Part shown: one piece after another, positions 1-36,531 of the stretch
Layout of the letters: each line of letters opens with the position of its first letter
How positions within the stretch are numbered: the stretch's first letter is position 1
Source: Alphaproteobacteria bacterium
Lineage (GTDB): Bacteria; Pseudomonadota; Alphaproteobacteria; Reyranellales; JAQSWP01
DNA: 36,531 nucleotides
Assembly: GCA_029266575.1 (NCBI GenBank)
Contig: JAQSWP010000036.1
Coordinates: 1 to 36,531 of the forward strand
Reading direction: 5' to 3'
Notes under the pieces: generated by a model
Seen by the model: only the letters and a program-made list of their open reading frames with translations
Databases searched by the model: none
What the model was told of the DNA's origin: nothing
Made by a program: the position numbers and the translations under genes

Positions 1-1
1 C

Positions 2-100
2 GAAGTGCTGCTGCAGACCGCGATCTATTGCGGTGTGCCGGCGGCGCTCGAAAGCACCCGCATCGCCCGCGAGGTGTTTCGCGAGCAGGACGCGAAGTAG
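2..100 (+). CDS. Carboxymuconolactone decarboxylase family protein, C-terminal end (partial)
   Basis: Only the last 32 codons are in the window; the gene begins upstream of base 1 and is too short for the ORF track. The readable tail (EVLLQTAIYCGVPAALEST followed by an IAREVF stretch) matches the C-terminal helix of the PcaC/CMD family, in which conserved Ile-Tyr-Cys-Gly-Val-Pro residues line the active site. PcaC itself decarboxylates 4-carboxymuconolactone in the beta-ketoadipate pathway, but the family also holds related lactone decarboxylases and AhpD-like proteins, so the substrate is not assigned. It converges on the VOC gene, with a GC-rich inverted repeat between the two stop codons. 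Confidence 0.8.
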   Translation, partial: EVLLQTAIYCGVPAALESTRIAREVFREQDAK

Positions 101-141
101 CCGCGCTGTCGCGCCATTCTTTATCTCGAAAGACGATCGAT

Positions 142-212
142 CCCCGCTCAAGGCGGGGATGACGATGTAATAATCGCCGCTAAATAATCCGTCACCTCCG
201 CCTTGAGCGGGG
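142..212. repeat. Inverted pair of a GC-rich repeat, possible bidirectional terminator
   Basis: The 22-base segment at 142-163 is matched as reverse complement by 191-212 with 20 of 22 bases identical, leaving a 27-base loop. Each arm also folds by itself: the left arm is CCCCGC-tcaag-GCGGGG. It sits between the convergent ends of the carboxymuconolactone decarboxylase and VOC genes, where a two-way transcription stop would be expected. Similar CCGCCTTGAGCGGGG words occur as dispersed repeats in alphaproteobacterial genomes; that comparison is from memory and was not searched. Confidence 0.6.
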
Positions 213-238
213 GTCCATCGGAAATCCGCTCGCCGCCC

Positions 239-1201
239 CTAAAGCGGCGTGCGCTCGCAGAAATGCATCAGCACGCCCTCGGTGTCGCGCCGGTCCATGA
301 AGGCGATCAGGCCGCCGCGGCCGCCGGGTCGGGCGATGGGGTCGATCATCTTGATGCCGGCCGACGAGACCTGCGCGATGGCGTTGTCGATGTCGAGCGT
401 CTTGAAGCAGATATGCAGCAGGCCTTCGCCCTTCTTCTCCAGGAAACGCGCGATGGCGCCCTGGTCCTGGCCGACCGTCCCCGGAACGGTGCCCAGCGGC
501 ACGCGGACATTGGCCTGCCCCAGGGGCTGCATGATCTCGAGGTCGAAATCGCCCACGGTGACGAACAGCGCCATCAGGCCGGAGCCAATGGCCGAGATCG
601 CCGGGCGCACATGGGTCTTGGAGCCGTATTTGTCGTTGGACGTGGTCTCGACCGGGATCAGTACCTCGGAATCGATCTGCATGCATTCGACCGGGTAGCC
701 CATCTGGTCGACGTAAAGCTGGCGCGCCTGGGCGTGACTGTGGGCGGCGACGCCCAGATGATCGACGCGCTCGACGAAGGCGTCGGCGGCGCGGGCGGAA
801 AATTTCAGGCCGGACGGCTGCTCGACGAATTGCAGCGGGATGCCGACCGTGGTTTGCGGCTCCGACCATAGCGCCTTGCGCCCGTCGGTGCCCGGCGGCT
901 GATTCGCGGCCAGCTTGACGCCGATCTGCGCCAGGCGCTGGCGCGTGGCGTCGAGCGACTTGACGCGGATCGCCACATGGTTGACGCCGGGACGGCCCAG
1001 CGCGTGCTGCGGCGCGTCCGCCGGCGCCACGCGCAGCATGGTGCCGCCCGCCTGCACGCCGAAGCCCTGGCCGCGCCCGCCCGGCGCATCGGCCACCGGC
1101 AGACGCAGCTTGGCGGCGAAAAGATTATGCGCGCCGTCCATGTCGCGCATGGCGAGCCCGACATGCTCGATCTGGCCGATGGCGTTTTCGATCTCGTGCA
1201 T
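239..1201 (-). CDS. Two-domain VOC superfamily protein (methylmalonyl-CoA epimerase-like)
   Basis: A 320-residue protein of two vicinal-oxygen-chelate units, at about residues 10-130 and 143-318. The C-terminal unit resembles methylmalonyl-CoA epimerase: metal ligands H148 (RVDHLGVA), E222 (FDLEIMQPL) and H263 (GEGLLHICFK), followed by the FLEKKGEG and RPGGRGGLIAF segments. The position of the epimerase catalytic glutamate (GVLIELV in the family) is His313 here (GVLMHFCER). The N-terminal unit keeps two His positions (H13, H75) but has Gln at the corresponding C-terminal site. ATG is supported by a GGGAGG ribosome site 11 bases upstream. It follows the enoyl-CoA hydratase/isomerase gene by 21 bases, so the two are probably co-transcribed. 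Epimerase, glyoxalase or dioxygenase chemistry are all open; a CoA ester substrate is an inference. Confidence 0.82.
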   Translation of the reverse strand: MHEIENAIGQIEHVGLAMRDMDGAHNLFAAKLRLPVADAPGGRGQGFGVQAGGTMLRVAPADAPQHALGRPGVNHVAIRVKSLDATRQRLAQIGVKLAANQPPGTDGRKALWSEPQTTVGIPLQFVEQPSGLKFSARAADAFVERVDHLGVAAHSHAQARQLYVDQMGYPVECMQIDSEVLIPVETTSNDKYGSKTHVRPAISAIGSGLMALFVTVGDFDLEIMQPLGQANVRVPLGTVPGTVGQDQGAIARFLEKKGEGLLHICFKTLDIDNAIAQVSSAGIKMIDPIARPGGRGGLIAFMDRRDTEGVLMHFCERTPL

Positions 1202-1222
1202 TTTTTCAAATTCCTCCCTTAA

Positions 1223-1996
1223 TCAACGAAAAGACGCGGGCCGCTTTTCAAGGAAGGCGCTGGCGCCCTCCTTCAGATCCTCGCCGAGAAGATTGTCCAG
1301 CCGCAGCCGACGCAAGGTCGCGTCCTCCGACTCAAGCGGGCCAAGAGCGGCGGCCACCATGGTCTTGGCGCCGCTTTGCGAGGAGCGCGCGCGCTGGCAC
1401 AGCATGGCGACGTATTGCTCCACCGCCGCGTCGAACGCCTCCGCCACATGCAACTGGTCGAGCAGGCCGATGGCGTAGGCCTCTTCGGCATCGAACTGGC
1501 GGCCGGAAAACAGCAGATCCTTGGCGCGGCCGGGGCCGACCAGATTGACCAGCCGCCGCGTCGAGCTGAAACCATAGAGCGCGCCGAGCCTGGCCGGTGG
1601 AACGGCGAAGCGGCTGGCGCGGCTGGCCAGGCGCACGTCGCAGGCCATCGCCAGCTCGACGCCGCCGCCCATGCAATCGCCGCTGATGGCGGCCACGATG
1701 GGCTTGGGACAACTGGTCATCGCTACAGTGGCAGCCTCGATCGTGTCCATGAAGGCACCGGCCAGTTGCTCGGACGCGGCATGCGCCACCAGCTCGCCGA
1801 TATCGGCGCCGGCGGAGAACGCCTCGACGTTGGCGCCTTGCAGCACGATCACCCGCACCTCTTTCGCCTGGCCGGCTTGCGCGAACAGCGACGGCAATTC
1901 GCGCCACATCGCCAGCGACATGGCGTTGCGCTTGCCCGGCCGGTCGATGACCACGCGGGCCACAGCCCCTTCCAGACGCAAACTCAGATCGGCCAT
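1223..1996 (-). CDS. Enoyl-CoA hydratase/isomerase family protein
   Basis: A 257-residue crotonase-fold protein. Both oxyanion-hole segments are present: AFSAGADIGEL (about 59-69) and DCMGGGVELAMACD (about 107-120). The glutamate corresponding to the first catalytic Glu of crotonase is E114, while the position of the second catalytic Glu, normally in a QPE motif, is Pro134 (VPPARLG). Simple hydration of trans-2-enoyl-CoA is therefore doubtful, and isomerase, decarboxylase or hydrolase-type crotonase chemistry is likelier. The track ORF extends to 2059, but ATG at 1996 has GAGGA 6 bases upstream and begins at the domain edge (MADLSLRLEG), so the longer N terminus is rejected. It is first in an operon with the VOC gene and divergent from the SDR gene. 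Confidence 0.9.
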   Translation of the reverse strand: MADLSLRLEGAVARVVIDRPGKRNAMSLAMWRELPSLFAQAGQAKEVRVIVLQGANVEAFSAGADIGELVAHAASEQLAGAFMDTIEAATVAMTSCPKPIVAAISGDCMGGGVELAMACDVRLASRASRFAVPPARLGALYGFSSTRRLVNLVGPGRAKDLLFSGRQFDAEEAYAIGLLDQLHVAEAFDAAVEQYVAMLCQRARSSQSGAKTMVAAALGPLESEDATLRRLRLDNLLGEDLKEGASAFLEKRPASFR

Positions 1997-2046
1997 GGCA
2001 TTCCTCGCGCGGGCCGCGGGGGCGCCGCAACCTCGTTGTGGAGTTG

Positions 2047-2096
2047 AATATACCAACACGATGATATTGTATGCAATTCGATATTAACCATACTAT
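2047..2096. promoter_or_regulatory. Divergent promoter pair with putative GntR operator
   Basis: An AT-rich stretch in the 128-base gap between divergent genes. On the minus strand TTGCAT (2076-2071) and TATATT (2052-2047) are 18 bases apart and face the enoyl-CoA hydratase gene. On the plus strand TTGTAT (2067-2072) and TACTAT (2091-2096), also 18 apart, face the SDR gene. Both -35 boxes overlap the near-palindrome ATTGTATGCAAT (2066-2077). The same GTATGCAA core recurs over the -35 of the TRAP operon near 7770. FCD-type GntR repressors bind short palindromes of this kind, so the regulator encoded at 2935 is the likely ligand (inference). Confidence 0.6.
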
Positions 2097-2124
2097 TATG
2101 TTGGAAAATCAGGGAGGTAATCTC

Positions 2125-2913
2125 ATGGACATGCGGGGAGCCGTCACCATTGTCACCGGCGCCGCCACCGGTCTGGGCGCGGCCTGCGCCACGCGGCTGG
2201 CGGGCATGGGCTGCAATGTGATCGTTAACTATTCCAGGAGTGCCGCGGAGGCGGCCGAGACGGTGGCGCAATGCAAGGCGCTCGGGGCGCAGGCGGTGGC
2301 GGAGCAAGCCGACGTCGCCGACGATGCCGGCTGCCGGCAGCTTGCACAGGCGGCGCTCGATCGCTGGGGCCGCATCGATGCGCTGATCAACAATGCCGGC
2401 ACCACCAAGTTCGTGCCGGCCACCGATCTCGAAGGGCTGAACGCGGAAGATTTCCAGCGCGTCTTCGCCGTCAACGTCATCGGCGCCTATCAGATGGTGC
2501 GGGCGGTGGCGCCGACCATGCGCAAGCAGGGACAGGGCTCGATCGTCAACGTTTCCTCCATCGCCAGCATGATGGGCGTCGGCTCGTCCTACGCCTACAT
2601 GGCTTCCAAGGGCGCGCTCAACGCCATGACGCTCGGCATGGCGCGCGCGCTGGGGCCCGAGATCAGGGTCAATGCCGTGGTGCCCGGCTTGTTCGAAAGC
2701 CGCTGGCCGCGCCAGGGGCTGGGCGAGGAGCGCTACCAGGCGCAGCTCAAACGCTATCGCGAGACCAATCCGCTCAAGCAGGTGCCGTCGGCCGACGACA
2801 TGGCCGAAGTGGTGCTGTGGTTCATCACCGGCGGTGCACCGGTGACGGGCGAAATTCTGGTGGCGGATTCGGGCTCGCGCTATGGCGCGCCGACGGTGCG
2901 GCACGACCGATGA
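2125..2913 (+). CDS. Short-chain dehydrogenase/reductase (SDR)
   Basis: A 262-residue classical SDR oxidoreductase using NAD(P)H. Visible motifs are the Rossmann glycine motif TGAATGLG (about 10-17), NNAG (about 90), the catalytic Ser in NVSSIAS and the YMASK catalytic Tyr/Lys pair; the C-terminal end is typical of FabG-like enzymes. The start is the ATG preceded by AGGGAGGTAA with 4 bases spacing, rather than the upstream in-frame ATG at 2071, which would fall inside the promoter. It is followed after 21 bases by the GntR regulator gene, forming a two-gene operon divergent from the enoyl-CoA hydratase operon. A 3-hydroxyacyl-type alcohol oxidation would fit the neighbouring crotonase, but substrate and coenzyme preference are not readable. 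Confidence 0.9.
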   Translation: MDMRGAVTIVTGAATGLGAACATRLAGMGCNVIVNYSRSAAEAAETVAQCKALGAQAVAEQADVADDAGCRQLAQAALDRWGRIDALINNAGTTKFVPATDLEGLNAEDFQRVFAVNVIGAYQMVRAVAPTMRKQGQGSIVNVSSIASMMGVGSSYAYMASKGALNAMTLGMARALGPEIRVNAVVPGLFESRWPRQGLGEERYQAQLKRYRETNPLKQVPSADDMAEVVLWFITGGAPVTGEILVADSGSRYGAPTVRHDR

Positions 2914-2934
2914 AGCGGTTGTATTGAGGCGGCT

Positions 2935-3723
2935 TTGCGTATATTGGACGACAACCCTAGCAGCGAGTCGAAACCGGCCGTGGCCAAGAAACCGACCAGA
3001 CTTGCCGCCCGCGGCCGAACCACTGGCAAGCCGGCCGGAAAAGCGGCAGGCAAAGCAGCGCCGAAGCGCACCTCGCAAATCGACATCCTCGCGGCGCTGG
3101 AGCACGACATCGTCTCCGGCTCGATCAAGCCCAATCAGCGGCTGGACGAGCGCGAGCTGGCGCAGCGCTTCAAGGTCTCGCGCACGCCAGTGCGCGAGGC
3201 GCTGAACCGGCTGGTGTCGTCGGGCATCGTCGAGTACCGGCCGCGCCAGGGCATGTTCGCCGCCGCCATGACCATGTCGCAGTTCTTCCACATGTACGAG
3301 GTGATGGCGCATCTGGAAGCCTTGTGCGCCCATCTCTGCGCCCGGCGCATGAGCCGCGCCGACCAGCAGGCGCTGACCGAGCTGCATGCCGGCGTCGGCG
3401 CCATCCTGGAGGCGCAGGACGTTGCGGCCTATAACCGCTACAACCAGAAATTCCACGACCTGCTCTATCGCGGCGCCAAGAACCCGGTGCTGGAGGAGCA
3501 GGTGCGCATTCTGCGCCGCCGCCTGCAGCCCTATCGCAGCTTCAGCTTCGAATTCCCCAACCGGATGCGCGAATCGCATGCCGAACATTCGCAGATCATC
3601 GATCACATCATGCGCGGCGACAGCGATGCGGGCGAGCGCGCCATGCGCGACCACATGGATATCCGGCGCGAGAATTTCTCCGACTTGCTGGTGGTGCTGA
3701 GCGGCACGCTGCTCGACGGCTAG
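2935..3723 (+). CDS. GntR family transcriptional regulator, FCD subfamily
   Basis: A 262-residue regulator read from a TTG start, supported by GAGG five bases upstream. The winged helix-turn-helix occupies about residues 48-112 (LDERELAQRFKVSRTPVREA, then SGIVEYRPRQGMF). The C-terminal FCD ligand domain (about 120-250) carries histidines in KFHDLLYRG, SHAEHSQIIDH and MRDHM, fitting the metal-binding FCD type. Unusually, residues 12-46 form a lysine/alanine/proline-rich tail (PAGKAAGKAAPKR) like a histone-H1 tail. It follows the SDR gene closely and probably controls the divergent promoters at 2047-2096 and the TRAP promoter near 7750, which share a box. The effector is unknown; such regulators usually sense small organic acids. 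Confidence 0.9.
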   Translation: MRILDDNPSSESKPAVAKKPTRLAARGRTTGKPAGKAAGKAAPKRTSQIDILAALEHDIVSGSIKPNQRLDERELAQRFKVSRTPVREALNRLVSSGIVEYRPRQGMFAAAMTMSQFFHMYEVMAHLEALCAHLCARRMSRADQQALTELHAGVGAILEAQDVAAYNRYNQKFHDLLYRGAKNPVLEEQVRILRRRLQPYRSFSFEFPNRMRESHAEHSQIIDHIMRGDSDAGERAMRDHMDIRRENFSDLLVVLSGTLLDG

Positions 3724-3753
3724 GATCATTCCGCCGCGCTCATCGGTACGGCC

Positions 3754-6123
3754 TCATTCGGCCGCGGGCGCCCGCAAGCCATACTGCGCCAGGATCTCCT
3801 GCGAATGCTGGCCCAGCAGCGGCGCGGGCCGGCGGATTTCGTTGGGCGTGTCGCTGAGCTTGTTGACCGTGCCGAGCAACTTCACCATGCCGGCGGTCGG
3901 ATGCTCGATCTCCTGGATCAACTCGCGCGCCTGCACTTGCGGATCGGCATAGGTCTCGTCGTGATGCAGCACGGGCCCGGCGGGAATGCCGGCCTTTTCC
4001 AGCGCCGTGAGCCAGTGCTCGCGACTGTGCTTGATCATGTGGGTCTGGATCAGGCTCGCCAGCACGTGGCTGTTGCGCACACGCACGGGATTGTCGAGGA
4101 AGCGGGGATCGCGCGCCAGCTCGGGCGCACCCAGCACGTCGCAGAATTTCTCCCACAGATTCTGCGGTCCCGCCCCCACCACCAGCCAGCCATCGGAGGC
4201 CTGGAACGCCTGATAAGGCGCGCTGCCGCGATGCTTCTCGCCCAGCGCCTTGGGCCGCTCGCCGGTGGCGAAATACGAAGCCGATTCGTAGACGCCCAGC
4301 GCCACCGCCGTTTCCAGCAGCGACAGATCGACCTGCTGGCCGCGTCCGGTGCGGTGGCGCGCTTGCAGCGCGGTCAGCACGCCGATGGCGCCGAACATGC
4401 CCGAGCAGATGTCGGAGATGGGAATCGGCAGCCGGCGCGGATTGCCGGCGTCGTCGGCATTGACCGCCATCAGTCCTGACATGCTCTGCGCGATCAGGTC
4501 GAAGCCGCCGCGATCGCGATAGGGGCCGGTGGCGCCGAAACCGGAGATCGAGCAATAGACCAGTTTCGGATTGAGCTTCGACAGCGCTTCGTAGCCCAGC
4601 CCCAGCCGGTCGCAAACGCCGGGGCGGAAATTCTCCACCAGCACGTCGGCGCTTTCGACCAGGCGGCGCACGGCGGTAACGCCCTCGGCGGTCTTCAGGT
4701 CGAGGGCGAGGCTGCGCTTGTTGCGGTTGAGCAGCATGAAGGCTGCGCTCTCTTTGCCGGTGAAGGGCGCGATGCGGCGCATCTCGTCGCCGCCATCGGG
4801 CCGCTCGATCTTGATCACGTCGGCGCCGGCATCGGCCAGCAGCATGGTGCAGAACGGGCCGGACAGGAACGTCGTCAGGTCGACCACCCCGATGCCTTGC
4901 AGACCACCACTCACTTCCAATATCTGGCGCAGCGGAATGTCGGGCGCGATGCCCTGGATGACGAAGAGATTGACGCCGACCGGCGGCGTGATCAACCCGA
5001 TCTCCATCAGGATGGTCATGATGACGCCGAACCACACCATGTCGAAATTATAGGCCTCCAGCGCGGGCTGGATCAGCGGCATCACCACCAGGATCAGCGC
5101 CACCGGCGGCAGGAAGCAGCCGCCGACCAGCAGGAACGCCGACACCAGGCTAAAGAACGCCCAGCGATCGAGCCCGGCGGCGTTCATCAGCTCGCCGAAG
5201 GACTGCGTCACGTAGAGCAGCGACAGCATATAGGCGAACAATCCGGAGGCGGCGATGATCAGCAGCAGCATGGCCGAATCGCGCATCACCTCGCGCCCGA
5301 CCTCGCGCCACAGCGCCATGCCCGGCCGGTAGATCGCCAGGACCAGCAGCACCGCCAGCAAGGCGGCGACGGCAGCGCCTTCGGAGGGCGTGGCGATGCC
5401 GCCATAAAGCGCCACCAGCACCATGACGATCAGCATCAAGAACGGCAGCACGCGCAAGGTGGCGGCGGTTCGGCCTGCTTGCGGTGTGGCAGCTGCACGC
5501 TCTGGCGCTGCGGCGGCGAACTGGCCGCGCGAGGCGTAGACGGCATAGGCAGAGAACGCCACCACCAGGACGGCGCCGGGGATGATGCCGGCCACGAACA
5601 GCTTGCCGATCGAGGTGCCGGTGGAAATGCCGTAGATGATCATGGTCACCGAGGGCGGAATGAGGATGCCCAACGTGCCGCCGGCGCAGATCGAGCCCGC
5701 CGCCAGCCAAGCCGGCACGCCGCGGGCGCGCATTTCGGGAATGCCGGAACGGCCGATGGCGGCGGCGGTGGCGGGGCTGGAGCCGCAAATGGCGGAGAAC
5801 AGGCCGCAGGCCACGATGTTGGCCACCACCAGCCCGCCCGGCAGCCAGCCCAGCCAGCGATGCGCGGCATCGTTGAGATCGGCCGAGGCGCGCGAGGCGC
5901 CGACCACGCTGCCCAGCAGCACGAACATGGGCAACGCCAGCAGGGCGAAGCCGTTGACCTCCTCGAACATCACCCGCGGCACGGCGACCAGGCTCGACGG
6001 TCCGGCGAACAGGAAGAGGAAGACGATCGAGATCGCCGCCAGCCCATAGGAGATCGGAACGCCGATCAGCAGCACGATAGTGGTGACGGTCAGGATCAGC
6101 GCGCCCAGCTCCAGCTCGCTCAT
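3754..6123 (-). CDS. TRAP transporter large permease fused in frame to a family III CoA-transferase
   Basis: One uninterrupted 789-residue frame with two dissimilar halves. Residues 1 to about 402 are a DctM large TRAP subunit: many hydrophobic helices, CGSSPATAAAIG, GGTLGILIPPS and LITPPVGVNLFVIQG. Residues from about 404 to 789 are a full-length CaiB/BaiF CoA-transferase (GIGVVDLTTFLSGPFCT near the start; probable catalytic Asp571 in PISDICSGMFG). DctM proteins normally run some 25-40 residues further and end in another membrane helix, as the second DctM in this window does; that helix is missing here. ATG at 6123 overlaps the dctQ stop as ATGA. A GTG at 4914 could start a separate transferase, but no stop codon ends the permease before it and its ribosome site is poor. 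Either a real deletion fusion or an assembly deletion is possible. Confidence 0.85.
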   Translation of the reverse strand: MSELELGALILTVTTIVLLIGVPISYGLAAISIVFLFLFAGPSSLVAVPRVMFEEVNGFALLALPMFVLLGSVVGASRASADLNDAAHRWLGWLPGGLVVANIVACGLFSAICGSSPATAAAIGRSGIPEMRARGVPAWLAAGSICAGGTLGILIPPSVTMIIYGISTGTSIGKLFVAGIIPGAVLVVAFSAYAVYASRGQFAAAAPERAAATPQAGRTAATLRVLPFLMLIVMVLVALYGGIATPSEGAAVAALLAVLLVLAIYRPGMALWREVGREVMRDSAMLLLIIAASGLFAYMLSLLYVTQSFGELMNAAGLDRWAFFSLVSAFLLVGGCFLPPVALILVVMPLIQPALEAYNFDMVWFGVIMTILMEIGLITPPVGVNLFVIQGIAPDIPLRQILEVSGGLQGIGVVDLTTFLSGPFCTMLLADAGADVIKIERPDGGDEMRRIAPFTGKESAAFMLLNRNKRSLALDLKTAEGVTAVRRLVESADVLVENFRPGVCDRLGLGYEALSKLNPKLVYCSISGFGATGPYRDRGGFDLIAQSMSGLMAVNADDAGNPRRLPIPISDICSGMFGAIGVLTALQARHRTGRGQQVDLSLLETAVALGVYESASYFATGERPKALGEKHRGSAPYQAFQASDGWLVVGAGPQNLWEKFCDVLGAPELARDPRFLDNPVRVRNSHVLASLIQTHMIKHSREHWLTALEKAGIPAGPVLHHDETYADPQVQARELIQEIEHPTAGMVKLLGTVNKLSDTPNEIRRPAPLLGQHSQEILAQYGLRAPAAE

Positions 6124-6635
6124 GATTTTTTCCCCGGGCGCAGCCTGGCTATCGAGCTCGACAGTTCCGCCACGATCTGCAGACAGGCCAGCGCCAGGCC
6201 CAGCGGCATGGCAGCATAGACCGGCCACAGCAGCGGCCCCCACAGGCTGGTGCTGCGCAGATTGGAATGCAGGGCTTCCAGCGTGCGGCCCAGCCCGCTC
6301 CATACCAGGTAGGCGGCGGTCAGCAGCATCACGATCAGCACCGCCACGCGCATGATTTCGGCGTAGCGCGACGAGAGCATGGCGCTCAGCAGGTCGATGG
6401 CGACGTCGCCCTTCGACAGCACGGCATAGGGTGTGGCGAGAAAGAAGGCGCCGATGGTCAGGTAGATCGACATTTCCAGGTGCCAGACGATCGCCTCGCC
6501 CAGCAGGCGGATGACGATCATGTGGTTGAGCACCAGGATGACGGCCGCCAGCATGGCGCAGGCGACCCAGAGCGCGGCAAAACTGACGGCGCGAGCGAGG
6601 CCGGCGAGGCCGCCGTTGCCGGGACTGCTGTTCAT
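6120..6635 (-). CDS. dctQ: TRAP transporter small permease (DctQ)
   Basis: A 171-residue integral membrane protein of the DctQ family: four hydrophobic segments and a typical length. It pairs with DctM in the inner membrane to drive ion-coupled uptake of a solute delivered by the periplasmic DctP protein. The ATG at 6635 has GGGAG 11 bases upstream; the track uses GTG at 6653, which lacks a ribosome site. Its TGA overlaps the ATG of the permease-CoA-transferase gene (ATGA), indicating translational coupling. It lies downstream of dctP in the same direction. Confidence 0.85.
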   Translation of the reverse strand: MNSSPGNGGLAGLARAVSFAALWVACAMLAAVILVLNHMIVIRLLGEAIVWHLEMSIYLTIGAFFLATPYAVLSKGDVAIDLLSAMLSSRYAEIMRVAVLIVMLLTAAYLVWSGLGRTLEALHSNLRSTSLWGPLLWPVYAAMPLGLALACLQIVAELSSSIARLRPGKKS

Positions 6636-6701
6636 TGCGGCGAGAACTCCCACCAGGACGCAAACGGGCGGACGGCGGCGCTGACCGCCGCCCGCGTCAG
6701 T

Positions 6702-7691
6702 CTACTTGACCGCCGCCGCCTGGCGCAGCAGGTCGGCGCCCTTGGCCGCATCCTTCTCGAACTTGGCCCAGGCCTGCTTGCGCGCCACGTCCACCCAGGC
6801 ATCGAACTCCGCCTTGGTGAGCTCGTGCACTTCGAGATTGGCCTTCTTGAAGGCTTCGACCGCCTGCGCGATCGCCTTGCTCTGCACCTCGGTGAAATGC
6901 TTCTCGCTGATGCGCGCCGCTTCGTCGAAGATCTTCTTCTGCGCCTCGGTCAGCTCGTCCCAATGCTTCTTCGACATCATCAGAGGCTGCAGCGAGGTGG
7001 CGAAATTGTACTGCCCACCCAGGGTGGCCGATTTGCCGACCTCATAGAAGCGGTTGGTGTACATGCTCTCGGTCGACGTCAGGAAGCCGTCGAGGATGCC
7101 GCTCTGCATGGCGCTGTAGAGCTCGGTGCCGGCCATCGCCACCACCGACGCGCCCTGCTCCTTCAACAGGAGATCGACATAGGCGTCGGCGCCGCGCATC
7201 TTCAGGCCTGCCACCGAGTTGGGTCCGGCGAAGGTCTTCTGCTTCATGACGAAGCCCAAGGGCGTCCACCACCAGGTGACGATGCGCACGCCATTGGCCA
7301 TGGCGACGTCGTTCAGCGTCTTGGCGAAATCGGAGTCGCGCAGCGCCAGCCCATGCTCGAGGCCGCGGATCACGCCCGGCAGGGTGGTGACGGAGAATTC
7401 CGGCACCTGGCCGCCGCCGTAATTGATCGGATAGACCGCCATTTCGACGCTGCCGTCGCGCATCGCTGCCAGTTGCTCGAACGGGGCCGCGATCAGCGAG
7501 CGGTTGGGGAAGATGCGGAATTTCAGGCTGGGATCGCGCTTGACGACTTCGGCCACGAACAGCCTTGTGGCCTCGTCGCGCGCGTCGCCCTGCTTGAACT
7601 GGTGCGAGATCTTGATGTCCTTGGCCGCCACGGCCGTGGAGAACGCCAGGCCGGCGCAAAGTACTGCGGCTAGTGCCCGAATTCGCGACAT
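6702..7691 (-). CDS. dctP: TRAP transporter solute-binding protein (DctP)
   Basis: A 329-residue periplasmic binding protein. Residues 1-23 are a Sec signal peptide with an AVA-A cleavage site. The central segment GLKMRGADAYVDL carries the conserved Arg that in DctP-family proteins forms a salt bridge with the substrate carboxylate. The family delivers organic acids to the DctQM permease, here encoded directly downstream. The ATG has a strong GGAGGA ribosome site 4 bases away. The promoter at 7747-7777 carries the same box as the SDR/GntR divergent region. A carboxylate substrate is expected from the Arg; its identity cannot be read, although co-location with a CoA-transferase suggests an acid that is activated after uptake. 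Confidence 0.9.
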   Translation of the reverse strand: MSRIRALAAVLCAGLAFSTAVAAKDIKISHQFKQGDARDEATRLFVAEVVKRDPSLKFRIFPNRSLIAAPFEQLAAMRDGSVEMAVYPINYGGGQVPEFSVTTLPGVIRGLEHGLALRDSDFAKTLNDVAMANGVRIVTWWWTPLGFVMKQKTFAGPNSVAGLKMRGADAYVDLLLKEQGASVVAMAGTELYSAMQSGILDGFLTSTESMYTNRFYEVGKSATLGGQYNFATSLQPLMMSKKHWDELTEAQKKIFDEAARISEKHFTEVQSKAIAQAVEAFKKANLEVHELTKAEFDAWVDVARKQAWAKFEKDAAKGADLLRQAAAVK

Positions 7692-7746
7692 TGTTTCCTC
7701 CGTTTTCGCGTTTCTTGCCGCCGCTTGTCGCGGCTGGATTTTGTTA

Positions 7747-7777
7747 AATTATGCCATTGGCTCTAAATGGTATGCAA
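7747..7777 (-). promoter_or_regulatory. Promoter of the first TRAP operon with putative GntR box
   Basis: Reading the minus strand, TTGCAT (7777-7772) and CATAAT (7753-7748) lie 18 bases apart, upstream of dctP. The -35 is part of TTGCATACCAT, which matches TTGCATACAAT in the divergent promoter at 2066-2076 at 10 of 11 positions. An additional imperfect inverted repeat, ATGCCATT-N7-AATGGTAT (7751-7773), spans the promoter spacer. Repression by the GntR protein at 2935 is inferred from the shared box. Confidence 0.6.
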
Positions 7778-7818
7778 GCTGCAACATACGGGAATAACGG
7801 CCTGATGCCGGCACGGTC

Positions 7819-8922
7819 CTAGAGAACCAGCCGCAGCTGCTCGTCTTCCGCCGTTTCGTCGTCGTCCTCCTCCTCGTCGCGATCCTCGTTCAGGGAGGAG
7901 AGCGTGATGCCCAGCAGGCGGATTTGCTTGGGGATGGGGAACACCGTGCCGAGCAGCGCGAGCGAAAGCTGCTCCAGCATCGCCTGAGTTTCGATCGGCG
8001 TCGTCTCGGTGCGGCGGCGGGTGATGATTTCGAAATCGGCGTATTTCACCTTCAAGGTGACGGTACGGCCACGCACGCCGGACTGCTCGCAATAGCGCCA
8101 CAGCTTGGCGACGATCGGCAGCAGCCTGTCGCGCGCCTCCTCGAAGCTCCTGACGTTTTCGAAGAAGGTGTTCTCCGCCCCGGCCGATTTGCGGATGCGG
8201 TGCGGGCGCACCTGGCGCTGGTCGATGCCATGCGAGAGGTTGAAGTAGTACGGGCCGGACTTGCCGAAATTGGCTTTGAGGAACTCCAGGCCTTTCTCTT
8301 TCATGTCGGCGCCGGTGCGAATCCCCAACCGGTGCATTTTGGCCTCCGTCGCCGGCCCGATGCCGTGGAACTTGCCCACGGGAAGCGCTTCGACATAGGC
8401 CGCGCCTTTGGCCGGCGTGATGACGAACAGCCCGTCGGGCTTGCGCTCGCCCGATGCCATCTTGGCCAGGAATTTGCAGTAGGAGACCCCGGCCGACGCG
8501 GTCAGCTGCGTTTGTTCCTTGATGCGCGCCTTGATCTGCTTCGCCACTTCGGTGGCGGACGGAATGCCCATCAAATTCTCGGTGACGTCGAGATAGGCCT
8601 CGTCCAGCGACAGCGGCTCGACCAGCGGCGTGTAGGACCGGAAGATCTCGCGGATCCGCTGCGAGACCTCGCGATAGACCTCGAAGCGCGGCTTGACGAA
8701 CACCAGGTCGGGGCATTTGCGCCGCGCCGTCACCGAGGGCATGGCCGAGTAGACGCCGAACTTCCTCGCTTCGTACGAGGCGGCCGCCACCACGCCACGT
8801 TCGCGAGCGCCGCCCACCGCGACCGGCTTGCCGCGCAATTCGGGATTGTCGCGCTGCTCCACCGACGCGTAGAAAGCGTCCATGTCGACATGGATGATCT
8901 TGCGCATCGGCGCGTCGGTCAC
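7819..8922 (-). CDS. dinB: DNA polymerase IV (Y-family)
   Basis: A 367-residue Y-family translesion polymerase. Catalytic carboxylates are visible in HVDMDAFYASVE (D13) and SLDEAYLDV (D107, E108); KPDGLF, the helix-hairpin-helix region and the little-finger domain follow. The C terminus is a very acidic linker (DEEEDDDE) followed by QLRLVL, a canonical sliding-clamp-binding peptide. The start is GTG with GGAA 7 bases upstream; ATG five codons later is an alternative. It follows the second dctM by 65 bases on the same strand and may be read through from that operon. Its job, error-prone bypass of DNA lesions, is unrelated to the catabolic neighbours. Confidence 0.95.
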   Translation of the reverse strand: MTDAPMRKIIHVDMDAFYASVEQRDNPELRGKPVAVGGARERGVVAAASYEARKFGVYSAMPSVTARRKCPDLVFVKPRFEVYREVSQRIREIFRSYTPLVEPLSLDEAYLDVTENLMGIPSATEVAKQIKARIKEQTQLTASAGVSYCKFLAKMASGERKPDGLFVITPAKGAAYVEALPVGKFHGIGPATEAKMHRLGIRTGADMKEKGLEFLKANFGKSGPYYFNLSHGIDQRQVRPHRIRKSAGAENTFFENVRSFEEARDRLLPIVAKLWRYCEQSGVRGRTVTLKVKYADFEIITRRRTETTPIETQAMLEQLSLALLGTVFPIPKQIRLLGITLSSLNEDRDEEEDDDETAEDEQLRLVL

Positions 8923-8987
8923 GGTCGGTTCCAGCCGTTAGAACAGCCGGAAATTTTAGCAGAGCACGGCCCGGGCCGGCAAAGTGC

Positions 8988-10295
8988 CTAAAGCAGCGAT
9001 GGCAGCCACAAAACCAGCGCCGGGAAGGCCACCAGCAGGCCCAGCGCAAGGAACTCCAGCCCGACGAAGGGAATGGCGGCACGATAGATCGTGCCCAGGC
9101 TGACGTTTTCCGTCACGCCCTTCATCACGAACAGCAGAAGGCCGAAGGGCGGCGTCAGCAGGCCCATTTCGATCGCAATCAGCATCAGCACGCCCAGCCA
9201 GATGAGATCGATGTCGAGCGCCGCCGCCAGCGGCATGAAGAACGGCAGAGTGATCAGCATCATGCTGACCTGATCGATGAAGCAACCGAGCACCAGCAAC
9301 ACCGCCAGCATCAGGATCGTGGCGGTGAGAGGCGTCCATTCGATCTTCAGCAATTGCTCGAGTGCGCCGTCCGTGGCGCCGGAGAACGCCAGGATCTGCG
9401 AGAACGAGGTCGACGCCGCAACGATGAACAGGATCATTACCGAAATCTTGCCGGTGCCGATCAGCGCCGTCTTCAGCGCCTGCCAGGAGAGCTTGCGATA
9501 GCAGGCGGCGATGATGACCGACATCAGCGCGCCCAGCGCCGCCGAATCGGTCGGCGAGGCGATGCCGGCGAAGATCGAGCCCAGCACGGCGACGAAGATC
9601 AGCGACAGCGGCACGACGTAGATCAGAAACGGCTTCCAGCGCTGCCACAAAGGCAGCCGCTCCACCTCGTAGGACGGCGCCAGGCTGGGATCGAGCCAGC
9701 AGCGGATCACGACATAGCCGATGAACAGCGTGCTCATGATCAGCCCGGGAATGATGCCGCCGACCAGCAGCTCGGCCACCGGCATATGCGCCAGGCTGGC
9801 CAGCAGGACGGCCAAAGCCGAGGGCGGGATCAGCATGGCGATGCCGCCCACCGCCATGATCGGGCCCATCGACATCGACGGATGGTAGCCGCGCTTGTTC
9901 ATCTCCGGCAGCAGCACCGAACCCAACATGGCGGTGTTGGCGATGGTCGAGCCCGAGAGCGCGGCGAAGATCGTGCCGCCGATCACCGACACGATCGACA
10001 GCCGCCCCGGAACGCGGGAAATCAGCCGGTCGATGGCATCGACGGCGGTGAAGGCGATGCCGGTATGCAGCAAGATCTCGCCCATGAAAATGAAAAGCGG
10101 AATGGGCGCCAGGCCGAAATTGGCGATGCCGCTCAGCATGCCGCGCATGACCGCCGCGACGCCAGCCTCGCCGCCCATGAATATCCAGGCGCCTATGACG
10201 TTGGCGACGATGAAGGAGAACGCCACCGGCAGGCCGATCAGCATCAGCAGGCAGACCGCCCCCAGCATCAGGGCGAGCGCGAAATACCATTCCAT
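8988..10295 (-). CDS. dctM: TRAP transporter large permease (DctM), second system
   Basis: A complete 435-residue DctM protein with many hydrophobic segments, including GGTIFAALSGSTIANTAMLG, GGIAMLIPPSALAVLLASL, ASPTDSAALGAL and LLTPPFGLLLFVMKG. It keeps the final helix (LEFLALGLLVAFPALVLWLP) that the other DctM in this window lacks, so it serves as an internal reference for full length. It forms the ion-driven transport channel with the small subunit, whose stop codon is one base upstream of this ATG (TGA-C-ATG). Part of the operon dctP-dctQ-dctM starting at 11866, behind a promoter with the GTTC/GAAC palindrome. Confidence 0.93.
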   Translation of the reverse strand: MEWYFALALMLGAVCLLMLIGLPVAFSFIVANVIGAWIFMGGEAGVAAVMRGMLSGIANFGLAPIPLFIFMGEILLHTGIAFTAVDAIDRLISRVPGRLSIVSVIGGTIFAALSGSTIANTAMLGSVLLPEMNKRGYHPSMSMGPIMAVGGIAMLIPPSALAVLLASLAHMPVAELLVGGIIPGLIMSTLFIGYVVIRCWLDPSLAPSYEVERLPLWQRWKPFLIYVVPLSLIFVAVLGSIFAGIASPTDSAALGALMSVIIAACYRKLSWQALKTALIGTGKISVMILFIVAASTSFSQILAFSGATDGALEQLLKIEWTPLTATILMLAVLLVLGCFIDQVSMMLITLPFFMPLAAALDIDLIWLGVLMLIAIEMGLLTPPFGLLLFVMKGVTENVSLGTIYRAAIPFVGLEFLALGLLVAFPALVLWLPSLL

Positions 10296-10296
10296 G

Positions 10297-10842
10297 TCAG
10301 GGGATCGCAGTCTGGATGGCGTGCGAGGGATCGCGCGGAGTGGGAAACAGGAAGCGGCGGACGAATTCCACAGCCATCAGTGCGCCGGAGATCGGGATCG
10401 GCAGCAGCAGGATCCATTCGTGGTAACGCCAGGTCTTCACCGTCACCATATTGTCGTGCCAGGCGCCATAGACGGCGCTGGCGCCGTAAACGGTCATGGC
10501 GATCGTGGCGAGAAGGCCAAAAGCGCTGGCCAGAATCTCGACCATTCGGGCTGGCCGGTCCGGCAATTTCGACGTCAGCAGATCTAGCGCGACATGCCCG
10601 TTGTGGCGCAACACCCAGGGCGCGCCCAGGAATGCCGCGCCATACATCATGTATTCGCTGAGTTCGATCACCCAGGAGAGCGCTCCCAGGCCAAAATATC
10701 GAATGCCGATATCGAGGCAGATCAGAACCGCCACGATGCCGAAAGCCCAGCCGGCGCAATGGCCGAGAAAATCGACGATCTTCTCGAGCCAGCGCAGGAA
10801 GGGCGGCGACGCGTGTTGTCCGTTGGACATTCCCCCAGCCAC
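10297..10842 (-). CDS. dctQ: TRAP transporter small permease (DctQ), second system
   Basis: A 181-residue membrane protein with four hydrophobic spans (WAFGIVAVLICLDIGIRYFG, the SWVIELSEYMMYGAAFLGAP region, ASAFGLLATIAMTVYG, and EWILLLPIPISGALMAVEF), the DctQ layout. The GTG start at 10842 is preferred because GGAGGG lies about 9 bases upstream; ATG at 10830 is an alternative but its purine run is too close. It sits between dctP and dctM of the second TRAP system and is nearly contiguous with dctM. Confidence 0.85.
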   Translation of the reverse strand: MAGGMSNGQHASPPFLRWLEKIVDFLGHCAGWAFGIVAVLICLDIGIRYFGLGALSWVIELSEYMMYGAAFLGAPWVLRHNGHVALDLLTSKLPDRPARMVEILASAFGLLATIAMTVYGASAVYGAWHDNMVTVKTWRYHEWILLLPIPISGALMAVEFVRRFLFPTPRDPSHAIQTAIP

Positions 10843-10885
10843 GTGACGCCGCCCTCCGCTCTTCGATAGCCGTTGCTACTGCGGA

Positions 10886-11866
10886 CTACTTCTTGGTCAG
10901 CAACTGGCGCAGCTTGGGACCATGCTCGGGGCTGGCCTTGATGATCGATCCCCATGCCGCCTCGCGGCCGATCTCGAGATATTTTTTCTCGTCGGCGGGC
11001 GAGAAGCGGATCGGCTTCATGCCGGCCTCTTCCTGCTTCTTGCGCTGCTCGGCGTTGACCGCCAGTTCCTTGCTGTCCTCTTTCTCCAGCTCCAGCATGA
11101 CGTCTTGCAGCAGCTTGCGCTGGGCGGGTTCCATCTTCTTCCACACGTCGAGATTGACCAGGTATTCCATCTCGGTGCGATAGAAGCCCGGATCGACGCG
11201 ATATTTGGTCACCTTCTGCCACGAGAAATCGAAGATGCCCTGGGCCGGCCAACCGTAGCCGTCCACCGTGCCGCGCTCCAGCATGGTGTAGATATCAGCC
11301 GGCGGCGAGGTGACGGCGGTGCCGCCCATCTTCTCCACCATGGCGCGATAGAGCGGGCTGACGCGGATCTTGAGGCCGGTCAGGTCGGGCTTGGTGATCG
11401 GCTTGTTAAGGTAGAGATGGAACTCGCCATAGGCATTGAGCAGGCCCAGATACTGGGCGTTCATCTTCTCGTTGTGGATCTTGTTGATGTATTCGATCGC
11501 GCCGTTCTTGCGCAGCTCGGCGACGGGCAGTTCGGCCATCTTGATGGCGTCGATCTCCGGCACAATGTTCTGGTAGAAGCCCGCGGTGCAGCCGGTGATG
11601 TCGACCACGCCATCTTTCAGGTTCTTGCCCACATCGAACGGCGGCATGACCTTGGGTGCACCACCCAGATAGCGGATCTGCAGCACGCCCTTGCCGCGCT
11701 CGTTGACGCGCTTGATCAGGTCTTCGAAACGCTCCGAATAGTAGGTTTTCTCGGGAAAGCAGCTGACGCCTTTCAGCGTCAGTTCAGCCGCGGTTGCGGG
11801 CGTGCGCGCCGCCAACAGCAAGGTTGCGGCGATTGCGGTCAGCGACAAAGTGCGTAGAAAAGACAT
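10886..11866 (-). CDS. dctP: TRAP transporter solute-binding protein (DctP), second system
   Basis: A 326-residue periplasmic protein with a signal peptide (LLLAARTPATAA, cleavage near residue 27). The DctP fold markers are present, including LTGLKIRVSPLYRAMVEKMG with the Arg that usually binds a substrate carboxylate, and the WQKVTKYRVDPGFYR segment. It delivers its ligand to the DctQM pair encoded downstream. ATG has GGAGGGTGGG directly before it. A perfect GTTCTTT-T-AAAGAAC palindrome lies 43-57 bases upstream of the start, tying this operon to the putative IclR regulon. It is only distantly similar to the DctP at 6702, so the two systems probably take up different acids. Confidence 0.9.
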   Translation of the reverse strand: MSFLRTLSLTAIAATLLLAARTPATAAELTLKGVSCFPEKTYYSERFEDLIKRVNERGKGVLQIRYLGGAPKVMPPFDVGKNLKDGVVDITGCTAGFYQNIVPEIDAIKMAELPVAELRKNGAIEYINKIHNEKMNAQYLGLLNAYGEFHLYLNKPITKPDLTGLKIRVSPLYRAMVEKMGGTAVTSPPADIYTMLERGTVDGYGWPAQGIFDFSWQKVTKYRVDPGFYRTEMEYLVNLDVWKKMEPAQRKLLQDVMLELEKEDSKELAVNAEQRKKQEEAGMKPIRFSPADEKKYLEIGREAAWGSIIKASPEHGPKLRQLLTKK

Positions 11867-11908
11867 CCCACCCTCCAGTTGTTCACGCCGTTCCAGGCGT
11901 TATTAGTT

Positions 11909-11972
11909 GTTCTTTTAAAGAACTTTTATTCGTTGTAAGAACAAGCGTTGCAAGCCCCTCGTGCCCTGTCAA
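11909..11972 (-). promoter_or_regulatory. Promoter A with palindromic operator, second TRAP operon
   Basis: On the minus strand TTGACA (11972-11967) is followed after 17 bases by AACGCT (11949-11944). The palindrome GTTCTTTTAAAGAAC (11909-11923; perfect 7-bp arms around one central base) lies downstream of the -10, where a bound repressor would block initiation or early elongation. The same palindrome recurs at 14203, 27290 and 32918. The -10 is weak, so the exact promoter is less certain than the palindrome. Confidence 0.7.
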
Positions 11973-11993
11973 GCGGCGCGGCATTGTTTGCGC

Positions 11994-13115
11994 TTAGAAC
12001 GCGGCCTCGAGCACGGCCTTGTAGTCGTGCGGCGTCATCGGTCGGGGGTTGCTGGGATGCGAAGAGTCGGCCATCGCCTCGGCGGCGAATTCGTCGAAGC
12101 GCTCGCGCGGCACCTTCATGGCCTGCAGGTTCGCGGGCAGCTTCAGCCTTTCGTTCAGCCGGGCAAACCAATCGGCCACGTCCTGGCCGGCCTTCAGGTT
12201 CAGCACCGAGCGCAACGTTACGATCTTCTCCTTCAGGTGATCGGCGTTGTAGCGCAACACCGGTGGGATCAGCACCGCATTCAAGGTTCCGTGGTGCAGA
12301 TGCAGAATGCCCAGCGGATGCGACAGAGCGTGCACCGCCCCCATGCCTTTCTGGAATGCGAGCGCCCCCTCCATCGCCGCCATCATCATCTGCCAGCGCG
12401 CGTCGCGATTGGCCCCGTCTCGCACCGCGATTTCGATGTTGCTGGCGGCGCGCTTCAAGCCATCGAGCGCGATTGCATCGGCGGGAGGATTGATGCGCGG
12501 CGAGCAGAAGGTTTCCAGGCAATGGGCGATGGCATCCATGCCGGTGGCCGCCGTAATCGAGGGCGGCAAGCCAAGCGTCATCTCGGGATCGAGGATGGCG
12601 CAGCGCACCGTGCCCGGGGTGACGAACAGCAAGGATTTCCGCCCGCTGCTGAAAACCAGCACCGAGGAGCGCGCGACCTCGCTGCCGGTCCCGGCGGTGG
12701 TCGGAATGACGAAAGTCGGCGCCGGCGGCTTGGGCGGAAAGTTCATGCCGACATTGTAGAAAGCATAGCGCTCTAGCGGCCCCTCGTTCGAGGCGAGGAT
12801 CGCCGCAGCCTTGGCGCCGTCCATCGCCGAGCCACCCCCCAGCCCGACGATGCTGTCGCAACCATTGGCCCGGTACGCTTCGTAAGCCGTAGTCGCGGCG
12901 GCTTCGGTGGGATTGGCGGGCATCGAATCGAACACCGCCACCTGCATCTCCTTTGGCAGCGCCGCCTTGACCTTGTCGACCAGCCCGGCGGCGGCGACGC
13001 CCTTGTCGGTGACGATCAGGGGACGCCTGGCATTGGCAAGCGCCATCTCCGCGCCCAGCAGCGCAATGGCGCCGAAATCGAATTGCACCTTGGTGTTGTA
13101 GTTGATCAGCGCCAT
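11994..13115 (-). CDS. Iron-containing alcohol dehydrogenase
   Basis: A 373-residue group III (iron-dependent) alcohol dehydrogenase. The coenzyme segment GLGGGSAMDGAK is at about 91-102 and PTTAGTGSEVA at about 138-148. The four metal ligands align with D194, H198 (TGMDAIAH), H262 (AVHALSH) and H275 (LHHG). The family oxidises primary alcohols or 4-hydroxy acids with NAD(P)+. ATG is preceded by GGAGAG. It follows the haloalkane dehalogenase gene by 18 bases, which suggests it oxidises the alcohol released by that enzyme; an aldehyde dehydrogenase is encoded at 18225. Maleylacetate reductase, a related family, is less likely from the motif set. Confidence 0.93.
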   Translation of the reverse strand: MALINYNTKVQFDFGAIALLGAEMALANARRPLIVTDKGVAAAGLVDKVKAALPKEMQVAVFDSMPANPTEAAATTAYEAYRANGCDSIVGLGGGSAMDGAKAAAILASNEGPLERYAFYNVGMNFPPKPPAPTFVIPTTAGTGSEVARSSVLVFSSGRKSLLFVTPGTVRCAILDPEMTLGLPPSITAATGMDAIAHCLETFCSPRINPPADAIALDGLKRAASNIEIAVRDGANRDARWQMMMAAMEGALAFQKGMGAVHALSHPLGILHLHHGTLNAVLIPPVLRYNADHLKEKIVTLRSVLNLKAGQDVADWFARLNERLKLPANLQAMKVPRERFDEFAAEAMADSSHPSNPRPMTPHDYKAVLEAAF

Positions 13116-13133
13116 GTCGCTCTCCGCAAAGGG

Positions 13134-14039
13134 TCAGTCGGGCAATCGCGCGAGAAAATCCAAAACCGCCTGGCCGATTTCCCTGGGCGAATCTTCCGCC
13201 AGGAAATGACGGCCAGGCACGGAAATCTCCTCCTGGTTTCGCCACTGCCGGCAGGACGCCAGGATGTCGCCTGTCACCATCGAGCCGGGCTCGGCCACGA
13301 CCAGCAGCTTGGGGATGCCGCTTTCGCGCATGAAGCGCGCGTTGTCGGCAATCAGCGCGATCATGTCGGCAGGCTCGCCTTCCACCGGCAATTCGCGCGG
13401 CCACACGAGCGTCGGTTTGCGCCGCGCGGGATCGCGGAACGGATGGCGATACACGTCGTGCTCCGCCGGCGTCAGGCCGCGCAGCACGCCCGATGGCAGG
13501 ATCTTTTCGATGAAAAGATTATCTTCGAAGATCAGTTTCTCGCCGTGGTTCGAGCGCAAGGCGGTGAACCACCGCGCCGCTTCCGGCCGCCAGTCCGCAT
13601 AGCGGCGTTCGGCGATGATGGCTTCCATATGCACGATGCCGGCAACGCGATCGGGATGGCGGCGCGCCCAGTCCATGCCCAGCACCGAGCCCCAGTCGTG
13701 GATCACCAACACGACCGGCCGGTCGAAAGCCATTTCCTCGATCCAGGCGTCGAGATAGCGGCGGTGATCGATGTAGCGATACGCCTCGCCCGGCATCGGG
13801 TCGGAGCGGCCCATGCCCGGCAAGTCCGGTGCAGCGCAGCGGGCAGCCTGCGCCACCAGCGGCATCACATTGCGCCATAGAAAGGAGCTGGTGGGGTTGC
13901 CGTGCAGGAACAGCACCGGTCGGCCCTCGCCCTGCTCCCACCACGCCATGCGTCCATCGAGAATTTGCCCGATGCTCATGCGGCGCGGATCGCCTGGCAC
14001 TGCGGGCGCCAGCTGCCGCGTGGCGGAAACCCAACTCAT
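13134..14039 (-). CDS. Haloalkane dehalogenase (HLD-II-like alpha/beta hydrolase)
   Basis: A 301-residue alpha/beta hydrolase carrying the haloalkane dehalogenase pentad: halide-binding N48 (HGNPTSSFLWRN) and W116, nucleophile D115 (VIHDWGSVLG), acid E139 (HMEAI) and base H278 (GRHFLAED). The D115-E139 spacing (24) and the acid on the HMEAI strand are as in DhaA/LinB (HLD-II). The family hydrolyses carbon-halogen bonds to an alcohol, halide and proton in the cytoplasm. The start at ATG 14039 keeps the N-terminal strand seen in LinB; TTG 14048 and ATG 13980 are alternatives. Head of an operon with the iron-dependent ADH, behind promoter B. Fluoroacetate dehalogenases and epoxide hydrolases share the fold, but they lack the Asn-Trp halide pair. 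Confidence 0.88.
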   Translation of the reverse strand: MSWVSATRQLAPAVPGDPRRMSIGQILDGRMAWWEQGEGRPVLFLHGNPTSSFLWRNVMPLVAQAARCAAPDLPGMGRSDPMPGEAYRYIDHRRYLDAWIEEMAFDRPVVLVIHDWGSVLGMDWARRHPDRVAGIVHMEAIIAERRYADWRPEAARWFTALRSNHGEKLIFEDNLFIEKILPSGVLRGLTPAEHDVYRHPFRDPARRKPTLVWPRELPVEGEPADMIALIADNARFMRESGIPKLLVVAEPGSMVTGDILASCRQWRNQEEISVPGRHFLAEDSPREIGQAVLDFLARLPD

Positions 14040-14202
14040 CAGCCGCAACTACCCTCGACCGCGAAAAGGCTCTGCATCGGCTTGATGCCGATACAGAGCA
14101 AGTCGATCGCGGGAGGAAACGCCCCGAACAAGAAAGACTTTTTCCCGGCCGGGGCCATCCGGGAAAATGAGGAAAAGGATGTAACAGCCAATGCGACACA
14201 TT

Positions 14203-14266
14203 TGTTCCTATAAAGAACATTAATTCTTTATAGGAACATTCTTTGCCAAGGTGACCCACGAGTCAA
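14203..14266 (-). promoter_or_regulatory. Promoter B with double operator, dehalogenase-ADH operon
   Basis: TTGACT (14266-14261) and AAGAAT (14243-14238) are 17 bases apart on the minus strand. The -10 abuts a 36-base perfect inverted repeat: TGTTCCTATAAAGAA (14203-14217), six bases CATTAA, then the exact reverse complement (14224-14238). Each arm is itself a degenerate GTTC-N7-GAAC palindrome like those at promoters A, C and D, so this is a tandem double operator. It lies directly behind the terminator of the iclR gene, about 165 bases upstream of the dehalogenase start. Confidence 0.72.
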
Positions 14267-14272
14267 GCCAAC

Positions 14273-14296
14273 AAAAAAGCCGGGATCGCTCCCGGC
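14273..14296 (-). terminator. Rho-independent terminator after iclR
   Basis: On the minus strand GCCGGGA-GCGA-TCCCGGC forms a perfect 7-bp stem with a 4-base loop, followed at once by TTTTTTG. It lies 25 bases beyond the IclR stop codon and closes the long operon that runs from 27.2 kb. Confidence 0.92.
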
Positions 14297-14320
14297 CGTT
14301 TTGACGCAAGCGCATCGGCT

Positions 14321-15163
14321 CTACGCCGGCAATCTCTGCTCGCGCATGGTCATGGAGCGGCTCATCTGGTCGGCGGCGAGCTTCAGCGCCGGCAGGTATT
14401 TCTTCACCACCGCCTCGCGCGAGATGCGCGGGCGGTTGAAGGAGATGTTGAGCGCGGCGATGATTTTCTTCTCGCCGTCATGGACCGGCACGGAGAGGCC
14501 GCAAATGTGCTCTTCAAGCTCGCCATCGACCCAGGACCAGCCGCGCTCGTGATCCTGCGCGATCACCTTCTTGAGCTTGGCAGCATCGGTGATGGTGCTG
14601 CGCGTATAGGGCACCATGTCGACCTTGGAGAGATTGTTGGCCATTTCCTGCGGCGCCATGCCGCCCAGCAGGATACGGCCCATCGACGTGGCATAGGCCG
14701 GCAGGCGCGAACCGACATTGCCGCCGACCGACAGAATCCGTCGGACGGGAATGCGCAGGATGTAAACGACATCGGTATCGTCCAGCACCGAGACCGAGCA
14801 GGTCTCGTTGGTTTCCTGCACCAACCGGCCCAGGATCGGCTGCGCAATGTTCCACAGCGGCATCGACGAGATATAGGCGTAGCCCAGCGACAGCACTTTC
14901 GGCGTCAGGAAATACTGGCGCCCGATATGGCTGGCATAGCCCAGCTCTTCCAAGGTCAGCAGCAGGCGGCGGGCGCCGGCACGAGTGAGCCCGGCGCGGC
15001 CGGCGACCTGGGTCAGGGTCAGCCGCTCGGCGCCTTCGCCGAAGGCGCGGATGACTTTCAAGCCGCGCGCGAAGCCGTTGACGAACTGGCGCGGCGAGCC
15101 CGAGGCACCCTCGCCTTCGTCGTCGCCGCTCTCAACGGGGACTTGCAGGGATTGTCTGGCCAT
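14321..15163 (-). CDS. IclR family transcriptional regulator (PcaR/PobR-like)
   Basis: A 280-residue IclR regulator. The N-terminal winged helix-turn-helix spans about 28-85 (LTLTQVAGRAGLTRAGARRL, then LEELGYASHIGRQYFLTPKVL), with ARGLKVIRAFGEGAERLT before it, a pattern close to the PcaR/PobR branch. The C-terminal effector domain (about 100-270) includes YATSMGRILLGGM and GLSVPVHDGEKKIIAALNIS. ATG 15163 is preferred to the track's GTG 15199, because a good TTGACC/CATAAC promoter (15231-15202) would start transcription downstream of that GTG. Last gene of the long operon, followed by a terminator. It is the best candidate to bind the GTTC/GAAC palindromes at promoters A-D. Related regulators respond to aromatic acids such as 4-hydroxybenzoate or beta-ketoadipate. 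Confidence 0.92.
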   Translation of the reverse strand: MARQSLQVPVESGDDEGEGASGSPRQFVNGFARGLKVIRAFGEGAERLTLTQVAGRAGLTRAGARRLLLTLEELGYASHIGRQYFLTPKVLSLGYAYISSMPLWNIAQPILGRLVQETNETCSVSVLDDTDVVYILRIPVRRILSVGGNVGSRLPAYATSMGRILLGGMAPQEMANNLSKVDMVPYTRSTITDAAKLKKVIAQDHERGWSWVDGELEEHICGLSVPVHDGEKKIIAALNISFNRPRISREAVVKKYLPALKLAADQMSRSMTMREQRLPA

Positions 15164-15185
15164 TATGCTTGTCGCCTTGGGTTTT

Positions 15186-15231
15186 GGGCCTGCGCGCACT
15201 GGTTATGCCGCAGGCCCAATGTGATGGTCAA
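15186..15231 (-). promoter_or_regulatory. Candidate internal promoter and inverted repeat before iclR
   Basis: In the 76-base gap between tctC and iclR, TTGACC (15231-15226) and CATAAC (15207-15202) lie 18 bases apart on the minus strand. A perfect 8-bp inverted repeat, GGGCCTGC (15186-15193) and GCAGGCCC (15210-15217), brackets the -10 and could be an operator or an RNA hairpin. No T-run follows, so it is not a terminator. Confidence 0.5.
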
Positions 15232-15239
15232 CGCCCGTG

Positions 15240-16226
15240 CTACTGCTCGATCTTGACGTTCGCCTTCTTCACCACCTCACCCCACTTTACTTTTTCGGCG
15301 CGGATAAAGGCAGCGAACTCTTCGGGCTTGCTGGCAACCACCGTCAGGCCGCCTTTCTCGAGCCTTTCCCTGACGTCAGGCGCGTTCAGCGCCTTGATGA
15401 TGGCGGCGGAAAGCTGGTCGACCACCGGCCGGGGCGTCGCCTTGGGCGCGATGAAGCCGAACCAGGCGGTGGCGTCAAAGCCCTTGACGGTGTTGGCAAC
15501 GGGCGGAATTTCCGGCGCCATCGGGTTGGGCTTGAGCGAGGTGACGCCCAGACCTTTAAGCTTGCCGGCTTTCACATGCACGATGCCGGTCGGCAGGTTG
15601 TCGAACATCGCCTGCACCTGGCCGCCCAACAGATCGTTCAGCGCCGGACCGCTGCCCTTATAGGGCACGTGCTTGATGTCGGCGCCGGTCAGCGCCTTGA
15701 ACAACTCGCCGTTGAGATGCCCCGTCGAGCCCGCGCCCATCGAGGCATAGGCGATCGAGCCGGGCTTGGCTTTGGCCAGCGCGATGAACTCCGCCAGGGT
15801 GTTGGCGGGAACCGAAGGGTGGACGAGCAGGATATTGGGCGTGGTGCCGGCCAGCGATAGCGGCTGGAAATCCTTCTCCACGTCGTAGGGCAGATCCTTG
15901 TAGAGCCATTGATTGATCGCCAGCACCGAGGACGGGGCGATGGCGATGGTGTACCCGTCCGGCTTGGCGCGGGCGACGAACCCGGTGCCTAGCGCGCCGT
16001 TGGCGCCGGGCTTGTTCTCGACCACCACCGGCTGGCCGAATTGCTCCTGCATCTTCTGCGCCACTTCGCGCGCTACGATGTCGTTGGTGCCGCCCGGCCC
16101 ATACGGCACCACGATGGTGATGGGACGGTCGGGGAATTTCTGCGCCAATGCCGGGGTGACGATTGCCGGTGTGGCGAGGACGGCCAGCGATACGGCGCCG
16201 GCGGCGATGAACATTCTGCGCAACAT
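15240..16226 (-). CDS. tctC: Tripartite tricarboxylate transporter substrate-binding protein (TctC/Bug family)
   Basis: A 328-residue periplasmic binding protein of the Bug family. It has a signal peptide (residues 1-29, TPALA-QKFPDRP), then PITIVVPYGPGGTNDIVAR, GANGALGTGFVARAKPDGYT and HVPYKGSGPALNDLLGGQVQ, all hallmark Bug segments. It captures an organic acid or amide and presents it to the TctAB membrane pair, encoded just upstream. The track ORF (to 16670) is over-long; ATG 16226 has GGAGG seven bases before it. The gap to tctA is 29 bases. Confidence 0.93.
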   Translation of the reverse strand: MLRRMFIAAGAVSLAVLATPAIVTPALAQKFPDRPITIVVPYGPGGTNDIVAREVAQKMQEQFGQPVVVENKPGANGALGTGFVARAKPDGYTIAIAPSSVLAINQWLYKDLPYDVEKDFQPLSLAGTTPNILLVHPSVPANTLAEFIALAKAKPGSIAYASMGAGSTGHLNGELFKALTGADIKHVPYKGSGPALNDLLGGQVQAMFDNLPTGIVHVKAGKLKGLGVTSLKPNPMAPEIPPVANTVKGFDATAWFGFIAPKATPRPVVDQLSAAIIKALNAPDVRERLEKGGLTVVASKPEEFAAFIRAEKVKWGEVVKKANVKIEQ

Positions 16227-16255
16227 GACAGCCTCCTTGGTTTTGCTTTTCACGA

Positions 16256-17755
16256 TTACTCCTGGAACGCGGTCTGGCGCTGGCGGCGCACGGCCGGCAG
16301 CACGGTGATGACGAGCAGCAGCAGGGCGATGGCCAGCACGCCGGCGCTGATCGGACGGGTGAGGAAGACGCTGCCATCCCCATCGGCGAGCGACAGGGCG
16401 CGACGGAAATTCTCCTCCAGCAGCGGGCCCAGCACGTAGCCCAGCACCAGCGGCCCGGCCTCGAAGCCGAGCGCGGCCAGTATGAAGCCCAGCAAGCCGA
16501 ACGCCGCCAGCAGGTAGAGATCGAAGGTGTTGTTGTTGACGCTGTAGACGCCGATGCAGCACAGCAGCAGGATGACCGGGAACAGCACGCGATAAGGCAC
16601 CAGCAGCAACTTCGCCCAGATGCCGACCAGCGGCAGGTTGATCACCAGCAGCATGAGATTGCCCAGCCACATGCTGGCTATGACGCCCCAGAACAGATCG
16701 GGCCGGTCGTCGATCAAATTGGGCCCCGGTGTGACGCCGCGCAGGATCAGCGCGCCGGCCAGGAGCGCCATCACCGCGTTGGCGGGTATGCCAAGCGTCA
16801 GCATGGGAATGAACGAGGTTTGCGCGCCGGCATTGTTGGCCGATTCGGGCGCCGCCACGCCTTCGATGGCGCCGTTGCCGAAGCGAGTCGGATCGCGCGC
16901 GATGCGTTTTTCCAGCGCATAAGCGGCGAAGGAACTCAAGATGGCGCCGCCGCCCGGCAGCACGCCCAGCAGCGAGCCTAGTGCGGTGCCGCGCCAGATC
17001 GGCCCCACCGAGCGGCGCATGTCCTCGCCGCTGGGCCAGGGTTTGTCGAGCTTGTCGGCCACCAGCGCCCGGCTTTGCGCGCCGTTGATGTTGCGCAGGA
17101 TCTCGGCGATGCCGAACAGGCCCATGGCGACGACGACAAAGCCGATCCCGTCGTAAAGATCGGGCAGGCTCAACGTCATGCGCCGCGTGCCGACTTCGGG
17201 ATCGGTGCCAACCAGCGACAGCAGCAGGCCCAGCACGGTCACGGCGAAGGCTTTCAGCAGCGAGCCTTGCGCCAGCACCATGGCGCCGACCAGACCCAGC
17301 ACCATCAGCGCGGTGTATTCGACGGCGGAGAAGGATTGCGCCATCGAGATCAGTGGCGGGCTGAACAGCGCGATCAGCACGGTGGCGACGCAGCCGGCGA
17401 AGAACGAGCCGATGGCGGCGATGGCCAGCGCTTTACCCGCCCGGCCCTGGCGCGCCATCTGGTAGCCGTCGATGCAGGTGACGACGGAGGAGGCTTCGCC
17501 CGGCAGGTTGAGCAATATGGCCGCGGTCGAGCCGCCGTATTGCGCGCCGTAGTATATGCCGGCCAGCATGATCAGCGCCGAAGTCGGATCGAGGTGGTAG
17601 GTGGCCGGCAGCAAGATGGCGATGGTGGCGACCGGCCCCAGGCCCGGCAGCACGCCGATCATGGTGCCGACCAAGGTGCCGACGAAGCAGGCCAGCAGAT
17701 TGCCGGGCGCGAAAGCGGTCTGGAAACCCTGCAGCAGTCCCTCAAGCCCGCTCAT
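16256..17755 (-). CDS. tctA: Tripartite tricarboxylate transporter large permease (TctA)
   Basis: A 499-residue integral membrane protein. Family markers include GTMIGVLPGLGPVATIAILLP, GIYYGAQYGGSTAAILLNLPGEA, a matching second half (GSLLGVLPGGGAILSSFAAY, then APESANNAGAQTSFIPMLTLGIP) and AALGFEAGPLVLGYVLGP. TctA is the larger membrane subunit that moves the solute delivered by TctC. The 699-residue track ORF starts far upstream inside tctB and ALDH; ATG 17755 overlaps the tctB stop as ATGA, which fixes the true start. Its length fits the family norm of about 500. Confidence 0.95.
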   Translation of the reverse strand: MSGLEGLLQGFQTAFAPGNLLACFVGTLVGTMIGVLPGLGPVATIAILLPATYHLDPTSALIMLAGIYYGAQYGGSTAAILLNLPGEASSVVTCIDGYQMARQGRAGKALAIAAIGSFFAGCVATVLIALFSPPLISMAQSFSAVEYTALMVLGLVGAMVLAQGSLLKAFAVTVLGLLLSLVGTDPEVGTRRMTLSLPDLYDGIGFVVVAMGLFGIAEILRNINGAQSRALVADKLDKPWPSGEDMRRSVGPIWRGTALGSLLGVLPGGGAILSSFAAYALEKRIARDPTRFGNGAIEGVAAPESANNAGAQTSFIPMLTLGIPANAVMALLAGALILRGVTPGPNLIDDRPDLFWGVIASMWLGNLMLLVINLPLVGIWAKLLLVPYRVLFPVILLLCCIGVYSVNNNTFDLYLLAAFGLLGFILAALGFEAGPLVLGYVLGPLLEENFRRALSLADGDGSVFLTRPISAGVLAIALLLLVITVLPAVRRQRQTAFQE

Positions 17756-18213
17756 GGCAGGAACCATGACGGCCAGAGCGGCACGTTGATCTTCAACGCC
17801 ACAATGAAGAGCAGGCTGGCAGCGGTGGCGATGGCGGCGGCGATGACCAGCGCCTCGCGCCAGCGGAAATCGCGGCCCGCCGCCGCCGCCAGCAACAGCA
17901 GGGCAAAGGCTGTGAGCGCAAAACCCGCCGGCCGCAGCAACAGGGCGAACAGCACGATGGCGCCCAAAATCAGCAGCAGCGGCCGCAGCACTCGCCAGTC
18001 GAGCGTCAGGGACGGTATGCTGCCGAGCATCGACTTCAGCGCGATCAGCACGCCCAGCCCAACGAGAAGACGCGCCAGCCAGGTCGGCAGGAAGCCCGGC
18101 CCCATGGCGGCCACCGCCCCCATGCGCGTATTGGCCAGCAGCACAAGCGCGATCGCGCCAATGGCGATGCAGAACAGGCCTGCCCAAAGATCCCTTGCCG
18201 CGAGGCGCTGCAT
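17752..18213 (-). CDS. tctB: Tripartite tricarboxylate transporter small permease (TctB)
   Basis: A 153-residue membrane protein with four or five hydrophobic segments (LWAGLFCIAIGAIALVLLA, LLVGLGVLIALKSML, LLLILGAIVLFALLL, GFALTAFALLLLAAAA, ALVIAAAIATAASLLFI). The GPGFLPTWLA segment after the first helix is typical of TctB. ATG 18213 has GAGGG upstream, partly within the end of the ALDH gene; the track start at 18246 would overlap ALDH by 22 bases and has no ribosome site. It is coupled to tctA through ATGA. Confidence 0.88.
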   Translation of the reverse strand: MQRLAARDLWAGLFCIAIGAIALVLLANTRMGAVAAMGPGFLPTWLARLLVGLGVLIALKSMLGSIPSLTLDWRVLRPLLLILGAIVLFALLLRPAGFALTAFALLLLAAAAGRDFRWREALVIAAAIATAASLLFIVALKINVPLWPSWFLP

Positions 18214-18224
18214 CGAGCCCGCCC

Positions 18225-19706
18225 TCACTGCCGCAACTGGATCCAAACACTCTTGCTCTTGAGATATTTCTCAAGCGCAATTGCGCCGAAATCCTTGCCG
18301 AAACCCGATTGCTTGTAGCCGCCGAAGGGCGAGCCGACGTCCAGCGAGCGGCCATAGGTGTTGACCCAGATCATGCCGGCTTCGATGCGACGGGCGGCCA
18401 TCAGCGCCTTGTTGATGTCGCTGGTGTGGACCGCGCCGGCCAGCCCGTAGATCGAATGGTCGGCCATGGCGAGGCCTTCTTCGACGTCGTCGAAGGTCTG
18501 CACCGCCAGCACGGGGCCGAACACTTCTTCTTCCACCACCGGCGAGCCGGCCTTCGACCGCACCACGGTGGGCTGGAAGAAGGCGCCCTTCTCCGTTTGC
18601 TCGCGCCCGCCGCCCAGCAGCACATCGTCGCCCGCCTGGCGGGTGCGATGGAGGATGTCGGCGATGCGATCGGTCTGCCTGGCCGAGATGATCGGCGCCA
18701 GGGTCGTGGCGAGGTCCCAGGTCGGGCCGGGCTTGGCGTCCCATAGCAGCGCCAGCACCTTGTCCAGCAACTGGTCGGCGATCTTGCGTTCCACGACAAG
18801 ACGCGAGCCGCAATAGCAGAGCTGGCCGGCATTGCGCGACACGCCCGACGCGATCGTGGCCGCAACCTGATCGAGGTCGGGAATGTCGGCGAAGACGAGT
18901 TGCGGACTCTTGCCGCCCAGCTCGAGCGACACAGGCTTCAGGCCGCTATTGGCGGCATCGATCATCACCGCCTTGCCGGTGGCGGTCGAGCCCGTGAAAG
19001 AGACGACACCGATTTTGGGATGGCGTACCAGGGGGGAGCCCGCTTCCTGGCCGTAGCCGACTACGACGTTGAACAGGCCGGCCGGCAGCCCCGCGTCGAT
19101 GGCCAACTCGGCCAGGCGCAAGGCGGTGAAGGGCGTCAGCTCCGAAGGCTTCAGCACCACGGCATTGCCGGCAGCCAGCGCCGGCGCGACCTTGGCGGTC
19201 GCCAACACCATCGGCACGTTCCAGGGCGCAATGGCGCCGACCACGCCATAGGGCTCGCGCATGGTCAGGCTGAAGACATCGTCGCGGGTCGGTAGCACCT
19301 GGCCCTCGATCTTGTCGGCGCATTCGCCATAGAAGCGGATCAGCTCGGCGGTGATGGCGACGTCGCGGATACGGGTTTCGGCGATGACGCGCGAGGAGGA
19401 CAGCGATTCCAGCCGCGCCAGCTCCTCGGTGTGCCGCTCGACCAGATCGGCCCAGCGCCGCAGCACAGCGCCGCGGCGGCGCGGCTCGCCGTGCGCCCAA
19501 TCGCTGGTCCTGAAGGCCTGCCAGCCGCTTTCCACCGCCTCGTCGACAGTGCCGGCATCGGCGCCTGCGAAACGCGCCGCGATATGGCCGTCGGACGGGC
19601 GCTGCACGGCGATCTCGCTGCCTTTGCCGATGACGCGCCGGCCGCCGATATAGGAATCGGTCGGCAGTTTCTCGAGATCGGGATCGAAAGCCTGAATGCC
19701 GTCCAT
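18225..19706 (-). CDS. NAD(P)-dependent aldehyde dehydrogenase
   Basis: A 493-residue ALDH-superfamily enzyme oxidising an aldehyde to a carboxylate. Catalytic residues are N163 (APWNVPMV), E262 (SLELGGKSP) and nucleophile C297 (GQLCYCGSR). Other family segments are FTGSTATGK and EEEVFGPVLAV, with the C-terminal GGYKQSGFGKDFG. ATG has AGGAGG upstream and lies 10 bases after the stop of the ThDP enzyme gene. A 2-oxo-acid decarboxylase-type ThDP enzyme next door would yield an aldehyde for this protein; the dehalogenase/ADH pair could supply another. The tct genes follow, in the same operon. Substrate range cannot be read from sequence. Confidence 0.94.
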   Translation of the reverse strand: MDGIQAFDPDLEKLPTDSYIGGRRVIGKGSEIAVQRPSDGHIAARFAGADAGTVDEAVESGWQAFRTSDWAHGEPRRRGAVLRRWADLVERHTEELARLESLSSSRVIAETRIRDVAITAELIRFYGECADKIEGQVLPTRDDVFSLTMREPYGVVGAIAPWNVPMVLATAKVAPALAAGNAVVLKPSELTPFTALRLAELAIDAGLPAGLFNVVVGYGQEAGSPLVRHPKIGVVSFTGSTATGKAVMIDAANSGLKPVSLELGGKSPQLVFADIPDLDQVAATIASGVSRNAGQLCYCGSRLVVERKIADQLLDKVLALLWDAKPGPTWDLATTLAPIISARQTDRIADILHRTRQAGDDVLLGGGREQTEKGAFFQPTVVRSKAGSPVVEEEVFGPVLAVQTFDDVEEGLAMADHSIYGLAGAVHTSDINKALMAARRIEAGMIWVNTYGRSLDVGSPFGGYKQSGFGKDFGAIALEKYLKSKSVWIQLRQ

Positions 19707-19716
19707 CGACTGCCTC

Positions 19717-21438
19717 CTAGCTGGTGCGCACGTAAACCGCTTCGCAAATGACGTTCAGCACCGCCTGGCGCTTCTCGGCCTGCACCGCGTGCAGCGCCCG
19801 CTTCAGCGCCGCCGGCAGCTCGGCCGGATCGCTGACTTTCTCGCCATAGCCGCCGGAAGCCTCGACCAGCTTCTCGTAGTCGGGCGAGGGTTCGAGGCAG
19901 GAGAAGGTCGGCTGGTTGTCCTTGGCGGCGTGGCCGTGCGGGTACATCGACAGAGTGGCGCGATGCACCGCCGCCCAGCGCGCGTTGTTGAACACGACGG
20001 TGAGGAACGGCAGCTCCATGGCGCGCGAGACGAAATGCGTCGGCGTAGGATTGCCGAACATGTAGGTGCCGTCGCCGACGCAGACCACGATGGTGGCGTC
20101 GGGCTTGGCGAGCCTGTAGCCTAGCGCCGCGCCCATGCTCCAGCCCAGGCCGCCGGCCGGGCTGTGCGAGAAATAGGTGCCGGGCCGGTCGAAGCTGACC
20201 TGCTCCAGCACCAGCGGATATTCGTTGATGATGATGGTGTCGCCGCTCTTGGCCTGTTCGATGCAGGTCGAGACCCATTTCGGTGTCATGATCGCCGGCG
20301 TCTTGAGATCGTCGGCTACCGGCTTCCACGACGGCTTCTTCTGGAACTCGCGCACGCGCTCGGCGCGTTCAGACAGCGCCTTCTCCGCCGTCGCCGCGCC
20401 CGCCAGCGTAGCAAGCGAGGCGGCCGGATCGCCGGTGATGGCGAGATCGGCCTGGAAGCCGCGGATCGGATAGCGCGCGAAGAGCGGATCCATGCCGATA
20501 TGCACGACCTTGCACGAGGCCGGCAGGTCGACCTGCTCGGGCAGCCACGGCACGTCGCTGTCGGCCACGATCACCAGGTCGGCATCCTTGAGGAACGGGT
20601 TGGGGTCGTAGCCGCAATGCATCGGGTGATCGTCGGCCAGGCACAGATAGCGCGGGCGATACTGCACCACCGGCACTTTCTGGCGCGTGGCGAAATCGGC
20701 CAGCGCGGTGTAGCTGGCAAGATCGCGACCGATATTGGAGGTGATGATCACAGGCTTCCTGGCCTGCGCCAGATAGTGCGAGGCCTGCGCCAGCGACTTG
20801 GGGTCGCCGTGCGGGGTGGCGGCGGGCGCGATGCTGGAGCTGACATCCAGTTTGTAGCCGTTCATGCCCGACGCCAGCACTTCGCGCGGCAGGGTGAGGT
20901 AGACCGGGCCCTTGGGATCGGACTGCGCCAGCGCGATGGCGCGATCGACCACGGTCTCCAGCTGCACGGGCTGGCGCAGTTCGTAATCCCATTTCACGAA
21001 CTCGCGCACCATGGCGCCCTGGTCGAACATCTCCTGCGCCCAGTTGATGTAGTTGTTGCGCCCGCCCAGCATGCCGGACTCGACAATGGGAGTACGACCG
21101 GCGGTGAACAGCACCGGCACGTTCTGGCGCGCGGCATTGATGATGCCGTTCATGGCGTTAGCGGTGCCTAAGCCCACATGCACCATCACCGCCTGCATCC
21201 TGCCGGTCGCCATGTAGTAGCCATGCGCCATGGCGATGGCGACGTTCTCGTGCGGCGCCAACACCGGGATCGGATAGGAGGCATTGCCGGTCTTGGCCTT
21301 GGAATAGGCCTCGATGATCGGCGGGAAATCCGTGCCGGCATTGCCGAAGATGTAATCGATGCCGCGACTCGACAGCAGCGACAGATAGGCTTCGGCAACA
21401 GTCTCTTCTGGTTCGGACACTGACATTTCCTTTTTCAT
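19717..21438 (-). CDS. Thiamine diphosphate-dependent enzyme (acetolactate synthase/decarboxylase-like)
   Basis: A 573-residue protein of the ThDP enzyme superfamily. The N-terminal PYR domain holds the glutamate that activates the cofactor (E64 in APHENVAIAMAHG); the middle domain spans about 200-350; the C-terminal PP domain has the GDG...NN metal/diphosphate motif (VGDGTYMF at 454-461, FNN at 483-485). The family includes acetolactate synthase, benzoylformate decarboxylase and oxalyl-CoA decarboxylase. No FAD-specific feature was recognised, so a 2-oxo-acid decarboxylase or C-C lyase is as likely as a ligase. ATG overlaps the stop of the acyl-CoA synthetase gene (ATGA). An aldehyde product passed to the adjacent ALDH is an inference from gene order. 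Confidence 0.88.
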   Translation of the reverse strand: MKKEMSVSEPEETVAEAYLSLLSSRGIDYIFGNAGTDFPPIIEAYSKAKTGNASYPIPVLAPHENVAIAMAHGYYMATGRMQAVMVHVGLGTANAMNGIINAARQNVPVLFTAGRTPIVESGMLGGRNNYINWAQEMFDQGAMVREFVKWDYELRQPVQLETVVDRAIALAQSDPKGPVYLTLPREVLASGMNGYKLDVSSSIAPAATPHGDPKSLAQASHYLAQARKPVIITSNIGRDLASYTALADFATRQKVPVVQYRPRYLCLADDHPMHCGYDPNPFLKDADLVIVADSDVPWLPEQVDLPASCKVVHIGMDPLFARYPIRGFQADLAITGDPAASLATLAGAATAEKALSERAERVREFQKKPSWKPVADDLKTPAIMTPKWVSTCIEQAKSGDTIIINEYPLVLEQVSFDRPGTYFSHSPAGGLGWSMGAALGYRLAKPDATIVVCVGDGTYMFGNPTPTHFVSRAMELPFLTVVFNNARWAAVHRATLSMYPHGHAAKDNQPTFSCLEPSPDYEKLVEASGGYGEKVSDPAELPAALKRALHAVQAEKRQAVLNVICEAVYVRTS

Positions 21439-23494
21439 TGACCACGCTCGACCAGCGCGTCGGCGATGACGTAAGCGCCGGCCGTTGCAGCCATTACCGG
21501 ATTGAGATCAACCGAGGCGATGGCGCCCTTGGCGCCGGCGACCAGGTCGGCAAGTTTCATCGCCAGCTGCGCCAGTGGCTTGAGCTCGTAACGCTTCTCG
21601 CCACGCACCCCCGCGAACAGCGGCGCGATCTGCAGCCGTTGCAGGGCGCGCAGCACGTCTTCTTCGGCGAAGGGATGGCGCAGCAGCACCGTGTCCTTCA
21701 GCGCCTCGACGTATTTGCCGCCGTCACCCAGCATCACCAGGGTGCCGAACTGCGGATCGAAGCGGGCACCGACCATCAGCTCGCGCCGCGCCGAGACCAT
21801 GGCAGCGGCGATGACGCCGTCGTTCTCCGCTTTCAGTTCGATCAGCCGGCCGGCGATGTCCTCGTAGGCCGACCGCGCGCCAGTGGGGCCGGTAATGCCT
21901 AGCCGCACCAGCCCGTATTCCGATTTGTGCGGGAAGCTGGCGGCGGAGCCTTTCAGCACGATGCGCCCGCCCAGAATGGTCAACACGGCGGCGGCATCGT
22001 CGGCATTGCGGCACAGGCGCTGCGGCACGATCGGCAGGCCGTGCTTCTCCAGCAGCTGCATGCTCTGCCATTCGCTGAGGAACTGGTCCTTGCCGGCGGG
22101 CAGCGAGACTTTCGGCAGATCGCGGACCTTGGCGACGGGCCGGCGCATCAGTTCGGCATGCGCGGCCAGTTGCCCAAGGGCTGCAATGGCGTCGCTGTCG
22201 TGCTGGAATGTGGGAATGCCTTCGGCGCGGAACTGGTCGGCGATCTTGGTTTGCGGCTGGGCGACGGCGATGGCCTTGCCGGTCTCGCGCATGAAGGCGG
22301 CCGTGTCGCGGGCGAAGGTGGGCGTGTCGTAGCCGGTGCCGGCGATCGGCAGCGAGATGAAGTGCACATCGGCGGCATCGCCTTCTGCCAGGATCGGCAG
22401 CATGTCGGAGAACAGCTGGCGAAATCGGGCAGTGCGGATTTCAATTTCTCCGCCGTCGCCGCCTCAAAGCGCGGCAAGGATAGACCGTTGGTCTCGGCCA
22501 GATCGGCCGCCATGACGCAGCTGGCGCCGGAATTGGAGATCGCCACCAGCCGGTGCGTGCGCGGCCGCCAACCCTTGAGATACAATTCGGCCGCATTGCA
22601 CAGCGCTCGTACGTCAGGCGCGCGCCAGATGCCCTGCTGCTCGAAGAAGGCGTCGATCACTCGGTCTTCGGTCGCCAGCGCGCCGGTATGCGAGGACGCG
22701 GCCGCCTGGCCCGCTGCCGAACGTCCCGCCTTCACCGCGATGATCGGCAGATCGCGTTCGCGCGCCACGCGGGCGGCTTCGATCAGCATGTCGGGATCGA
22801 GAATCGCTTCCATATAAAGAAGCAGCAGCTTGATGTCGGGGTCCTGCGCCACGGCGAGGGCGAAATCGGCGACGGTGAGATCGCTCTCGTTGCCGGTCGC
22901 ATGCGAGTGGCGCACGCCGATGCCGCGCTCGCGCAACAGCGCATAGGGCACCACGCTCATGGCCCCGCTCTGGCTGACGATGCCGATCGGCCCGTCCTGC
23001 GGCGGCACTTCGTTGAACATGGTGGCGAAGGAAGCCACCGCGCCCAGCGAGAAGTTCGCTATGCCCTGCGTGTTGGGACCGACCAGCCGCATATCGGCGG
23101 CGCGCGCCGTGTCGACCATGCGATCCTGCGCGGCACGCCCCTCGGCGCCGATCTCGCCGAAACCCGACGTCATGATCACGCCGATGCTTACACCCTTGGC
23201 GGCGCAGGCTTCGACGGCTTGCACCGCGGCCATGCCCGGCACGGCGATGATGGCGAGGTCGGGCGCTTCGGGCAGGCTTGCGATGGAGGAATAAGCGCGA
23301 TGGCCCTGGATCTCGTCGCGGTTGGGATTGATCGGATAGACCCGTCCGCGATAGCCGAAACGCTGCAGATAGGCGATGGGACGGCCGCCGATCTTGTGCG
23401 GGTTCTCCGACGCGCCGATCACGGCGATGGAGCGCGGCTGCAAAGCGGCCTGCTGCCAGTCCGACGCCATCGGCTTGCGGGCCGGCGCGTTCAT
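21435..23494 (-). pseudogene. Acetyl-CoA synthetase (ADP-forming)-like acyl-CoA synthetase, frameshifted
   Basis: The N-terminal part (from ATG 23494, overlapping the upstream stop as ATGA) encodes the CoA-binding and succinyl-CoA-synthetase-like domains: SIAVIGASENPHKIGG, GPNTQGIANF, GIVSQSGAMS, and the catalytic His in SSHTGALA. Near 22411-22422 the family similarity jumps to another frame, which supplies the rest, including the ATP-grasp domain (MQLLEKHGLPIVPQRL, GGRIVLKGSA, SVDLNPVM) down to 21435. The conserved NPxD stretch expected at this point is absent from all three frames, so a deletion of some 40-60 bases (not a multiple of three) fits better than a single-base error. The intact enzyme would form an acyl-CoA from acid, CoA and ATP. 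As read, the N-terminal frame runs on to a stop at 22148. Decay, or an assembly fault. Confidence 0.82.
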
Positions 23495-25524
23495 GCGGCG
23501 CCTCGCGTCATATGACGTACAGGGGGCTTCTTGCCGCTCTCGCGCTCGGCCTGCGCCTTGCCGGCCAGGTACTGCTTCGGCCACCATTGCTTGGCGAAGC
23601 CCTGCTCCACCGCAGCCTTCAAAGTCCACGACGCGTCGGTGAGATGCGGCCGAGCCAGCGCGCAGAGATCGGCGCGGCCGGCGGCGACGATGGAATTGAC
23701 CTGATCGGATTCGGTGATGGCGCCGACGGCGATTGTGGAAATGCCGACTTCATTGCGGATGCGATCGCTGTAAGGCACCTGGAACATGCGGCCGTAAAGG
23801 GGGCGCGAGGCGCGCGTGGTCTGGCCCGTCGAGACGGTGAGGGCATCGGCGCCGGCCGCCTTCAGGATGCGCGCCAGTTCCACAGCCTCCTCGCCCGTCA
23901 AGCCGCCGTCGGCCCAGTCGGTGGCGGAGATGCGCACGCTCAAGGGCTTGTCCCAGATCTTGCGCACGGCTTGCAGGATGCGCCCGGGCAGGCGGGCGCG
24001 ACGCTTGATGTCGCCGCCGAATTCATCGCCCCGCTTGTTGGTGAGCGGACTTATGAAAGACGACAGCAGATAGCCATGGGCGAAATGCAGCTCGATCATG
24101 TCGAAGCCGCAAAGCAGCGCGCGCGAGGCGGCGGCGACGTATTGCCCTTCAAGCATGTCGATATCGGCCGCCGTCATTTCCTGCGGCGTCTGATTGCGCG
24201 GGCCGTAGGCGATGTCCGAGGCGGCCAGGATCGGCCAGTTGCCCTCGGGCAACGGCTCGTCCATGCGCTGCCAGCCCAATTGCGTCGAGGCTTTCGGCCC
24301 GGCATGGCCCAGCTGGATGCCGATCCTGGCCGGCGAGGCCGTGTGGACGAACGCCACGATGCGACGCCAGGCATCGACATGGGCATCGTCGTAGAGACCG
24401 GCACAGCCCGGCGTGATGCGGCCTTCGGCCGAAACGGCCGTCATCTCGCTCAGGATCAGCCCGGCGCCACCCATGGCGCGGGCGCCCAGATGCACCAGAT
24501 GGAAGTCGTTCACCAGCCCATCGGTGGCGGAATACATGCACATCGGCGACAGCACGACGCGGTTAGCGATGGTCATGTCGCGCAGCCGGAACGGAGTGAA
24601 CATCGGCGGCGCGGTCTCGTTGAGTCCGGCATCGCGGGCGATCGCAGCCTCGACCTCGGCCACCAGTGCGGGATAGGTCTGCGCCATGTCCTCGTGGCCG
24701 GTGCGCTGACTGGCAGTGAGCAGGCTGTAGGCGAAACGCGGCAGTGGCAGCCCGGCATGGCGCTGCGGCGTTGCGAACCAGTCAAGCCGGTTGCGCACGC
24801 CATGCTGGGCGGCGGTGACGATCTTCTGGCGCTGCTCGGCGAAGCTCGCCTTGGCATCTTCCGACGCCAGCGCCATGGCCAGCGCCTCGATCAGCGCCGG
24901 CTGCTGCTCGGCCGCGCCCAGGCACAGCGCATCGTCGGCCAGGCCAAGATCGAAATCGCACGGTGCGGCCTTGGCCAGCGTGAAGGCCACGGCCCCCAGC
25001 CCAGCCTGGCGCAGCAGCGCAGTCGCGTCCGGCTGCGCGCCGTGCGGCCATAGCAGCTCGATCCGTCCAGGATAGAGTCGCAGATGGGCCGGCGAATCGC
25101 CGGCAAACACCAGTTGCACGCTGGAGGAACCGGCCACAGTCGGGGCGACGGCTAAGCCTGCCTCGCCTGGTCCGGCAATCAGCGCCCCTGCAGGCGGCGA
25201 TGCCGCCGGGGCGATGTCGGCATTGCGCGCATTGTGCCTGAGGAAGTCGATCAGATGGCGGGCGACGGGAACGAGATCGCTCTCGCCGCACTCCACACGG
25301 ACGCCATCGCGAATGACGACCAGCGGCAGCCGCGACGCCTCGGCCAAGAGCGTCTTCAGCTCGGGAAACGCGCGCTGCAGCCAGGCGCGCGCGGCGCCGG
25401 AGATCGGGCGCGGCGGCGTGTCGTTCTCAACTGCAACGCTGAGCTGCAGCGTCGGCGCGGCCTGCTGCAGCCGCAGCGCCACAGCCAGTCCGAGCCAGCC
25501 CGCTATGTCGACATGCAGCCGCAT
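23491..25524 (-). CDS. Old-yellow-enzyme oxidoreductase with decayed N-terminal FAD-monooxygenase domain
   Basis: A 677-residue, two-part protein. Residues about 308-660 are an OYE-type FMN enzyme: SPMCMYS (C329, Y331), QLGHAGPKAS, HFAHGYLLSSFISPLTNKRGD (H480, H483), the YqjM-like class. Residues 1-300 follow the flavin monooxygenase half of salicylyl-CoA 5-hydroxylase/2-aminobenzoyl-CoA monooxygenase-reductase proteins: RNRLDWFATPQRHAGLPLPRFAYSLLTASQR aligns with the end of that half in part. But the expected GxGxxG near the start reads DIAGWLGLA, and the GD and FSIGSGT segments are degenerate. At 300 rather than about 390 residues it probably no longer binds FAD. The stop overlaps the synthetase start (ATGA) and the start overlaps the Rid stop (TGATG). 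Ene-reduction of an aromatic or alicyclic acyl-CoA is a reasonable guess. Confidence 0.85.
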   Translation of the reverse strand: MRLHVDIAGWLGLAVALRLQQAAPTLQLSVAVENDTPPRPISGAARAWLQRAFPELKTLLAEASRLPLVVIRDGVRVECGESDLVPVARHLIDFLRHNARNADIAPAASPPAGALIAGPGEAGLAVAPTVAGSSSVQLVFAGDSPAHLRLYPGRIELLWPHGAQPDATALLRQAGLGAVAFTLAKAAPCDFDLGLADDALCLGAAEQQPALIEALAMALASEDAKASFAEQRQKIVTAAQHGVRNRLDWFATPQRHAGLPLPRFAYSLLTASQRTGHEDMAQTYPALVAEVEAAIARDAGLNETAPPMFTPFRLRDMTIANRVVLSPMCMYSATDGLVNDFHLVHLGARAMGGAGLILSEMTAVSAEGRITPGCAGLYDDAHVDAWRRIVAFVHTASPARIGIQLGHAGPKASTQLGWQRMDEPLPEGNWPILAASDIAYGPRNQTPQEMTAADIDMLEGQYVAAASRALLCGFDMIELHFAHGYLLSSFISPLTNKRGDEFGGDIKRRARLPGRILQAVRKIWDKPLSVRISATDWADGGLTGEEAVELARILKAAGADALTVSTGQTTRASRPLYGRMFQVPYSDRIRNEVGISTIAVGAITESDQVNSIVAAGRADLCALARPHLTDASWTLKAAVEQGFAKQWWPKQYLAGKAQAERESGKKPPVRHMTRGAA

Positions 25525-25931
25525 CAGGTGGGCTCGCGCGCCAGCATCGCGGTGGCTTTGATCTCGATCAGGGCGCCCTTGCGGATCAGGCCGGAGACCA
25601 GCACACCGGTGGCGGCAGGCCAGGGTGGGCCCTTCAGCATCTCGCGGCGGATAGCGGCGGTCTTCTCGTAGCCTTCGAAGGTGGTGACGTATTCGGTGGT
25701 GTCGACGATATCGGCCAGCGAGCCGCCGACGCTTTCCAGCAGCCGCTGCATCTTGCCCAGGATGTAGCGCGTCTGTTCGGCCAGATCGCCTTCATGCACC
25801 AGTTTCATGGTGTCGTCGGTGGCGGTGAGGCCGGAGATCCACACCATGCGGCCGACGCGGACCGCCGGCGAAAAAGTCAGGCGGCCGGAGGCTTCGACGC
25901 CAGGATAATGGATCGGAACGAACGCGCTCAT
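25524..25931 (-). CDS. Rid family protein (RidA/YjgF superfamily), non-canonical
   Basis: A 135-residue single-domain protein with the Rid fold signature (LTFSPAVRVGRMVWISGLTA, the VTTFEGYEKTAAIRREML region, ALIEIKATAML). Canonical RidA hydrolyses reactive enamines and imines using a conserved Arg; here that position reads PAATGVLV (T108), while the conserved Glu is kept (E123). It thus belongs to the Rid subgroups without the catalytic Arg, whose activity is uncertain. ATG has AGAGGAAACC before it. It sits between a MaoC gene and the OYE/monooxygenase gene; Rid genes often accompany 2-aminobenzoyl-CoA or aromatic amine pathways, which agrees with the neighbour. Confidence 0.88.
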   Translation of the reverse strand: MSAFVPIHYPGVEASGRLTFSPAVRVGRMVWISGLTATDDTMKLVHEGDLAEQTRYILGKMQRLLESVGGSLADIVDTTEYVTTFEGYEKTAAIRREMLKGPPWPAATGVLVSGLIRKGALIEIKATAMLAREPT

Positions 25932-25939
25932 GGTTTCCT

Positions 25940-26428
25940 CTAACCGCTCATGCGCAGCAGATAGCGGTGAAAGCCTTCGGCCAGGACTTCGCCCTTGTCG
26001 TTGACGACGGCGATGGAGAAAGTCACCACGCCGCTCTTCTTCTCCGACTTCAACGCCACGCTCTCCACCACGAAGCCGGTGCTGACTCGATCGCCGACCA
26101 GAGCGGGGGCGCGAAACTTCATGCCCTGCTCGAGGAACGCCACCATCGATTCTTGCAGCCGGTCCGATAGCGGCGTGGCGCCAAGTGCTGTGATCGACGT
26201 CACCAGCAGGCCGTGCGCCAAGCGCTTGCCGAAGCGCGACTTGGCGGCGTAGGCGTCGTCGTAGTGGATCGGGTGGCGGTCGCCGGTGAGCTCTGCGAAT
26301 TGCCTGAACTGCGGATCGCCCAGCACCACGGATTGCCCGGCGTACCGCTGGCCGACGGCGAAATCCTCGGCGTAGAGCTGCGACGTGCCCTGCTCCAGCT
26401 TCGCCATGGGTTCAGCGTTGGCCGCCAT
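25940..26428 (-). CDS. MaoC-like (R)-specific enoyl-CoA hydratase
   Basis: A 162-residue single hotdog-domain protein of the MaoC dehydratase family. The hydratase 2 motif is complete: ELTGDRHPIHYDDAYAAKSR with catalytic D50 and H55, then FGKRLAHGLL. The family adds water to trans-2-enoyl-CoA, or removes it, usually as a homodimer. ATG 26428 has GAGGCCGG upstream; ATG 26407 is an alternative that would remove seven residues. It is spaced 8-9 bases from each neighbour in the operon. Confidence 0.92.
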   Translation of the reverse strand: MAANAEPMAKLEQGTSQLYAEDFAVGQRYAGQSVVLGDPQFRQFAELTGDRHPIHYDDAYAAKSRFGKRLAHGLLVTSITALGATPLSDRLQESMVAFLEQGMKFRAPALVGDRVSTGFVVESVALKSEKKSGVVTFSIAVVNDKGEVLAEGFHRYLLRMSG

Positions 26429-26437
26429 GTCCGGCCT

Positions 26438-26776
26438 CTAGCGGTCTTCGAGCACGGCGCGGCCGATAACCGTCACCTCGTCCTTAACGCGCTCGACCAC
26501 CGAACCGTCGTCCTTCAGCTCGACGATGAGCTTGTCGCCGGGGCATACCGGGCCGACCCACTTGGTGTGGAGCTTGCCGCGATAGAACCAGTCCTTGCCG
26601 TATTTCTTCATGGCGAGATCGCACACGAAGGCCGACAGATGCGGGCCGTGCACCAGGGTGCCGCGGAAGCCGCGCTTGAGGCAGTACTCGTGGTCGTAAT
26701 GGATGATGTCGTTGTCGCCGTTGATCTTGCCGTAGAGATCGATCTTGGCCTGGTCGATGGGAATTTCGCGCTGCAT
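26438..26776 (-). CDS. MaoC-like dehydratase, catalytic half
   Basis: A short 112-residue hotdog protein with an intact D-x4-H dyad (INGDNDIIHYDHEY: D21, H26) and RGTLVHGPHL. It is shorter than a complete MaoC protein. The gene directly upstream encodes a hotdog protein without the dyad, which is the layout of heteromeric MaoC-like hydratases such as the ChsH type, where one subunit carries the catalytic residues and the other a degenerate hotdog. The ribosome site (GAGAGA) is weak and may rely on coupling across the 20-base gap. Substrate unknown; an enoyl-CoA or beta-hydroxyacyl-CoA is expected. Confidence 0.88.
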   Translation of the reverse strand: MQREIPIDQAKIDLYGKINGDNDIIHYDHEYCLKRGFRGTLVHGPHLSAFVCDLAMKKYGKDWFYRGKLHTKWVGPVCPGDKLIVELKDDGSVVERVKDEVTVIGRAVLEDR

Positions 26777-26796
26777 CGGAAGCGTCTCTCTCTATC

Positions 26797-27246
26797 TCAG
26801 GAAGGAACGTGGAAGGTGTTGACCATGGAGGCGATGGGCGTGCCGTCGGCGCGCTTCCATTCCGCTTCCCAGCGCACGTAGCGCCGGCCACGCTTCTCGA
26901 ACTTGTCGGCCACCTTGCCGGTGACGACCATGTCGGTGGTCTCGTCGGCCCAGATCGGGTTGCGCCAGCGGAACTCGACCTCGGCCATGACAATGCCCTG
27001 GATCGGCGGATATTTCCGATAGAGCGGCACGGTCATGTAGGGGAACAGCACGTTGGGCGGCGCCGCCAGGCGACCGTCGAGCTTGTAGAGCGAGCGGTCG
27101 GCTTCGACCGAATCGAAGTACTCCTCGACGATGGCCGGCGTGATGGTGAAGCGCAGTTCTGGCAGGGCTGCGCCGACAACGAACGCGTCGTAGGGCGTGC
27201 CGGGCACCGAATCTTCCCGCGGCTTCAACTGGTCGGGTCTCGTCAT
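26797..27246 (-). CDS. MaoC N-terminal-like (FAS1-type) dehydratase, non-catalytic half
   Basis: A 149-residue hotdog protein of the MaoC N-terminal/FAS1-like dehydratase type (AAPPNVLFPYMTVPLY, IVMAEVEFRWRNPI, GKVADKFEKRGRRYVRWEAEW). It lacks the D-x4-H dyad, so it probably provides the second hotdog of a heterodimer with the product of the next gene. ATG 27246 is chosen over ATG 27252 because GGAGG then has a normal 7-base spacing. First gene of a roughly 13-kb operon, with the promoter C palindrome 44-58 bases upstream. Confidence 0.85.
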   Translation of the reverse strand: MTRPDQLKPREDSVPGTPYDAFVVGAALPELRFTITPAIVEEYFDSVEADRSLYKLDGRLAAPPNVLFPYMTVPLYRKYPPIQGIVMAEVEFRWRNPIWADETTDMVVTGKVADKFEKRGRRYVRWEAEWKRADGTPIASMVNTFHVPS

Positions 27247-27289
27247 CTTCATTCCTCCGGAAAACCGTCCCGCTTTGAGTTGACTCTAT

Positions 27290-27349
27290 GTTCCTATTAA
27301 GAACAATTGTTTTAATAGCGCTCACTATTGCAAGCGGCGTCGCCGGCTG

Positions 27350-27353
<4 letters not shown>
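27290..27353 (-). promoter_or_regulatory. Promoter C with palindromic operator, long catabolic operon
   Basis: On the minus strand TTGACA (27353-27348) overlaps the dppF stop codon; after 18 bases follows AATAGT (27329-27324), preceded by a TG that makes an extended -10 (TGCAATAGT). The operator GTTCCTATTAAGAAC (27290-27304, one mismatch in the arms) lies about 20 bases downstream of the -10. It matches the palindromes at promoters A, B and D. The promoter would drive the twelve genes from 27246 to 14321. Confidence 0.75.
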
Positions 27354-28425
<1,072 letters not shown>

Positions 28426-28429
<4 letters not shown>

Positions 28430-29478
28430 GCCTGCGCCCTCAGTTCGGGGATGGTTTCGATCGGCGCGCGCCAGCAGGCGACGTCGTGGCCGGGCGAGAT
28501 TTCCATCAGCGGCGGCTGCTCGGCGCGGCACTTGTCGATGGCGAAGGGACAACGCGGGTGGAAGCGGCAGCCGACCGGCAGCGAAGCCGGGTTGGGCACG
28601 GTGCCCTCGATGGTGGCCAGCCGGGCGCGGTCTTCCTCCAGACGCGGGACCGAGCCCAGCAGGCCGATAGTGTAGGGATGCTGCGGATCGGCAAAGAGAT
28701 TTTGCACCGAGGCGGTCTCGACGATCTTGCCGGCGTACATGACCGCCACATCGTCGGCGACTTCGGCAATAACGCCCAGATCGTGGGTGATCAGCAATAT
28801 CGCCGTCCCAGTGCGCTTTTGCATGTCGCCCAGCAATTCCAGGATCTGCGCCTGGATGGTGACGTCGAGCGCCGTGGTGGGCTCGTCGGCGATCAGAAGC
28901 TTGGGCTCGCAGGCCAGCGCCATGGCGATCATGGCGCGCTGGCGCATGCCGCCCGACATTTCATGCGGGAAGGAATCGACACGCGTCGCTGCCGAGGGAA
29001 TGCGCACCAGATCCAGCACCGCGATGGCCCGCTTGCGCGCCTCGGCATGGCTGATCGGGAAATGCGCCCGCAGCGCCTCAATGATCTGCTCGCCCACGGT
29101 ATAGACCGGGTTGAGCGAGGTCATCGGTTCCTGGAAAATCATCGCCAGCTCGCGCCCGCGATAGCGGCGGCGTTCCTCGGCGTCGAGCTCGAGCAGATCG
29201 ACTTCGCCATAACGCATCTGCGCGCCGGTGACTTCCGCCGGCGGCATCGGAAGCAGGCCCATGATGGCCAGCGAGGTGACGCTCTTGCCCGAGCCCGACT
29301 CGCCCACCAAGCCCAGCGTGCGGCCGGGGTAGAGCCTGAGACTCACCCCGTCCACCGCTTTTACCAAACTGCCGCCGACCTTGAAGCCCGCGACCAGGTC
29401 CCGCACGTCAAGCAAGGGGGCAGCGCCTGACGCGCTGCCCGTGTTCTCGCTCACAATCGTCTCGCTCCTGACATCCAT
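28426..29478 (-). CDS. dppD: Dipeptide/oligopeptide ABC transporter ATP-binding protein (DppD/OppD-like)
   Basis: A 350-residue ABC ATPase: Walker [11 protein letters not shown]-loop [12 protein letters not shown], signature [15 protein letters not shown], Walker [13 protein letters not shown], switch His in [14 protein letters not shown]. The C-terminal extension carries four cysteines ([15 protein letters not shown] and HDVACW); such cysteines ligate an iron-sulfur cluster in some DppD/OppD proteins. ATG 29478 starts two bases after the binding-protein stop and is preferred to the longer track ORF, whose extra N terminus is out-of-frame binding-protein sequence. Partner of DppF. Confidence 0.92.
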
Positions 29479-29480
29479 GT

Positions 29481-31061
29481 TCAGAACGAGACGTCGAGGC
29501 CCTTGTAGAGCAGGCTGGTGAAGGTGGCGTGCGGCTTGACGTTCTTCACTTTCTTGCTGGCGGCGACGAACACCATGTCGTGCACCAGCGGCACCCATAG
29601 CGCGTTGGCGACGATCTTCTCCTGCACCTTGGCGTAGTTCTCCGCCCGCACCTTGGGATCGGAGGCCTGCAATCCGGCATCCAGCCAGCCATCGGTTTCG
29701 GCATCGATCCAGTTCATGCGGTTGGGGATCGGCCGGTTCTGCGAGCGCCAGTAGACGTTGAGCACGTCGCCGGCGGAGGCGTAGGGATTGCAGAGCAGGA
29801 ACATGTCGAATTCCTGCGTCGCGATCTTGGTGAAATAGGCGGTGGCGTCGAAGGCCTCGATCTTCAAATCGATGCCGACCTGGCGCATATAGCCCTGCAC
29901 CGCCGTGGCCATCTGCGGGTTGCTGCCCGAATTCAGGATGAACAGCACCGGCGACAGCCGTACGCCGTTCTTCTCGCGCATGCCGTCACTGCCGGCTTTC
30001 CAGCCGGCGGCATCGAGCAATTTCTTGGCCTCGGCCGGATTGTATTTGCCCAGCGGCGTGTTCTGCGTGCTGGCTGCGAAGTCGGGTGTGCCGGGATGCA
30101 GATAGGCCGGGGCCGGAATGGCATTGCCGAAGAAAATCTGCTTGGCGATATCCTCGCGGTTGACTGCAAGGTTCATCGCCTTGCGCACCTCGATATCCTT
30201 CATCAGGTCGCGGGTGATCTTGTTGCCGATGAAGCAGGTGCGGAAATAGTTGGCCGGCGCGGTAATGGCGACGTTGGGCGCTTTCTTCAGTTCGGCCACC
30301 GACCACAGCGGCACGGCATAGGTGAGATCGCCCTGGCCCGACATCACCGCGGCCATGCGGGAAGCGTCTTCCGGCACCATCTTCCACACGATCTTCTCGA
30401 CCTTGGCGGGGCCCTTGTTGGCGTAGATCGGCGGACCCCATTTGTAGGCGGCATGCCGCTTCAGGGTCATCTCGGTGCGCGGCGTCCAGCTCTCCCAGCA
30501 GAACGGGCCGGTGCCATCGACGCCCTTGATGCCGAAATCCTTGCCCAGCGCATCGACGTTCTCCTTGTTCAGGATGGTGCCGTGCATGAGGGTGAGCGTG
30601 TAAAGCAACTCGTTGTAGGGCTCGTTCAGCTCGTAGACGATCCTGGTCGGGCCCGCAGCGGTGATCGACTTCACCTTGCCCATCTTCTGCGCCGACGGCT
30701 TCTTGTTCTCGGTGTCGAGCATGCGGTTGAAGGTGTAGACCACGTCCTCGGACGTCATCTTCTTACCGGAGCAGAAAGAAACGTCGTCACGCAGCTCGAA
30801 AGTGTAAGTCTTGCCATCCGGACTGACGGTCCACGACTTGGCCAGCAGCGGCTTGATGGTCTTCATGTCGAAGTCCAGCGCCACCAAGGTGTCGCCCAGC
30901 AGGAAGGCGATTTCCGAGGCCGCCGCGGCCGTGGCGCGCTGCGGATCGTAGGAGAAGGAATCGACGGTGCGCAGCACGGTCAATGTCTGCCCCGATGCCA
31001 CGCCCGGCAGGGCCATGCCCATGCCCAGCACCAATCCGGCGATCGTTTGCTTCCAGTTCAT
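29481..31061 (-). CDS. ABC transporter substrate-binding protein, SBP_bac_5 (peptide/nickel/opine) family
   Basis: A 526-residue periplasmic protein with a signal peptide (LVLGMGMALPGVASG, cleavage near residue 25). Family markers are LAKSWTVSPDGKTYTFELRDDVSF, TSEDVVYTFNRML, and VRKAMNLAVNREDIAKQIFFG. It binds the ligand for the DppBCDF-type membrane complex encoded around it. ATG has AAGGAGG before it. The order dppB-dppC-binding protein-dppD-dppF places it mid-operon. The family transports peptides but also glutathione, opines, sugars or amino-acid conjugates, and the ligand site cannot be interpreted by eye. An M20 amidohydrolase is divergent from this operon, which hints at an amide-containing ligand. 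Confidence 0.92.
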   Translation of the reverse strand: MNWKQTIAGLVLGMGMALPGVASGQTLTVLRTVDSFSYDPQRATAAAASEIAFLLGDTLVALDFDMKTIKPLLAKSWTVSPDGKTYTFELRDDVSFCSGKKMTSEDVVYTFNRMLDTENKKPSAQKMGKVKSITAAGPTRIVYELNEPYNELLYTLTLMHGTILNKENVDALGKDFGIKGVDGTGPFCWESWTPRTEMTLKRHAAYKWGPPIYANKGPAKVEKIVWKMVPEDASRMAAVMSGQGDLTYAVPLWSVAELKKAPNVAITAPANYFRTCFIGNKITRDLMKDIEVRKAMNLAVNREDIAKQIFFGNAIPAPAYLHPGTPDFAASTQNTPLGKYNPAEAKKLLDAAGWKAGSDGMREKNGVRLSPVLFILNSGSNPQMATAVQGYMRQVGIDLKIEAFDATAYFTKIATQEFDMFLLCNPYASAGDVLNVYWRSQNRPIPNRMNWIDAETDGWLDAGLQASDPKVRAENYAKVQEKIVANALWVPLVHDMVFVAASKKVKNVKPHATFTSLLYKGLDVSF

Positions 31062-31091
31062 ATCGGGCCTCCTTATTGTTTGCCTGCGCCC

Positions 31092-31967
31092 TCAGGCGAC
31101 CAGGCGCGGATCGAGAACGTCACGCAGCGCATCGCCGACGACATTGGCCGCCAGCACGATGAGAAAGATGAAGACGCAGGGGATGGTCACGATGTGCGGC
31201 GCCAGGAACAGCAAGCCGCGCCCGTCGGCGGCCATCATCCCCAGCTCCGCCGTCGGTGGCTGCGCGCCCAGACCCAGGAATCCCAGCGCCGAGCCGATCA
31301 GGATCACCTGGCCGAAACGCAAAGTGAGAAAGACGAAGATGGTCGAGGCGCAGTTCAGCGCCAGATAACGCCACAGCAGTACGCGATCGGACAGGCCGAT
31401 CGCCCTGCCCGCCTCGAGGAATTCCTGGCTGGCGACGCCCACCGCCGCGCCGCGCGCGATGCGCGCCACGTCGGGCACGGTGGCGAAGATCAGTGCGAAG
31501 ATCACCGCGCCCAGGCCGGGTCCGAAGATGGCGGCGGCGGCCAGACCGATCAGGATGGCGGGGAAGGCCAGCAGCATGTCGATGACGCGCATGACCACGC
31601 CGTCGATGCGCTTGTAGAAGGCGGCCAGCACGCCGATGGCGGCGCCCAAAAGGCCGCCGACCAGCACGCTCATCACCCCCATCAGCAAGGTCAGGCGCAT
31701 GCCGTAGAGCACGCGGCTGAAAATGTCGCGGCCGGTGGCATCGGTGCCCAGCCAGTTTTCGCCATCGGGCGTGCGGATGGCCTTGCCGAGATTGATCGCA
31801 TAGGGATCGTAAGGCGCAATCAGCGGCGCCAGAATCGCGGCCACTATCAGAACGCTCAGCAGCAGGGCAGCGACAGCCGCGGCACGATCGGCCAGCAGGC
31901 GGCGCCAGATCGTGGCGCGTGTCGGCGGAGTTGCGGCAGGCGTTGCGATGGCTTGAACGGCGTTCAT
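31092..31967 (-). CDS. dppC: ABC transporter permease (DppC/OppC-like)
   Basis: A 291-residue permease with about six membrane spans. The N-terminal segment has IAPYDPYAINLGKAI and the DppC signature NWLGTDATGRDIFSRVLYG. The cytoplasmic coupling loop (EAA motif region) reads SQEFLEAGRAIGLSDRVLLWRYLALN, and LGFLGLGAQPPTAELG follows. Its ATG overlaps the dppB stop (ATGA). Forms the transmembrane channel with DppB. Confidence 0.93.
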   Translation of the reverse strand: MNAVQAIATPAATPPTRATIWRRLLADRAAAVAALLLSVLIVAAILAPLIAPYDPYAINLGKAIRTPDGENWLGTDATGRDIFSRVLYGMRLTLLMGVMSVLVGGLLGAAIGVLAAFYKRIDGVVMRVIDMLLAFPAILIGLAAAAIFGPGLGAVIFALIFATVPDVARIARGAAVGVASQEFLEAGRAIGLSDRVLLWRYLALNCASTIFVFLTLRFGQVILIGSALGFLGLGAQPPTAELGMMAADGRGLLFLAPHIVTIPCVFIFLIVLAANVVGDALRDVLDPRLVA

Positions 31968-32905
31968 CGCCGGCGCACTCGCGGATCGAGCCGCGTATAG
32001 AGCACGTCGACCGAGAGGTTGATGAGGATGAAGGCCAGCGCCAGGATCATGATGGCGCCCTGGGCGAGCGGGAAATCGCGCGACAGGATGGCGCCCACCG
32101 CCAATTGCCCCAGCCCGGGCCAGGCGAACAGAGTTTCAGTGACGACAGCGCCGCCCAACAGGAAAGCCGCCTGCAAACCGATGAGGGTGACGATGGGAAT
32201 GAGCGCAGTGCGCAGCACATGCGCCAGCACCACCCGGCCCTCGCGCACGCCCTTGGCGCGGGCGGTGCGGACGTAATCGGCGCGCAGCACTTCCAAGGTG
32301 GTGGTGCGCGTCATGCGCGCGATCGGCCCGACCAGCACGCCGCCCAGGGTGATGGCCGGCAGGATGATGCCGACTAGGCCCTCCCATGTGTAAAGCGGGC
32401 CAGGCCGGCCGACGAACGGCAGCGCCTGCCACTCGAAGCCGACATAACGGATCAGCATCAGGCCGAGGAAGAACACCGGCACGGAAATGCCAGTGACCGA
32501 CAGCGCCATCACCAGCCGGTCGACCCACTGCCCGCGGCGGATCGCGGCCCAGGTGCCGAGCGCCAGCCCGCCGGGTATTGCCCACAGCATGGCCATGAAG
32601 GTCAGTTCCACCGTCGGCGGGATGGCCAGCCAAAGTTCTTCGGCAACCGAACGGTTGGAGATCAGCGAGCGGCCGAGATCGCCCTGCAGCACGCGGACGA
32701 GGTAGGAGCCGAACTGCACATAGAGCGGTCGGTCGAGCCCGAGATCCTTGCGGATGGAATCGCGCACCTCTTGCGTCGCTTCCGGCCCGGCCAGCAGCTC
32801 GACCGGGTCGGACGGCACCACCTGCAGCAGTAGGAAGCCGATCAGCAGCACGCCCAGCAGCACCGGGATGGAGATCAGCAGACGTTGCAGGACGTAAGTC
32901 GCCAT
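31964..32905 (-). CDS. dppB: ABC transporter permease (DppB/OppB-like)
   Basis: A 313-residue permease with about six spans. The N-terminal MATYVLQRLLISIPVLLGV and DLGRSLISNRSV segments and the coupling loop DYVRTARAKGVREGRVVLAH are typical of DppB. The end, TETLFAWPGLGQLAVGAIL followed by LYTRLDPRVR, also fits. ATG has GAGGCTCG upstream. It heads the transporter operon, only 12 bases downstream of the palindrome of promoter D. Confidence 0.93.
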   Translation of the reverse strand: MATYVLQRLLISIPVLLGVLLIGFLLLQVVPSDPVELLAGPEATQEVRDSIRKDLGLDRPLYVQFGSYLVRVLQGDLGRSLISNRSVAEELWLAIPPTVELTFMAMLWAIPGGLALGTWAAIRRGQWVDRLVMALSVTGISVPVFFLGLMLIRYVGFEWQALPFVGRPGPLYTWEGLVGIILPAITLGGVLVGPIARMTRTTTLEVLRADYVRTARAKGVREGRVVLAHVLRTALIPIVTLIGLQAAFLLGGAVVTETLFAWPGLGQLAVGAILSRDFPLAQGAIMILALAFILINLSVDVLYTRLDPRVRRR

Positions 32906-32917
32906 CGAGCCTCAAAG

Positions 32918-32986
32918 AATGTTCTTTAAAAGAACATTTGTTTGTATTGCGATTGCCATCATTTGCAGGAAGCGGCAGACTGTCAA
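32918..32986 (-). promoter_or_regulatory. Promoter D with palindromic operator, ABC transporter operon
   Basis: On the minus strand TTGACA (32986-32981) and AATGAT (32963-32958) are 17 bases apart, pointing at dppB. The operator is a 21-base perfect palindrome about its central base, AATGTTCTTT-A-AAAGAACATT (32918-32938). It lies in the 133-base gap shared with the divergent M20 gene and could also affect that gene, whose own promoter is not clear. Confidence 0.75.
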
Positions 32987-33038
32987 GCGGCGGTGGCCGA
33001 AACGCCGTCGTCGCAATGATGTTTTGCGGAGAGGGTCG

Positions 33039-34217
33039 ATGCCTGCTTTGTCCGACGTGATCGCAAGCGAAGGCGAATTGATCAATTGGCGCCATCATCT
33101 GCACGCCCATCCCGAACTTGCCTATGATGAGACGATAACGGCCGACTTCATCGCCGCGCGGCTGCACGAAATGGGGCTGGACGTGCATCGTGGCCTGGGG
33201 GGCACTGGCGTGGTCGGCACGCTGCGCTCAGGCAATGCCGGCGACACGATCGGCATCCGCGCCGACATCGATGCGCTGCCGATCCACGAAGCCAACGAAA
33301 AGCTGGGCTATCGCTCCAGGCACGACGGCAAGATGCATGCCTGCGGCCATGACGGGCACACGGTGATGGCGCTGGGCGCCGCCAAATACCTGGCGCAGAC
33401 CAGAAAATTCCGCGGCACGGTGCATTTCGTCTTCCAGCCGGCGGAGGAAGGCGGCGCCGGCGCCGCGGCCATGATCAAGGACGGGCTGTTCAAACTGTTT
33501 CCGATGTCGGCGCTGTTTGCCCTGCATAACCGGCCCGGCCTGGCGCGCGGCAAATTCGGCATTCGCGCCGGCTACGGCTCGTCGGCGACGTCGCGCTTCG
33601 AGATCGAGGTGCAGGGCCGCGATGCGCATGCCGCCATGCCGCAGCAGGGCGTCGACGGGCTGATGGTGGGCGCCAAGATGGTCGACGCCATCCTGATGAT
33701 CGCCGCCCGCACCATCAATCCCAACGACATGATGGGCATCGCCATCACCGATTTCCGCTCCGGCATCGGCTGGGGCATCATCCCCGGCGCCGCCTCGCTG
33801 AAAGGCGCATTCCGCTCCTACAAGCCCGAAGTGCAGGCGGCGACCGAAGCGGCGTTGCGCCGCGCCGTCGAGGGCATCGCCTCAGCCTATGGCGCGCAGA
33901 TGAAGCTGACGGTGACGCCGGGTTATCCGTCGCTGCGCAACGACAAGACGCTGGCCGCTTTCGCCGCCGAGACCGCGGTCGAGATCTTCGGCGCCGACAA
34001 CGTCGATGGCGACTGCCCGCCATCGCTGGCATCGGAGGATTTCTCCTACTATTGCGAGCACGTGAAATGCGCTTATGGCTGGATCGGCAATGGCGACGGG
34101 CCGGAAGGCTGCACCGTGCATAACGCCCATTACGACTTCAACGACCGCATCCTGAGCAACGGCGCCTCCTATTTCGCGCGGCTGGTCGAGCGGAGTTTGC
34201 CGGCCGACGCCTCCTAG
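33039..34217 (+). CDS. M20 family amidohydrolase (hippurate hydrolase-like)
   Basis: A 392-residue metal-dependent amidohydrolase of the M20D group. Metal-binding and catalytic segments are MHACGHDGHTVM (C102, H104), QPAEEGGAGA (E136, E137), ALHNRPGL (His near 161) and, at the C terminus, CTVHNAHYDFND. The dimerisation domain spans about 180-290 (VQGRDAHAAMPQQGVDGL). Such enzymes cleave N-acyl amino acids (hippurate, N-acetyl amino acids, indole-acetyl conjugates) in the cytoplasm. The track ORF begins at 32919 inside the promoter region; ATG 33039 with GGAGAGGG upstream is the proper start. It is divergent from the ABC transporter, probably acting on its cargo. Its TAG overlaps the treY TAG on the other strand. 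Confidence 0.92.
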   Translation: MPALSDVIASEGELINWRHHLHAHPELAYDETITADFIAARLHEMGLDVHRGLGGTGVVGTLRSGNAGDTIGIRADIDALPIHEANEKLGYRSRHDGKMHACGHDGHTVMALGAAKYLAQTRKFRGTVHFVFQPAEEGGAGAAAMIKDGLFKLFPMSALFALHNRPGLARGKFGIRAGYGSSATSRFEIEVQGRDAHAAMPQQGVDGLMVGAKMVDAILMIAARTINPNDMMGIAITDFRSGIGWGIIPGAASLKGAFRSYKPEVQAATEAALRRAVEGIASAYGAQMKLTVTPGYPSLRNDKTLAAFAAETAVEIFGADNVDGDCPPSLASEDFSYYCEHVKCAYGWIGNGDGPEGCTVHNAHYDFNDRILSNGASYFARLVERSLPADAS

Positions 34218-36460
34218 GCCCAGATCGCCAAAGGCAGGGCACCGAAAGCGATAACCGGCCGCAATCCCGGTCGCGGCGGATCGAACCGCGCGGAGGAAAA
34301 ATCGAACCAGTCGCCACGGGCGAAGCTCGCCGGCGCGCAGCAGGCGGCGACGACCACCGACCCGCTTTCGTGCTGGCGGGCGAAAGCGATCAGCCGTTTG
34401 TCGGAAACGTCGAGCGGCATATAGCGGCCGCTGCGGAAGATTTCCGCCTTCTCCTTGCGCAACGCCAGCAAGGCCTCGGTCAGCTTGATCTTGACCACGC
34501 CGTTGCGCCAGTCGCCGCACAGCTCCGTCCAGTCTTCCTGATGCGACAACATCGAGTGCCGCTGGGCGTAATCGACCGGACGGCGATTGTCGGGATCGAC
34601 GAAGGAGAGATCCCAGCCTTCGCAGCCCTGATAGAAATCGGGCACGCCGGGCAAAGTGGCTTTCAAGGCAAGCTGCGCCAGGCTGCAGGCTGCGCCCAGC
34701 CGTGCCGCGTGCAGAGCAAGCGTACCGAAGGCCCGGCGGAAGTTCTCGCCGATATCGAACAGCAGCAGGCGATCGATGAAATTTCCCAATTCCGCCTCGT
34801 AAGCCGCATTGGGCGACGTCCAGCTCGATTTCTCCTTGCCCTCGCGCACCGCCTTGATGGCGAATTCCTTGACGCGCGCGGCGAAGCTTGCGCTCACGCC
34901 CTCCAGCGGCCAGCCGCCCAGCAAAGCCTGATAGAGCATGGCGTGATGTTCCTGGCTCAGCGCCGGATGACGAGGGAAACGCTGCATCGCCTCGCGCCAT
35001 TCGCCCACGATCATGCTGAGCGCGGCCAGCCGCATGCGCGCATCCTCGCCGCGCTTGGTGTCGTGCGTGGCGGTGGCGATCAGCCCATGCGGCTGCGTCG
35101 CCTGGCGCTGGGCGATGGCGCGATGGAATTGCGCCGGGTCCATCGGCTTCTGCTCCGGCCCGCCGCCGACTTCGTTCAGCGCCAGCAGGCAGAAATCACG
35201 ATAGAACAGCGTGTCCTCGACCGACTTGGCCATCACCGGGCCGGAGAATTGCTGCAGGCGGAACGCGAATTCCGACGGCGCCAGCAGCGAACGGCGCAGC
35301 GCTTCCGACTTCGTCGCTTGCTCGACGGTGGCGCGATCTTCAGCCGAAGGACCGCGCGCATCGACATAGGTACGATAGACTGGCAGGTTGACGAGATACT
35401 CGACCAGCTCTTCACGCGTGCCTTCGGGCAATCGCGCCGCCAGATCCGCGACGCTACCGGGAAACAGAGTGTCGAGAATTTGCCGCTTGGCCTGCTCGCG
35501 CAACGAGGCGTCGCCGCACAGCGCGTGCCAGAGCTTGTGGAAACCTTCCAGGCCCTGCTTGTCGATGAACAGGCGAGTGAGGAAATTCAGCGCCTCGTAA
35601 CCCGTGGTGCCGTGCACCCCGGGGAACGGACGCAGTTTTTCCTCCTGCTCCAGGATCTTCTCGACCAGCAGATAAGGCTGCTTCAACCCATTGCCGACCA
35701 GCAGCCGGCGCAGGCGCTCGCAATAGGCGGCAGGATCGCGCACGCCGTCGATATGGTCGAGCCGCAAACCGTCGATCGGCCCCTCGCGCGCCAGGCGCGC
35801 GACCAGCCCGTGCATGTCGTCGAAGGCCTGCTCGACATTGACGCCGACTAGATCGTTGATGTCGAAGAAGCGGCGGTAGTTGATCTCGCGTGGCGCATCC
35901 TGCCAGCGGATCAGCCGGTAATGCTGCTGGCGCAGAATCTCGGTCGGGCTGCCGGCGCCGCCCTCGGCCAGCGGCAGACGGACGCCGTTACAGACGAGAT
36001 TGTCATGCTCGATTTTGATATCGCTTTGCTCCGATGGCTTGTCGAGCAACGGCAAAGTGACGGTGGCATGGCGATAACCTTCGCAGCGGCGCCAGTCGAT
36101 GTCGAAATGACGGGCATAGCGCGAGGATTGGCCGTGACGCAGCACATCATGCCACCAGGGATTGTCGACCGACGCCGCCATGTGGTTGGGCACGAAGTCC
36201 ACGATCATGCCCAACCCGTTGGCGCGCGCCGCCTCGCTTAGGCGCGCGAACCCCGCCTCGCCGCCCAGCTCGGGATTGAGCGCGTTGTAGTCGATCACGT
36301 CGTAGCCATGCGTGCTGCCCGGTCGCGCCGCGGTGATCGGCGACAGATAGAGATGGCTGATGCCGAGCTGGCGCAGATAGGGAACGATGGCGGCGGCGGC
36401 GGCAAAATCGAATTCGCGCCGCAGCTGCAAGCGATAGGTGGCAATGGGGATGCGGCTCAT
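34214..36460 (-). CDS. treY: Maltooligosyl trehalose synthase
   Basis: A 748-residue GH13 enzyme that converts the reducing end of maltooligosaccharides to a trehalosyl group. Markers are IPIATYRLQLRREFDF at the start, SPITAARPGSTHGYDVID, IVDFVPNHMA (region I), DGLRLDHIDGVRDP with nucleophile D235, YLLVEKIL with acid/base E267, and the late ATHDTKRGEDARMRL and GVPDFYQGCEGWDLSFVDPDNRRP blocks. The length is normal for TreY. The track ORF is extended to 36523; ATG 36460 overlaps the treZ stop as ATGA. With TreZ it forms the TreYZ route from glycogen-like glucans to trehalose. It converges on the M20 gene with no spacer. Confidence 0.95.
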   Translation of the reverse strand: MSRIPIATYRLQLRREFDFAAAAAIVPYLRQLGISHLYLSPITAARPGSTHGYDVIDYNALNPELGGEAGFARLSEAARANGLGMIVDFVPNHMAASVDNPWWHDVLRHGQSSRYARHFDIDWRRCEGYRHATVTLPLLDKPSEQSDIKIEHDNLVCNGVRLPLAEGGAGSPTEILRQQHYRLIRWQDAPREINYRRFFDINDLVGVNVEQAFDDMHGLVARLAREGPIDGLRLDHIDGVRDPAAYCERLRRLLVGNGLKQPYLLVEKILEQEEKLRPFPGVHGTTGYEALNFLTRLFIDKQGLEGFHKLWHALCGDASLREQAKRQILDTLFPGSVADLAARLPEGTREELVEYLVNLPVYRTYVDARGPSAEDRATVEQATKSEALRRSLLAPSEFAFRLQQFSGPVMAKSVEDTLFYRDFCLLALNEVGGGPEQKPMDPAQFHRAIAQRQATQPHGLIATATHDTKRGEDARMRLAALSMIVGEWREAMQRFPRHPALSQEHHAMLYQALLGGWPLEGVSASFAARVKEFAIKAVREGKEKSSWTSPNAAYEAELGNFIDRLLLFDIGENFRRAFGTLALHAARLGAACSLAQLALKATLPGVPDFYQGCEGWDLSFVDPDNRRPVDYAQRHSMLSHQEDWTELCGDWRNGVVKIKLTEALLALRKEKAEIFRSGRYMPLDVSDKRLIAFARQHESGSVVVAACCAPASFARGDWFDFSSARFDPPRPGLRPVIAFGALPLAIWA

Positions 36461-36531
36461 GGCCGATCCAGCAGCCACGCCACCTGCCATGGCGCCAATG
36501 AGGAGCCGGAAGCTTCGCCCCACAGGGCGAG
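36457..36531 (-). CDS. treZ: Maltooligosyl trehalose trehalohydrolase, C-terminal end (partial)
   Basis: Twenty-four residues and a stop codon run off the window edge: LALWGEASGSS, then LAPWQVAWLLDRP. A closing Pro-Trp-x-Val-Ala-Trp segment is what TreZ proteins show at their C terminus, and treZ commonly precedes treY. The stop overlaps the treY start as ATGA. The segment is too short for the ORF track, and the assignment rests as much on position as on sequence. Confidence 0.75.
   Translation of the reverse strand, partial: LALWGEASGSSLAPWQVAWLLDRP

Follow-up and report, generated by a model that had tools for sequence, protein, structure and literature searches.

An OYE-Type Reductase Carrying an Eroded Flavin Monooxygenase Half in an Alphaproteobacterial Gene Cluster

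Introduction

The bifunctional proteins of the 2-aminobenzoyl-CoA monooxygenase/reductase family are a known example of hydroxylating and then hydrogenating an aromatic CoA ester. The window analysed here, a stretch of 36,531 nucleotides from a Reyranellales bacterium (contig JAQSWP010000036.1), contains a gene of this type in which the reductase half is intact and the preceding FAD monooxygenase half is strongly altered. Does the altered half still serve a function, or is it the remnant of a lost hydroxylase carried along by its fusion partner? The case would illustrate the decay of a flavin domain whose fusion partner stays under selection, and a natural reductase-only version would allow the reductase reaction to be studied free of the oxygenase. 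It also holds a warning for annotation, in that the protein could be mislabelled "salicylyl-CoA 5-hydroxylase". The source genome is a metagenome-assembled one of 316 contigs, 82% complete.

Gene Structure and Family Assignment

The gene is a genuine open reading frame of 677 codons with an ATG start, read on the minus strand from 25524 to 23491, and its frame is open throughout, as described in the initial annotation. That annotation had also recognized the family of 2-aminobenzoyl-CoA monooxygenase/reductases or salicylyl-CoA hydroxylases. Indeed, the best NCBIfam match of the whole protein is NF006101, bifunctional salicylyl-CoA 5-hydroxylase/oxidoreductase (654 bits), which spans residues 218-668 of the query and positions 306-761 of the model. 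The curated cut-off of 1078 is not reached by the 677-aa protein; full-length relatives score 1310-1316 and match from residue 1. Some 88 positions of the model have no counterpart and the first ~205 residues stay unaligned, in line with the deficit of some 90 residues estimated at first sight. A frameshift was excluded as the cause of the shortening, the missing segments being absent from all other frames.

The reductase half (residues 305-655; 23560..24612, minus strand) matches Oxidored_FMN (PF00724) at residues 308-638 with an E-value of 2e-63, and this OYE domain is the sole Pfam domain seen. The catalytic His480/His483 pair, Tyr485, Tyr331, and Cys329 are all retained, together with 120 of the 132 columns that are at least 90% conserved across full-length proteins. 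The earlier description of a "normal OYE" is correct as to intactness and imprecise as to type, since 32 of the 37 residues that tell the reductase half of the bifunctional family from stand-alone OYEs are present (any one of the 37 is found in under 30% of the examined stand-alone OYEs). Given the conserved catalytic and family-specific residues, the OYE half has probably remained a reductase of a CoA thioester like those used by the bifunctional family.

In a tree of OYE halves, the gene nests within the bifunctional family, apart from stand-alone OYEs. Its nearest sister group is formed by full-length proteins from another family of the same class (support 0.77). Because the OYE half is nested beside full-length members, the erosion of the monooxygenase is read as secondary, and the gene is, as judged from its sequence, a descendant of the 2-aminobenzoyl-CoA monooxygenase/reductase family. 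The position equivalent to Cys25 of XenA is variable in this family: it is occupied by Ala in 45 of 61 members and by Cys in 12 of 61, with Cys scattered over the tree. Residue 329 of the present protein is Cys, whereas the nearest relatives have Ala.

What Remains of the Monooxygenase Half

The profile of full-length relatives aligns from residue 206 onward only. Residues 206-304 (24613..24909, minus strand) are recognizable as the helices that end the monooxygenase half; they share 32% identity with relatives, compared with 54-60% among the relatives themselves, and keep 16 of 31 conserved columns. This last third is, by sequence comparison, the sole unambiguous stretch of the half. The N-terminal two thirds (residues 1-205; 24910..25524, minus strand) are eroded and have no family match, and only 19 of the 95 conserved columns before residue 206 are kept. 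Identity to relatives is 27% over residues 1-35, 16% over residues 36-118, and 20% over residues 119-205, against 59-62%, 56-58%, and 60-62% among relatives, respectively. The reductase half stands at 59% against 66%.

The flavin motifs are lost. The GxGxxG dinucleotide motif, GGGPAG in relatives, is aligned to IAGWLG at residues 7-12 (25489..25506, minus strand), in which the first Gly is lost and the other two are kept. The initial annotation had reported the disappearance of this motif, and the same holds for the DG and GD motifs, replaced by PG at residues 119-120 (25165..25170, minus strand) and by LA at residues 183-184 (24973..24978, minus strand). Pfam FAD_binding_3 has no match in the 677-aa protein and matches the sister protein at 4e-22. 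To judge by these losses, the monooxygenase half appears too decayed for FAD binding, and the protein almost certainly cannot hydroxylate.

How far homology extends into the eroded region can be gauged by profile alignment. Residues 1-120 score better than 3000 of 3000 shuffles, and 11 of 583 unrelated real N-termini score equally; for residues 1-35 the figures are 2999 of 3000 and 5 of 583. Homology of residues 1-120 to the monooxygenase half is likely, with a weak resemblance, and it is accepted mainly because the segment is placed correctly ahead of the unambiguous residues 206-304. Homology across the whole of residues 1-200 was rejected, as 35 of the 583 unrelated N-termini do as well, which equals background. 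Residues 119-205 are unrecognizable as monooxygenase at the level of sequence.

The composition of residues 1-205 has shifted as well. The Ala fraction is 0.195 versus 0.09-0.15 in relatives, double that of most of them; aromatic residues plus Cys and His are roughly halved (0.083 versus 0.14-0.18); and GC at the first codon position is raised (0.79 versus 0.60-0.70). This shift, observed in the single known sequence, fits relaxed constraint. The GC contents of the three codon positions are 0.79, 0.53, and 0.80, the second differing from the first and third, so that some protein-level (folding) constraint may remain on the region.

It had been suggested that an open frame speaks for a retained function of the N-terminal half, which is a weak inference. 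The eroded half precedes the reductase in one cistron with the same start, and a stop codon or frameshift within it would therefore abolish the conserved OYE half too. Selection on the reductase alone thus holds the frame open, and in-frame deletions and substitutions are tolerated.

Predicted Structure

AlphaFold2 was run with a 54-sequence family alignment, which may steer the fold of the N-terminal half. In this model, most of the OYE barrel exceeds a pLDDT of 90 and superposes on solved OYEs at 1.2-1.6 Å, and the helices of residues 208-300 reach a pLDDT of about 70-96. A beta-alpha-beta unit (strand 2-6, helix 10-22, strand 27-30) is predicted with a pLDDT of 71-82, and residues 119-207 stay below 50 with no confident fold. 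Prediction of residues 1-305 from the single sequence is uninformative (mean pLDDT 41). Foldseek with the whole model returned only OYEs among the matches listed and is therefore silent on the N-terminal half.

Structure prediction had been proposed as a check, and neither an intact FAD site nor an unrelated topology is seen; the model lends modest support to a monooxygenase-like topology. CoA-ester binding by the N-terminal half, also put forward initially, is unsupported, as no substrate-domain fold is predicted for residues 119-207.

Gene Neighborhood

The fusion gene has tight junctions on both sides, overlapping its neighbors by 1-4 nt, and is for this reason probably expressed. Upstream, the stop codon of a RidA/YjgF-like protein (25524..25931, minus strand) overlaps the fusion start in TGATG, and two MaoC-type hydratases follow at 25940..26428 and 26438..26776 (both minus strand). 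No Arg is present in the PAATG stretch of the RidA-like protein, where the catalytic Arg of deaminating RidA proteins is expected, so that imine hydrolysis is uncertain. Farther upstream, beyond the MaoC pair, an ORF of 151 aa (26797-27252, minus strand) has no NCBIfam or Pfam match and is reminiscent in sequence of a third hotdog/MaoC-like protein.

Downstream, the start of an ADP-forming acyl-CoA ligase overlaps the fusion stop in ATGA. This ligase (21435-23494, minus strand) is split into two overlapping frames with a junction near 22400, where a frameshift is apparent: the CoA-binding part lies at 22148..23494 and the ATP-grasp part, in another frame, at 21435..22403 (both minus strand). 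The first frame follows the alpha model as far as position 343 of 447, and what looks like the remainder stands at the beginning of the second. The break looks like a short out-of-frame deletion around CGATTTCGCCAGC and would stem from a recent mutation or from a collapse in the assembly.

A RidA-like homologue with 49-51% identity is encoded at another locus (L151, 9805-10215), between two MaoC genes and adjoining a different putative CoA ligase. The gene order suggests that MaoC-RidA-MaoC-ligase is a recurrent module. A conserved operon like that of the window was not found around the full-length relatives.

Searches for Further Examples

The complete monooxygenase half is kept in 61 of the 61 full-length relatives examined. 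A search for truncated homologues, as advised in the initial annotation, yielded no second eroded example among 76 genomes of the order, 385 of the class, 399 of the phylum, 4 of the sister's order, GTDB contigs, and plasmids, and no match in these searches reached residues 1-195 beside the conserved tail. With one exception, the open frames recovered are full-length or, at a few loci, short, with a contig end close by in at least two cases. The exception is a 396-aa frame at about 8184-8456 (minus strand) of locus L124 (G749), which matches the monooxygenase tail at residues 204-294; no OYE match is present at that locus, and the frame is possibly a stand-alone counterpart of the monooxygenase half.

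A second bifunctional enzyme was not found in the organism's own genome, whose fragmentation and 82% completeness mean that absence is not proof. Five other proteins of this genome are above the FAD_binding_3 cut-off, none of them on the same contig; none is strongly similar to the monooxygenase half of the family, the best reaching 52 bits. A published description of an eroded variant was not found in the literature searched. The protein is an unusual single case within a known family of fused enzymes.

Interpretation

The preferred reading, with a probability of roughly 0.6, is that of a reductase-only, secondarily monofunctional enzyme with its N-terminal half left as a remnant scaffold. 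The ancestor would have been a bifunctional aryl-CoA monooxygenase/reductase of the ordinary kind, whose FAD hydroxylase half would have become non-functional in this lineage. Unconstrained substitution and the in-frame loss of about 90 residues would have eroded that half, while selection would have kept the FMN/OYE half as an NAD(P)H-dependent CoA thioester reductase in a protein that would bind FMN only. With the hydroxylase gone, the substrate must come pre-oxidised or be non-aromatic; the candidate would be an unsaturated and probably cyclic CoA ester, either dearomatised beforehand or non-aromatic, which the neighboring CoA ligase would form and on which the MaoC hydratases and the RidA-like protein would act. 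What is left of the N-terminal fold, mainly residues 206-304, would serve at most for packing or as a dimer scaffold, and a scaffold or interface role for this better-kept segment is plausible. The more specific proposal that a class A flavin monooxygenase domain became a cofactor-free scaffold for a dedicated CoA-ester reductase, within a new RidA-MaoC-CoA-ligase catabolic operon, is tentative and on balance doubtful. Several points count against the preferred reading. The broken-looking ligase may point to decay of the entire operon or to an assembly fault, the AlphaFold2 support for residues 1-118 depends on the family alignment, and the residual codon-position difference in residues 1-205, seen in the single known sequence, may reflect protein-level constraint.

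That constraint would be expected if the N-terminal half were a retained pseudoenzyme, an FAD-free fold kept by selection because it supports dimerisation or offers the CoA ester to the reductase. The second-position composition of residues 1-205 is still coding-like, the predicted order of elements in 1-118 and 206-300 follows the monooxygenase fold, half of the conserved columns in 206-304 (16 of 31) persist, and the Azoarcus enzyme, which is full-length, forms a homodimer (PMC4539516). The reading is nevertheless rather unlikely, as residues 119-207 have no confident fold, merely 19 of 95 conserved columns survive in 1-205, and a second genome with the same N-terminus was not found among those searched. 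Alternatively, translation could begin internally, for example at the in-frame ATG of residue 217 (24874..24876, minus strand), giving a 461-aa reductase and leaving residues 1-216 as an untranslated or hardly translated relic. This ATG sits where recognizable homology begins and is preceded at plausible spacing by GATCGAGG (duplex energy -5.9 kcal/mol), but a four-base match arises easily by chance, the 216 codons are open with coding-like position bias, and ATG 1 and the RidA stop overlap in TGATG, a usual signature of coupling, so that an internal start is improbable. Least credible is an assembly error or recent pseudogene, in which a contig mis-join or collapse would hide a normal or dead gene. 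A frame change, with what looks like a small deletion, divides the ligase next door, and the genome is as fragmented and incomplete as stated above; however, the substitutions are spread across 205 codons and the frame is unbroken there, the missing segments occur in no frame, the gene junctions are intact on both sides, and the OYE half is well conserved.

Comparison with Known Systems

The closest counterpart is the 2-aminobenzoyl-CoA monooxygenase/reductase of the Azoarcus evansii type (NF006101), with which the protein shares the two-part order, an OYE half of 59% mean identity, and the helical end of the monooxygenase half. It differs in being about 90 residues shorter and in the loss of the FAD motifs. 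The surroundings differ too: an ADP-forming CoA ligase and MaoC hydratases are found here, whereas the sister's cluster contains AMP-forming ligases, an enoyl-CoA hydratase, and an SDR.

Among solved structures, VioD-type class A FAD monooxygenases (3c4a, 8gqr) are closest to the N-terminal half found in full-length members, and the N-terminal half of the present protein has no match to these structures. XenA/YqjM-type ("thermophilic-like") OYEs, such as 8pun and 3hf3, have a similar FMN barrel (1.2-1.6 Å rmsd, ~40% identity), the HxxH motif, and Cys at the C25/C26 position; in contrast, they stand alone, without an N-terminal half. Type III aryl-CoA reductases belong to anaerobic pathways, and to our knowledge they have no monooxygenase half. 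These enzymes, likened here by description, act on naphthoyl- and phenanthroyl-CoA and offer a precedent for OYE-family proteins that reduce aryl-CoA thioesters (PMC13365417).
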